Shown piece after piece: positions 1 to 64,000 of a stretch of DNA of 64,000 bases. The translations under genes were made by a program, and so were the position numbers. The stretch comes from Vandiemenella viatica (lineage: Eukaryota; Arthropoda; Insecta; Orthoptera; Morabidae): NCBI GenBank assembly GCA_031002005.1, contig CM061921.1, positions 123,844,597-123,908,596 on the forward strand, read 5' to 3'. The notes beneath the pieces are model-generated. The model made no database searches. It had not been told where the DNA came from and worked only from the letters and a program-made list of their open reading frames with translations. The stretch's first letter is position 1. The number at the start of each line of letters is the position of its first letter.

Positions 1-105
1 ACCAATCACAGTTGCGAAAGTGCTGCCGCTGCAAAACGTTCTTTTTTGTCATGTCCCAAATATGTTCGATTGGATTCATGTGTGGCAATAAATGCCAAAT
101 CGTTC
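1..105 (-). pseudogene. Tc1-like DDE transposase, C-terminal remnant
   Basis: Read on the minus strand, this edge encodes LPHMNPIEHIWDMTKKNV, close to the SPDxNPIEHxWD block that holds the third catalytic acidic residue of Tc1-family transposases (cut-and-paste enzymes acting at TA sites). Only about 30 residues are visible, because the gene runs off the left edge. A tryptophan-containing segment (WHLLPHM) precedes the block as expected. No start, inverted repeat or upstream catalytic region is recognisable from 106 to 295, so this looks like a truncated fossil. The motif makes the family call good; activity is unlikely. Confidence 0.7.
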
Positions 106-295
106 AAGAATGTTACTTAAACCAGTAGTGACCGATTTTTTAAAATGTTTTATTTTCATTGGTTACATGAACATACAGCCAGTACAGTGTTATGGTTATT
201 TCACATAATTGTTACATAGCGCTACTAAAGCTGATAACTTTCATGGAACAATTCATAAATAATTCAAACTTATCAATAATATAAAAAAAAACACC

Positions 296-505
296 TTTAG
301 GCTACACATTTGGGGTGGTTACAAAGTTGTATAATGATAAGAGATACATTTAAGTTATAGACGTGAGGTTATTACAGAGTAGCATAACGCTAAAAGACAC
401 ATTTAAGATACACACTTGAGGTTATTTTCAAATAGTATAAAGATAATAGGTATTTTTAAGACACAAACTTGTATTATTGTAAAATAGTATATTATAGACG
501 GTAAA
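296..505. repeat. 53-bp tandem repeat, four decayed copies
   Basis: Units start with TTTAG or TTTAAG at 296, 349, 402 and about 455, a spacing of exactly 53 bp. Each continues with a TACACAYTTGRGGTTAT-like core and an ATAATGATAAGAG-like end. Copies differ at many positions, so the array is old. No coding function is apparent. The flanks 106-295 and 506-603 are AT-rich with nothing recognisable. Confidence 0.75.
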
Positions 506-840
506 TCTTACGACATGACACGGCTGTGCACATATTTCAAAATGGTAACATTATTTTGCGATCTGAGTAAGCATACATTGTTTTTCAAACAAATATCTCG
601 GAATCTATACTAATATTATAAATGCGAAAGTAATTCTGTCTCTGTATCTGTTTGTTACGTTTCTTGGGCTAAACAGCTAATCCTATCATGATGGAATTAC
701 ACAAGCATTAGGATGGACTTAGGATACTTTTTCTGCATAAATAGTATATACTATAATGTTATTTTGAAAAATTACCGAAACGGTGATAGACTGACGCTTA
801 GGATGTCGAACATTCTGCGGTGCCTTACTCTATAACGGGC

Positions 841-917
841 TGGTAGCGCAGTGGTTAACGCGATTGCTTTCTAAAATTTGTACTGTGATCTCCGGTTCAA
901 ATCCCGATGGAGGCAAA
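841..917 (+). other. tRNA-like segment inside the Helitron-like element
   Basis: TAGCGCAGTGGTTAACGCG resembles a tRNA D-arm/A box and GGTTCAAATCC a B box, about 55 bp apart, which would make an internal RNA polymerase III promoter. The acceptor and anticodon stems do not pair well and the segment is embedded in a repeat, so it is not a functional tRNA gene. Equivalent segments occur in all related copies in this window. Confidence 0.6.
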
Positions 918-1114
918 GGTTTTTAAGATTTGTATTTGATCGTATGAGACACGCCTGGACAGTCAGTTTTCGGATTCCATGTTAAACAGTAGATGGCACA
1001 AATTTAGGGGTGCAAGGGTTGGCAAATCGTACGCGATCTAACAATGCTGTATGTATACACTTTTTGACGTTATATTGATCACTCAACGGTTGTTTCTCTC
1101 GCAGTCAGTCTGTG

Positions 1115-1335
1115 CGTGGTGGTTGAGTGGTTAACGCTCCGGCCTCGCATTCGGGAGGACGCCGGTTCGAATCCCCTTCCGCGCATCCAGATTTGGGTTT
1201 TCTATGATTTCCCCAAATCACTCCTGGATGCTTCCTTGAAAAGACCATGGCCGAATTCCTTCTCATTCCTTCTCCCCATCCCGCCTCTAATGACCTCGAC
1301 GTCGACGAGGCGTAAAGCAATAAGAAAAAAAATAG
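1115..1335 (+). mobile_element. tRNA-derived SINE (family 2), full length
   Basis: The head GGTTGAGTGGTTAACGCTCC (A box) and GGTTCGAATCCC (B box) is followed by the family body CCAGATTTGGGTTTTC, CCCCAAATCACTCC and CATGGCCGAATTCC, then a tail around GACGTCGACGAGGCG and an A-rich end. It is flanked by an 18-bp target duplication with one mismatch (1097-1114 and 1336-1353), which shows insertion into the TCGCAGTCAG tract of the surrounding Helitron-like element. Other copies: 4103-4235, 24755-24985, 34485-34715, 37933-38145 and 52960-53175. Confidence 0.85.
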
Positions 1336-1344
1336 TCTCGCAGT

Positions 1345-1348
<4 letters not shown>

Positions 1349-1386
<38 letters not shown>
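1349..1386. repeat. (GT)n microsatellite
   Basis: Uninterrupted GT dinucleotides directly after the right copy of the SINE target duplication. The related element at 22990-23040 has a CA tract at the equivalent place, so the microsatellite belongs to the Helitron-like family. Confidence 0.9.
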
Positions 1387-1387
<1 letters not shown>

Positions 1388-1796
1388 ATCTGCACTAATA
1401 ATATTATAAAAGCAGAAGTAAGTCTCCGTCTTTTTGTTACGTTTTGTTGACTAAATGGCTATACCGATAATAATTGACTTTGACAAGGAAATATTTTTTA
1501 TCTGTAAGATGGGAACAGGACATTGTTGTTTCGGTATGAATAACAATTGTAGTCACGAAGTTTTGAGAACTTATCGAATGGTGACAGAAAGACGGATTCG
1601 TGTGTTAGTCTGTAATGTTACGTCGGTTGCTCAAGCTGTTCTTCTCGCGCAGTCTGTTAGTATATGATTTGTTAGTAAATTTCGTTTACAGACAAAGCTT
1701 ATTATTTAGTAGATGTTGATTTGCTCTACACTGTACAATTACTTTGTGTCTGCCTAAAAGTTTCTGGCACCAGTTTATTTTGCCTTCTTTTCTGAC

Positions 1797-1930
1797 ATGC
1801 CTTGGGGGCGTAAACCTGGCCTAAGATGCAAATCTAGAAAAGCATGAGCGGCGAAACTTATTAGAACTCTAGAATCGGATGGTCTTCCTGAAGAAAGAAA
1901 AAAAGACCAAGTTAAAATAAAGCTAACCTC
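1797..1930 (+). pseudogene. possible Helitron protein N-terminus (broken)
   Basis: A reading frame opens with MPWGRKPGLRCKSRKA, meets a TGA, and continues AAKLIRTLESDGLPEERKK. The small, very basic start followed by an Ala/Arg/Glu-rich helix resembles the N-terminal leader of insect Helitron Rep/helicase proteins. The rolling-circle Rep and PIF1-like helicase domains are absent. The position, about 1.2 kb inside a Helitron-type 5' end, supports the reading, but the similarity is from memory of the general style only. Alternatives: chance frame or another transposase leader. Confidence 0.35.
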
Positions 1931-2003
1931 ATTTTAACCTTCCCCTCCCCTATATCCCCTCACCTTCGTTTTTTTTCTGTTTTCGAAAGTGGCACATGAC
2001 CAA

Positions 2004-2292
2004 GTCCACTGCCGGTGACGGGAATCGCACCGCGGATCCGCAGATGATGGCGATGGTCTGGCAAGTCCATCTGCTTACATCCGCACTCAAACCAATCTTT
2101 GCCTCCACCGCCAGCTTCGGGGCAGCGTTCCGCCACTTCTTGCGATCGTGTCCACCCCTCAAGCAGGCGTGTTAAATAGCAGCTCTTGAAACAGATAACA
2201 GAAAACACCCATGCACCTCGGCCGGACGCGAACCGGCGACCTTCGGTACGCGGAGTTAGCACTCTAGCCCCTACGCTACCGACGCCGGCTTT
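2004..2292 (-). other. two tRNA-like segments in tandem (candidate dimeric SINE)
   Basis: On the minus strand GTAGCGTAGGGGCTAGAGTG (A box-like) and GGTTCGCGTCC (B box-like) lie at about 2290-2220. A second unit with GGTGCGATTCCCGTC lies near 2040-2010. They are about 200 bp apart, and a run of A follows at about 1966-1975, as expected for a SINE tail. No second copy of this arrangement is present in the window and no target duplication was identified. The interval 2293-2900 shows nothing further. Confidence 0.4.
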
Positions 2293-2899
2293 ACTGGTGG
2301 GTTGAAGAATGGTTTTACAACGGCGGCATTTCACCGAAAAGCGCATCCACTGGCTATTGTGAAGCCACTTGCACTTCCGTCTCATATGTTCGCATTTGAC
2401 ACTAACTGCACAGGCCTCGATGTTTGTATTTATATTGGCTAGCAGATTAGTCTTGTATTCTACGCATTTTTAATGGGAAGCGCTGCCCCCCTCACCTAAT
2501 ACTCATATTCCATGTTACATCTGATGTTGTAGCCTTTAAATGTTAGTTTTTTCTTCTGGCCTTAGCTAGATTTCCACTACTGCCTCAATAGGTACGTTGA
2601 GTATTTTTAAAGACAGCTCGAAACTTCCTTTTTTATTGGACCGGAAGGACCTTGCCTTCCACTATAGCATGTTATTAACCTGCTGTGAATCCATTTGTGA
2701 ATGACATAATAATAGAACTGATTATACCTCTCATTTTGTGGAGTATTTCCCGTTGGGGTAATATTAATAATGGGACATATTAGTTCAAAAATTTTATCAA
2801 CTATAGCATCAAGCGATGACGTTATTATCGGACTGTAATGGCTAGGAGGTAGGTATCATAGAACATACCATATGGCGGAGGTCTATGCCTGCTGCTGTT

Positions 2900-4670
2900 G
2901 GGGCGACTAGTGCAACTGGTCTGGATGCTGCTTCTCTTGTTGATTCAGTGGTGCGATGTGGTTGCGTGGCGTTGTTACTGGTGACCTCCACTGCGTGGGT
3001 TTGATTTATCTAAGTCTGATTCTGCTGTTGTTGACTGTAGGCACTCCGAGTTGTTGGGTGCTGATGTTCTCTGGTACTGTTTCCCGTACTGCGAAGAGGG
3101 CTGCATAGCGGTCTGCGACGTAGTCGAATGGTAGTTGGTTGTTCGTCGTCCATCAACGGCATGCGTTGCGATGAGCTTATAGCGGGACGTTGTACATGAT
3201 TGGTTGAAGCTGGAAATCTGTAAGGCATCTTCATTAATGGGTATTGTCCTTCTGCAGGTGCTGCCCGTTGTTGTCCCATCAAGCGTTCATATGGGGTGGC
3301 CTGGGCCGTTGGGAGCTTAAGCTGAGGTTGTGGGCGGGTAGAATAGGCTTGTCCGTGCATCTTGGATAGGTGTTGACGTCTCCTTGTTCTACAGCTTGTT
3401 CGAAGTTTACCATGGCATCGTGACCTAGAGAGGTGGGAAGGCGCTTTTATCATTCAGCTGGAATGTCCGTACTATACAGTTCACATGTCGTGAAGAGAGT
3501 AGGATGTATGGTCCCCTCTTGCCAAAGATTCTTCTAGGGTCATGTTTTAGTATTCCATATTGTATTTAATTCTTTTTTGCTTCGAGTATTCTGGGCATTA
3601 CCAATCAGTTGCTAGATGGTTGTCATTGCAGTGGAAGCACTTTTGGGGTCCATTCCACGCGCATTCTATTATCTTATGAGAGCCTGAGCATTTAGCACAC
3701 CGGGGAGAACTTCAGCAATTGTTTCCGAAATGTCCATACCTTAAACAGTTGAAGCATTGTTTCACTCGTTGCACAAACGGTTCAACTGGGCATCTAGTGC
3801 TGAGGATTGTAACATGTTGTGATAGACGTTTTCCTGTGAATGACAGTCGTACTAGCTGCATTGTTGTAATTTCGTGTACACCATTGCTTTTAATTTTGCT
3901 TATGTTCCTTCGCACCCCTAAGACGTTGATCGTGGATTCAATCTCATCTTGTATGTCTTTCTCTGAAAGATTTGTTTCTACATTGACAACGCACATCAGT
4001 GGGATATAAAATTTTATGTTTTTCTCATGCTGCTGAATTGACCCTACTCTATTGGCGCATCTAGCGTTGCTGAGCTGCTTCATGACACTGTTCTTTCCTT
4101 TTTTTAACTGTTTTACGTCTCTCAACAGCGAGGTCTTTAGAGACGGGAAAGGATGGGGGCAAGGAATGGGAAGGAATTCGGCCTTGGCCTTTTTAAGGAA
4201 GCATCCCGGCATTTGCCTGGAGTAATTTGGGAAACCTGTTCTTTCCCTTTGAGGCGATATTAATGATGCCATTCATTATTTCACGTGATACATCTATGAT
4301 TATTTTGCCTATTGCCATCGGGTGTAATCTGCCCAGGTTGTGCCCTTTGGTTCCCACGTGTTGTTCAGTATACTCGGCGTAGACGTAGAATGGTCCCACA
4401 TTGTTTTCTGTTGCTGGTCGCGTTGTGATCCTCACTTCCTACTGCGTTCGGAATCGATTTAAGAGCATTAATTTCCGAGATTGGCATACTGACGGATTCT
4501 GTCTGTGCTACCTCCATATTTTCACTCCAAGAGATACTTCTAGCCCGTTGGTTGCTCGTTTCGCGTAGAGAGTTGTTGGCAGGATTTTCTTCTTCTTCAT
4601 TTTGACTGGAATCTTTTTGGTTATAACTTAATTGGTTAGACTTTTGTGTGTGGAGTATTTTCACTTTGGC
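2900..4670 (-). pseudogene. LINE ORF1 (gag-like, zinc-knuckle) remnant
   Basis: This is a nucleic-acid-binding ORF1 of an I/Jockey-type non-LTR retrotransposon. In reading order from about 4664 it has a polar N-terminus, a central region (GPFYVYAEY and LHPMAIGKIIIDV around 4300-4400, then a conserved block at 3850-4080), and a zinc-knuckle cluster at about 3590-3760: CFNCLRYGHFGNNC, CAKCSGSHKIIEC and CFHCNDNH. A Gln/Pro/Arg-rich tail follows to about 3010. The gene is broken by a frameshift near 4370-4430, a TGA after the first knuckle and a SINE at 4103-4235. No ORF2 follows downstream (below 2900), so the copy is truncated. The order of knuckles and the LHP block make the class call firm. 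Confidence 0.75.
4103..4235 (-). mobile_element. SINE family 2, 5'-truncated copy
   Basis: Only the body and tail are present; the tRNA-like head is missing. The target duplication CTGTTCTTTCC(C)TTT flanks it (4088-4102 and 4236-4250). On the minus strand an A-rich tail lies next to the left duplication, as expected from target-primed reverse transcription that stopped early. Host coding sequence resumes on both sides (KGKNR-like residues are encoded by each duplicate), so the SINE landed inside ORF1. Confidence 0.85.
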
Positions 4671-4929
4671 GACCGGGACGCGAGTTTTTCCTTTGCATTG
4701 ATCTTACGTTTAAATCCACCCGCACATTATGGTTTGCCACTATTTATGGGTACCGATATTTTATACAGCTGTGTTGGACTTACTTGGTTATTAGTGTCAT
4801 CCTCGGAATAGCATAATGCTAGTTCCGTGTTTACTGCTTCCGCTGTGCCAATCATAGATATCGTAGGTTGCTTTCATGTGTGTTTAATGGCTTCTGCTGA
4901 ATACAACCATTTCCTGTCATGGTACGTTC

Positions 4930-5512
4930 AGTGTGGCTTTAAGTCCTAGTCCATGCCATGTAAACATAGCCCATACCAGGATAGATTGCACAGTGCCTTC
5001 CTGACAACCTGAGGTCTGCGCTACACTCTAACTATACCATCAGCTCCTCTGACTCATCTGACCACGCAACCTTTTGCCAGTCATCTAAGGTCCAACCGAT
5101 ATGTTCACGGTTCCGGGAGAAGCGCTGAATTCAATAGCGTATTGTTTGCAAGGACACCCCCCTGGGTCTTCTGCTGCCATATCCCATCAACGCCAAATTT
5201 CGCTGCACTGTCCGCAGTGACACGTCTGTCATACGTCCCACAGTGAGTGTTGACTTTTATCGTGGTCGGCTACAGCGTTGTGCATTACCGGGGGTAATGC
5301 CGGAAATTAAATATTCACGGCACACGCTTGACAGCGTTGATTGAGGAAAGTTGAATTCAAAAACAATTTCCAAAATGTATCTAGTGCCAGTTCCACATTA
5401 AAACATCTTGCTTTCATAATCATTTCAGAAGATTAACGAGAGTGCAAATGATAATAGCCTCAACACCGCAAGGGATTGGATTGGAGCTGTCCCATGACTT
5501 TTGGCACGTCAG
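4930..5512 (-). pseudogene. Tc1-like transposase remnant
   Basis: The minus strand reads, in order, a helix-turn-helix end with MGYGSRRPRG (about 5180), a linker with RFSRNREH, and WTLDDWQKVAWSDESEE (about 5060-5110), where WSDES carries the first catalytic aspartate of Tc1 transposases. Stops interrupt the frame and the second and third catalytic blocks are not visible. CATGACTTTTGGCACGTCAG at about 5492-5511 has the look of a Tc1 terminal inverted repeat, but no partner was found near 4900. It is a dead, 3'-truncated copy. Confidence 0.75.
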
Positions 5513-6518
5513 TTTTCAAACAATAATGTTTTAATCTTTATTTAAGAAGTTTTGACTACAACCATGAAAAAGGAACCGTTGCAAATATCGCTGATATTTC
5601 TACTAATGATAGTGGTTTGTATTAGCAAAGAAATATTTTTGCGCTGTGAATTAAGGTGTTTCTCTAAGTCGTTTTATCTTAAAGATATACCTATGGTAAT
5701 AACCATCTACTGTAAGTAACGTTAAATTTTCTGCTTCGGTACTGAATGTCTGCTGTCGCTTTCCAGAAAAACCTATAGTTAAAATCACACGTTCCAGGAT
5801 ATGAATCATCTAAAAGTTTATTAAAATAGTTAAGTAAGCAGTTCTTGTTCAGCAAAAGATAGCATGCATTCTACAATGTCCTATCATTCCATGTATTACT
5901 TTTGATTTCTGTATTTACTTCGCAATAAGTGTTGCGGTGTGCTCTGGAAACAAATGCATCAGCTTTGGTAGTCTTAATGCAAAGTTTTGTTTTTATGCCA
6001 GAAACAATTTAATTTAGCTCCTTTAACAAACTGACATCAGACAAACTCAACATTCATTATTAAATTCAGTAGTTTTAATATAACAAAACAGCTGTGAGTA
6101 GTATATTTTACATTGTTTTCAATATTCTAATGATGATTTTTGAATCGCTGTTCCCAGTTTCGATTTAGGGTTAACACTGATTTTTTTTTTTAATTATCAC
6201 AACGGCATACGATCAGTACCATTGACTTCAACCCGGCCGTAACATACAGATAAAGTGTTCGTTCACACAATAATAGAATTCACCTATCCCATCCCTCCAC
6301 ACTATATTTATCCGATACTTCTATGTGATCTTTCAGTATTAAAAATATCAACTGCGGATAGTTATCAGTGTAAGAATATTACATCGCATAATTAAAATCC
6401 GCAGATGTTGCTTCCCTCCCGAACTTATAAAAGTAAATGTTACTAATTCCAAAGAAGTAACTTAATCGCAATTCAGAGAACACAATTAACATCGTGTTTT
6501 GCCAGTTCAGTGGCAAAC
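5513..6518. other. AT-rich, nothing recognised
   Basis: Long A/T runs and short frames only. No motif of a transposon protein, tRNA-like segment or tandem repeat was seen. Confidence 0.6.
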
Positions 6519-7297
6519 TACTATAATGGGTCGTTTTGGCCGGGGTATTAGTTTTAATTTGATTGTATCGTGCCAGCTTGCAAAAGTAGCAAAGTTAATT
6601 TATTTTAATTCAATAATATTTATAATGGGCTCTTACATGACAATTCTCAGGGGATCACACAAAAGAAATGGGTTCACATTAAAAGAAAATGAATTTATTC
6701 ATTAAGACAAAATTGTTGTCATTTCAAGATCACAAATGTATGGCAAACATATGATAGGCACCCAGGCTAATAGCTCTTTAATTCTGGCATGAGTCTCTCA
6801 GGGCAGTTTCCAGGGTTTTGAGATGTTGCAGAATGTCTCTATATCAGCAGGCGGTACACATTACCCGGCATGGACACTGGTTGGCGGCGGCGGCGGCGTC
6901 GTCGGCGGCGTCGGCGTAGGCGGCTGATACACACAGCTACCTCCGTTTATCACTTGTAGCAGCCGCCACTGCACACAACCTTGCTCTGGGGCGTCCAGCA
7001 ACGTTCTCCCCTCCCGACGACATAAAACATAGCAAAAGAAACACCTCGGAGGAGTAGATGCCATCCCCTCCATCCTCTGGCTGTCCCACACACTGTATCA
7101 CATACGGCAAGCCCTCCAGAAAAAACAAAAATATCGCGAGAAGAGAGGGCGGTCTGTGTCCCGCGCCCCTTCGCCAAGCCAAACATGTCTCTGGGGACAG
7201 GCGTCTGCCTTCTATCATCGACTGGCCCTCAGATACACACAATGTCGGGCAGCACACCCCCGCGCCAGCGAGTCGACGTGCTCTGTAGGACATTACA
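6519..7297 (-). repeat. 3' LTR of the pol-less LTR element
   Basis: It starts near TACTATAATGGGTCG, where the other LTR has TGTTATAATAGCTCG, and ends GGACATTACA. On the minus strand an AATAAA lies at about 6694-6699. A GC-rich (GGC)n segment at 6881-6925 is longer and more irregular than in the other LTR. The remaining sequence is nearly the same as 11986-12762 apart from scattered substitutions and small indels. Overlapping frames on both strands here have no support as genes. Confidence 0.85.
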
Positions 7298-10100
7298 GCT
7301 TCAACTGCCACCTCCACAAAAATTTGAATTTCCTATTTAAAGTTCAAATTTTTCATTTGGTCCATGTGACATATCCTCTCACTTTGTCCCGAAACAATTC
7401 ACCTTCACGCTCTTTAGCCAGAACTGTCTCTTCAACCTATCGTTTGCCCGAGTCTTACAATACCTTGATAAAACCACCCATTTCGACGCTTCCCTCTGCT
7501 GAAAAGTCATGCGGATTGTCTCCTTGGTCAATAACCACTGCAGTGACTGCTCGATCTTACACTGCGCTCCGCTACGAGCATGAAACTCTCTCTGTGACAT
7601 TCATTACAATGGGCATGGCGTAAATGATACCAGTTGGGTCCAGCCTATCTTATGGCTACAGATACAACTTAAACAGTACACAACATCTAAACAATAACAC
7701 ACAGTGTTCAGAAAAATACTTAATCCTAAGAAACTATGGTCTCAGAAAATACATCGTTGTGCCGTTGTCCAGCCTTTCTGATGGTTACAGATATTACATT
7801 AACAATACAATACATATAAATACCAGCACACAGTTGCTACAAACAAAAGTTAATTCTACCAGATTGTGGCCTCACAAATCATCCTTCCTGTACTCTCTGT
7901 TAACAAAATTACAAATGAGAGTGCAAAATGTAGAAGAATTAATATAATTAAAATAATCACAAAGCCATCACATAAAGGCTTTATCTTCCACAATGCCCAT
8001 ATAACCAAACAGAGAAAACCATTGTGTCCGAAAACAAGTGAGCAATGAATCAGGGCCACGCAGTAATGATCAAGAACTCTAAACCAAACCACTATTTTCC
8101 TTATAGACTACTTATAACGCTAATTACAGCTTTAAATATCCATAAAAACTTAAAATCTCCAAACTTTATCTGACAATAACTAAACTTAAACGAGGGGTCG
8201 GCATATTCTCTTCATGCGTACACACTCCTTGCAACTAACAGAATTTACAGTCACAACGATTCCCTGTAGAGCAGAACCGACTTCATAACAAACAGCCACC
8301 TTCACGCAGATGGTAAGGCGCCTGCCCACAAACAGATGGAGCCCAGGTCCCTGCACCCCGGTGAAGTCAAGGACACCCTCTGCCTTAGCTGACACTCCCA
8401 GTTTCAAAACAACCCACACTCTTATGCTTAGGCTCCTATTTCGAAAGCCATGGTTCACCGACCTATTCCTCATATCGACCACATGACCAAAGTCATAACA
8501 GACACTTTAGAGAACTTGGTGTTCCACTACCTCAACGTTGTCCACCTTCACTAAGGTAGCCTTGCCACCTTGCGACCACAAACCTACTCCATATCCCTCA
8601 GAACTCTCAGAAAGTAAACCACTAGTATTCTACCAAATCTACAGCCTCATTAACCTAGCATAAAAAAACAACATATTACACCCTGCAGAAAATGCCTCCA
8701 CGCTGAATAATGCATATATAATCATAAGAAGTTCGTCACCCTGTCAAATAACTTGCATAATATCTAACAGTGGAAGCAATAACTATTCTTCGAGAAATCA
8801 CATGGGAAACCTTTCACAATGTGTAACTCGCAGCTATCCTCATCTAAATTAAATCTCGCGTCATGTCTGGCGCCGAAAGAAATACTCCACTTGAAAATCA
8901 AACTTCATTCCCTACCTTACCAAACCACAATTTTCTCTAAAAATTCTCAAATGCTGAAGAAGTAACTCCGCTTGGACACAAATAAGAATATCTTCACTAA
9001 TGTGTACTATTCAACGACAATCTGCATCTGGGATTCGTATTTCCCTATACTCTCAACTGTCATGAATTATCTCTTCCGAACGGCAAAATTACTTTGCTAA
9101 CAGACGACTCTCAAAACAAAGGAGTGATGTCAGGGAACTGAAATATCCTGCTGGAGAAACATGATGCTGGTTTGACTTGGTGGAACCACATTATTCCCGC
9201 TTCCCGCTATTATGAAAAAAATCCAGAGTGTACAAAACCTCGTTATACCAGACTCGGCACACTTCCACCACCTCAAGCACAAATTAACGGAGCCCCAGGG
9301 GATAATTACCTTGTCCCTCATATGAAATTCCACGACCTACTACCACCACATTAATTGAACGACAACCGGACGCTTATGCGTCCTTGGCCTTCTATCCGTT
9401 GCCAAAAGGAACGTCTGAAACCTTCCAATCCATGCACGTCCGTTGTCTCTTCACCTTAAAACCTTGTCCTTCGCACGAGGAAAACGCAAATACCACTTGG
9501 ATCTCATCCACTGACTCCGTTACTCCAGTTCAAGTGCTCTCCATACATCAGTGCCACTCTGGCTACAACTAACTCTCAAAAATACCTTCCTTTATTTTTT
9601 TTTAAACTCGACCAACGTCAAAACTTCCAAATCTCTGGAAAATTAGGTCCACCAAGTATTCAGCAACTTCCTCACAAGAGCAGCCAGAGAAGTTTAGCAA
9701 AGAAAAAGGACGTACCATCTCATAATCACTCCTACAATCGTTAATAACCATTTCCTTCTCACCTGACATCAATCATCGCATCTTAGCATTCTCCGCACAA
9801 AGTGACTGTTCTTCAATTCCATCCCATGTACCAAATCAATTCAACTGTTTCTATGGCTCAGGTAATCTTCAATAATTACAACCAAAATTCCCTCTTCTCG
9901 CAACTTTGAGATGCTACCAGTATTTACTTTCCGTCCATTAGGGAGAACCACATTTTTTTTTTCTCCGCAAACACACTTCTGCGAACTATCCACTATATGA
10001 CACTAACATTATACGTATTTATTACCATAATTATTCTCCACTTCATATCCTTGGGTATGTCTGCGGTCCAAACCAAGTCTCCTTTTTTTTCGGCGAGGGG
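7298..10100. other. interior of the LTR element, no recognised domain
   Basis: A/T-rich sequence with C-rich patches, interrupted in all frames. A local imperfect duplication of about 125 bp is visible (GTCCAGCCTATCTTATGG near 7640 and GTCCAGCCTTTCTGATGG near 7770). Minus-strand frames at 8186-8482 (98 residues) and 9130-9333 (67 residues) have no motif I know. In an intact element this is where pol would be expected. Confidence 0.5.
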
Positions 10101-10363
10101 CTAAGCCTAGTTAGCTCCCGTTTTGAGCCTTCCGTGTACCACGCACATCCAAAACTCATACTTATCGCTGGCGTTTGTGCTTCGGAAATTCTCAGCTAAT
10201 TCTTTCCTCTCAGCAAAGTACACTGATTGACTGTGCATGAATTTAGCACTAATTTCGCCTCTCAGTTCTCCGCAACAATCTCTCTCTTCGAAACCTCCCA
10301 CATACGGCTCATAATCGCACCCCAGCTGCGTTTCGCTCACACAGTCACAAAAAAGCGTCCTGC

Positions 10364-11008
10364 TCAGAGGGTAGCATGCGTTCGGAAAACATCGCTCGCC
10401 GCTGGCACTCTCTTGAGGCCTTCGACCTGGAACAGATGTTCGGCATTTGTTCCCGCCTGTCCAAATATGCACAAATATCGCAGGTCTCGTCTTTCGTGTC
10501 CGACAGTTGGCATTCTCGATGGTTTGGTCTGTCTGTCCGTTCTTACCGATTCCGAACACGCCGACATAAGGATGTCCCGCTGTTTATTTGTCTGTTTCAT
10601 CGAAAAGCTCTCATGCGTTTCGCGCTCTGTTTTCAGCTTTGCAACGCTCACGCGAATTTGACTCATCTCTTCTCCGAGTTGGGTCAAATCCGCACTGTGG
10701 CTCCTCTCAATTTCCACGACACGCGTTTCCAACATGTTACTCCTTTCTTCCGTCTCCTGACCTATTTCTGACGCGCGTCTTTGTACCTCCAACACCTGCT
10801 CCTTAGTACGGTCAACAGCACTGCTTAACGTTTTCTGCGCCATTTGTAGCGATTGCACCGAATCCTTAATTTCGCCTACCCTTTTTTCCATCGCGGCCGT
10901 CAATTCCTCCCTGAACGCCGACAATTGCTCATTAGTTTTCTTCTGTTCCTCGTTAATGGGACGCAGCAGTTGCTGTAACATTAGCAAAATATCTTGTGGC
11001 GTCACCAT
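10364..11008 (-). CDS. coiled-coil gag-like protein of the LTR element
   Basis: 214 codons beginning MVTPQDILLMLQQLL. Residues about 15-140 are dominated by heptad-like Glu/Lys/Gln/Leu helices (for example NEQLSAFREELTAAMEKRV), predicting a long coiled coil. The remainder becomes Arg/Ser-rich with no zinc knuckle and probably results from a frameshift, since an overlapping minus frame at 10107-10559 stays open. The ATG lies about 980 bp downstream of the primer-binding-like site, in the expected position for gag. Coiled-coil N-termini are common in insect retroelement Gag proteins, but no homology could be checked. Role by inference: particle or RNP assembly in the cytoplasm. Alternative: a chance open frame, which the strong heptad pattern makes unlikely. 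Confidence 0.5.
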   Translation of the reverse strand: MVTPQDILLMLQQLLRPINEEQKKTNEQLSAFREELTAAMEKRVGEIKDSVQSLQMAQKTLSSAVDRTKEQVLEVQRRASEIGQETEERSNMLETRVVEIERSHSADLTQLGEEMSQIRVSVAKLKTERETHESFSMKQTNKQRDILMSACSESVRTDRQTKPSRMPTVGHERRDLRYLCIFGQAGTNAEHLFQVEGLKRVPAASDVFRTHATL

Positions 11009-11966
11009 TTTGCTAGCGTGATTTTCCGGTGTCGATACAAACCGTTTGCTCGTTTCTGCGGTTGGAGGAAAACTAGTAAAGCCTTATTTTCTGTCTGCTG
11101 AATGGTTTGCTCAACACTTCAAACCATGGCGTTGTCAACTAAATGATCGCAATTTCCCTCCATCGCGAATTCCCGCTCTTTTGGCTCTGACGGATTGTAA
11201 TTTTAGGCCATTCCAGTAGATTTCCGGACCTCAATCTCATTCAGTAAAACTAGCAAGCACTCAAAAGCAATAGAAAATTTAGAGACTACGTAAAACTAAA
11301 ATTACACCATACTTTTCCCTCCACAATCCAATATTTATGACGGTATATTTCCGTGAAGCTTCGATAAATTCTCAAACGCACAATTATGGATGGAATGAAC
11401 GCACCAAACTTTATTATGCAGCGCATAGATGCTCCGGGCTTTCGAAAAACATGATCCTCTATCCAACAGTAAGCAGAACAAATTTCCAAACACTATACCC
11501 ATCACAGAGGACAGCCAAAAAGCAAGCAAAATTTTCCGACGCTGAGACGTTGTGAAAATCTTACCTACCTAGTTTCCAATTTCCAACAACAGAATAACCA
11601 TCAATACCAACAATTACAAATACAAGGCCAACCAGAACAGAAACAAAGACCATCACTTTAATCTTCCTTCACCAAACCTTCTAATCCATGCAACATCATA
11701 TTTTTTTTTATATACATCAACAACCCATGAAACATCAACAAACAGCGGTTCAATATCACACACATGAACAGATAATCACCTTGCTCGGAACGCCCACAGG
11801 AGTCCTATGCTGTTACAAACAACAAATATTACACATACTCCATTTTATCATTATACATAGTATATGCTGGACCTCTGCTATCACTGCCACACCGCAAAAA
11901 TGCTGAAAAACACATAGAGAGTTCTACTCGCTAAAACGAAACGTTTGCAACATCTCAAACAGTCAG

Positions 11967-11985
11967 GCCACAGGTTGGCGCGCCA
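11967..11985 (-). promoter_or_regulatory. primer-binding-like site
   Basis: On the minus strand the sequence directly following the 5' LTR begins TGGCGCGCC. TGG complements the CCA end of a tRNA, and TGGCGC-type sites pair with lysine-like tRNA 3' ends in other retroelements. There is one extra base relative to the form I know, so the tRNA assignment is tentative. Confidence 0.55.
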
Positions 11986-12762
11986 TGTTATAATAGCTCG
12001 TTTTGGCCGGGGTATTAGTTTTGACTTGAAAAACACCTTGTATGGTGCCAGCTTGCAAAAGTAGCAAAGTTAATTTATTTTAATTCAATAATATTTATAA
12101 TGGGCTCTTACATGACAATCTCAGGGGATCACACAAAAGAAATGGGTTCACATTAAAAGAAAATGAATTTATTCATTAAGACAAAATTGTTGTCATTTCA
12201 AGATCACAAATGTATGGCAAACATATGATAGGCACCCAGGCTAATAGCTCTTTAATTCTGGCATGAGTCACTCAGGGCAGTTTCCAGGGTTTTGAGATGT
12301 TGCAGAATGTCTCTATATCAGCAGGCGGTACACATTACCCGGCAGGACACTGGTCGGCGGCGGCGGCGGCGGCGTCGGCGTAGGCGGCTGATACACACAG
12401 CTACCTCCGTTTATCACTTGTAGCAGCAGCCACTGCCCACAACCTTGCTCTCGGGCGTCCAGCAACGTTCTCCCACTCCCGACGACATAGAACATAGCAA
12501 AAGAAACACCTCGGAGGAGTAGATGCCATCCCCTCCATCCTCTGGCTGTCCCACACACTGTACCACATACGGCAAGCCCTCCAGAAAAAACAAAAATATC
12601 GCGAGAAGAGAGGGCGGTCTGTGTCCCGCGCCCCTTCGCCAAACCAAACATGTCTCTGGGGACAGGCGTCTGCCTTCTATCATCGACTGGCCCTCAGATA
12701 CACACAGTGTCGGGCAGCACACCTCCGCGCCAGCGAGCCGACGTGCTCTGTAGGACATTACA
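11986..12762 (-). repeat. 5' LTR of the pol-less LTR element
   Basis: TGTTATAATAGCTCG to GGACATTACA, a TG...CA frame. It matches 6519-7297 over its length, including the GC-rich patch and a TGTCCCGCGCCCCTTCGCCA segment. On the minus strand it would drive transcription toward the gag-like frame. A clear TATA box was not identified. Confidence 0.85.
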
Positions 12763-14135
12763 CTACTTACCTACTCATTATTTTTCTGTAAGTAAACAAG
12801 CATTTGTTGAGGCAATTGAGATTTGATATTTATTTTTACGGTAGGTTGTAAACTTACACTCATTCACTTAAATAAAAGATTTTTTTAAAATTTTCGCTGC
12901 CTTGTTGCTTCATTCACCCTCTACATAAATTATACCAAGAGATCACTGGCTTCCTAAGAATAATCAGGTCTTGTTCAGCTATTATTCACTTTCCGGCGGA
13001 AGCATTTCGAAGAGTCGACACATCACAGTTTGTTTGGCATCTGGATTTCTTCTCAAAAAGATAAACATCAAGCAGATTATCGTTCATGTCAGTGCTGTGG
13101 GAAATAAAGTCACGTTCACCCCATTATTAAAGTAGAGTAACGAGCGCTAATAATCATTACCTGAAAAATGTCACCTGTGAGCACTCGGACATTAGCTGAC
13201 AAGTGGTGAAGGTTCTGCAGTGTAGCTCCAGGTAAGTTACTAAATCGCTTTTCCAAAGCACCCGATGTTTAGTGTATCTGCAATTTCCGAAATTTGGTTT
13301 AACTTCCCTTGACAAGACGTGCTGGAAAACGAAGTGAATTAATTTAACGGAAGTGGATAAATATTTTCTTGAGTAGTGGGTAAAACGAGAGTTTCAATGC
13401 AATGGTAACCATACAAAGATACTACCAGCGCAAGAGTTTCCACCCAAACAACTTTCTACATAACTCATCGATGGCTGCCTTATTAACCATTCTGTTAATT
13501 GCTGAACGTAATTCACCACGCCCAGCTGTCAGTATTGCTTTTAAACCTGAAACATTATCATCCCCCTGTCTGCTTGACTTCATTGCAGTACTGAAAAACT
13601 TTCTTTTTCTGTACTCAGATTGAGAATCAACTGAATTGAGACTTGTATGGCCTACGAAGCCATACTGCTTTTATCATACGATTTTTATGTTTAAGAAAGC
13701 TCGCACTTTCGGCTTAGCACAAGAACCACGGAAGAAAGAAATCTGTATACCAAAATTGAGGCTGAAAAAATTAGTTATCGGTGGTGCCCCTATGTTGTTA
13801 AGACAGTGAGAATTGTTGATGACATACAGAAACGATACAGATGTGGTACATCACTTCGCAAAAAAATTTAAAAAAATACAAGCGGGATTCAAAGATTGAG
13901 AAACTGGAATAATTTTAAAGGAATAACAAAGTGGAGTCTTAATCAATTTGTTCCTAAAAATTTATTAAGACTAACAAGATCTTTCCGTCATTGAATCAGG
14001 AAGCAAATGCCTTTACATGCCTGGGGTAAGGAAATCCTTGGACCATTTTACGGTCCTAAATTATTACAGTTACGGGCAGAAATGCGTAAAGCTTTTAAAT
14101 ACCAAATCAGGACCTTACCTGAAAGTCTAATTACA
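12763..14135. other. AT-rich, nothing recognised
   Basis: Only short frames (the longest is 73 residues at 13402-13623), without motif or neighbour context. Confidence 0.55.
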
Positions 14136-14137
14136 AT

Positions 14138-14276
14138 TTTTTTTTTTTTTTTTTTTTGGTCAGGCGGTGTAATCGTTTATAGTAATCGACAATGCAGAAT
14201 GCCTGGGGTGGTTCTTGCCCCATCCTCTCCCTCTTCAAATGACCTTCGATGTTGAAGATGCGTAATATTCGCATAA
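14138..14276 (+). mobile_element. decayed SINE family 2 tail next to a poly-T run
   Basis: A run of about 20 T (14138-14158) is followed at 14220-14275 by CCTCTTCAAATGACCTTCGATGTTGAAGATGCGTAA-like sequence, which parallels the CCTCTAATGACCTCGACGTCGACGAGGCGTAA end of family 2. The head is not recognisable. Low-confidence fossil. Confidence 0.35.
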
Positions 14277-14279
14277 AAA

Positions 14280-15891
14280 AATGGCACTGGCACACTTCTT
14301 GTTCAGTCCGAATAGTAGTGTCCCGCAGAAGGAGGATTTGAAAGCAGATCGCACTCAGAGACAGACAATTGCGCAACGAGCAAAAGCTATACAATGTGTT
14401 TGTGCCGTATAATATACCTGTTAAAGTAAGGCTCTGAATATAATGGGCCATTTGCTTATCTCTAATTGAAATGACCACAATACATGTATAAGTAATGTTT
14501 GATGCTGCTAATTATTGACTTTGGTTGTAGTTTTAATGGAATCTGTTTGGTTGTAATTTGTAAGGTTTAGGCACATCAATATGCTACAACTAGAAGCACC
14601 ATAGAACAGATTTTAAAGGAAAATGTGTACTAAAACAAAAGAAATTGAGTCATATAACTTGGTTCCTTGGACTTCTGCCAGTTACGCAGTGTTGCAAAGG
14701 ATCCTTTTACTTTTGGGACAGGGCTTTATATAAAAATGAACCCTTTTCCGTAACAGCAAAGCTCTATCCTAAAGCACTTCACTCACATTTATTGTATGAC
14801 TTCCGAGAAATACGCTTATAACGGCGAAAATTCCGACACAGTTCTTTAAACAGTATGCAGACGCTATCCAAACCAAAAACCAGGACGGTGATTAAAACTC
14901 ATACCAATGCTCTAAAGCAAGATTTACAAGTTGTCAGCTAAGGCAAGAAAAATTCAGATTCATTTTGCGAAGATCTCTCATCATCTGTTTTGCCATTTCA
15001 CTATACATTCTGACCGACCTCGAAATCTGTGTTACTAACAATATAGGATACAGAAAGTAAGCATTACATTCTTATGAGTGATAACTTACTGAAGCATAAA
15101 TCTGAAAGCTGTTATAAGCGACGGAAGCAAATGTTAAACGGCTTTGCAGTTCATTTCTCCAACCGCTTATGACATATAAAGTGTTACACTACTAAGTTAT
15201 ATAACAAGTACAATTACAGAATAATTTTTTTCTTGAAATGAATGATATAAGCGCGCAGTTTCGGAATCACCAAAAATTTGACTACGAATATTTGAAGTCA
15301 GAAATAAAATTACTATGGCACAATAAATAAAAACAATTTCCACCAGAACACAATTGGTACATTTTTAGAGTAAATAAATAAATTAATAATAACAGAAAAT
15401 TGATTCTGCGGTGTCTGCGCATGTGAATTCAGGAGAGGCTCTGGTCCTAGGGAAGGGTCTGCTTAAGTGCAGGTAGGCCCAACCAGAGCTGACAGTGTGA
15501 AAGGCTATACGCGTAATACGTCTGCCCATCATGACTTCTGGATCAATCGATCACAAGATTAAGCATGACATCCTCCGATAACCAATGTAGTGCAACTGCT
15601 TCTGAATAGGATGACGTATGAAAAAAAATTACGGATACAGATTGCCGATTGCTAGAAAATTCCATACAGAAAAATTTTACTAATATTTTCCCTTACCAGT
15701 TTCTCTACACTTATGCGAATCTTCGGAAAAAAAATGATTTTCCAACGACCGTGGGTTGCATCTTTCCATCTGCAACAGTTGCCTTCTTAAAACATCACTT
15801 CATGCACTTCTTTCATTATCTCAGCGCATACATTTTAACGGTATGGTCTCTGTTATTCTCCTCATCACATTGTTTTCACTTTGCAGGATAC
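14280..15891. other. AT-rich, nothing recognised
   Basis: Flank of the young gypsy insertion. No LTR, tRNA-like or protein motif was seen. It could hold the 3' remainder of the older gypsy at 21180-22790, which the insertion would have split, but no sequence supports that directly. Confidence 0.45.
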
Positions 15892-15896
15892 CATAC

Positions 15897-16332
15897 TGAA
15901 GTGAACTACACTTAACGGTTCCTTGAAGTTTATTACTCGGTACACAATACAACAGGTAAACCATAAACAAATGTGGGTACAGTTATCAGAAGACCATCGA
16001 GAATTTCAGCCTGGTCCTGATCCGGGGTAGAGTGACGGCTTCTACTTCTCGCGAACTTCCGGTGGTCTTCTGTAGTTGACGCTGGTTCAGCGGTCAGGCT
16101 GGAACTGGCGGTGGAGTGGCCGGCTACGCTTATATAGGCGGCCTGACGCAGGAATTCCGTTGTGTGGTAGTACGGCGACCTCTGTAAGAAATAGTCCCAC
16201 TTAGCTTCTAGATGATTCTATTTGTTTTCCTGGTTTGTTTTGCGCCTGTTTGGAGTCGTATATGTATCCCGGCGTGCAGGCGCGTTGTGTGTGAGGTCTG
16301 CCTGGCAGGGGCCTTTACTGGCAGACTGAACA
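15897..16332 (-). repeat. 3' LTR of the Mag-like gypsy element
   Basis: On the minus strand it runs TGTTCAGTCTGCC to AGTTCACTTCA. TATATAA lies at 16130-16136 and AATAAA at 15929-15934, giving a plausible U3-R-U5 order. The last ~115 nt of the pol frame lie within its U3. Confidence 0.93.
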
Positions 16333-19046
16333 TACCTCCCTCCCGGGGGGGGGGGGGTGGAAGCGATGTCTGCGACGTCTGCGACGTCTGCGAGGTCGTC
16401 TGCCGCGGCGCCCTGGAGCAGACTATGAAGGCTACCTCCAGGGGAATACGGAGCTGTTCCCCTGGCAATGCGTGCCGACCTGCGTCGTGGTGCAGGTTGT
16501 GGTGGAGGTACTTGTGGAGCTAACGGCATCGGTTCGTCGGCGTCGATGGCCGGGGGCTGTACGGGGGGCGCTGAAGATGGTCCCCGCAGGTGGTCGAGAG
16601 GCTGCGGCTGAAGGGTGTCGGAGCGACCGACAGGTTGTGGCGTCGTTGGTGGCACTGTAACTGTCCCTGAGCAACGGTTAGACGGCAGGAGTGGTGGAGG
16701 TGGCAGGGAAGGAGAGGAAGAAGTGGATGGCCGTGCCGTGGTGGAAGAGGACGGTGCCGTGGGGTAGCGGGGACGTAGTTGGTTTCGATGGCGTCGCACT
16801 ATCCGGCCATCCAGGCTGACGTCGAACAGTTGGCGGCCCCGGGGCCGCTGGATGACCCCCGGAAGCCAACCGGCCCGGGAGCCAAACCCGCGGGCCCAGA
16901 CTAGGGAGCCCGGGGTGAAACGGAATGGGCCCGAAGGTACCTGTACTTTGGGCGGGGGTAAGAGGAGATGGAGGAGAGTGCGAGGTTGGCGGCCATGCAG
17001 CAATTCCGCCGGGCTTTTGGCCCCCACTGGAGTGGTTCGATAGGAACTGAGGAAGAGTGTCAATGCCTCTTCGAGTTTGTGACTTGTGGTGTATTTAGTC
17101 ATTTGGGTTTTGAATGTTCTGACTAGCCGTTCCGCCTCCCCGTTAGATTGGGGGTGGAAGGGCGGGGTGAGGAGGTGTTGGATATTGTTGGCGGTACAGA
17201 AGGATAGGAATTCCCGACTTCGAAATTGCGGTCCGTTATCTGTGACGATAGCGTATGGTAATCCTTCGATGGAAAAGATCTTCGTGAGGGCTGAAATGGT
17301 GACCTCTGTGGTGATTGTGGAGCAACGGACGACATATGGGAAGTGGGAAAAGGCATCCGTCACTAGGAGCCACTGGTGGCCTAGGAATGGGCCAGCGAAG
17401 TCGAGGTGAATGCGTTCCCAGGGTCCGGACGGTGCCGGCCAGGAAAGGAACTTTTGAGGGGGGCGGGGCAGTTGTTGGGCACAGATGGTACAGCGCCGCA
17501 CCCTCTCCGTGACATCCGTGGTAAGGCCGATCCAGAATACATGGCGTCTGGCAAGGGATTTGGTGCGGGCAATTCCCCAGTGTCCTTGGTGGAGAGTTTG
17601 GAGGATTGTCGGTTGTAGGGATCTCGGAACGACGACCCTCGGGGTGGAATTTGGTTCTGTGCGGAGGAGCACTCCCTCTACTACTGAGAGCTGGTGGCGG
17701 ATGGAGTAGTAGAACTTGAGGTCTTGATGATGGCGTGGAGGGGAACGTGTTTGCCACCCGTGTTGGATGTGGTGTCGGATGACACGGAGGAGGGGGTCCT
17801 CCCCTGTGGCTGCCGCGACTTTTGAGGCCGTGACTGGAAATGTCTTCAGTGCTTCTTGTATGTCATCGTCGATCTGGAACACCAGAAGTTCCGACTTGTC
17901 GAAGGCAAGGTCTGGTCCCTGCGGTAGTCTGGATAAGGCGTCTGCATTGGCATGCCTGGAGGTGGTACGGAAATGCATGGTATATCTGAACTGGGACAGG
18001 AATAGTGCCCAACGCTGGATGCGGTGGGATGTTTTGGTAGGCAGACGTGTGGACGGATCAAATAGTGATAGGAGTGGCTTGTGGTCGGTAATGAGATGAA
18101 AAGAAATCCCATATAAAAGGGAATAGAATTTGGAGCAGGCAAAAATAATAGCTAGCGCCTCTTTCTCGATTTGAGAATATTTAAGCTGAGCAGCCGATAG
18201 GGCTTTGGAGATGTAAGCTACGGGGCGTTCCGTGCCATCTGGTAATTTATGAGACAGAACTGCCCCCACACCGTAATCGGATGCATCTGTGGCAAGTATC
18301 AAGGGGAGGTTTGGAGTGTATGGCATGAGGCATGCTGCGGACTTGAGCTGCTGTTTAAGGGTGTGGAATGCGGTCTCGCAAGCTGGGGTCCAACGGAACG
18401 GGACATTCTTGCGACAGAGGTGGTACAGGGGTGCTGCCACTTGTGCTGCTGAGGGTATAAATTTTCTGTAGTATGAAATCTTGCCTAAAAAAGATTTCAA
18501 CTGATGTAGATCCTGAGGCCGAGGTAAGTTGGAAATAGCGTCCACATAGGAAAATGCTGGGGAAATGCCTTCCTGAGCGATGATGTGACCCAGGTAGGAA
18601 ATGGATTGTTGAAAAAATTGACACTTGGAAAGGTTGCATTTCAATCCTGCTGCACGGAGGCGGAGGAAGAGTAGGCGGAGGTTGGTCATGTGTTCGGCAG
18701 CGGAGGGTCCCGTGACGACTATGTCGTCGAGATAGTTGATGCATCCCGGAATATCCTGGAGAAGTTGTTCGAGATACCGTTGAAAAATCGCTGGAGCACT
18801 GGCCAAGCCGAACATGAGCCGGTTGAGTTGGAAGAGGCCAGAGGGTGTGTTGATGACTGTGTATTGTCGGGACTGGATATCCAAAGGGATTTGAAGGTAT
18901 GCTTCTGCCAGGTCAATTTTTGTAAAGTAGGTACCTCCTGCTAGTTTACGGAAGAGGTCGTCCGGTCTCGGAAGTGGATAATCGTCTACCAGCAGATGCG
19001 GGTTGACGGTGGTCTTAAAGTCACCACAGAGACGTAAGCGGCGTCA
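16218..19046 (-). CDS. pol: gypsy Pol, C-terminal part: RT, RNase H, integrase
   Basis: Open from the TGA at 19044-19046 to 16218. Counting from the first Met (18884; 888 residues): RT palm YLDD at 51-54, RT thumb YLGHII at 97-102; RNase H with TDAS (D200), E near 241, TDHK (D267) and ADALSR (D314); integrase zinc finger H432, H435, C465, C468; catalytic core D495, D549 and E585 (D,D-35-E; VTDNGPQF and NGEAERLVRTF); GPY/F-like end at about 655-710; Pro/Ser-rich tail 710-850. RT residues upstream of that Met (CGDFK, FTKIDLAEAYLQI) are read from 19043 down. The enzyme would copy element RNA to DNA in cytoplasmic particles and integrate it in the nucleus. It is in the same frame as the gag-protease part at 20696-19044, so the only break is the TGA. 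A C13 run at about 16345-16357 near the C-terminus is a likely frameshift hot spot. Confidence 0.93.
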
Positions 19047-20696
19047 TGGCTTCTGAACTATGACCAACGGCGTGGCCCAGGGGCTGAACCGCACCGGCTG
19101 GAGGATCCCTTCGTCTTGGAGACGTTGAAGTTCTTCCTGAAGTAGTTGTTGAAGCGCTACGGGTACCTGGCGTGCCCGGAAGTATCGAGGCCGTACGTCC
19201 GGCTGGAGTTGGAGTGATGCTTCGAAGTCCTTTGCACAGCCGACGCCTGGTGAGAACAGGTCCTGAAACTCGGTGCAAAGGGCGTCCACTTCAGGAAAAG
19301 GAACATGCTGAGATACGAGGTGTATGTTATCCTCAATTGAAAATCCGAATAAGCGGAAGGCGTCCAGTCCAAATAAGTCTGCTGTGAGAGAACTGTTAAC
19401 TACTAAAAAGGGGACTGAACGATGTACAGACTTATACATGACGTTTGCTGTGAATTGACCCAGGAGTGCTATTTCCTGTTTGTTGTATGTCAGGAGGCGC
19501 TTGGGGGCCGGCGAGAGGGGGGGCGAGCCAATTTGCACATAAGTAGTATAATTAAGCAATGAGACTGCTGCTCCTGTGTCGACTTGTAGGCGCAGAGGCT
19601 TGCCATTGACCGTAACGTCAATAAAAAGTTTGGATGCAGTGGAAGTGTCTACCTGATTGATATCCATAGGTGCGCCGCTCAACCTGTCTTGGTAAGACCC
19701 TGGGCGGCGAGAGCCGGGATTGGCATTGGTGGTGTTGGTGCGGCAGACGGACGCCAGGTGTCCTTCCTTGCCGCAACGTGAGCATTCAGCCCAACGATCC
19801 GGAAAATTTTCCCTCTCATGTGCTGAGTAACAGGTGGGGCAGGAGGGCAGGCGAAGCGGGCTGCGGCGTCGGCGCTGCGGGATCCGCTGCTGCTGCCGAG
19901 ACTTGGTGCCCCGGCCGGAACGGGTCGGTTCGATGTCCTTCTGAGGAAGCGGTCCCCGGTTGTGGTGTCGGGAGGAGAGCGACTGGGAGCTCTGGATGGC
20001 GGCGACGTCCTGTGTGTCCTCTACGTCGGTTCGGATTGCGGCCACATCCGCCCAGGACTCCAGGCGGCGATCTGCGGCCGTAGATATTTCGAATTTGTAG
20101 GCAAGTTCGATGACCTGCTCCAGGGATGGGTCCTCTAACTTGAGGGCGTCATGCCGGAGTGCGGCATCTGGTGCAGCCTGTATGATGTGATCACGCACCA
20201 TGTCGTCGGCGTAGGATTCGTGGGAACAACGAGTTTGAAACTTACATTTTCTGCTAAGGCCTTGGAGTTCGGCCGCCCACTGGCGATACGTCTGATCGGG
20301 CTTCTTCCGGCATTGATAGAATTCGACGCGGGCCGCGACGACATGGTACCGGCGTCTGTATGCATTCAGTGTCGTACAGATGGTCGTGAAGGTGAGGGTG
20401 TCGGGGTCTTGTGGCTGAAGTTTGGTGACATACATCTTCGATTGGTTCCAGGAAAGGAAATATGCACGTTGGTCTTCTTCTTTGGTTCTGTGGTGAATTG
20501 CGAAGTGTTGTCTTATGCGCTTCTCGTAGGTCTCCCATTCCTCGACGTCGTCGTTGAATGCTGGGAACGGAGGCGGGGCCGTGGGTTGGCGGAGATTCCT
20601 GACTTCCGCAATCAGTTGTCTCTGAGATTCGAAGAACTGATGTAGAAGTCCTTGGAGGAACTGTTGCCATTCCGTAGGTGCTGCTGGCGTAGCCAT
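19044..20696 (-). CDS. gag-pol: gypsy Gag, protease and start of RT
   Basis: 550 codons from an ATG 36 nt inside the 5' LTR. Residues about 45-205 are a retrotransposon Gag domain (WETYEKRIRQHF, FYQCRKKPDQTYRQWAAEL). A basic stretch lies at 255-285, followed by two zinc-binding motifs: a CPTC-x3-H-type segment from C286 and a CCHC knuckle C305-x2-C308-x4-H313-x4-C318. The aspartic protease has VDTGAAVS at 372-379 (DTG 373-375) and LFGLDAF at 441-447. RT begins at about 485-550 (W540-ATPLV). The frame then meets TGA in place of the usual Asp/Asn/Gly after KP and continues unchanged in phase. Role: particle formation, RNA binding and polyprotein cleavage. The stop is probably inactivating. Programmed readthrough at this site would be unusual because it lies inside RT. 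Confidence 0.92.
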   Translation of the reverse strand: MATPAAPTEWQQFLQGLLHQFFESQRQLIAEVRNLRQPTAPPPFPAFNDDVEEWETYEKRIRQHFAIHHRTKEEDQRAYFLSWNQSKMYVTKLQPQDPDTLTFTTICTTLNAYRRRYHVVAARVEFYQCRKKPDQTYRQWAAELQGLSRKCKFQTRCSHESYADDMVRDHIIQAAPDAALRHDALKLEDPSLEQVIELAYKFEISTAADRRLESWADVAAIRTDVEDTQDVAAIQSSQSLSSRHHNRGPLPQKDIEPTRSGRGTKSRQQQRIPQRRRRSPLRLPSCPTCYSAHERENFPDRWAECSRCGKEGHLASVCRTNTTNANPGSRRPGSYQDRLSGAPMDINQVDTSTASKLFIDVTVNGKPLRLQVDTGAAVSLLNYTTYVQIGSPPLSPAPKRLLTYNKQEIALLGQFTANVMYKSVHRSVPFLVVNSSLTADLFGLDAFRLFGFSIEDNIHLVSQHVPFPEVDALCTEFQDLFSPGVGCAKDFEASLQLQPDVRPRYFRARQVPVALQQLLQEELQRLQDEGILQPVRFSPWATPLVIVQKP

Positions 20697-20732
20697 GATG
20701 GTCGAGAGTTCTTATCCCAACCTTGTCGCCAC

Positions 20733-21167
20733 TGAAGTGAACTACACTTAACGGTTCCTTGAAGTTTATTACTCGGTACACAATACAACAGGTAAACCAT
20801 AAACAAATGTGGTACAGTTATCAGAAGACCGTCGAGAATTTCAGCCTGGTCCTGATCCGGGGTAGAGTGACGGCTTCTACTTCTCGCGAACTTCCGGTGG
20901 TCTTCTGTAGTTGACGCTGGTTCAGCGGTCAGGCTGGAACTGGCGGTGGAGCGGCCGGCTACGCTTATATAGGCGGCCTGGCGCAGGAATTCCGTTGTGT
21001 GGTAGTACGGCGACCTCTGTAAGAAATAGTCCCACTTAGCTTCTAGATGATTCTATTTGTTTTCCTGGTTTGTTTTGCGCCTGTTTGGAGTCGTATATGT
21101 ATCCCGGCGTGCAGGCGCGTTGTGTGTGAGGTCTGCCTGGCAGGGGCCTTTACTGGCAGACTGAACA
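20733..21167 (-). repeat. 5' LTR of the Mag-like gypsy element
   Basis: 435 bp, matching 15897-16332 except for about three substitutions and one indel. On the minus strand the TATA box TATATAA lies at 20965-20971 and probably sets the transcription start for the element. Confidence 0.93.
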
Positions 21168-21179
21168 CATACTGATTTT

Positions 21180-22790
21180 GTTAGTTCATCATACATGTTT
21201 TCATTTCACCTTACTTTTGGGTTGGCACTAACTTTTATCATTCTGTGGTTCCATCTGCTGATTTATGTGTTTGTGGCCTTGCCTTAGGTTCCCTCGATAT
21301 AGTTTCATCGTTCTGCTGTTGTATGGGTCTAAATCTTTGATGAAGCTGAACAATACATCCTAATATTAGATTCCTTTTGGCGTTGGTTGGTTGGATATTC
21401 TTGATCAAAAAGTCCATTCCATATTGTGCAACTGCGTTTATTTTCTGTCCTCGCGTTCCTTTCTGTTTTTAGCCTTTTTCACTATATACCCTATGGCAAA
21501 CGTTTCCTTAAATTCGAAACCCGATTTAACGTCTGTGTTTATCTGATAATTTTCTAGGTGTGATGAACTGCAGGTCATCCGGCCGACATAGAAATCTCAT
21601 TAAAATAACCCACATTTTGCTCGTGAATGGTATCGGTTTTTTCGGTCTTTTACCAACGAGCGAGAGCATGTGGCAAGCTGAGGCATCGTCCTTTCGGCTA
21701 GGTAACCCTGTGGTGAACAGATTGAACACCTGATCACCTTTATTCTCTTCACCGTTGACTGGTTAATACGGTACAGTAAGCCTTCCATACATTGTATACA
21801 ATTTTCAGAAAATAACTCCTGTTAATATGGGATACTGGATATAGCATTACATATTACGTAAAGACATCCACAACGACAAAAAGATACGTTGCATACAAAG
21901 TAGTCGTTTCGGTAGAATCAAAAAATGATCTACATATACCAACTGTCTGGGTCCTTCGGGTATGGTTGCGTGGAAATCACAAGTACTCCGTAAATTCCCA
22001 TGCTTTATTCTTTAATACAAATTATATATCGTTGCACATCGTCCAACTTCTTTTTGGGTTAACACTGCGGGCTAGTGCTTTATGATTAATTTATGTAATT
22101 TTTAGTTTCTGTAGTGTTCGTGGTATTAGCGCGTGATATAGTTTTAGCATTGTTTGAGGTTATCATATTTACCAATTTTCGGTGGAATTAATGCGCCCAA
22201 TACATTTCTCGTTAAGCATCGTACTCATGGGTAGATAAATTATTGCTGTTTACTCAATCTTCCAACAATTTTCTCACATCATTTACGTCTGTGTGTGCTT
22301 TCTACGCAGCGAAAAGACGTTTCTTTAAGACTTAGGTGCTTGTTCCACCGTGGAGCTGCATTGCAGCTATAACTATTTCCCTCAAACCGACTGTCGACTC
22401 CTCGCCAGGTTTTATTCAGTTTGGGTTTCGGCATAGCCAGTCCGCAAGTATAATATCTGTACTATTGCAGCAAATGCCGAAGAATTTGCGAAAATCGTTG
22501 TTGGTTCCAGAATGTCCACAATCTCTAGTACCTTTTCGCTTGAATTCCATATGTCTTTATTGCTGATAACCTACCCTAGGTAATTTGCCTGAGGGAAACA
22601 ATGAGTTGCCTTTTCTAGTTCCAAAGTAATTCAGTGTTCTATCAGTACCGTAAACAATTTTAGTTTATGTCCGATGCATTAGTCAAACGTTTCTGCTGTT
22701 GCAAGTTCTCTTCTATACACATTAAAAATTTCATGTGTTTGTTCACTCGTATAAAAGAATAAGACCAGTTTTTTTGGACCAAAAGTAAAA
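21180..22790 (-). pseudogene. older Ty3/gypsy pol remnant (RT thumb to integrase)
   Basis: Minus-strand fragments appear in correct pol order. RT pieces: LATAETFD (about 22725), LELEKATHCFPQANYLG (about 22610-22650) and KVLEIVDILEPTT, then DFRKFFGIC in another frame (22470-22540). Integrase: a finger-like RCATIYNLY (about 22040), IPEGPRQLVYVDHF (about 21950) followed by a frameshift and YLFVVVDVFT-stop-YVMLYPV (21860-21900), then PQGYLAERTM (about 21690) with a later SKMWVILMRFL segment. RNase H is mostly missing. Multiple stops and shifts mark it as old. It belongs to a different gypsy lineage from the intact neighbour, which abuts its 3' side. The order of motifs is the evidence. Confidence 0.7.
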
Positions 22791-22929
22791 CAGATTATAT
22801 AGAAATTGTTGCCCTTAGAAAATAATTGCCTTGTGCTGCTTCAACTTGATTAAATCCTAGTCCCTTGCCATGAAATGGTGACATCAATTTGGGTATGGTT
22901 TCCGGTCTTTCTCCGTCTTCTTTAGCACG

Positions 22930-23568
22930 TGCATTCAATGCTCACGCTTTCGTCGTCAAAACGTAACAAAAATACACAGACTTACTTCCGCATTTATAGT
23001 TAGTGCAGATCGCACACACACACACACACTCACACACACTCTGACTGCGAGAGTAACAACCCCTGAGGGATCAATAAAACATAAAAAATTGTATACCTAC
23101 AGCATTGCTAGACTGGCTACGATTTTCCTCGAATTGCACCCCTACATTTGTGATATCTACAGTTTAACATGCAATCCTAACAACTGACGGTCCAGGCGTG
23201 ACTCATAAGATCATAAACAATTTTTAAAAAGTCCTTGCTTTAAGGGGATTTGACTCGGAGACCATGCGTCAAGCATCACTAAGCAAGCGCTTTACCACTG
23301 AGCTATCAGATTACTATATAGAAGAGTAATACAGAGACCTACAAATTCTACGCGTCTGTCTATCGCCGATCAGTAATTTTTTAAATTACATTATGACATG
23401 AATTATTTATACAGAAAAAAATGTATGCTATGTCCATCCTAATGCCAAATAGCATCTCCTCGTTAACTTTCATCACGATCGGATTAGCCGTTTAGCCCAA
23501 GAAAAGTAACAAACAGACAGAGAGCCAGATAGACAGAGTTACTTTCATATTTATAATATTAGTTTAGA
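22930..23568 (-). mobile_element. Helitron-like element with tRNA-like module
   Basis: On the minus strand it starts TCTAAACTAATATTATAAA just after an A (the 5' TC is at 23568-23567) and continues with GTAACTCTGTC, a tRNA-like segment (about 23310-23235; TAGCTCAGTGGTAAAGCG and GAGTCAAATCC), TCCATG/CATGTTAAACTGTAG near 23170, TCGCAGTCAGAGTG with (GT)n at 22995-23045, and the internal TGCACTAACTATAAATGCGGAAGTAAG near 22975. This is the same architecture as 604-1500. The 3' end is not defined. Confidence 0.6.
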
Positions 23569-23879
23569 TACACAGCACACTTATAAAAATGGTAATCCAC
23601 GAAAAATTTAAAAAGTCCGTTATGTCGTAAATATAAACAGATATGGCGTGGAATAGACTGTAACATAAAGAAACCAAAACACAACGCCATCTACTGGATG
23701 GTTACCTAGCCTGGGTAACCAAGTGTTGTGTCGATAAATTAACATATCGCCAATTGTTAGAAACTTACGGAACAATAATAATAATTTCATGTTGTCGTAA
23801 TGACCTGCTGACAGGGTTTTTGGTGGCTACGTATTCCGCCCCCTGCCGTAGCCGCCTTAGCCTAGCCCGCCAACTCTGC

Positions 23880-24310
23880 CGCATACAGGTGACCTACAGT
23901 TTAACGTGAAATCCGAAACACGGTACCGTCCTGGCGTAGTTCACATTACATAGCAAGCTGCACCAAAGGTGAAGACCGGGTTAAGCACCTATGAAAATCC
24001 CCGCGAAGATAGGAATTTAAACCGGAGACCTTTCGATCTCCAGTCGGACGCCTTATCCTCTTAACCACCAGACTGCTCGAACTTACAAGGTATTGCAAAG
24101 CATTTTCCTATGACAAACATTTAATGAACATTTAAATCGGAATAATAAATATCGAGGTCAATAATCGAGATAAAAACTATCCTACCTTTTAAGTTGGATC
24201 AAATTACACACAGTAAGCCAAATTTCATTAAAATTGGTTAAGTAGTTTCGGAGTTTATCACGGACAAACATCGTGACGCGAGATTTTTATATATATATAA
24301 GATTGTGGTA
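23880..24310 (-). mobile_element. composite tRNA-module repeat
   Basis: On the minus strand a 5' part begins at the TATATATATAAAAATCTCG end (24300) and includes ACTCCGAAACTACTTAACC, common in arthropod short repeats. A tRNA-like segment follows (24075-23995; GTGGTTAAGAGGATAAGGCG and CCGGTTTAAATTCC), then GGTGAAGACC, GTGAACTACGCCAGGACG and CACGTTAAACTGTAGGTC at 23885-23930. The head and tail match 59010-59195 and 61411-61590. The upstream neighbour 23570-23880 holds no recognised feature apart from a GC-rich GTAGCCGCCTTAGCC patch. Confidence 0.6.
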
Positions 24311-24754
24311 TGAGTTAATTATATAAATGTTAATTGTTTCGCCATAATTACAACAACTGAGCTGATTTGATATCGTACTTCCAGTGCTAAGTGTGCGCTT
24401 CATGCTGTGATTAGTTACGTTTCATGGAGTGGCTCACCAAGATAACGGAAAGTATCCCAACATTTGACGTATTCGTGGTATCACCATTTCTCGTATCATC
24501 TGTCTTTTGATATAAACGTAAATTGTATATTATGGTTGGAGACCATAATGAAAAGAGAAATGCTCTCTTGTAATAAATGTACGTTGCTTTCGGAGGGCAT
24601 GTTAATGAACACTACGCATTTTACTCCGATCAAATGATTGAATTATGGTCCTCATCTTTAATATATCTGGGACCGTTTTGGTTCGGAAATATTTTCATAA
24701 TTCCTTCAGTTCTTATTGCCACCATCGTTTTTGTCCCACTTAATCGTTCACCGA

Positions 24755-24985
24755 GAGTGGTGCGTGAGCGGTTAACTCTCTGGCCTTGCATTCGGAAGGA
24801 TGCGGGTTCGAATCCCCGTACCGGCATCCAGATTTGGGTTTTCCGTGGTTTCCTCAAATCACTCCAGGCGAATGACGGGACGCTTCCTTTAATAGGCCAT
24901 GGCCGAATTCCTTCCAGATCCTTGTCGCCAAGTTCTATCCCGCCTCTAATGACCTCGACGTCGACGAGGTGTAGAGCCATAATTT
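24755..24985 (+). mobile_element. SINE family 2, full length
   Basis: The head GTGAGCGGTTAACTCTC and GGGTTCGAATCCC is followed by CCAGATTTGGGTTTTCCGTG, CCTCAAATCACTCCAGG and CATGGCCGAATTCC, and the tail ends GACGTCGACGAGGTG before an A-rich run. The interval 24310-24755 upstream holds nothing recognisable. Confidence 0.85.
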
Positions 24986-24989
24986 AAAA

Positions 24990-25345
24990 AAAAAAATAAT
25001 CATGCAACTATCTTGGTTTGGAATGTGGTTCTAGCTAAACAAAATTCACTATTTCCCTGTTGGAGATCAAGTTTATTGAGGTATCATCCCATCCAACGTG
25101 TAACCCACAGAGTCGAAAATTATGCTTCGATTCGCTCGAATAACGTTTTCCATTCGCTTGTGGCTTCATTGTGTACATTTGACACATCGCTTTCTATCCG
25201 CATCATCCGGTATTCCGGAAGACCTGTCTTCTTAATCACAAAAAAATGTAGTAAAAAGTTGGTTTGATGCTTTTTGCACATTCCAGGCTTCGTCAAGGCT
25301 GAGTCAACGAGGTTCATGTCCATTTCCCCCCAAAGATTTTAATTT
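24990..25345. other. no feature recognised
   Basis: Short frames only. It may be the 5' part of the LINE that starts at about 25350, but no APE endonuclease motif could be read. Confidence 0.4.
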
Positions 25346-25349
25346 TTGG

Positions 25350-27137
25350 CTCAATCCACCTTGCTTGTACTCGAAAGATCCAATTTGTCCTCACACAGGT
25401 TTTCACTCCAACTTTCTCTCTAAGAGTCTCACAGAATACCCAAAGAAATTTTGGTCGTATGTACGAAAAGTTAATTGTACCAACAGCAATATTCCAGCAC
25501 TAATTCGTGAAGGTTCCGAGGTTAATGAAAGCCGCGATAAAGCTAACGTACTAAATACTGTATTCAAAAATTCATTTACAAATTAACATAAGGATAGTAT
25601 TCCCGTTTTCCCACGCCATGCGAGTCGGTGATGGAATCATTACGAATAGATACTGCAGGTATCATAAAGCAATTAGAGCTCCTGAAGTGGGGGAAACCAC
25701 CGGGCCCGGATGGAATTCCAGTAAGAGTATTTTCAGAGTATGCGGCGGAAATCGGGCCATTTCTGTCTGATATATTCAGTAAATCATTAGAACAGCGAAT
25801 AGTACCTTCAGACTGGAAAATCGCGCAAGTAACTCCGATTTTCAAAAAAAGGTGATCGAAGTGATCCTGGAACTATCGTCCCATATCTATAACATCTGTT
25901 TGTAGTAGAGTTATAGAGCATATTATATGCTCGAAAATTACGAATTTTCTAGATTATAATAATTTGCTTACAACAAATCAACACGGATTTCGGAAGAAAA
26001 GATCACGTTAAACACAGCTGGCCCTATTTACACACGACGTAATGAAAGTTATCGATGCAGGTTCACAAGTAGATGCAATTTTTTAGATTTCCAGAAAGCC
26101 TTTGACTCAGTGCCACACAACCGCCTTTTAGCGAAGCTTCGAGCGTACGGTATATCGGATCAGCTTTGTGAATGGATAAACGACTGGTCGGTCGCAGTAT
26201 GTTGTCGTTGAAGGAGAAAGTTCTTCTAATCTAGATGTTACATCGGGTGTACCTCAAGGAAGTGTAATAGGACAACTTCTTTTCTTAATTTTTATAAACG
26301 ATCTCGGAGACAAAGTGAAAAGCCTATTTAGATTGTTTGCTGATGATGCGGTTATTTATAGGGAAGTAAGAAATTTGGCCGATTGATTAGAAATTCAGCG
26401 CGATCAGGATGTTATTTTGGCTTGGTGCGCTGAGTGGCAACTTACTCTAAATTGTAAAAAGTGCAAGACAATGAGCATAACTAACAAAAAGAATCCAATT
26501 GTTCAGAAATACCAGTTAAACAATACAGTTATTGATATGGTCGATTCTATTAAATATTTGGGGGTAACAGTTCAAAGGAACATGAAATGGGACATACACA
26601 TTAATTCGTTAGTAGGTAGAGCAAATTCTAGGCTGCGATTCATAGGTCGAATCTCGAAAAATTGTAATGAACAAACAAAGGAGATAGCGTACAAATCTCT
26701 TGTGCGTCCACATTTGGATTATTGTTGTGCCATTTGGGTCCCGTTTCGTAAGGGGTTAATCGAAAGTATAGAGAAAGTACAGAGAAGAGCCGCTCGATTC
26801 GTGTCCGCTTGCTACAGTCCTTATGAAAGCGTCACAGAACTGATTAGTAGACTAGTTTTGGAGTCTCGTTTCGTTTAAACTTATTGGTAAGCATGCGTAC
26901 TCCCACTTTCACTTTTGAGTGTAGTGAAATACTTCTTCCACCAACCTATTTGAGTCGAAAGGATAGGAAAGATAAAATTAGAGAAATAAGGTGCCGGACT
27001 GATTCTTATATGGATTCTTTTTTCACTCGTACCATTAGGGATTGGAATGCACAGCAAAGAGATTAGCTTTGGTGCTGAGCACCCTCTGTCACCCACAATT
27101 TTGTGAATATCAGAGTATATATGTAGATGTAGATGTA
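25350..27137 (+). pseudogene. CR1/Jockey-like LINE ORF2 (RT), 5'-truncated
   Basis: The plus strand reads ORF2 in order with frameshifts: PKKFWSYVRK (25440), WGKPPGPDGIPVRVF (25690-25735), WKIAQVTPIFKK (25820), NYRPISITSV-type (25870), QHGFRKK (25980), FQKAFDSVPHNRLLAKL (26095), SGVPQGSV (26250), FADDAVIYRE (26335; FADD catalytic pair), WQLTLNCKKCKTM (26440), IKYLGVTV (26550), then thumb/C-terminal EKVQRRAARFV (26780) and DWNAQ (27040). A stop or shift occurs every few hundred bases. The APE domain is absent, so reverse transcription probably ended early. The 3' end carries (GTAGAT)n at 27120-27137, a tail shared with the fragment at 50445-50873. Confidence 0.88.
27120..27137 (+). repeat. GTAGAT tail microsatellite of the LINE
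   Basis: ATGTAGATGTAGATGTAGA closes the LINE copy. The same unit closes 50445-50873. LINE 3' tails of simple repeats mark the reverse-transcription start site. Confidence 0.85.
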
Positions 27138-28158
27138 GACACAGTTTGTAATTCTGCGCTCATCTCGTCTTTCATTACACCTATTTTGCGATCAAATTAC
27201 CTCACTCTGTGAATCAATTGGAAAATTTGCGAGAGAAATTTGCGAGAGAAATTTGCGATGACATTTTCTTAGTCTGTGAATAAATCCGTGAGTTTACGCG
27301 ACAGAGTTGCTTTGTCATCGCGTCACTTTGCAGTTCAATCCGAAAATTAACGTAGAAATCTATACGGGAGAACGATTTTTTTTGACATTTTTTTTTTTTT
27401 TTTAAGTTTGAATTCTGTTATGTCCAATCGATGGCCTATGTAAAACAAAACGAAAATAGGCACTTCACTAAAGATAATAAAATAAAAACCAGATTTACTC
27501 GAATGGTACCCCTTACCCGGTCAACTGGGAACCCCCAATTGGGTAATGAGAACCTTAATACTGACAGAACTGGAAATTAATACAATCGTTTTCACTCTTG
27601 TGGATCTACAAATTAATCATTTACTTTTTGTACATTAGAAATACATTATTGTTTGCTAGCACAAAATTTATAAATCAAGGATGGTTCATCATCAGTCTGC
27701 ATTTTCCAGATGTGCTACAGTTTTACATATTTCACAAGACGTTAAAGTGTAATTTGGTTCTGCTTCTGTTTAGAAAAGCAGAGAAACGAGTTTTATGTAG
27801 GAACCATCATTTTTATAGCTAATTAAAATCGCTGAATATTGTAAAAAACTGCTTGTAGCCCTAAATCTCTAATTAGGTGGTCTACCCCTCCTTACATTCA
27901 CCGTTGCTTTCCTTTTTTTGTGGTTATTTCCTTCGGAGCACTGTTGCCGTCTGTATTCTCTTCTTTCGGTTTTTTTTTCATGGGTTTTCTAAAGGGTGAA
28001 GCAGTAAAAATCTCCGAATGCTGATTTTTATGAGCATTTATGGGGGATTGGTGGCCTAATGTTTGTCGTTGAGGAAATTATGAGGTGATCAGAGCTAGGC
28101 TCCAATTTTCCCTTGCTCTTGGCTCTCATTACCCCACATGTTAACACCTTTGTTAAAT
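27138..28158. other. AT-rich, minor repeats only
   Basis: A short tandem of AAATTTGCGAGAG lies at 27223-27258, with a T-run at 27379-27403 and an inverted CCCAATTGGG near 27535. No gene motif. Confidence 0.5.
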
Positions 28159-28159
28159 A

Positions 28160-28204
<45 letters not shown>
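28160..28204. repeat. (TA)n microsatellite
   Basis: About 22 uninterrupted TA units. Confidence 0.95.
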
Positions 28205-28207
<3 letters not shown>

Positions 28208-31200
28208 TAATTTTTCCTCCCGTTTTAGATATTGCCCTTTAAACTACATTAATCTCGCAACCATCACAATATATTAAGATAACTTTACAAGCAATATTGC
28301 TAACTATAACCCTTTAAGGTAATAGCTGCAAAAATTACAGTTGGACACCAAAAAACACACTGTGTCGTCTTATTACTACTGAGCAACTAGTTGTAATAAG
28401 TAAGAATGTTTTCTTATTAGCCGTAGACTCCCATTCCGACGTTCTCCCCTATACTTAATTTCCATAATTTCAATATTTGTTGATGGTGAATTAGATTCTA
28501 GCCGAGCGATCATTCGTCTTACCGTTTACACATTTGTACACATCGGAACAGTTTATTCGGCGTGGTCAAACTACACACTCCAGAAGTTTATACCGTGATT
28601 ATTCGTTTGTTGTTCCTGTTGCACTTGAATGGCAGTATTTTCCCTCACCCACCACGCACGATCTAACTACATCACAAGACCATTTACAAACAATAATTAC
28701 CACCGCAATGACCACAGTTATCACAAATTAATTTAAGAAATTGTTTTATTTTTTATGTATTCACATTAGTTTTTGGATACCAGCTATTTGCATCGTTGGA
28801 ATGACAACAATAAAAACAAATGCGTAATATGCACAGATGCATGCAACTAAAAATCACTGTTTAACAAACAGGAACATGAATACTTGACGAAGCATTAACC
28901 AACATCCAGAATTAGAAGTTGGTGCAAATGATTAATGAAAAAATAATTTCAAGTATATACCCTTACACATATCAGAAAACAACTCTTATTTTTCAATTAA
29001 CCACAAGTATTCAATTATATGCCACAAACTAGCAACTAGTCACTGGTTTAAAGCTGTAATAATTTTCACTTTATGTTTACCTTGGGATTATCTGAAGGGT
29101 TGACCTTTTCTGTTGTATGCATCTCGGTTTATGCTGTTAGCTGCGCGCAGCTTGTTGAGCTAATGTTTGAGAGGCCAACGAGTTGTTTACTAATTAAATT
29201 AATTAATCTCTCTCTCTGCAGGAGCTGACGGCGCTCTGTGCCATTAAACTATTGGTAGAAATAAGAAAAAAATGTGACCTTTTATACACGTGCTTCCTCA
29301 GTTCGTTTCGTTTAGTACTGCGAACCAAAAAATTTTACAAAGGGTTTTTATTTCGTTTTTTTTTTTTTTGTTTTGTTAGTAAGACACACGCTTCTTATCA
29401 GCTTCCCAACACACTTGCGCTGCCAATGTTGAAATTATTATCAGTATTTTAGATTTTCCAACGCATCCTGGCTATCATAGATGGGTACTTTATAACAACA
29501 GAAGTAAAACTTGATATCGGTGCTAGTGAGAAACAAAATTCTAACATTTAGTGAACCAGTACCATCACGAGTAGTCGAACGAATTGCGTCAGCATTATGG
29601 TTAGAATGTGTCGAGTCCGGTTATGTTTCATACATTTCAAATGGAAAAATAGTTCTCACGAATGTTTTGAGTTATTGTTTTAATAATTGCTGCTTCCTTT
29701 CGTGATCACGGCATCCCTTCTGGTGCTGCTGTCGTTAGTGCATTATCCTATACAGAATCTGAAAATAAAAAATCAGTGTCCAAGGACATAAAATTTCACA
29801 CTTTTCGCAGACGTCATTTTTTAAAAATTGAACTTCTAATGTCTACGAAAATGGCAAGTAGTGCAATTTTTTAGTGTCCAAGGAATTACCTTGTGTTTTA
29901 TAGGACTCTGAACCACGCACAGAAAAAGAAAAATTCTTCTTGATTTCATTTAAATTCACTTATAATAGTTAGTCAAGTCGAAATACATTATAATAATCAG
30001 TCCTAACCAATCATGGTATCTCTTCGATAAACACTTATTCGTACGCAAATAGTTTGAACATCCTGTTCTTGCAGAACAATCTGCTGTTATTCATTCTTTT
30101 TTATCTCCCCCACCACCAAATATTCGTCTTCATAAAAATAAAAAAAATACCAAACGTCAACTGTCCTTACATCCCAAAAAAGGAAATTCAAATTAGGTGT
30201 CCTATTACAGTATTATGCAAATAAGGCATGAAGAATTCACCTTACTAGTTGTTGACAGCTTTGATTGATGACTGCCAAGCCCCCTTCCTCCCCCATAGTC
30301 TGGTCCAGTTTGGCGTACTAGTTGGCGTATTGCTATGCTAATTAGGGACCGCCCGCGGAGTGCCTAACCTAACATTGACTGCTCTTTTGTGGCCAAATTC
30401 AAAATAGACCGACGACTATTGTTGGTAAGCTAGATTAATGGGGTTTTTGATAGACCTTGCACCTAGTCGACACAATGGTATATTAATTGCTATTCTGACA
30501 AAGGGCGCATGCTCCACAAACCTGACTTTGTCAGCAATTGGTGACAAAATACAAAAGAGACCGCCTTCTGTTGTTGGTAAACAAGATGACCCACTTGTTG
30601 ACAGGTTACACCCCCTGCTTCCTGCACCCCTCCACCACCGGGCCACGTAGAATAATGGACTCTAACGTATCTGACTGTTAATAACTAGTTTTAATATAAT
30701 ATATGGTTAAAATTCGGGTTAAACGGCTATTATATGATTTTTGATTTAATAATAATTGTGATTAAAGCGGTTAGATTATTTTGGTATTCAATGATTGCGT
30801 AATCGAATACCCTGCAGGTATTTAATTTAAAGTGTTACTCAATTAAACTGATTAATCAGTCTCAAATAGTAATTTAATGTTTCAATTGAACTATAGGCCG
30901 ATTAAGATCTCTAAATGTGTTTGTCATATAAAAATTCACAGATTGTAATAATTCTAAATTTTGTGCTATGCAGTAAGCAGTACACGAGTTCAAAACCCTA
31001 TCGATACAAAAAAGAGTGGTTTTACTTCAGTTGAGTAATGTTACGTATGTTTAGTTAGGATATGTTCAAAAAATCTTCTACCAACAATCCGCCTTTTGAT
31101 AGAATAACGAGTTTATGAATGATTGAGTTCATTTGAATTGGACACGTTTGTATTCAAAGCGGCATATTTCTTGCGTAGTCAAGGCTTTCTACGGCTGGCA

Positions 31201-31880
31201 GAATAAAGCAATAGCGGGCATCCCAAGCTCCGCGGGTGGTAGGCTGGTCAAATTCCTCCCTCACAAGAAACTGTTCAAAGTGGGATGGCGGCTTACAGCT
31301 ACATAATAGGGTATTACTCTCTTTCCCCCCTAGGCATCCGAAGTAAAAACAGTAATATCAACGGCAAAGTATGTGCTGTTATACTCGTACCTTTAGTTAT
31401 CATACAGCAAGAATATAATACAAAATTGGCGGTATGTTTTAGGTGGCTGGGACTAACCTAAAATGTCACTTGTTCATTAAACTGAATTTTAGAAAATTAA
31501 ATTCCAAACTAACTTTCAAGTAATTCACTATATATCTCATTAATTATTCATTTCCTTACACCACTCGTTTGTAAACGATTTGATTAATTCATTTCTTTCA
31601 CTAAAGAATCACATGCGAGAGATTTTTCTGCGAGTTCTTTGAAATATCTGTGTTGAGGGTATAAAATTGCAATGTAACTCCGAAAATGGTGTCTAGGTTG
31701 TCCATAGAGAGAGTGACATGAGACATAACTCGTGAGCCATACTAATTGCCCGCAGACTCGTAAGACAGAAATTCTTCAATTCCACTTCCCAACAGGGAAT
31801 TTAGCTGAGCCCTAGCCCAGTGGTTTTTTTATTACTTTTTTATTTTAAATCCTTCCACTCTAAACCTAATTTCTTCGAAC
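28205..31880. other. 3.7 kb without recognised features
   Basis: Frames are 60-76 residues at most and carry no motif. T-runs occur near 29356. Two copies of GTGTCCAAGGA (about 29776 and 29874) flank roughly 90 bp, without other signs of an insertion. A less AT-rich patch at 30260-30660 has open frames on both strands, a pattern more like chance than a gene. This is the largest unexplained stretch and could be unique intergenic or intronic DNA. Confidence 0.5.
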
Positions 31881-33150
31881 CAACTATTCTTTTATTTTAT
31901 TTTGGCTGTTATCAGTCTTTCGACTGGCTTGATTTCTAAATTGCCTGTATTGCTCTCTTCCTGCTTCATTCTGAGCATTTTTGTATCTTCTCCTCTGATC
32001 CACTAGCTGCAAAATTTCTTCTGCGATCCAATGTTTTTGGGCAGCTTGTTCCTTAAAGCCTAGTGTTTCTTTCTCAGCTTTCATTATTTCGGTCTTTAAT
32101 ACTTTCCTTTCGAACTCGGTTGAGTTCCTTTCAGAGTTACTCCTTATACCTAAGTCTACCATCTCTGCAAATTTTTCTCTCATACTAGATTGTCTCAGTT
32201 TATTCACGTCCATTCTGTTCTGCTTATGCTGCTTCCGTATTTACTTGAATTTCAGCCTGCACTTCATAACTATCAAATTATGGTCAGAGTCTATGTCTGC
32301 TCCTGGGTACAATTTATAGTGTAGAACTTGATTCCTGAATCTTTGTTTGACCATGATATAATCTAGCTGATATCTGCCTGTACCACCAGGACGTTTCCAG
32401 GTGTATATCCTTCTTGCGTGGTTCTTAAACAGTGTGTTAGCCGCTACCAGCTTATATCTTTTACAAAATTCTAACAACCTGCTTCCTCGCTCATTTCTTT
32501 CTCCTATACCAAAACTTCCTACAGTATTCCCCTCTTTTGCTTCTCCCACTATCGCATTCCAATCACCCATGATTATTAGATTTTCCTCCCCATTCACATA
32601 TTGGATTAATTCTTCAATTTCAGCGTATATTTTTTCTATTTCTTCGTAATCTTCCTGTGACTTGTACTAATGTGGTTGGGACGGGCTTAGTTTCTAACCT
32701 CATCAAAATAATCCTGTCGCTAAACTATTCATAATAACTCACCCGTTTCCTTAGTCTCTTATTCATTACAAATCCTGCACCTTTGACTCCATTGACAGCT
32801 TGTGTACTAATTATCCTATGTTCCCTAGACCAGAAATCCTGTGCGTCCTTCCATTTAACCTCACTAATCCCGACGATATCTAACTTAAGTTGTTCGATCT
32901 CCCTTTTTAGGTTTCCTGACCTACTTGCCCTATTCAGGCTTCTATCGACTCGTAGAATGTTTCTATCCATTCTGATGACTCCTCCCTGAGCAGTCCCCAC
33001 CCGGCTATCAGACTGGGGGACTATTTTACCTCTGGAATACTTTACCCAGGAAAATCCATCATGATATATATAATTTGAGAGGATTACATGTCCTCGGGAT
33101 ACCCTTAGGGTCTTTAATGCTGTTGTTTCCCGTTGCCTTCTGAATCCCCA
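31880..33150 (-). pseudogene. RTE-type LINE, APE endonuclease and linker
   Basis: Reading from 33000 down: a start region with NLKREIEQLKLDIVGISEVKW (about 32900; the conserved Glu of APE nucleases in SEVKW), GAGFVMNK, a break near 32650-32725, then 32597-32241 with IIMGDWNAIVGEAKEG (GDxN catalytic motif), a TWKRPGG segment, IDY-like QLDYIMVKQRF and DIDSDHNLIV (SDH catalytic motif). 32213-31884 is a Lys/Glu-rich linker (AEEILQLVDQRRRYKN) that normally precedes RT. RT itself is missing. It resembles the endonuclease of RTE-type elements often annotated as craniofacial-development-protein-2-like. Such an enzyme nicks target DNA to prime reverse transcription. It is broken by at least two frame changes. 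Confidence 0.83.
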
Positions 33151-33860
33151 TGCCGTTGATCATTTCTGATTCCTCCTCCGTTTTCAACCCCTAGGGCAAG
33201 AGGGTGCCCTGAACCACTCCCCACTCTTCCGCCCTCCTTCGGAGGCCGTTGGCAAGTAGTGGGTGACTCCTTATACGGGAATCTTTCAGTCGCCAGAGCC
33301 TCGTCCGTGCAAACAAGATGAACCACGTGAAGAAGACGTTGACATTTGGTTGGAAAAGGCAAGTATAGTCTCTCCCAAACCCTTACCCCCCCCCCCCCCA
33401 ACTCTTCAATTAACGAATGTATTGAATCGAACATCAACAGCATTCTTCATCATTTTTTATTCTGTTTTAAACAATTTCCAAACAAGCGAGTGTTACAACG
33501 ATCTTAGTATACATCATATTTGCTTATTATACATATCCTTTGCATAAAACATTAATAGTTCTAAGACTTTGTTAATAGTTTCTGGTCACTCCCGTTGTAC
33601 TTTTGACACATTTTATTCCCTTCTTATAGCTAAAAGTTTTTATCATCAGAAATTACAGAACATTACATTTCATATTCGTTTACGTTTTCTTGCCGACATC
33701 CATCTAGACCAGATTTTCGTTCTCTCTCTGGGTTGCTGAATAGTCATCTTTAAAGAGAACGTAACGCACCAACATAAATACTTAACGCCATATAGTCTTA
33801 TTACTACAAAAAAGTAAATAAAAATCGGGAACTTTAGATTTGAAATCACTGCAGTACCTA
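33151..33860. other. possible LINE 5' leader, then unexplained
   Basis: 33160-33330 continues upstream of the endonuclease without interruption and may be its 5' untranslated leader (inference from position). A C-run lies at 33387-33399. 33400-33860 is AT-rich without motif. Confidence 0.35.
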
Positions 33861-33862
33861 CA

Positions 33863-33950
33863 CGTCACACGTTTCCTACACCGCAGTTGCAGGTGGTTGC
33901 GACATGTGAAACGGTTCGAGTCCTAGTGGCCGGCAGGTAAGAAGAGTTTG
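33863..33950 (+). other. tRNA-like segment
   Basis: GGTTCGAGTCC (B box) at about 33913-33923 follows a weak A-box-like TTGCAGGTGGTTGCG. It is probably a SINE head. 33950-34480 has no further motif. Confidence 0.35.
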
Positions 33951-34484
33951 TGGTACAAAATTCCCAAGTGTTGGGCTAAATCACATACGACATGGAAGCC
34001 CACGCTATATCTTCACCTTAATCTCTCTCCCTTTCTTCGTCTTTCATTTGCTCACAAACAACGTTCTACACATCATAGTAACAGCTTCAGGGAGGAACAG
34101 CCAAGCCAGCCACCATTATCATTAATATGCATAATTCTCAATAAAATTGTTTAATTTCGCAGCAAATTAACTTCAAAATATAAATTTTTGCTTGTTTTTC
34201 TCAAAACTTGGAAACTATATTAGACGTAAGTACTTTTAGCATTTATTGTGTAAATACAAGATGTAATCGATATTGGGTACATATTCCAAGTTCCTAGGTA
34301 ATTTTAAATTAAAAATTAGTTTTCTGATTAATGAAAGCTAAACTTCTAAACCTTATATCTTGGGGTTGAAAAATGAGAAGAGGTTAAGTGACGAAAATTT
34401 TTGGGAATGTTTGAACTTGTGCAGTCATAAAACCAGTCACATTGCTGACTACGCAATGACCGACAAGTCTGGAATGATTAAACC

Positions 34485-34715
34485 GAGCGTGGTGGTGTAA
34501 CGGCTAGCGTTCTGGCCTCGCATTCGGGAGGACGGCGGTTCGAATCCCCGTCCGGGCATCCAGATTTGGGTTTTCCATGGTATCCCAAATCACTCCAGGC
34601 AAATGCCGGGATGCTTCCTTCAAAAGGCCATGGCCGCATTCCTTCCCATTCCTTGCCCCCCATCCTTTCCCGTCTCTAAAGACCTCGCTGTTAGAGAGAC
34701 GTTAAGCAGATAAAA
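34485..34715 (+). mobile_element. SINE family 2, best-preserved copy
   Basis: GCGTGGTGGTGTAACGGCTAG and GGTTCGAATCCCC are spaced as in a tRNA gene, followed by the complete body CCAGATTTGGGTTTTCC, CCCAAATCACTCCAGG and ATGCCGGGATGC, and a tail ending GTTAGAGAGACG and poly-A (34711-34719). The tail matches the 52960-53175 copy (GTTAGAGAGACG type) and differs from the GACGTCGACGAGG tail of 1115 and 24755, so at least two subfamilies exist. Confidence 0.88.
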
Positions 34716-34719
34716 AAAA

Positions 34720-35224
34720 AGAATGATCAACACTGTGAGCATGTTGACGCATACTTTCCCATTTTTCCCTAAAACACTGATTTCTACTTAAATAACTACT
34801 CCTTTAGACAAAATGATAAATTGTAGTTAACATCACTTGTCTGTGCGTTGCTGAAGAGCTTCCCATGTCTTTCTTACATCTCGACAGAAGTATCGAACAA
34901 AATTATTATAACAGAAAAATATTTAAAGAATTATAATCATTTGCATTCCATATTCAATGGCAAATATGACCAATAGTTTCACTGCAAGTAATACTGACAA
35001 ACGAAGGACAATGTTTTAATTTCTCGGCCTCCCGATGTCACACTGAAACGTATCGAGTTATAGGTTAGTATCGAGTAATAGGGAAGTAGAGAATACATCT
35101 GGATGGCGTTATCGTGGTCAGATCATAATTATATTAGCCACGACTGTGGAGAAGATTCAACAGCAATACGGGCAAGGTCGACAGTACCTGCCCTGGCTGG
35201 AGACCTCTCTCGTGTAATATGGGG
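34720..35224. other. no feature recognised
   Basis: AT-rich with no frame above 60 residues and no motif. The last ~100 bp may belong to the following Tc1-like copy. Confidence 0.4.
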
Positions 35225-35835
35225 TCATGTTCACAGTAATTCTATCTTGGAAATATAAAGCGTCCTGTTCGCGGTTTAGCCTTGAGCGTGAACCTCACCG
35301 CTTGTTTACATGGCGCCCCTGGGGCACGTTACGACCCTGCCAATACTGCGCAATGGGACCGATATCGCCTCGTCTGGGGCGGCGTTCTACCCCACTGCAT
35401 GAGGGGTACTGTGATGGCCGCTGCTTTTACAAATAACATCCTGCAATAGTATGAGCAGCATTTTCGTGGTACATATGGACCTAGGTTTCATCTTATGTAT
35501 GATAATGCCCTTACCTGGTGGACAAGTACCTGCAACTCTAGGATATCACACGTCTAGAGTGGCCAGCGCTAACACCACGTACCATTGTTGAAATACTTTG
35601 TCTAGCAATGCTGGATGGCCTAACCATTGCAAGGTCATCACACCCTGTGACACCGCAAGGGGTCATTGCAGTTCACTGTCTGTGTCTGTTGTATGTCACA
35701 GGCCAGGGCCCATTCCAGTACACTCATTATCAGCGTGCCGTATGTTTTCCCATGGATATCGAAGATATGAGTGTGTTATACAGTATAGACCTGTACATTC
35801 AAACACCCGCTAGTGTGCTGGATAGACCCTCCGAC
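35225..35835 (+). pseudogene. Tc1-like transposase remnant
   Basis: Across frameshifts the plus strand reads SRFSLEREPHRLFTWRPWGT (about 35265-35330), a VWGG-like segment (about 35370), NNILQ, then FHLMYDNA (about 35490; DNA block with the second catalytic Asp of Tc1 enzymes) and LEWPAL (about 35555), the WPA-type segment before the third block. The usual SPDLNPIEH was not found. It is a different copy from the Tc1 pieces at 1, 4930 and 52750, and lacks visible inverted repeats. 35836-36025 is unremarkable. Confidence 0.65.
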
Positions 35836-36024
35836 TGCAGTTTTTAGGCGGTTTTCATCAGCCATCAAGTGGAATGTCGGGACGGTACCCAATCTCCGTC
35901 TCATAAATTACACATAGAAACAACAAATACACTTATCAGACACAGAACATATTTACACATTTCACAGATCGATGCGAAAACTTTACTTCCTTCAGTAGTA
36001 CTTAGTACGGCCTGAATGTAGGTA

Positions 36025-37332
36025 AACGAGGTGTGTGAGAAAAGTAATGAGATTTGTAATACTGCGAGCGATCTGGCAACGCTGTGTCTACAGCTCTGTG
36101 CTAGACCGGTTTGTTCATCCCTTCCACATGCTGAGTCAGAGTTTCAGCACCGTTCAACAAACACATACTTATTGACAACGCCATCAGTGGAGTTGTGTGT
36201 TACTAAAATGGAGCATTGGAATTTAGAGCAACGTTGTGCAATCAAGTACTGTGTTAGACTTTGGTAATCCGCTTGGTTGACCTTTGAAAAGTTGGAACAG
36301 GCCTATGGGGAAAATTGCTTATCAATAGTTCATGCTTTCCGCTGGTACAAATCATTTTTGGAAGGCCGAAAACACGTCGAAGATCAACCTCGCTCAGGGA
36401 GACCTTCAGCTTCAAAAACTGACTAAAACGTTGAGCGTGCGAGGTATCCTGTGAGATCAGACATTCGTTTAACAATGATGAGTGAACAGTTAAATTTAAA
36501 CACTTTCACCGTACATCCAATTTTGACAGACAATTTGGACATGCGAAAGATTGTGTCAAAATGGTGCCCAAAAACATTACAACTGAAAAGAAGGACAATC
36601 GAAGAAACGTGTGCATTGATCTTCATGCGAGGATTGACAAAGACCAAGAATTCTTCAATCGTGTGATCACAGGTGATGAATCCTGATATCTCAGTACGAT
36701 CTTGAAACAAAGTGTCAAAGCGAAGAGTGGCACACTCCGTCATCTCCTCGACCGAAAAAATGTCGAATGAGCCAATAAAACATAAAAAAAAATGCTGTTT
36801 TGCTTCTTCGACAGTAGGGGCATCGTGCATAAAGAATTTGTTCCTCCAGGAAAAACTGTGAACCAAGTGCCTGACAAAGATGTCGTTGAATGGCTCAGGA
36901 AAAGAATGATTCGTGTGAGACCAGACATTGCAGACAAGTAGTTGTTTCATCATGGATGCGCTTTGTCACACGGCTTTTTTCCATCAGTGAATTTTTGACC
37001 TAAAAACGCATTCCTGTTGTTCCTCAACCCCCCTCCCCCCGGTCTCACCTGATTTAAGTCAGTGTGATTTTTCCCTTTTCCCACAGTTGAAACATGTCTT
37101 AAAAGGACTTTATTTTGGATGTCTGAAGAACATTCAAAACACTGTGACCGACCAGTTAACAGCCCTGCCAGCTGAAGTCTTCCAGCGATGCTACCAAGAA
37201 AGGAAACAACGGCTCCACCGGTATATAGCTGCCCAAGTAAACTACTTTGAAGGGGATAATTTTGTTGTTTTTAAAAAATAAAAACTTTGGTGAGTAAAAA
37301 ATCAGTCTCATTACTTTTCTCACAAACCTCCT
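36025..37332 (+). mobile_element. mariner element, full length with decayed transposase
   Basis: Terminal inverted repeats GAGGTGTGTGAGAAAAGTAA (36028-36052 region) and its complement TTACTTTTCTCACAAACCTC (37311-37330) bound about 1.3 kb, the normal mariner size. The transposase begins at 36209 with MEHWNLEQRCAIKYCVRLW, then breaks. Later fragments in order: an SGRPS-like turn near 36395, VITGDES (about 36665; first catalytic Asp), a HHGC-like degraded second block (about 36950) and a SQCDFSLF-like third block (about 37060). Many stops: dead. A TA lies one to three bases outside each repeat. Confidence 0.88.
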
Positions 37333-37387
37333 AAAACGATTGACGTAAGCAGGGCACCAGGCCGTAAAACCAAAGCACCAAATTTGA

Positions 37388-37490
37388 CCATGGGAATCAC
37401 GAGTACAACCATGAACATGGGAATCACGAGTAAAACCATGACCATGGGAATCGCGAGTAAAAATATGGCCATGGGAATCACGAGTAAACC
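37388..37490 (-). repeat. 27-bp minisatellite, four copies
   Basis: CATGGGAATCACGAG recurs at 37389, 37416, 37443 and 37470, exactly 27 bp apart. Because 27 is nine codons, the minus frame 37551-37156 keeps an FTRDSHGHG-type nine-residue repeat. That frame overlaps the 3' end of the mariner and has no independent support as a gene. The repeat begins about 55 bp outside the mariner inverted repeat. Confidence 0.85.
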
Positions 37491-37932
37491 TCACGAAAGG
37501 CAGCCGACCCCCAATGTTGGGAAAAGGAGGTGAAGAAGATGATTTGCACATTGAAATACATCGTTATTATTATCTCTGTAAGGGAGCGTTTTTTGTATTT
37601 ATTGTTGTTGTAATACGTCCTGATTAATAAGCTTTTAAATTTTAGGCAATAGGGTACAATTATTTTACTAGTACTGCTACAATAATCTGAATTATTGCAA
37701 CCCATTATTCAAGTTACCACCCATCAACAGTTACAAGTAAAAATCCTAGTTTTCAAGGCTAAATCATATTCTTTGCTGGTATCAATTGAAGAATAAGCTT
37801 CAGTTTTCCAGAAGCCACATTTCTGGCATACCCGTTTTCACATAGTTGTCCAAAGCGGCTGTTTATAAGAGTTGTCCATACTGATCCATTTTGGATGTCT
37901 TCATTCACTCCTTACAAGATTTTTTTTATTTT

Positions 37933-38145
37933 TTTGCTTATGGGTTTACAACTCGTCGACGTCCAGTTCATTAGAGGCGGGAAAAGACTGGGGGCGGAGA
38001 ACGGGAAGGAAATAAACCATGGCCTTTAAAGGAACCATCCCGGCAATCGCCTACAGTGATTTGGAGAAACTATGGAAATCCCTAATCTGCTTGGTCGAAC
38101 AGGGATTCGAACCCAAGTCCTTCCGAATGTATAAGGTTTTCTGGT
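37933..38145 (-). mobile_element. SINE family 2, diverged copy
   Basis: On the minus strand a degraded head with GGGTTCGAATCCC (38098-38110) is followed by a body including CCAAATCACTG and CCATGG and the tail GACGTCGACGAG (37957-37968). It differs from other copies more than they differ from each other. A T-run at 37920-37933 is the A tail in complement. Confidence 0.75.
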
Positions 38146-38149
38146 AGAT

Positions 38150-38900
38150 TGAGAATCTGCTGTCTCTGCTTCATAGCTTCCAGGTGGTGATCTTAAAGTA
38201 TCTCTGAGGTAGTTTTTCTAGTGAGCTTCACACTGTACCATTTTCCTCGATTGTCTACAGATGAACAATCAAACAGTATACTAACAGGTGTCCCTGGAAA
38301 TCCACATGCACTTAGATTACTCTCTGTCCTATTGATCGTCTGCATCTATGTTTAATATGGTTCTTTGTTAGCGAGGTTATGTCTTAACCTTCGGCATGGA
38401 TTTAAATACTTCATAGGCGTCATCTCTCTAATGCAGAGAAGGATTTCATATAGTCTCCATCCTGTTTCTGAACTGTTCCACTGCTGCTGCTATTCTTTGA
38501 GATACAGTTTTTAATTTCTTTCTTATTGGAAGCAGCGTGACTCAGAATCTCAATTATTTTAGCATTGTTTCCTTTTCGTTGTCCCAGATATGAAAGACAT
38601 TTTCTGAAAATGACCGTGTAGTTCAGAATTCTCCTGTAAGATGTAAGAGAATTCCTCTTTGCATCCTTCTAATATCCCTTGCAGGTCTTACTCATGTGCT
38701 AGCTCCGTAACTTGCATAAACAGTGATAAATCTAATAATTGATAGTAGGATAAAGCATTTTAATGTCCTTTTTATATTATCTTGTTCCTTGCTATTCTTG
38801 TTCTTTGGCATATATAATCACTGTAAACATTAAAGCTCCTGTGCTCATACGTTCTAATTCCTAAGAATCTTACTGTTTTGCTTCCTCTGATGTAAAGTTT
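38150..38900 (-). pseudogene. LINE ORF2 C-terminal remnant (I/R1-like)
   Basis: Minus strand, from about 38740 down: SYGAST (the YGA block after RT), DIRRMQRGILLHLTGEF (about 38640-38690; QR and LTG/Ser-Tyr-Arg-Thr region), then a degraded helical segment with AAVEQFRNRMETI. This order (YGA, QR, LTGAYRT) is usual in the thumb-to-C-terminal part of I and R1/Jockey LINEs. Stops are frequent. Confidence 0.55.
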
Positions 38901-40060
38901 GTAAGACTATTACTATAACAACATTACGTCATAAATTTTCTCCTTTATAAAATGTGCAAGTCGCCTTAAATGCTTACAAATCGTGGTAATTTTTGAAACG
39001 ATGCGGTCAACACTAACTTCGTGCAAATCCAGTTTCCTAAAAAAAAAAAAAATTAATAAAAAAAAACACAAAAAATCCAAGTAGAATGGGTTTCCAAAGA
39101 GCTATGAAATAATCCAATAATCCAAAACCAATTTTTGTTCACAATATTCTTATATTTAAATATTAAGCTCACAGACCGAAATTTAAATTGAAATAAAATA
39201 ATCAGGAGAGTCCACCTCACAATAAACAAAAACAAAAAAAATGTTATTACGCCACTATAGAAATTTTTCTATCAGTTGCTTTCTCATCTGTAAGGTTCAA
39301 GAAATATTCTCTGTATGTTACGTAAACTCTCCTAAAAAGTTCCCTGTATTTACTCACAGAAAATTTGAAACACTGTCTACTGGTATGTCTCCCGGATTAG
39401 TAGTCTCATACGATTGGACAACGCCTCATACTCGTCTTTAATACTTTAATCTCGCTTTCTGTATCTAATGTTTCATACAAAGTTACTCATCTGACTATCT
39501 TCATCTAACTGGAATAACTAATTAGCAATAACAAGCACTGTAAAACTTGTTTCTTCCAATGTCACGCAATCAGTCAGTTTTCTTTCTCTCTGTCTCTCTC
39601 TCCTCTCTGGTAGTGAAACTAAACAAATTTAATACTGAAATTAAGCTTGGTTGAATCATCTCTATATACTTCTGAAGTTATATAGCCCTACACAACACAT
39701 AAACAGTCGCCGTAATTTAAAAACTAAAGCTAATCACAGGCTCTTCAGACAATATGCTGAGCCCTCAGTAAATTTTCTGAAAGACTTACGACACCAGACA
39801 AACACCGGCCATCCTTCACTTACTCACTTACTGAACCACACCAGAGCTGTGAAGTACGGCAAGAATCTTTCCATCTTTCATACAAAACTCGTTTGCATCA
39901 TGAATCTATGAGTCGGATAAACAACCCAAGCCACTATAAATTATCAAAGGCGCCTGGGACGTCAATGATAATGTCAATGACATGTCCACTACTTCCTGAG
40001 TATATATGACTTTAAGCTTTATTTATGACATTCTCTGTTGAAACCCAAACTGAAGCAAGT
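38901..40060. other. AT-rich, nothing recognised
   Basis: A-run near 39040-39070 and a CT-rich tract at 39580-39607. Frames are 60-86 residues, without motif. Confidence 0.5.
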
Positions 40061-40387
40061 GTACTTACTTCCTCTTTAGCAAATGGCAAAATTACTAAGT
40101 TGTTATCGTATTCGTTGTTGAGCTCTTCTCCTGCTGGTCGCTGGCAAAAGCGTTCCAGGGGGAGCTCATTTCTGTCATAGTTCCGTATTCTTTTCTGAGA
40201 GTAGAAAAAATGAATTTATCATTTTACTTTCTGTGCAGCTAAGTTTTACAGAAGTCCAAATGAACTTGCTAGCAAGTATTTTCATATGTTTTTCGTCCAG
40301 CTGGTTAATGTAGTAATCTTCTAATATTCAGTCTTTGATACTCTCAATTACTCTAGTGCCCAGTAGGCCTAGCAGCTGTATTAGCTT

Positions 40388-41730
40388 TTTAGGTTGTAGT
40401 AGCGAGAGCTACTGGTGGGGGGGGGGCAACTACTAATTTTAGATATATTGAGATTAATACTAATTTTGCTAATCTGGTTAGCCAGAATATCGAATTCTGT
40501 GAAATTACAGGTGAATAAAATATTGAGTTTATTGGGTCTTATGGAATTTACATTGCTGGGTATATTTAAATTTAATATTAAATACAAGACATGCAAAGCA
40601 AGCAAGCAATAATCAGACCTTACAATTTGCCGGATTAATGAAAACATTAACTGGATTTAAATATCTCAAAATTTACAAAATTAATATGAAACACTGTGGC
40701 ATCGCAGGCCAACAAACAGGTGTTAAACATATTATAAAAATACCCAGGGCCCCCAATTAAATTGAAAACAACGTTATTTGAACCATGGTACAATGAACAA
40801 GAAGCTTTCAATGTTCAGTTTCGGGTGAAAATGAAATGTCATCTGGCTCAGGGACATTCCACAATTAAGACTAAGATTCTATTCCCAGGTATCGCTTACG
40901 GGTATTTAAAGCCTCGTTAAAACCCATGGAACCTTGACCGTGCTGCAGCAGCTGCTTGAAGATTGCGGTACAATGTGCCACCGTCAGATAGCGATCTCAC
41001 GGATGGCTCGTCCGTGCAGGTGCGTATACAGTGGCTTCCTCAGCGAGTCAGTACGCGCTGCATCAAGTCTGCCTTAGGCCACGTCCGGCCAGAAAAGTGT
41101 TGTGTGTACTCGGCCACGTCCGGCCAGTAAGTCCACCGAACAGCAAGTGAAGTTATGGCGTCCTTCCTGCCACCACGAAGAAACATGCTCCCCTCCTCCA
41201 GTACAGCGTCCGCGTGACATGAAAGAGAAGCTTTGCTTTAATATTTGTAGACCCCGTAGGCATACACCATTGGTGAATCAGCGTATGCCAAAATCACGTG
41301 AGTTGCAAAGCGCCTGCTATTCGCCGTTTGGTTTTGCGCCCAGCTCAGATGACTTTCTACCCTCTAGCATCTTGGCCGAGGGTACAATGCCCTCGTCTAA
41401 TGGAACATTTTCTCTCTCCCTGGACTCCGCTATTGCGTTCGGCGCGGCAGAGCGTCGCCAGTAAACGGCGATGTCCGGTTATTCGAATGTTCAAAACTTT
41501 CCACTGACCGCTAGCATTTTCACCGTTCATTCATTTATAACAGCAATCTTGCATTAACTAAAAATTATATTTCAATTTGGCCACCCGGGCATATAATAAA
41601 TTAATTACCTATGAATTGAATAACCCTAATACAATTTACATTGAATGAATCGTTATAATTAATCTAAATAATCTGAATATAGCAGGTCGCAGCCTCTATA
41701 TTCATTGGAGGATGAGTCTGTCATACTACA
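40388..41730. mobile_element. unidentified insertion with a 23-bp perfect target duplication
   Basis: Positions 40365-40387 and 41731-41753 are identical over 23 bp and bound 1343 bp. The host LINE frame continues on both sides. The inserted sequence has an AT-rich half (40440-40900), then a mixed-composition half containing two GGCCACGTCCGGCCAG units (41077-41128) and a 120-residue plus-strand frame (41102-41464) without recognised domain. No poly-A, TG...CA ends or inverted repeats were evident. The long duplication favours a non-LTR retrotransposition product. Confidence 0.6.
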
Positions 41731-42283
41731 AGGCCTAGCAGCTGTATTAGCTTGGTGGTAGTGGTTTCGCGTTCTTCTAAGTCTCCAGAGAGTATCATTC
41801 CATAGAATGTATAACTTACCTTTGAACCATTTCCACTATCGATTATTGTATTGATTGGCCTTGATGTCAACAATATCTGATACGCCTGGCACTGCTGATA
41901 TTTCGAGAAACATTCTTAAAGGATTCTAGGCTGTTTTGTATAAGCATGCCCAACAGTTTTCTGCTATGATTCGATTATGTGTCTTGTATACCAAGAAGTG
42001 TATGATGCTATGGTCAGAAGTTGTTAGGTTTTTCCCAACATTCCAGTCCTTGACTAGATAGAACACTTTGCCATTGGCTAATGATACATCAGTGTTTGTT
42101 GCTGCACCTTATCTGTTTTGAAATATGTGGTTTTTAAGCTATTCGTTAGTTCGAAAATAGCCCCTTCCAGTGACAATCCTCTCCCATCCGTGGTCTTGCT
42201 GTTCCAGGGGAGAGATCTGTGTATATGACTGGCATGTTTCGTATTGCCTCACTAATTTTCCTCATTTCTTCCTTATATCCATA

Positions 42284-43092
42284 CTAGCTCGTACCCGCGA
42301 CTTCGTACGCGTGGATTAAGATTTTTTTTGCCAGAATTGAATATAGAAAGTTGTTGGTAACGAAGGATTGGTCCCAAAAAAAACCGAGTCGGCATAATAT
42401 GACAGGAAAGCTATCAGTATATCATTCTACCGTCGAACCTGTCTCTTGAAGAGAATCAATTTCCAACATATTTCTGTCACCATTCGATAAGGTCTCAAAA
42501 TTTCGTGACTACAAATGTTAATCATACTGGAAAAAATGTCCTGTGCCCATCACATAGTATTATTACTGCGGTTCACACACACACTGACTGCGAACAACCC
42601 CTGAGGGATCATTATAACGTAAAAAAGTGTACACCTACAGCATTGCAAAACTACCTATGATTTGCCTCGCACTGTACCCCTAAGTTTGTAATATCTACAG
42701 TTTAACATTCAATCCGAATAACCGACGGCCCAGGCGTGACTCTTACGATCAAAAACAATTTTTTAAAATCTTAGCCTCCACGGAGATTTGAACCGCAGAC
42801 CACAACTCAAACATTAGTGAGGCAGCGCGTTAGCCACTGAGCTACATGACCGCTACACGCAAAAACAGTAGAGAGACCTTCATATCCAACGCGTCTGTCT
42901 ATATGAGACAACATGTATTATTTATACAGATAATTATTCAACCAAATGTAGAAAGTATTTTTCTCCTTGTTTCAAAGGATAAGTGTGCAAAGTTTCATCG
43001 AGATCGGATGAAAACTATGGATTTGTATGAAGAACAAACAAACTAACAAACAAACAAACAAACATACGTACATTCATCTTAATATATATAGA
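42284..43092 (-). mobile_element. non-autonomous Helitron, complete
   Basis: On the minus strand it begins TCTATATATATTAAGATG after A (43093) and ends CTAG before T (42283). A GC hairpin precedes CTAG: CCACGCG, an 8-nt loop, CGCGGG. These are the A^TC...CTRR^T rules of Helitrons. Inside: a GTTTGTTTG tract, a tRNA-like segment (about 42855-42775; GTAGCTCAGTGGCTAACGCG and GGTTCAAATCTCC), GAATGTTAAACTGTAGAT (about 42685), GTTCGCAGTCAGTGTGTGTG (about 42575) and GTAGTCACGAAATTTTGAG (about 42500). No protein is encoded. It sits in a LINE frame without target duplication, as expected of rolling-circle insertion. Confidence 0.82.
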
Positions 43093-43654
43093 TTACTGCG
43101 GTTCTCTCTCTCTCTCTCTCTCTCTTTCACACACACACACACACTGACTGCGAACAACCCCTGAGGGATCATTATAACGCAAAAAAGTGTACAGCTACAG
43201 CATTGCAAGACTACCTATGATTTGCCTATGATTTGCCTCGCATTGCACCCCTAACTTTGTAATATCTACATTTTAACATTCAATCCGAATAACCTACGGC
43301 CCAGGCCTGACTCTTACGATCAAAAACAATTTTTAAAAACTTTAGCCTCCACGGAGATTTGAACAGGAGACCATTACCCAAGTATTAGCAAGACAGCGCT
43401 TTAGCCACCGAGCTACATGACCGCTACACAGCAAACAGTAGAGAGACCTTCATATCCAATGCGTCTGTCTATCGCCGTTCAGTAATATTTCGAAATTGTA
43501 AGACAACATGTATTATTTATACAGATAATTTTTCAACCATATGTAGACAGTATTTTTCTCCTTGTTTCAAATGATAAGTGTGCAAAGATTCATCGAAATG
43601 AAAACTGTGAATTTTTATGAAGAACAAACATACATTCATCTTTAAATATATAGA
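43093..43654 (-). mobile_element. second Helitron copy, head-to-tail with the first
   Basis: It begins TCTATATATTTAAAGATG at 43654 after A (43655) and runs through the same modules (tRNA-like about 43420-43345, GAATGTTAAAATGTAG about 43270, GCAGTCAGTGTG about 43150) until GAACCGCAGTAA, then meets the 5' end of the next copy at 43092. The (GA)n/(GT)n tract 43106-43144 is expanded. It lacks the 3' hairpin and CTAG, so the pair shares one 3' terminus. Confidence 0.78.
43106..43144. repeat. (CT)n(CA)n compound microsatellite
   Basis: CT units run into CA units within the second Helitron, at the place where the other family members carry a pure CA/GT tract. Confidence 0.9.
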
Positions 43655-44129
43655 TATTTCTTCCCCGCATTGAAAGTAGAAGTTAGCAATCGCAAATCTT
43701 TACATGTTGTAATTTCTATGTAAGCGACGTCCTCACTGCATAACTTGGTGACTGTACGGATTCTGTTAAGAACAACAAATGCAGCCATTGGACATTCATC
43801 TACACAAACTACTTGTTACGTGACTCTCCATTTCTTAGAATGTGGTTCGTTTTGGCTAAAACGTCTTCTAATAACAACGCCACTCTGCACATTCCATTAG
43901 GTTGTATTGCATTGCAGCTTCTCATGGATGGTATTTATGTATGTCATTTTTAGGCTTTTGTTACCCACAATAATTAACAATGCTGTCATGAGTTATCACT
44001 GATAGCCCATATAAATCTTCATCATAAAATTATTCTTCTCTTCTGTCAAACAATTCTTAAACAAACTCTATTAGATTATTATTATTCTCGAATCATTAAC
44101 ATCAAATACACAGTTAAAACATTATGCAA

Positions 44130-44900
44130 GTTATCAACTTTAAACACATTTCGCCCAGTACTTCGCAACCTCAAATGCATTCGATGTTGCTCCAAACAGA
44201 TCATCTTTGTTGTAGGATGATGAAAACGTAGAGCACTCGAGCATATGGTTCATTCTTTGGTCCTCGCCACACTCGCACTTAATACTGGTAGCATCAGTAT
44301 AACCCATTTCACTAGGTTTTCCTTGGACCTGCCCACTCTATTCGCAATCGATTTAAGGACCGCCAGACGTTCCAGTTTTCTGCGTGATCAGGTGGAAAGC
44401 GGTCTGTAACTGTCAGTGGTCCCGAGTTGTTAGGGACCTTCATTTTCCACAACTGTATTTTTGCCTTTTCGGGTGTCGCAATTAGTTCTCGCGATGTTCG
44501 TAGCAAGTTTTTTCTGGATTTGAGTCTCTGGGTTGGTGGTGTATGGCCGTGCATTGGATGAGCGCTTTTGTTCGCAGCCACTTCTCACCAGATATTTGGT
44601 GGTGCAATCCCCGTAAGATGGTAAACCCTGTCAACTGGGGTAGGCTTTAGGCAGCCTGTCACAAGCGTACAGGTGTTATTGGGGGGTACATCCACCTGTT
44701 TGGTGTGAGATGATGAATATCAAACAGGGCGTGCGTATTCTGCTACAGAGTAACAAAGGGCCATTGCTGATTGATGTACGTATAGTTTGTGGTTGACTAA
44801 TCCACTGTGATCCAACTAGTTTGCGCAGTAAGTTGTTTCGTGTTGAGATCTTCATTTTGGAATAAGCTATTTGACAGTATTGAAAATATATTACAAATTG
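44130..44900 (-). pseudogene. LINE ORF2 C-terminus with CCHC-like zinc motif
   Basis: Minus strand from about 44770: ALCYSVAEYARPV, then NNTCTLVTGCLKPTPVDRVYHLTGIAPPNIW (about 44690-44600), HPMHGHTPPTQRLKSRK (44550), FPPDHAENWNVWRSLNRLRIEW (44400-44330), a +1 frameshift at about 44315, and IKCECGEDQRMNHMLEC (44280-44225), the C-x-CG...H-x4-C end of many Jockey/BS-type LINEs. It lies upstream of the ORF2 start at 43960 in the same orientation, so it is the 3' end of a different element. Confidence 0.8.
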
Positions 44901-45300
44901 AAGTCATTCGCGTAGATTAATGCTTAAGGAAGCTAGTTTTGTTAAATTTGAAAAGAAAGGTAGTTTGTTATTAATAAAAAAGCGAAACAAAAATCTAATT
45001 TTTCTTGCCTCTTGTCACGTGACAGAAAAGGCTCTGGGACTGGAGATCGCTTTAGTGACGTCACCTGCCTATAGGCTCTGCGTCTGGGTATGGAGCGTTT
45101 CCCTGTAACCAAGTTTTCAACTATTTGTTGCTGGTTATCTCTTATTTCTAATGAGATTTTGTGTTGAATATAAAATGAAGAACAATTTGTAGAAGCCTAC
45201 AGCGGAAAAATAGCGATATTTTTTGTCGGGATAGCTATAGAAACAACCACTGACTTTTATTCGAGGAGCTTGAGAATGTAATAACTTCAATTCGAGAAGT
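44900..45300. other. no feature recognised
   Basis: A 62-residue plus frame (44920-45108) has no motif. AT-rich otherwise. Confidence 0.4.
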
Positions 45301-45480
45301 TATTTAATTTAATTTATTTTTAATTGCAATGGAGCACAGGCTCCGGTGGCAATTTCCCTACACACCCATCTTCCCCCTACCCTGCACCCACCTACATTTG
45401 CCCTCTACAAATTTTATTACATATTTAAACTGGAAGTTAGAGATTAACAGAAATCCTTTCCAAGAATGACTAAAATTTTA
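45300..45480 (-). mobile_element. LINE 3'-end fragment (same family as 49060)
   Basis: GGCAATTTCCCTACACACCC, CCTGCACCCACCTACATTTG and ACAAATTTTA closely match 49092-49170. The minus strand ends in CATTGCAATTAAAAATAAA-type A/T repeats (45300-45330), the 3' tail. It is a severely 5'-truncated copy. Confidence 0.75.
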
Positions 45481-46170
45481 AATTAAGTTAGTTGTTTTAG
45501 GATATATTTACGAGAAAAATGCGAGTGTAGTGTAAGGTAGGCACAACAGTTAAATAACTGGATATTATGGTCAATTTTTCCTAACTGCAGATAAATAATT
45601 TTTACAACGAAACTGAATTTATTGTTTATTTATTTACCGACCGCGTTCACTTCACCGCACGTAGAAACTGTGATGTTTAAGTGTTCACTATTAGCGAGAA
45701 GATAAGTAACGATGCCATGGTGTCCAGATAGCTGCATGGTTAAAGAGTGCTATAGGAATTAGAAGATCCTATATTCCAACCCTGATTAGTATAATATTTT
45801 TTTCGTTTGCACATTTTTTTTTTTTTTTCGTTTCTGTTTGCTGTTTGTTGCTTTACAGAATCATGTTTTTATTATAAGAAGTTATAAAACGTCATGCAAA
45901 CGTTTGAAACATAAATTACTGTCTTACAAGAAAACTTTTATAAAAAGATAACCTCCCGCTTTTAATTTTGAAACATACCAGAAATGCATTATCATTGCAA
46001 AAAATCCAAGTGCTCGCCAATGAGTAATATAATTTATTTTAACAATAACATTTCACGCCAATCTCGCGACAGTTCCAGAACGCTTTGAATACCTTTTGTT
46101 GGAATTTTTACGTGACGATACAACTGCATGTTGCCTTTCTGACATAAATGCATGTATTTAGGCGGTATTC
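45480..46170 (+). other. tRNA-like segment in AT-rich DNA
   Basis: 45722-45795 carries AGATAGCTGCATGGTTAAAG (A-box-like) and a weak B box TTCCAACCC. A comparable antisense segment lies at 47186-47262 (GAGGATCGAACC). Both are probably decayed SINE heads. The rest shows no motif. Confidence 0.3.
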
Positions 46171-46965
46171 ACTTTTAATGGAAATTGGGTTAAGGCAAAT
46201 TCATTAAAATTAAGTTTGAGAAAACACATTATTTTAGGTTTAAAACAAAAAATTATGAACTGTCAGATTTACAAGTAAGCTATAAAAATAACACAATATT
46301 AGAAACAAAGAGTATAAAATTCCTTGGTATTAAAATAGATGAGAAACTCTATTGGCATGAACATATCACTATCACTTGTGTAGGGTAAAACCAAGAACTT
46401 CTTGCAGGCCACTTTTTAAAAAACTCAATATTCTTACAATGACTTCTCAGTATATACATTCTCTCATGTGATTTGTCATAGATTATTTTATCCTATTTAC
46501 ATCTAACTCACAGGTACAAAATTTCAATACATAAACATAAATAACTTGCACAAAACACAAACATTTTTGTCATTAGGTGTTAATTATTCTGGTATTCATC
46601 TGCTTAATAATCTTTCCATGAGTATAAAACAGTCTGCAGATAATAAAGATTTATTTAAAGAAAAACTGAGAGATTATCTTATTGGCAACTCCTTCTACTC
46701 GATTAAAGAATTCAAAAAAATTAATTAATTGTATTCAATATGACTTTTGCAAAATTCAGTTGTAAAAATTAATGTTTATTGTTATTCTCTTTATTTGTCT
46801 TTGTAACATATAATTGTTTTTACTATGATAATGACTCATATTGTATGTATGTGAATTAACCATGACATGTTTCACATCCCAGAGGTCCTTCCCCAGCAGG
46901 GATCCATGAAACAAGATTGATAAATAAAAATAAAATAAAATAAAATGCGGAAGTAATTTTCATTT
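46170..46965 (+). pseudogene. LINE ORF2 C-terminal half with (TAAAA)n tail
   Basis: The plus strand reads ANSLKLSLRK (46200), SIKFLGIKIDEKLYWHEHIT (about 46310-46370; the FLGI-x-D-x-LxW-xxH block after the RT catalytic site), then a C-terminal domain with SGIHLLNNLSMSIKQ (about 46590) and FKEKLRDYLIGNSFYSIKEF (about 46655-46710), which ends at TAA 46726. The tail AATAAAAATAAAATAAAATAA lies at 46920-46945. Frames shift at least twice. The NxLP/FK-x-LK-x-YL-x2-SFYS pattern is a usual Jockey/CR1-type C-terminus. Confidence 0.78.
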
Positions 46966-49060
46966 TTTTAACTTTTTATCGGTGTGCAAGTAACGCCCTG
47001 TTTCAGTTTTGAAGTCCTTTTTGGTTATGTTTCAAATGTTTATAATGAGCTTGCTATCCAAAAATTTGTGAAACATTCGGAAAAAAATTAATGTTTTGGT
47101 GGATTTTAGAAAAAGAATATGCGGTGCTACCAACAGCAACTAGTATCTAAAGAAAACGCTCACAAATAACAAAAAAAATTCCAAAGCGAGGATCGAACCT
47201 AAGAACACTAACTTTACTGATATTCGCCTTAAACAACGTACTACATTATCTCAAAGAAATTATGGTGCAAATTATATTAACAGTAAATGATATGAGATTT
47301 GTCGCACCAATGTCATCTGGGTTTCTACGAGCAAGTTGCTGTGAATTTTTTTCCCTATTTCAGGTAACGCGGGAACACTTACGTTTATTTGGAGAGTTTT
47401 TATTGTTGCGGTTGTAGATTGATGTACTGCCGTGTTCCCTGATAATGTCCTGTGCTGATTATCGGTCTGTAGGCTAGCATCAGTATTTCGCCCTCTTTTC
47501 CATTATTTCTTTTTCCCGTACTCCTGTTCCATCAGCAAGTCCCATAATCTTCTACTTGGGGGCTTGTGCTACTTTTCTTCGATACTAGATGTATAATTCC
47601 CTATGAGTTATTGTTTGACGCTCATATTTCGTTGATAGTGCGAAATGTTGTGGTCTTACTGTCCATAGTCTGTTCTATTTATGGTTCTTTTAGCCAACAG
47701 CTTGTATGTTGGACAGTAATAGTTTGATGCACATTTTTTCATTTCCCTCGCTTCTTGCAAGGCACAAACCTAGAAGGTTATGCCCCTGAATCACATTCAC
47801 ATGTGTTGTGATGTTTTCCAGTCAGAATATCGTACAATATTGTTAACAGCCATCTTTTTTTTTTTTTTTTTTTTTTGGCTGCTCACACCTACGTTCCTCT
47901 TTGATTTTCATAGTGTCCTCTTTCGACTTCATTTTAGCCGTGGTTCTCATGCTTCTCATCCTTATTTAATTCCGCCAATTTCTTTTGAACTTCGGTTACC
48001 CCTTTCCGATTTTTTTTTTTTTTTTATTGAATGTAAACAGTAAACATCAGCTTCTTTTGAGCGCTCTCAATCTATTCCTAAGATTTGTAAGGATGACAAT
48101 GCTAGAAGTTGCTCAAGTGCATATTTCCAGGTTTCGCTATTATCATATTATTTTCCTTTCGCAGCCAGTCTGTTTAATTATTCGGTTTAGCTAGTCTCCC
48201 CACCCATTGAGCTATCTATTCGATGAGGCGTTATTCTCTGTCACCTGTGTCTGGAGTTTAATCACCGTAGCATACATTTGAATGTTTATCCTTATCTGCA
48301 AACGTGGCTGTTGACCAGTAAGGATTGGAAAGACATTAGTTTGATAATAAATATTGTGAGCCTCACGTTACTGTGGAGATGCTGAGCAACAGGACGAAAT
48401 ATTTCACAGGTCACACACTTAGTTTGGTTACAGACAGTAAACAACTCCTAACGAGTTCACTCTGTAAAGTTACTACACACTTACGTTGTTAAAGGAACGG
48501 CCTAAGACAGTGTCATGGTGCACTATGGCGGTGTTCTTCATTTTACTTGTCCTTGTCGTATGGTTATGAGTTTAACTGGTAGAAGACATATACGTATAGA
48601 CCCATGAAAGTAAATTAGTTCTCGACCAACATTTATTAGCGTATGGTGAAATCGGTTTGAGTGACAAAGTTCAGCCAGTACAGGGTTAGAGCTGCATTAG
48701 GTGTTTTAAAATCAGTGCCCCAATATACAGAAGAAGATTTCTTTCAGTTTAACTAGCAGAAGTTTTGAAACTCGTGCACGATTTTTACTAATTTCCAAAA
48801 TTGGTTGCAATGTCTTTCTCATCCAGATTCAGATCGCCAGTTAGCCGAGAGTTTGCGCTTGGGAGTCCCTGAGGTATGCTTGGGGGCCCCCTGAGCGTAG
48901 GGCCCCGGTGCACTGCAGCGCCTAGCCCCATAGTAGCTACTCCCCAGAAGATGATTTTCTCAGTAGAGAATAGCCTGATTCAGAAGATAGTCACGTAAGT
49001 CATTCAGCAGCTGCAATCATTCTTTCATGGGAATCTAAATCTTTGGAAAATTATTATTAA
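46965..49060. other. 2.1 kb mostly unexplained
   Basis: A tRNA-like antisense segment (47186-47262), T-runs (47852-47875, 48009-48026) and a GC-richer patch (48840-48950) are the only structure. Frames at 47780-48194 owe their length to T-runs. I see no gene. Confidence 0.5.
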
Positions 49061-49935
49061 TATTTAATTAAAATTGCAATGGAGCGCACTCTCCGGCGGC
49101 AATTTCCCTACACACCCATCTTCCTCCTTTCCTGCAACCACCTACATTTGCCCTGTACAAATTTTAACTTTGAATTCTTTCAACGTTTTTGGTAAATTAA
49201 ACGTCATTTCTTTGACACCCTTAACCAAAAAAAGAGACTCTTCCAACTAGACTTGTGTCTGATATGGAATGCCAGCTTGTAATCACAGCCATCTTTTCCC
49301 GTCCATGCATTACTTCTAATTCTTACAGCAATATTTTCCCACGCCTCCTCACCAATATACGCCATGTACACTCCTATGACCCTGTTCACCCTCCTCCTGT
49401 CTTGCAATGAATCCCATTCCAGCTCTTTTATCATATCTGTTACTGATTGCGTTCTGTGGTAATTACCAGAAGCAAATCTAGCAGCCCTTTCTCCTGTGTT
49501 TGATACTCAAAATGTGAGTCGCATTCTACAACACCACATTCAAGCAATGGTCTGACCAAAGTTTTGTAACCCAATTCCTTTACTTCTATCGTACATCCCC
49601 TCATCACTCTCTCCAACAAGTGCAGAATTTGAAACATTTTCCTACTACCTGTCCAATGTGTCCTGCCCAATTAAGCTTGTTTTCAGATGTAGTGCCAAGC
49701 TATTTACATATCAAGTCTTCAACAAACAATTCTTTCCCCACCATATAATCATAATCAAACTTTACTTTTTTATTTGTGTATCTAATATGCTGACTCTTCT
49801 TTGCATTTATCTTCATCCAGTGTATACCGACCCAACTAGATATCCTGTCCAGATCACCCTGCAACAGCTTACAGTCATCTACCGTTTTGATCCTTTTATA
49901 TAGCATTATGTCATCTGCTAACAATCAACACAATT

Positions 49936-50095
49936 GAAATCTTCACAGGAGTTCAGCCAAATAGTGTCGTAAAATGACAATGTTTCGACAACCGGCTCGG
50001 TTGTCTTCATCAGGTCTATTACTTCAGATATTATTATTTGAAATCACAAACTAGACATTCATTTAATAACTACGCCGGGAAAGTCTTCACTCACA
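49936..50095 (-). mobile_element. 160-bp insertion, Penelope-like fragment with hammerhead motif
   Basis: A 13-bp perfect duplication AATCAACACAATT (49923-49935 and 50096-50108) flanks it, and the host RT frame continues on both sides. It contains the hammerhead core described separately and no coding sequence. Penelope-like elements and retrozymes carry such ribozymes in their terminal repeats, so this is read as a truncated copy of one of them. Confidence 0.65.
49976..50013 (-). ncRNA. hammerhead ribozyme-like motif
   Basis: The minus strand reads CTGATGA (50013-50007), a spacer A, an 8-bp stem II GACAACCG/CGGTTGTC with loop AGC, then GAAAC, ATT and GTC (49976). CUGAUGA, GAAA and a GUC cleavage triplet are the conserved hammerhead core, and GAAAC-ATT-GUC gives the tiny stem III known from Penelope-like elements. 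Stem I is weak by eye; a GTCTA/TAGAC pairing is available upstream. Predicted role: self-cleavage of element RNA. Confidence 0.65.
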
Positions 50096-50444
50096 AATCA
50101 ACACAATTATTTATTAGAATAATGAATAACAATGATAATAATACGATACCCTGTGGTACATCCATTTTTACTTCCACTTCTTTTCATAGCGCATTTTCTA
50201 CCGTGACTTTCTGCTTTCTACATTTTAAAAATTCTTCTACCCAGTAAATCATTTTCACATACACTCCAATAGTTTCTATCTTATTTACTACCATTTTATG
50301 GCTCACTTAGTCAAAAGCCTTTGAAATATCTAGTGCAGCACGATCAATTTGGCCTGTCATGTCCATTTCATCCGAAATATCTTCTATGTATCCCACCAAC
50401 TCAGATTCGCATTAATATTCTTGCCTAAAGCGTCCACATTCCGA

Positions 50445-50873
50445 ATACTGTTGTGGAATTTGGGATACAGTATCGCAAGGGATTGATTGACACGTTAGAG
50501 AAAGTACAGAGGAGAGCCGCTCGATTCGTGACCGCTAGTTACAGTCCTTACGTGTCACAGAGCTGATACGCGGGTTGGGCTGGGATTCTTTGACGGACAG
50601 ACGACGTCGTTTTCGTTTGAATTTGTTGGAGAATATGCGAAAATCTTTCATTTACGAGTGCAGCGTAATACTTCTTCCGCTAACCTATTTAGGTCGCAAT
50701 GACAGGAGGGATAAAATTCGAGAAATAAAATGCCGTACTGATACATTTATGCATTCCTTTTTTCCTCGTTCTGTTCGTGATTGGAATGCACTAAATTAGA
50801 ATTGGTGCTTAGCACCCTCTGCCACCTACAGTATTTGTGATTTGCAGAGTATAGATGTAGATGTAGATGTAAT
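50445..50873 (+). pseudogene. 3'-terminal fragment of the GTAGAT-tail LINE
   Basis: The plus strand reads EKVQRRAARFVTA (about 50500), then after a shift WDSLTDRRRRFRLNLLENM (50575-50640), YECSVILLPLTYLGRNDRRDKIREIKC (50650-50735) and RSVRDWNALN-stop (50770-50799), then GTAGATGTAGATGTA (50848-50868). It corresponds to 26740-27137 of the larger copy. 5'-truncated insertion in opposite orientation to its host LINE. Confidence 0.85.
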
Positions 50874-51420
50874 GTAAAGCCATGTTTCCAACTTTAAAAC
50901 AACTTACGCTCCTCACTTATATTTCTGATGTGGTTGCATATCTATCTCTCCATTAATTTACCTACCACTAATGTCAAACTGATTGGCTTATAATTTTCGT
51001 CTCTACCTCTCACCCATCCTGTATGTACCGGCACTACTATCGCACTTTTCCAGACCTCTGGCTCGTAGCAAGCATCCAGACTCAATTTAAATAATATTCA
51101 AGATAAGGTACAATGTCACATCCTGCTATCTTTAAGACATTTTTAGTCGTATTATCTACATCAGCCCCTTTATGTTTCTTCAGCTCTCCTATTTCCTTCA
51201 TGATATCTTCGGTATGAATTTCAAGTTAGTTTGGTCTGGTCATTTCTAATTGTGTTATTAAGCTCTTTCTCCGATTTAGACCCTCCCGTTTCTTATTTAT
51301 TGTCCCAAAAGCTCACACTAAACCAGTTACTTAAACGCTCTTCCTTTTTCAAATCCTCAGTAACTACTTCCCTATCCTTATCTATGTAATATGGCCCGGA
51401 AACAATATTTTTATCACTTC

Positions 51421-51690
51421 ACACGGAGAAATATCATCGGGAAAATGGAAAAAGGACGAAGAGAGACGAGTTTACTCCAGGAGTTTGGTATTGGTCACTA
51501 ATTGTTTGACATGTTTGGGGAGCGTTCCGAACCAAGAGAGGTGGTCAGCCATGATCAGCAACAGTGACAGATGACAACTGGCAAGAAGGGACCCACATCA
51601 CACAGTGAGTTCAGTAAGGCAGTGATTTGGTGACTGAGGGGGGATGGTGTTCCGTCGACACCCCCCCAGCGGCGGCGGTGACTAGAGCGT
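51421..51690. other. no feature recognised
   Basis: Mixed composition with a CACCCCCCCAGCGGCGGCGG patch at 51660-51678. No motif. Confidence 0.4.
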
Positions 51691-52690
51691 GAGGACTCCA
51701 CTCACATGATAAGGGACACCTTTGACCTCGAACTCTCGGAACAGCCCGAGAACATGTTAAGAATAACAAGCGATCATAAACAAAACAGTGCACTGTGTGT
51801 CATTTACATGCAGAACTGCGCACTTGTCTGCTAGCGCCATTAAAGAGCCATGAAAAGAGCCTATTGTTGCGTGATTCCTGGTCAGGTCATACAGTTCGTA
51901 CCCTTCTATATGCAACTTTTACAAACAATGAGGTTATGCTGAAGATATTGCCACCGAAAACAAACAAAATATTTCCGATCCCTTGATGTTTACTTCTTTC
52001 GGAAATATAAGCTCTATATCAGAAGGATTACTGATTTTGTAAGACTACAATGTGCCAAACCACAAGAGAAGATACATTATCGTTATTTTATCATGAAACA
52101 TAGCTCTGTGATTTACAATCAATTTGCTGCACCTACGTACAAACCTATGTTGCAATATGTTTATCAAAAGCCGGGTTATGACACTGACATACCAACATCA
52201 TCATTTGAAAATGTAATTACTGTGGCTTTTTATATTGGACTGCGTGAATTTGAAAATGATTTGGAATGTGAAAACGTGGCTTTAGTGAGGTGTGCACATT
52301 GTTCTCTTCCACTCTGTTTTAACCACTTCATCGAAATCCCGCATCCGCACTTTGAGGACTAATATAAACATGATCAGGTGTGTGGTACTGCTGTATATGC
52401 GTGTTTTGCGCTATATTAACGTACTTTAAGTAAAGAGTTTTTGGCACTGTTGATTGAAAATGTAATGATGCGCCGACGTCAATGAATTACGTATAATTTC
52501 CTTCATGTGATTTTGATATCTTGTTATTTTGTTTCCCTCTGGTAAAATGTTACTTGATGTAGAACGCAACGTTTTCATTGGAAATGTCACACACCACTGT
52601 ATTGTTTATGATCGGTTGTTGTTCTAAGGATGTTTTCATACGGTTCCGAGCGTTCGAGGTCAAAGGTGCCCCTGGTGAGTAGTGATTCTT
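51690..52690. mobile_element. pair of inverted dispersed repeats around a 0.75-kb spacer
   Basis: 51700-51815 (plus) and 52690-52560 (minus) share ACACCTTTGACCTCGAAC, AACAAGCGATCATAAACAA-like and GTGTGTCATTT-like blocks. A third copy lies at 54925-55040. The spacer holds an 89-residue frame (52093-52362) ending with a CAHCSLPLCFNHF segment reminiscent of the Cys-rich end of piggyBac-type transposases, but TTAA ends and DDD motifs were not found. It could be a small DNA transposon or merely two copies of a dispersed repeat. Confidence 0.45.
52093..52362 (+). CDS. 89-residue frame with Cys-rich end, function unknown
   Basis: It starts MKHSSVIYNQFAAP and ends CAHCSLPLCFNHFIEIPH with a CxxC-x4-C-x2-H-like arrangement. 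Charge is balanced, with no signal or membrane segment. Its position between inverted repeats suggests a transposon fragment, perhaps the C-terminal zinc finger of a piggyBac-like enzyme. That identification is weak; chance is possible. Confidence 0.25.
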   Translation: MKHSSVIYNQFAAPTYKPMLQYVYQKPGYDTDIPTSSFENVITVAFYIGLREFENDLECENVALVRCAHCSLPLCFNHFIEIPHPHFED

Positions 52691-52749
52691 GACGTATGCG
52701 GGAACATGTACCGTAGTACGCCTAGGAACATTGTCGAACAATCTAATAT

Positions 52750-52900
52750 GGTAGTTTTGATGGTACAACTGTTATGGTCTGGAGAGGCATAATGTTGCAT
52801 GGTTGTGTCGACTTCCAAATCTTTAAACTCGGTACACTCACCGGTCGACGTTATTCTGATACTGAACTCTTTCCTCATGTGTGTCATTTAGGCGTTTATT
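52750..52900 (+). pseudogene. Tc1-like transposase fragment
   Basis: GTTVMVWRGIMLHGCVD followed by IFKLGTLTGRRYSDTELFPHV corresponds to the Tc1 block GxSVMVWGGIxxxG and GTLTxxRYxxEIL between the first and second catalytic residues. Only about 50 residues are present before a stop and then the SINE at 52960. Confidence 0.75.
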
Positions 52901-52959
52901 CGGCCGTGACTTCATTTTATACATGCCAGTGCGTGACCGCACAGGTGGAGCAGCTTTCT

Positions 52960-53175
52960 GCTTAACGTCTCTCTAACAGCGAGGTCTTTAGAGGCGGAAA
53001 GGATGGTGGGGGGCGAGGTATGGGAAGGAATTCGGCCATGGCCTTTTGAAGGAAGCATCCCGGCATTTGCCTGGAGTGATTTGGGAAACCATGGAGAACC
53101 CAAATCTGGATGCCCGGACAGGGATTCGAACCGCCGTCCTCCCGAATGCGAGGCCAGAAAGCACACTCAAACACG
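52960..53175 (-). mobile_element. SINE family 2, full length
   Basis: Minus strand: head with GGCCTCGCATTCGGGAGG and GGTTCGAATCCC, body CCAGATTTGGGTTCTCCATG, CCCAAATCACTCCAGG, ATGCCGGGATGC and CATGGCCGAATTCC, tail GCTGTTAGAGAGACGTTAAG. It is closest to the copy at 34485-34715. It lies just beyond the Tc1-like fragment. Confidence 0.87.
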
Positions 53176-53179
53176 CTGG

Positions 53180-53680
53180 CGGAGGATTGGAGTACATTAC
53201 AGAGCAGACGTGATCACACATCCTTTAAGAACCATGTAACGTCACAGTAACCTCAGTGTAACTTATTATCACTGTATAATATTGACAATTCTGTTTGTCC
53301 CATCGCATACTTCTTTCAGTATCCTACAGTATCATACTGTGTTGTGTAACCAATAAATTGAGTTGGCTCATTGCTTTAGTGGAAGGTTCCATAGTTCTAA
53401 GGAGTGGAGGTTTACGTTTAAAGATTACGAGTAGCCGAAGAATTAACTGTGGTGGCTTAATTTTTCCAAATAAGAAAGAAGTAGTCTACAGGTGGGAGAG
53501 AGATCAACTTGCTCGGAGACTGTTGCGTGAGGGAAACGGAACGATGCTAAAGTTGGGGAGACATGGTGTGTGCTGTCTTTGCCAGAGCATGTCAGATCTA
53601 TATCAGTTATCTTTTTACTCTCATTCACGGATTCATAGCGAATAACAAACTTTATCCTGTCTCCTCATTTAAAAAGCTGT
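53180..53680 (+). other. 116-residue frame, unknown
   Basis: 53295-53645 is open and basic near its middle (RRLLREGNGTMLKLGR). No motif, neighbours or codon pattern supports a gene. Confidence 0.25.
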
Positions 53681-53681
53681 T

Positions 53682-54502
53682 GAGGTGTGTGATGGCCTAT
53701 ATCTAAGGGTGTCATCCAATGTTGACGATGATTTGTACATGCGAAAAGTTTATGAGAAAATGGTGGCAAAAAACCTCACAACTGAACAGAAGGACAATAA
53801 GAAGCGTGTTCCCCGATCTTCTTGAGAGGATTTATAATGACCAAGAATTCTTCAATCGTGTGATCACAGGTGATGAATCCTGGATATTTGAGTACGATCC
53901 TGAAACAAAGCGTCAAAGTGAAGAGTGGCACACTCCGTCATCTCCTCGATCGAAAAAATGTCGAATGAGCAAATCAAAGATCAAAACAATGCTGATTTGC
54001 TTTTTTGACAGTAGGGGTATCGTGCATAAAGAATTTGTTCCTCCATGACAAAATGTTAACCAAGTGTTTTACAAAGGTTTCCTTGAATCGCTCAGGTTAC
54101 ATTGATTCGTGTAAGACCAGACATGTGGATGCTTCATCATGACAATGCCCCGTGTCACACGGCTTTTTCCATTAGTGAATTTCTGATCTCAAAACGCATT
54201 CCTGTAGTTCCTCAACTCCCCCTCCCCTCAATTCACCTGATTTAAGTCCTTGTGACTTTTTTTCCCGCAATTGAAACATGTCTTAAAATGACGTCATTTT
54301 GGAACTGTGTAGAACGTTCAAAAAACTGTGACCGACCAGTTAACAGCTCTTCCAGAGCTGCTTCCAAGAGTGGAGACAACGACTCCACCGGTGTATAGCT
54401 CCCTAAGGGAACTACTTTGAAGGGGATAATATTGTTGTTAGAAAAAAAATAAACACTTTGGTAAGTAAAAGATCAGTATCATTACTTTTCTCACACACCT
54501 TG
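53682..54502 (+). mobile_element. mariner element, internally deleted
   Basis: The 3' end ATTACTTTTCTCACACACCTTG (54480-54502 region) matches the inverted repeat of 36025-37332, and 53682-53692 GAGGTGTGTGA may be what remains of the 5' repeat. The transposase frame 53719-54048 reads FFNRVITGDESWIFEYDPETK (first catalytic Asp), SKIKTMLICFFDSRGIVHKEF, then frameshifts through a degraded second block (about 54135) and SPDLSPCDFFS-like third block (about 54240) of DD34D type. The N-terminal helix-turn-helix is missing. Confidence 0.85.
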
Positions 54503-54504
54503 TA

Positions 54505-54925
54505 TATTGGCAAATACAGTAATAAAACACTAATGTTTGATCAGAAATTCAGTTTTTAAGGATAGCTAAGATAACAGCACCCGAAGTAGGTTAACTGGTC
54601 CTTGCATACTGGACGGTTTGTAAACACTAATGGTGCATTTTGGTGGCTGGGAAACAATACAGTACAGTGCTGGAATTACGATCTGAGCTTGGATATTATA
54701 ACTCTATCATCATTAGCTTAGTGCCTTCACGAAATTCGCAATTTCAATTGAAACAGTAGATCATCTGTACAATAGGTTCCCAAACTGGAGCACCAGGGAT
54801 GAGTGAGACGTAACAGGTGTTGGGGGGGGGGGTTGCGAAGTAGCTTCATCGCCTTTGTAGATAACACTATCTCCTTCTCCGCCTTTTATGGTTGAAAACT
54901 CTTTATTCTAACATCACACACTTAC
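54505..54925. other. no feature recognised
   Basis: G-run at 54822-54834; otherwise AT-rich without motif. Confidence 0.4.
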
Positions 54926-55040
54926 AAGAGACACCTTTGACGTCAAACGCTCGAAACCGCATGAAAACATGCTTGGAATAACAACCGATCATAAACAATA
55001 CAGTGGTGTATGTCATTTCCATGCAAAACATTGCATTCTA
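54925..55040 (+). repeat. third copy of the dispersed repeat
   Basis: GACACCTTTGACGTCAAAC, AACAACCGATCATAAACAA and ATGTCATTTCCATGC match 52690-52560 (minus) and 51700-51815 (plus). Similarity continues to about 55060 with the minus copy (ATTCTACCTCAGGTAACATT). Confidence 0.75.
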
Positions 55041-55616
55041 CCTCAGGTAACATTTTAATAGAGAGAAAGAAAGAAACAGGCTGTACGGCTCTTCGTCGCC
55101 GAGTAGCCGATGTCCCTATGATGTTACAGTCACGAAATGTAGTTCACAACCGTAATGTGAGTTTCCAGTATCAGTATAGTTAAATTTAATAGTCTAAATA
55201 AACTTTCATGAGAAGGCTCATTTCCTCAATATACAGTTGGAAGATTCCTGAGAAATTGGTTAGATTTCATGTATATGACAAGAAATCCAATAATTTCTAA
55301 CCGGCTAAATGTTAACAAGGATACACGTGCAGTGAGGGGACTGAATGTCATGGGTATAAATGAGGCAGCTATATTTATTTCGTAATTACCGCAGAACCCA
55401 GTCTGTAAGTGATATCTTAAAGAGTTGGTTGAGAGTAGGTTTAATAGAGTGCTGTTGATAAGGGGTGGCTGGATAAGAAAGGTTTGACGTTAAACTGCAG
55501 TAGCTCCTCGTTTCCGGCACAAATTATTATTTGTAGGTAAGAACTACAATAAATTATCGAGTGATTAGCTTCAACACCAGCTGAGTAAAATCAATAAGAG
55601 CAATCATGTCTTTATA

Positions 55617-56470
55617 CAGGGCGTTCGCCGGGAAACGCAACCCACTGTTAGCGCTACAAGGAAGAAACTGCTCCCGGCGAGCGAGCGCTCAGTTTCCGGC
55701 ATTGTTCGACCGTCGGCCGCGGACTATTTCATAATAATTACGCTTCATAAACTTCATAAACTTGTGTGCTAAGCATTTAAATGTGACGTAATTCATTAGC
55801 TTACCTTATAAAAGATGCTGGAAGTGTTGACCCTCTTGTGTAATGCACATTTCACATCTTCTGAACATATTTCGAGACACACGCTGCCCTAACTGACTTA
55901 ATGATTTTTTGGGTGACTGTTCTAGTCGAAAAGCGATATCGTCAATTTTCTCCTCTGTGAGAATATGGTTGACCGATAGTCTCTTTTTGTTAAAAAATGA
56001 ACCCGTTTCTCTTACTTTTTTAACCAGACGCAGAATTGTTGATTTAGCTGGCAGTAAAGCGCCAGGAAATTCGCGACGAAATTTACTGCGACACTTTTTA
56101 AACGACTTCTTCTTCACATATGTATCGTAGAGAAATATTCTTTGTTGCAAACTGTAACGTACCATAATTTTACTCACACTCAAACACAGTACAGATTAAT
56201 AAGAGTATGAATCCCCAAACCAGCCAAACCGCAAAGAAACGTTTATTCACAACACTGATTAATAAGAGACTGAAGTCACAAACTATCTACAATGCAAAGA
56301 AACCGTTCTTAACAATGTAAGGGTCACTGCACTGCACTGTTGGGGCAGCGGAGGTGTTAAACAGTGCGGTGATTCACGGTGGCGTGTGGCGGAAACTGCT
56401 GGCTCGACTGACCGAGCAAGTTGCCGACGGCAACAGACTGGGAGGGTAGCGTTTTCCGGCGAACGCCCTG
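55617..56470 (-). mobile_element. 854-bp TA-target DNA transposon, internally deleted
   Basis: Inverted repeats CAGGGCGTTCGCCGG-AAACGC (55617-55639 and complement ending 56470) with TA outside each end (55615-55616 and 56471-56472), the pattern of the IS630/Tc1/mariner superfamily. It contains one frame, 56183-55806, for a shortened transposase. It interrupts the APE domain of a plus-strand LINE. Confidence 0.88.
55806..56183 (-). CDS. truncated transposase: helix-turn-helix joined to C-terminal tail
   Basis: 125 residues. 1-60 (RYSLQQRIFLYDTYVKKKSF, CRSKFRREFPGA, STILRLVKKVRETGS) form a DNA-binding helix-turn-helix like the DUF4817-type N-terminal domain of insect transposases. 60-92 (LTEEKIDDIAFRLEQSPKKSL) is the second helical part. 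After residue about 97 it passes abruptly to NMFRRCEMCITQEGQHFQHLL, which resembles the extreme C-terminus of the same enzymes. The DDE core is missing, so the protein could bind ends but not cut. Alternative: a small derivative maintained by a full-length copy elsewhere. Confidence 0.7.
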   Translation of the reverse strand: MSVSKIMVRYSLQQRIFLYDTYVKKKSFKKCRSKFRREFPGALLPAKSTILRLVKKVRETGSFFNKKRLSVNHILTEEKIDDIAFRLEQSPKKSLSQLGQRVSRNMFRRCEMCITQEGQHFQHLL

Positions 56471-56472
56471 TA

Positions 56473-56960
56473 CGTGTTGACTTAAACGCCAGGCATGGTG
56501 ACGCCTCAATATCAGGGGAATTTGTCGAATTCGGAGGACAATTTAGAAACCAAAATGGGAAGAAATTTAGATAGTGTGCTACTTTTAACAAATTGAAGAT
56601 CACTAATTCAGGAAGAGAGATATTCACAAGTACACTTAGAGTGCTACAGGAAACCGATCACTAATAGATTACCTAATCGCAAATGATAGAATTTGTAACC
56701 AAATTGAGAATGTCCGTGCACACCGAGGAAGTGATATATACTCAGACCACTGTATAGTGGTTGCAACGATTCCAATGGTTGAAAAACGGAATAAAGTAAG
56801 ACCAAACTCAGACACACACTACTGTGCCTACTAGAACAAAAAAAATATTAAAAAACTACATCAAACTCGATTACAAGTGCTTTTTTAATGCTACTAATGG
56901 TGGAAGATGTTAATAAATAATGACAGAATATAAGGGAAGGGAAGAAAAAGAATCATAGGA
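56473..56960 (+). pseudogene. LINE APE endonuclease segment
   Basis: The plus strand reads DLNARHGD (just after the DNA transposon; GDxNA-type catalytic block), FGGQFRNQNGKKF, ATFNKLKITNSG, then in another frame IDYLIANDRICNQI and VRAHRGSDIYSDHCIVVATI (56660-56770; SDH catalytic motif). The domain order is that of RTE-type LINEs. It is interrupted on the left at 55617-56470 and on the right at 56961, and continues at 63629 with the pre-RT linker. The sequence 55041-55614 upstream is probably earlier APE sequence but no motif is clear. Confidence 0.72.
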
Positions 56961-57171
56961 CCAGCAGTGTTAATACCTTTTTTAAAACACAAAATTCACT
57001 TTTCGTCACCAGAGGGCACACCAACCGATGTCGCTAGTGTCGCCCGTATGACGTCACTAGTTCACCAACCCGCCACCAGAGGGCGCCACCTATCAAACGC
57101 ACGGCTTGTCACCACCCGGCCTACGCCGCTAACCTCAATTTGCAGGGCTATTTCTGGGCTGTACAGCTAAC

Positions 57172-57270
57172 CTATGACGCGACAGCAGGATCCTCAGTCT
57201 TAGGATTTCTCACACAACACCCCCGCGGGCGAACGTCACAGACCGCTACACAACAAGTGTACCACGCCAT
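57172..57270 (-). CDS. 32-codon frame, possible THAP first exon (left arm)
   Basis: MAWYTCCVAVCDVRPRG followed by CCVRN and an acidic end. C-x4-C near the N-terminus resembles the start of THAP zinc fingers used by P-element-type transposases. No His/AVPTIF half is present, so it would need splicing to a missing exon. The mirror copy at 63315-63413 differs by one residue. Speculative. Confidence 0.25.
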   Translation of the reverse strand: MAWYTCCVAVCDVRPRGCCVRNPKTEDPAVAS

Positions 57271-57871
57271 CTAATTTTCATCGCATATTAGCGACATCAC
57301 AAGCTACCGCTATGAACCATGATTTTCATTAGGGAATGCGGTTGCTTGCCGGTGCTATTTCAGAATCATGTGTCTGGTGTCTATCCTCAACGATGCATTC
57401 TAAAATAGGAAAATACGTCGTCTGTTCGAGTTATATTACGCGAAAATCGAAAATTTTGTTTTCATCCTGGCCGAACAGAAAAATTGCTTGACTTGTTGTA
57501 ATTAAATAAAAAAAATAAGTTAGAGACGATTTAAAAGCATAATTTTTCCTTTAAAATACGTTAACGGCCTAAATGGAAAAACGTCATTAACTCAGCATGA
57601 AATTTCGGTTGACGGAGAAGTTAACGATAGCCGCGACAAATTAAAAATTCATTCACAGACAAAGGTATGGAAAAACAACCGCTTTTTGAGTTCTGGAACA
57701 TGATACATACTTTAAGTTTATAGAAGTTTCTTGAGCTCAACAGCAGATCGGTGGATCACATGTTCTGACATTTGGAGTACGAACAGCACTAGAAGAACAC
57801 AAAAATTTTCTCATTGGGCATTAATAATGCTACATAGACCAATTTAACATAGACTGCGTCGTTTCTCTCAA

Positions 57872-58171
57872 GTGATCCTGAGACAACGAATACTGTATTG
57901 TCAGAACAGCGTGATACAAGCCTTAAAATCAGGTAAAAAATGTATAGGAAGCATAAGAGCATACACCAGCTCAAAGGCTAGAAAAACCCGCATCAACACT
58001 TGGGTAGCCAGTCATTGTGAAAGCTCAAAGTCCAGTATTAGTCGCTATTCGGAGCGTATCATTACGGATTCACTGGCGTGGAATGTGCGCGTCATGTTTT
58101 ACACTGCTTGCTGGTATAAATTAGAGATCCCTCTACAATCCTTATTACCATACCTGCAATTTTCTTCCTAG
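57872..58171 (+). CDS. 99-residue frame in left arm, unknown
   Basis: It begins MILRQRILYCQNSVIQALKS and is rich in Ser/Lys/Arg (SIRAYTSSKARKTRINTW). No domain recognised. It is conserved with the copy at 62424-62723 (minus), but both come from the duplicated arm, so this is not independent evidence for selection. Confidence 0.25.
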   Translation: MILRQRILYCQNSVIQALKSGKKCIGSIRAYTSSKARKTRINTWVASHCESSKSSISRYSERIITDSLAWNVRVMFYTACWYKLEIPLQSLLPYLQFSS

Positions 58172-59009
58172 GACCTTCGAAGAGCATTTCGTCAAGTCTT
58201 ATTGATATTTCCAATTATCACACTTTATTAATTGTTTAGTTACCATAAAATTAACTTTTTAGCAGAATGTCATCACTTTCCATCAATAACACTGAGGAAA
58301 TCCGCTTGCTCGCTGTTAGCGTTCGTTATTAAATTTCTTCCTAGCATTTTGTCATGTGTTATTAATATATTGAACTATTTGAATTCATTAATTGTTAAAT
58401 TACCATAAATTAACTTCTAAAAATATTTTTTTTTTATTTTTTGGACAAAACTTTTTGTTGCCTTCTGCAAATCGTATTTTTGGCTCAAATAACAAGTCCT
58501 TACTGGGAAACCAACCCTCCCTCCTTCCCCCCACCTCACTCTTCTCTACATTATATCTTTGTATTTATTTAGCTGCCAGAATATACAAATTTATTGGGTA
58601 GGGGTTTCGTTAAATAAAAAACATAATTTCTTGGTAAATGATACAGATTTATTGAAATTTTAAAAATACATTTTATTGCATAATAATACACCATTCAATA
58701 CTTATGGTTCCATTCCATGTGTCATAGGCCTCTCTTGCCTTCACATCCTGACCGACCCTCCCCCTCCTTTTTACCTGATTCTTCACTTAATATCCATTTA
58801 TTGCCTTACACGTTATGAAATTCCATGCCAAAGCATGTATATCTTTAAACGATGCTAATATTATGAGATGAGAAATGTATTTGTGGGGATGACACATACT
58901 CTCTGTCACACATTGCTGTGAATAACATAGACGTGCAACTTACGGGGGTATCTAAAACTCGATTGTCACGAGAGAAGAAAGAATTCATATCAACATCAAA
59001 TCCCAGCAT

Positions 59010-59200
59010 CTTGACAGTGGCTCAGTGGTTACGGCGTCTGACTGGAGGTAGAAAGGTCCTTGGTTCGAATCCCTGTCTGGGCGGTGAATTTCCTAAGCTC
59101 TTAACCCACCTTCACCTCTGGCACAGATTGCTGTGTAATGTGAAGTACGCCAGAACGCTTCCGTGGCTCGGATTCCACGTTAAACTGTAGGTCTCTTCTA
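59010..59200 (+). mobile_element. tRNA-module repeat (left arm)
   Basis: GTGGCTCAGTGGTTACGGCG (A box-like) and TTGGTTCGAATCCC (B box), then CACCTTCACCTCTGG, GTGAAGTACGCCAGAACGC and CACGTTAAACTGTAGGTC. The same order is seen at 23880-24080 and 61411-61590, and the GTTAAACTGTAG block also occurs in the Helitrons. Confidence 0.75.
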
Positions 59201-59813
59201 AGGATAACAACTCTATGGTTGTGTACACTTTCAAAAGCAAAGATACTAGATTGAGGGGGAGCAAACAGTCAGCCAGTCGGATGAACAATTTTAATATCAC
59301 GATCGACTCTTGTCTCTGAGTTCAACATATTCCTCTATGCATATAAAACACAGCCGCACTCATTAAATGATATGTTTTAAGAAGGTATAAGGCAAATGGA
59401 AGTAGGTATGGGCAGTGTAGGTGAAACACGAGTGGTAATTGTAAAGAATATACAGCAAACAGTGAGAACAATACCTGATGAGGAGATGTACACACTTTTT
59501 CTATAGTTTCATTAACCCTGGAACAAGAAAAAATCCATCAGTAACAGCTACCAGGTACCAAACTGTTCACATTAGCATTGCCTCGCCTCTCACACACATC
59601 AGCCATCTTTGCCATCTAGTAGCATGTGCACAAGTACGCAACTGTTCACATCAGCATCATCTCATATCACCCACATAACAACAAGCCATCCAGTAACATG
59701 TGTCCCCTAGTACCACAAAGGCATGAGTAGATTCAAGAGCCTTTCTTAACACAGGCTGCAATGCAATGCAATACATTGGTTGCTCACTCACAGCTGCATA
59801 CGTCACAAAACAC

Positions 59814-59814
59814 A

Positions 59815-59858
<44 letters not shown>
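59814..59858. repeat. (CT)n(CA)n microsatellite
   Basis: CT units pass into CA units, followed by CATTAGTGGTGGAAATGAAC, which recurs next to a CA tract at 61351-61390. Confidence 0.9.
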
Positions 59859-60779
59859 TTAGTGGTGGAAATGAACAACACATCCTACATGTGGGCAGAC
59901 GAATGAAAGAATGCTATCACCATATTTACACTCTAGCAGCCTTCCCTTGCGCACTGCCTTTCAAGTCCAAGAACTGTGGACTCCATATTACAAAACTATA
60001 TGCACACAATGGTCTGACTTTGGGTTTCTAACACAAGTTATTCACTTCTCTTGTACATCCACTCATCACGATTTTTGCCCCGAAGGACATGTCGTGAACA
60101 ACGCGAGAAAAACAGTTCATAGCCCAAAACAAACGGCAGCAAACTATAAACAGAACAGTGAAATGGAAGAGTGCCTGAATTCCTGGAAATCTCTAAAGGC
60201 GAATGCAGGGAAAGAGACCTTCAAAAGTCCATGGTCAAATTCATAATGGTTTCTTGCTCAGCATCAGTTCTCACCACTTATGACGATAGTATCGACGAGG
60301 CACAAAGTCCTAAAAAAATAAAAACCAGATATGCTTCAAATACTAGAATTTTGGATGGTCGTTGAAATTTCACATGTGTAGCGACAGCAATGTGCCAGTA
60401 ATAATACACAGTAGACTGGGAAGTCACGATTGCCGCGACAAACACCTAATTTAAAAATTCATTCACAGACAAAGGTATGGAAAAAACACATCGCACACGA
60501 TAAAGTTGTCATAATGCTCTTAGCTAACTGATAATTTCATCGTCATCAAAACAGACATCATAACCCACATTTTCATAGCAGATCATCACACATTGACAAG
60601 TATCCAAAACGTCACCATAGGTACAGACACTAGTTCTATTACGCCGAAGATAGCACACACACTTGAACTGTCATAAATGGTTAGGTCATTCGTATATGAA
60701 AGTGTGTGTTTGGATATTTTATCCACTCACGCCTCATCACCTAAAGTCTAGTGTCCGATTGTGGTCATGGTCAACTTAG

Positions 60780-61160
60780 GCTCCAGACACCAACCAGAAT
60801 TATTCTACCAATATCCATTCTAACATCATTATACGCCATATACAGCCCCCAACACTCTTCCTATCTTCCAGTGACATCCAGCCCAGCTCCCTTATTATGT
60901 CACTTGTTGAATGTTTTCCATTAATAAATCTAGCTGCCCTCCTTTGCACCCTGCAAAAAATGTGGCCTCCATACTACACCACAATATGCAAGCAATGGTT
61001 TGACTGTGGGTTTGTACCCAAGTCCTTCGCTTCTCTGGACCACCCCCTCAGCACAGTCTCCATTAAATGTTTTTTCCCCGAAGTGCATATAGTGAAAAAC
61101 GTGAGAAACACACTTCGTATGCCAATACAAACAGCAATAAACTGTAAATAGCACAGTGAA
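60780..61160 (-). pseudogene. LINE RT C-terminal remnant
   Basis: The minus strand reads GYKPTVKPLLAYCGVVWRPH (61010-60950; YKTLVRPLLEYG-type block), then ELGWMSLEDRK (about 60895-60860), as in the C-terminal part of the LINE at 49200-49670. No catalytic region is present. A diverged second copy of part of it is at 59920-60180. Confidence 0.65.
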
Positions 61161-61410
61161 ATGGGAGAATGCCTAAGCCCTGAAACAATGGTTAGAAGCA
61201 CACATTCATGGTGAATATCATTCTATAACCATATATTTTGGACTCAAATCCACAGAGGACTCACGCACATACGCACATTTCCATGCCCACAGCGCGCTCG
61301 ACACTTCAACCAGCACCAAGATAGAACTCCCACAGAGGAAGAAGACACACTCACACATACACACACACACATTAGTGGAGGAAATGAACTGCACATCCCA
61401 ATACACACAC

Positions 61411-63622
61411 AACGTGGAATCCGAGCCACGGAAGCGTTCTGGCGTACTTCACATTACACAGCAATCTGTGCCAGAGGTGAAGGTGAGTTAAGGGCTTATG
61501 AAATTCACCGCCCAGACAGGGAATCGAACCGAGAACCTTTCTACCTCCGGTCAGACGCCTTAACCACTGATCCACTGTCAAGATGTTGAGATTTGATGTT
61601 TATATGAATTCTTTCATCTCTCGTGACATTCGAGTTTGAGATATCCCCGTAAGTTGCACGTCTATTTTATTTACAGCAATGTGTGACAGAGAGTATGTGT
61701 CACCCACATAATAACATTTCTCATCTCATAACATTAGCAACGTTTAAAGATATACATGCTTTGGCATGGAATTTCATAACGTGTAAGGCAATAAATGGAT
61801 ATTAAGTGAAAAATCAGGTAAAAAGGGGGGGGGGGGGGTGCCTGGATGTGAAGGCAAGAGAGACCTATGACACACATGGAATGGAACCATAAGTATTGAA
61901 TGGTGTATTATTATGCAATAAAATATATTTTAAAATTTCAATAAATCTGTATCATTTATCAAGAAATTATGTTATTTATTTAACGAAACCCCTACCCAAT
62001 AAATTGGTATATTCTGGCAGCTAAATAAAAACAAAGATATAATGTAGAGAAGAGTGAGGTGGGAGGGAGGGAGGGCTGGTTTTCCAGTAAGGACTTGTTA
62101 TTTGAGCCAAAAATACGATTTGCAGAAGGCAACAATAAATTTTGTCCAAAAAATGCAAAAAAAAATGTTTTTAGAAGTTAATTTATGGTAATTTAACAAT
62201 TAATGAATTCAATTAGTTCAATATATTAATAACACATGACAAAATGCTACGAAGAAATTTAATAACGAACGCTAACAGCAAGCAAGTGGATTTCATCAGT
62301 GTTATTGATGGAAAGTGATGAGTGACATTCTGCTAAAAAGTTAATTTTATGGTAACTAAATAATTAATAAAGTATGATAATTGGAAATATCAATAAGACA
62401 TGACGAAATGCTCTTCGAAGGTCCTAGGAAGAAAATTTCAGGTATGGTAATAAGGATTGTAGAGGGATCTCTAATTTATACCAGCAAGCAGTGTAAAACA
62501 TGACGCGCACATTCCACGCCAGTGAATCCGTAATGATACGCTCCGAATAGCGACTAATACTGGACTTTGAGCTTTCACAATGACTGGCTACCCAAGTGTT
62601 GATGCGGGTTTTTCTAGCCTTTGAGCTGGTGTATGCTCTTATGCTTCCTATACATTTTTTACCTGATTTTAAGGCTTGTATCACGCTGTTCTGACAATAC
62701 AGTATTCGTTGTCTCAGGATCACTTGAGAGAAACGACGCAGTCTATGTTAAATGGGTCTCTGTAGCATGGTTAATGCCCAATGAGAAATTTTTTGTGTTC
62801 TTCTAGTGCTGTTCGTACTCCAAATGTCAGAACATGTGATCCACCGATCTGCTGTTGAGCTCAAGAAACTTCTATAAACTTAAAGTATGTATCATGTTCC
62901 AGAACTCAAAAAGCGGTTGTTTTTCCATACCTTTGTCTGTGAATGAATTTTTAATTTGTCGCGGCTATCGTTAACTTCTCCGTCAACCGAAATTTCATGC
63001 TGACTTAATGACGTTTTTCCATTTAGGCCGTTAACGTATTTTAAAGGAAAAATTATGCTTTTAAATCGTCTCTAACTTATTTTTTTTATTTAATTACAAC
63101 AAGTCAAGCAGTTTTTCTGTTCGGCCAGGCTGAAAACAAAATTTTCGATTTTCGCGTAATATAACTCGAACAGATGACGTATTTTCCTATTTTAGAATGC
63201 ATCGTTGAGGATAGACACCAGACACATGATTCTGAAATAGCACCGGCAAGCAACCGCATTCCCTAATGAAAATAGCGGTAGCTTGTGATGTCGCTAATAT
63301 GCGATGAAAATAAGATGGCGTGGTACACTTGTTGTGTAGCGGTCTGTGACGTTCGCCCGCGGGGGTGTTGTGTCAGAAATACTAAGACTGAGGATCCTGC
63401 TGTCGCGTCGTAGGTTAGCCGTACATCCCAAAAATAGCCGTGCAAATTGAGGTTAGCGGCGTAGGCCGGGTGGTGACAAGCCGTGCGGTTGATAGGTGGC
63501 GCCCTCTGGTGGCGGGTTGGTGAACTAGTGACGTCACACGGGCGACACTATCGCCATCAGTTGGTGCTGCCGTCTGGTGGCGGCAAAGTGATCTTTGTGC
63601 TTCAAAAAAGGTATTAACACTA
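61411..63622 (-). repeat. right inverted arm
   Basis: Inverted copy of 56966-59182. It includes the tRNA-module repeat 61411-61590 (minus), a G-run (61827-61840) where the other arm has a C-rich CCTCCCCCTCC tract, the mirror 99-residue frame (62424-62723, minus) and the mirror 32-codon frame (63315-63413, plus). Confidence 0.88.
63315..63413 (+). CDS. 32-codon frame, possible THAP first exon (right arm)
   Basis: Same as the left-arm frame at 57172-57270 with Thr replacing Pro after CCVRN. It reads outward toward the element end, as does its mirror. The call rests only on the C-x4-C start. Confidence 0.25.
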   Translation: MAWYTCCVAVCDVRPRGCCVRNTKTEDPAVAS

Positions 63623-63628
63623 CTAGGA

Positions 63629-64000
63629 AAAGTAAGGGATTACTAATACGGAATGATTGGACAGGATAGACGGTAAAAGATAAAGAAACATTATAAAGAA
63701 AATCCCTTCAAAATAAATCCCAACAAGCAAAAGAAGAATGCATACAATTCAGAAATAATGCCAAAAAGGTAATCAGATCTTCATTTTGTTAAACGTGGGA
63801 CAATTTATAGCTAGTATAGAAAATGACGTATGTGGAAGACAAGACTTCACATACAAAACACAAACACATTTATCCAGTCGATTCATGTACAACATTGGAA
63901 GACGCAGGACTCCCTATCCTGTGGATAACATCTTCTTAGAAGAATTGCAATTGCTGTTGAGAAATATGAAAAATAGTTCAGCTTGCGGCCCTGACGGCAT
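63629..64000 (+). pseudogene. LINE ORF2 continuing into RT (runs off the edge)
   Basis: A Lys/Gln-rich linker (about 63700-63770) is followed, after frameshifts, by LLRNMKNSSACGPDGI at 63953-64000, the conserved Lys-x-x-Ser-x-GPDGI entry block of LINE RT. It is the continuation of the endonuclease at 56473-56960 across the inverted-arm element. Confidence 0.72.

What the first reader, a model, noticed from the sequence alone, without database searches (positions are those of the whole stretch)
56956..63628. 6.7-kb mobile element with 2.2-kb inverted arms and no recognised transposase
The two arms are near mirror copies, the outer ends begin with the same AGTGTTAATACC, a TAGGA sequence flanks both sides, and a host LINE goes from endonuclease to pre-RT linker across it. 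That is strong evidence for a discrete insertion. I could not assign it to any superfamily. It could be a foldback-type or long-TIR DNA transposon, and is the best candidate in the window for an undescribed element.
Basis: partly seen in the sequence, partly recalled or inferred. Interest (0 to 1): 0.75.

Follow-up and report, generated by a model that had tools for sequence, protein, structure and literature searches.

The report
Palindromic, gene-less relative of Polinton transposons
The insertion is a decayed, gene-less, mirror-image derivative of a Polinton (Maverick), a virus-like jumping element, and younger mirror-image Polintons elsewhere in the same genome suggest that such palindromes form before they insert.

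Summary
Eight uninterrupted host-LINE relatives fit a 6-bp target duplication, AGGAAA, whose left copy now reads AGGACC. The superfamily can be assigned. The ends are AG(C/T)AGT. The outer ~200 bp also bound copies in the same genome with pieces of type-B DNA polymerase, rve-chromo integrase and A32-like ATPase genes, two of them with perfect 6-bp TSDs. The arms keep a degenerate 3' end of that integrase gene. So it is a non-autonomous Polinton/Maverick in a large family. Arms pair within a copy in 7 of 7 cases. Two recent PolB-carrying Polintons of other subfamilies are end-to-end palindromes (11.5, 14.6 kb) with (AGT)2 ends and perfect 6-bp TSDs: palindromic Polinton DNA can integrate as such. 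I propose inverted duplication during protein-primed replication, integrase-mediated insertion, then decay and loss of the palindrome centre. New variant of a known kind.

The parts
56957..56962 (.). left target-site duplication, AGGACC (original probably AGGAAA)
   Evidence: empty-site alignment with 8 LINE relatives
63625..63630 (.). right target-site duplication, AGGAAA
   Evidence: empty-site alignment
56963..59181 (+). left arm
   Evidence: self-comparison, 95.15% to right arm
61411..63624 (-). right arm
   Evidence: self-comparison
59182..61410 (.). loop: inner part of the left arm whose mirror partner has been lost; it is mirrored in copy C6:32578214-32590224 (L014/L015)
56963..57164 (+). 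outer ~200 bp, left: the part shared with PolB/integrase-coding copies
   Evidence: L009, L010, L012, L013, L026
63423..63624 (-). outer ~200 bp, right
57006..57019 (+). CTCF-consensus-like motif 1 (1 mismatch)
57049..57056 (+). TGACGTCA (CRE-like)
57073..57086 (+). CTCF-consensus motif 2 (exact)
63499..63512 (-). CTCF-consensus motif 2 (exact), right arm
63529..63536 (-). TGACGTCA, right arm
63567..63580 (-). CTCF-like motif 1 (1 mismatch), right arm
58602..58700 (+). degenerate 3' end and 3' UTR of a Polinton integrase gene (sense reading inward), left arm
61895..61991 (-). same remnant, right arm (by position in the arm alignment)
   Evidence: alignment
59015..59181 (+). tRNA-like SINE (by eye) at the inner end of the left arm
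   Evidence: 5,083 first-look candidates genome-wide, 40 scored
61411..61577 (-). the same SINE, right arm
57322..58272 (+). arm block with fewer differences (13 of 951 vs 72 of 1,254 elsewhere): probable later gene conversion
56560..56956 (+). host LINE, left part (endonuclease C-end)
63631..64000 (+). host LINE, right part (pre-RT linker to RT start; continues into L029)

Best explanation
It is a non-autonomous palindromic Polinton (Maverick). Shown here: Polinton-type ends and 6-bp TSD, TIR shared with coding copies, integrase-gene remnant in the arms, palindromic form in other copies of the family, and Polinton palindromes of other subfamilies that are inserted whole with perfect TSDs. Inferred: a Polinton copied by its protein-primed PolB suffered a fold-back (snap-back) event, so that one end half was copied onto itself as an inverted duplication (for this family the integrase-proximal, right end). 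The resulting linear palindrome kept both TIRs, so PolB (replication) and the rve integrase (insertion, 6-bp stagger) of coding copies could still use it in trans. The lineage lost its genes, gained SINE and LINE pieces that were copied to both arms, and the copy in the window inserted into a LINE, lost the inner half of its right arm, and has since diverged, with one block probably kept alike by gene conversion.
For: Ends AG(C/T)AGT match the (AGT)2 motif and 6-bp TSD given for Mavericks in PMC8097293 (passages). Empty site in 8 LINE relatives. Same outer ~200 bp at both ends of a 15.2-kb (L012/L013) and an 11.7-kb (L009/L010) copy with PolB, ATPase or integrase pieces and perfect TSDs, and at the one end in hand of L026; PolB and integrase pieces have 5,614 and 2,225 protein relatives, best 120 of each listed. 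Integrase 3' end in the arms: 21 of 21 comparisons (related copies, so not independent) beat all 300 shuffles, narrowly for some; nhmmer E 8e-6, no hit in the reversed control. Arms are sisters within a copy in 7 of 7 pairs, support 0.944-1.000. Five contigs, i.e. four loci, have PolB in convergent mirrored pairs; both palindromes fetched to their ends (C1, C6) have (AGT)2 ends, unmirrored flanks beyond them and 6/6 TSDs. Coding machinery is abundant: 150 of 6,055 integrase candidates scored, all at 90% identity or more.
Against: The window element has no gene, and 15 Polinton protein pieces leave no tblastn trace at 1e-4 in the non-coding copies. Most of the arm (about 200-1,640 bp from the ends) matches nothing in the coding copies, so its origin is unknown. 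The C1 and C6 palindromes are other subfamilies: their end pieces show no match to the window TIR beyond the (AGT)2 start, and the one end of each tested lacks its motifs, so they show that the process occurs, not that it made this family. The window TSD alone is 4/6, and 2 of 11 copies with both ends in hand show no TSD (C4537; C8:1498, whose flanks are mirrored too). No replication intermediate or mobilisation was observed. Sister arms could also come from gene conversion after insertion.
Confidence: 0.7

Rival explanations
1. A Polinton deletion derivative whose TIRs grew step by step by recombination or gap repair between arms (as for Galileo), not by one fold-back replication event.
For: Galileo shows the same outcomes: final piece of the transposase ORF recruited into TIRs, and TE insertions that become part of both TIRs (PMC4168063, passages). 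Arm lengths vary between copies. One arm block looks converted. The whole-inserted palindromes belong to other subfamilies.
Against: Two young PolB-carrying Polintons are palindromic end to end and inserted whole with perfect TSDs, with one short unpaired centre each, so a stepwise route is not needed.
Confidence: 0.23
2. A member of another superfamily with long TIRs (hAT, P/Galileo, MULE, Foldback), or an undescribed superfamily.
For: End CAGTG/TAGTG also fits a hAT-like start (recalled); long arms resemble Galileo and Foldback.
Against: TSD is 6 bp (6 of 11 copies perfect), the same ends bound PolB/integrase genes, no Pfam match in 11 frames of the element, and no tandem arrays beyond dinucleotides in arms or loop (one search lists a few two-copy repeats).
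Confidence: 0.03
3. Assembly artefact: a mirrored read or missed adapter made the inverted arms.
For: Two other places (C8:1498 = L011, C3473 = L027/L028) have mirrored flanks as well and may be artefacts or larger inverted duplications.
Against: Window arms differ by 85 of 2,205 bases and the flanks are not mirrored; the empty site fits.
Confidence: 0.03

Closest known systems
Polinton/Maverick DNA transposons
   Same: (AGT)2-type ends, 6-bp TSD, TIR shared with copies carrying PolB, rve-chromo integrase and ATPase pieces
   Different: no genes; 6.7 kb, against 12.7-24.6 kb for intact vertebrate Mavericks; arms 2.2 kb, against TIRs of 46-1,447 bp (PMC8097293, passages)
Galileo (P superfamily, Foldback-like)
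   Same: extended TIRs that took up the end of the transposase gene and other TEs (PMC4168063, passages)
   Different: different superfamily and enzymes; TSD 6 bp here; no transposase match in the frames searched
Teratorn
   Same: virus-like giant transposon with long inverted repeats (PMC6431247, passages)
   Different: herpesvirus-piggyBac fusion of 41-182 kb; unrelated genes
Adenovirus-type defective genomes with inverted end duplications (recalled; one search listed papers, none read)
   Same: protein-primed linear replicon in which one end is duplicated in mirror image
   Different: extrachromosomal virus genomes; here the palindromes are integrated with TSDs

Membership tests
Polinton/Maverick | 6-bp target-site duplication | tested here: met
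   empty site in 8 LINE relatives; among 11 copies with both ends in hand, palindromic relatives included: 6/6 in 6, 5/6 in 1, 4/6 in 2 (the window is one), none in 2
Polinton/Maverick | end motif (AG)3 or (AGT)2 | tested here: met
   right end AGTAGT, left AGCAGT (one change) (motif from PMC8097293)
Polinton/Maverick | TIR shared with coding Polintons of the same genome | tested here: met
   L009/L010, L012/L013, L026
Polinton/Maverick | encodes PolB, integrase, ATPase, capsid proteins | tested here: not met
   no Pfam match in 11 frames, no tblastn trace; only a degenerate integrase 3' end at DNA level. Hence filed as a non-autonomous derivative, not as a Polinton proper
Polinton/Maverick | size 12.7-24.6 kb, TIR 46-1,447 bp (range of intact vertebrate copies) | tested here: not met
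   6.7 kb and 2.2-kb arms
hAT | 8-bp TSD (recalled) | tested here: not met
   TSD is 6 bp
P/Galileo | 7-8-bp TSD (recalled) and P-type transposase | tested here: not met
   6-bp TSD; no Pfam match in 11 frames; coding copies carry PolB and rve integrase pieces
Foldback (FB) | arms built of short tandem repeats (recalled) | tested here: not met
   only CT and AC/CA dinucleotide arrays, all in the loop
MULE | 8-10-bp TSD (recalled) | tested here: not met
Polinton/Maverick | protein-primed replication and integrase-driven insertion | not testable with these tools
   inferred from gene content of coding copies and from the 6-bp TSD

The most novel reading that the evidence does not exclude
Polintons in this genome recurrently produce defective, palindromic genomes by fold-back during protein-primed replication. 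These integrate like normal Polintons, and some lineages, such as the window's, lived on as gene-less parasites of coding Polintons: a genomic record of defective-interfering-like replicons of a virus-like transposon.
Probability: 0.45. Interest if true: 0.8.

Novelty: new variant of a known kind. Interest (0 to 1): 0.62.

Why it matters
To my knowledge, how Polintons replicate is inferred mainly from their genes. Inserted palindromes with perfect target duplications would be footprints of their DNA replication intermediates and make the protein-primed, strand-displacement model testable from genome sequence alone. They would also explain gene-less long-TIR repeats that annotation leaves unclassified, and show that a virus-like transposon breeds its own parasites.

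Tried and rejected
Viral-contig scan with a 25-base end pattern: 0 matches; genome-contig scan with an inner TIR 23-mer: 0 matches. Rfam and tRNA scans of the window: none. The 107-aa frame of the arms (57848-58171; the right-arm version 62427-62747 differs near its end) has no Pfam match and is not treated as a gene. A protein-level match of the integrase to the arms failed (one weak hit in the wrong part of the protein; over whole copies hits were like the reversed control); the remnant shows only at DNA level. Arm and loop matches to L009 around 1915-2345 fall in a LINE inserted in that copy. CTCF-like motifs: striking in the window (2 exact, expected 0.01; the two arms are copies, so one event) and present with at most 1 mismatch in 22 of 24 ends. 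Mean column identity is 0.887 (motif 2), 0.805 (motif 1), 0.751 (TGACGTCA) against 0.770 for the rest and 0.72 for the rest of the first 130 bases; windows just inside motif 2 score as high. The one C1 end and one C6 end tested lack the motifs. No function is claimed. Literature: exact phrases for non-autonomous Polinton/Maverick gave no paper (its 3 papers match only 'Polinton-derived'); the listings (12 of 31; 10 of 17; 23 of 23) show no title on palindromic Polintons. Repbase/Dfam were not available, so a catalogued consensus of this family may exist.
Full report
OBSERVATION. The arms exist: 56963-59181 pairs with 61411-63624 at 95.15% over 2,228 columns (alignment), with 85 substitutions in 2,205 aligned bases. 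The loop is 59182-61410. The window is base 123844597-123908596 of contig C8 of an unnamed 3.72-Gb genome. The outer 201 bp have 41 matches there, its own two ends included (40 of 350 first-look candidates scored), many in facing +/- pairs 1.4-15 kb apart. Of 11 frames of the element searched against Pfam none matched; its longest stop-to-stop frame is 124 aa.

EMPTY SITE. A search with the left LINE flank gave 40 matches, the window's own included (40 of 77 candidates scored). Of the nine foreign copies fetched (L031-L039), eight align across the junction and were used; L036 matched only the left part and was left out. The joined flanks, with one 6-bp copy removed, align with these eight without a gap at the junction; the window itself has a 30-column gap further left and L038 a 5-column gap six bases before the junction. 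The six target columns vary among relatives (L035 reads AGGAAA, L039 AGGAAG, L033, L034 and L037 AGAAAA, the others differ more), but at positions 5 and 6, where the window has CC on the left and AA on the right, they have A in 8 of 8 and 7 of 8. So the target was most likely AGGAAA and the left copy has changed by two bases.

WHICH FAMILY. Fetched copies fall into two sets. Coding: L012/L013 (15.2 kb), L009/L010 (11.7 kb, with a LINE and a Tc1-like frame inside, by eye) and L026 (one end in hand) share only the outer ~200 bp with the window at E 1e-8. They carry pieces of PolB (Pfam DNA_pol_B_2, E down to 1.4e-6), a Pox_A32-like ATPase (E 9e-4, below Pfam's cut-off) and an integrase with weak rve and chromo matches (E 0.0014 and 2.6e-5, below the cut-offs); 3 of 10 pieces and 6 of 8 had no Pfam match at 0.01. 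Capsid genes were not shown. Corresponding pieces recur among these loci, mostly at 61-98% identity, lower between what look like two paralogous copies of one frame in L010 and L013. Protein searches support the two enzymes: 5,614 relatives of the PolB piece (of the 120 listed, those with names are mostly insect proteins) and 2,225 of the integrase piece (nearly all 120 listed carry Pfam rve); in the PDB the integrase piece matches retroviral integrases (best E 7e-4). Non-coding: the window, L011, L014/L015, L018-L021 and L023-L025 share arm and in part loop sequence and show no trace of the 15 Polinton protein pieces at tblastn 1e-4. PMC8097293 (passages) gives (AG)3 or (AGT)2 ends, 6-bp TSDs and TIRs of 46-1,447 bp for vertebrate Mavericks; our ends begin AGTAGT/AGCAGT.

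TSD TALLY. Copies with both outer ends in hand: 11. Perfect 6/6: C8:1327 and C6:9397 (coding), C8:3075 (after moving the printed boundary by one base, read by eye), C6:18821 (read by eye), and the palindromic C6:27.76M and C1:187.3M, i.e. 6. One at 5/6 (C6:3257); two at 4/6 (window, C5:3085); two with none (C4537; C8:1498, where the flanks are mirrored too). Left out: C6:8820 (left end lost), C3473 (mirrored flanks), single-ended copies, and contig C8192 (the C6:27.76M locus again).

REMNANT OF THE INTEGRASE GENE. About 1,640-1,740 bp from each end, the arms match the last codons and 3' UTR of the integrase genes of L026, L012 and L009: 21 of 21 arm-gene comparisons (7 related copies x 3 related genes, so not independent) exceed all of 300 dinucleotide shuffles, in some L009 cases by 1-4 points only; nhmmer E 7.9e-6, 2.1e-4 and 4.7e-3, with no hit in reversed sequences. 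Read inward, the remnant is in sense orientation, which is how the integrase lies relative to the right end (the one far from PolB) of L012/L013. A protein-level match was not found. The rest of the arm, apart from the TIR, a SINE and a LINE-like fragment, matches nothing in the coding copies.

PALINDROMIC FORM. In L014/L015 (12.0 kb) the window's loop sequence is itself mirrored, with arms of about 5.5 kb including an inserted LINE on one side; in L019 and L020 the arms are 98.5-99.3% alike; L016/L017 is mirrored, at 77%, through its centre. So the window's loop is best read as the inner part of a longer arm that lost its partner. In a tree of an ~800-bp arm piece (17 sequences, three of them single arms), both arms of a copy are sisters in 7 of 7 pairs (support 0.944-1.000); within-copy identity is 94.3-100%, between-copy 88.6-95.4% (125 comparisons of at least 150 columns; one arm of C4537 joined from two pieces). 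In the window, block 360-1310 of the arm has 13 differences in 951 against 72 in 1,254 elsewhere (Fisher 3.6e-8; the block was chosen after seeing the data, so the p-value flatters): probably gene conversion after insertion.

RECENT PALINDROMES THAT STILL CARRY POLB. A PolB search scored 117 of 6,411 candidates. Five contigs hold two PolB matches in + then - order, 2.2-5.8 kb apart. C1:187306988-187318535 (11.5 kb) is a palindrome from end to end: 98.7% by BLAST, 10 substitutions in 3,996 aligned arm bases, ends AGTAGTGGG, TSD CTCGGC on both sides, flanks not mirrored. C6:27753763-27768364 (14.6 kb): 99.0%, 32 substitutions in 4,590, ends AGTAGTTATAG, TSD AATAAC on both sides. C8192 is the same locus as C6 on another contig, in reverse (same flank words and TSD). 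The centres of C6659 and C4698 are also mirrored and match neither L042 nor each other (not compared with C1; their ends were not fetched). So there are four loci; three centres were shown to be unrelated, the C1 centre is a different stretch by eye. The unpaired centre is 33 nt in C6 and of the same order in C1 by eye (the script's 64 is an upper bound). A palindrome that carries its own TSD and stops at the TIR was a palindrome when it inserted. Against a direct link: C1 and C6 belong to other subfamilies. Their PolB pieces are 70-82% identical to those of L012/L026 (one short stretch 60%), their end pieces have no match to the window's outer ~330 bp beyond the (AGT)2 start, and the one end of each tested lacks the CTCF/CRE motifs. 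They show that the process happens to Polintons in this genome, not that it made the window family.

MECHANISM. Shown: palindromic Polintons insert whole, with (AGT)2 ends and a 6-bp TSD; integrase and PolB matches, many with open frames, are plentiful in this genome (150 of 6,055 and 117 of 6,411 candidates scored). Inferred: the inverted duplication arises when a displaced single strand folds back and primes its own copying during protein-primed replication (the adenovirus parallel is recalled, not read here). C1 and C6 are left-end type (ORF, PolB, mirror); the window family is right-end type by its integrase remnant. Non-coding palindromes are then replicated and integrated in trans, pick up SINE and LINE fragments that are copied to both arms, and lose their centres. 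Galileo shows a similar outcome in another superfamily (PMC4168063, passages).

FAMILY SIZE. First-look candidates (not confirmed copies; 40 scored each): outer end 350, arm middle 887, loop 2,553, SINE 5,083. The one locus fetched for the loop (L040/L041) is again a palindrome with AGTAGTGTT ends and TSD GCAGGT/GCAGGT.

NOVELTY. Polintons are well known; long-TIR derivatives are known in other superfamilies. In the paper library I found no exact phrase for non-autonomous Polintons and no title on palindromic ones (listings only). Repeat catalogues could not be searched. I rate it a new variant of a known kind.

Noticed in passing
24 Polinton-type ends related to the window's, e.g. window 57006-57086 and 63499-63580: CTCF-consensus-like motifs (in most ends two, about 68 bp apart) around a TGACGTCA: CTCF-like with at most 1 mismatch in 22 of 24 ends, TGACGTCA exact in 20 of 24; one coding end (L010) has the module duplicated in tandem. 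Not clearly better conserved than the neighbouring columns, and absent from the C1 and C6 ends tested.
   Followed up: partly
positions 6-30 of the ends (L009-L028, L040, L041): Directly behind the nearly fixed AGTAG the sequence differs between subfamilies, yet the two ends of a copy look alike there; it could be the recognition segment of matching polymerase/integrase types.
   Followed up: no
L011 (C8:149805400-149810300) and contig C3473 (L027/L028): Here the flanks outside the ends are mirrored as well, with 0.24% and 1.65% substitutions between the halves compared: either assembly artefacts or larger inverted duplications.
   Followed up: partly
window 55615-56472 and L029: An ~860-bp stretch bounded by 29-nt inverted repeats, with a DUF4817 helix-turn-helix frame inside, lies left of the host LINE; a very similar stretch lies to its right in L029 (by translation).
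   Followed up: no
window 16221-20711 (-): LTR-retrotransposon-like region with two long open frames (941 and 555 aa: RT, RNase H, integrase, protease) and 49-62% GC against about 40% around it.
   Followed up: no
G000 genome-wide: Many integrase matches share the same score (a large block at 97%, another at 90%) and lack stops, which suggests recent bursts of coding Polintons in this genome.
   Followed up: no
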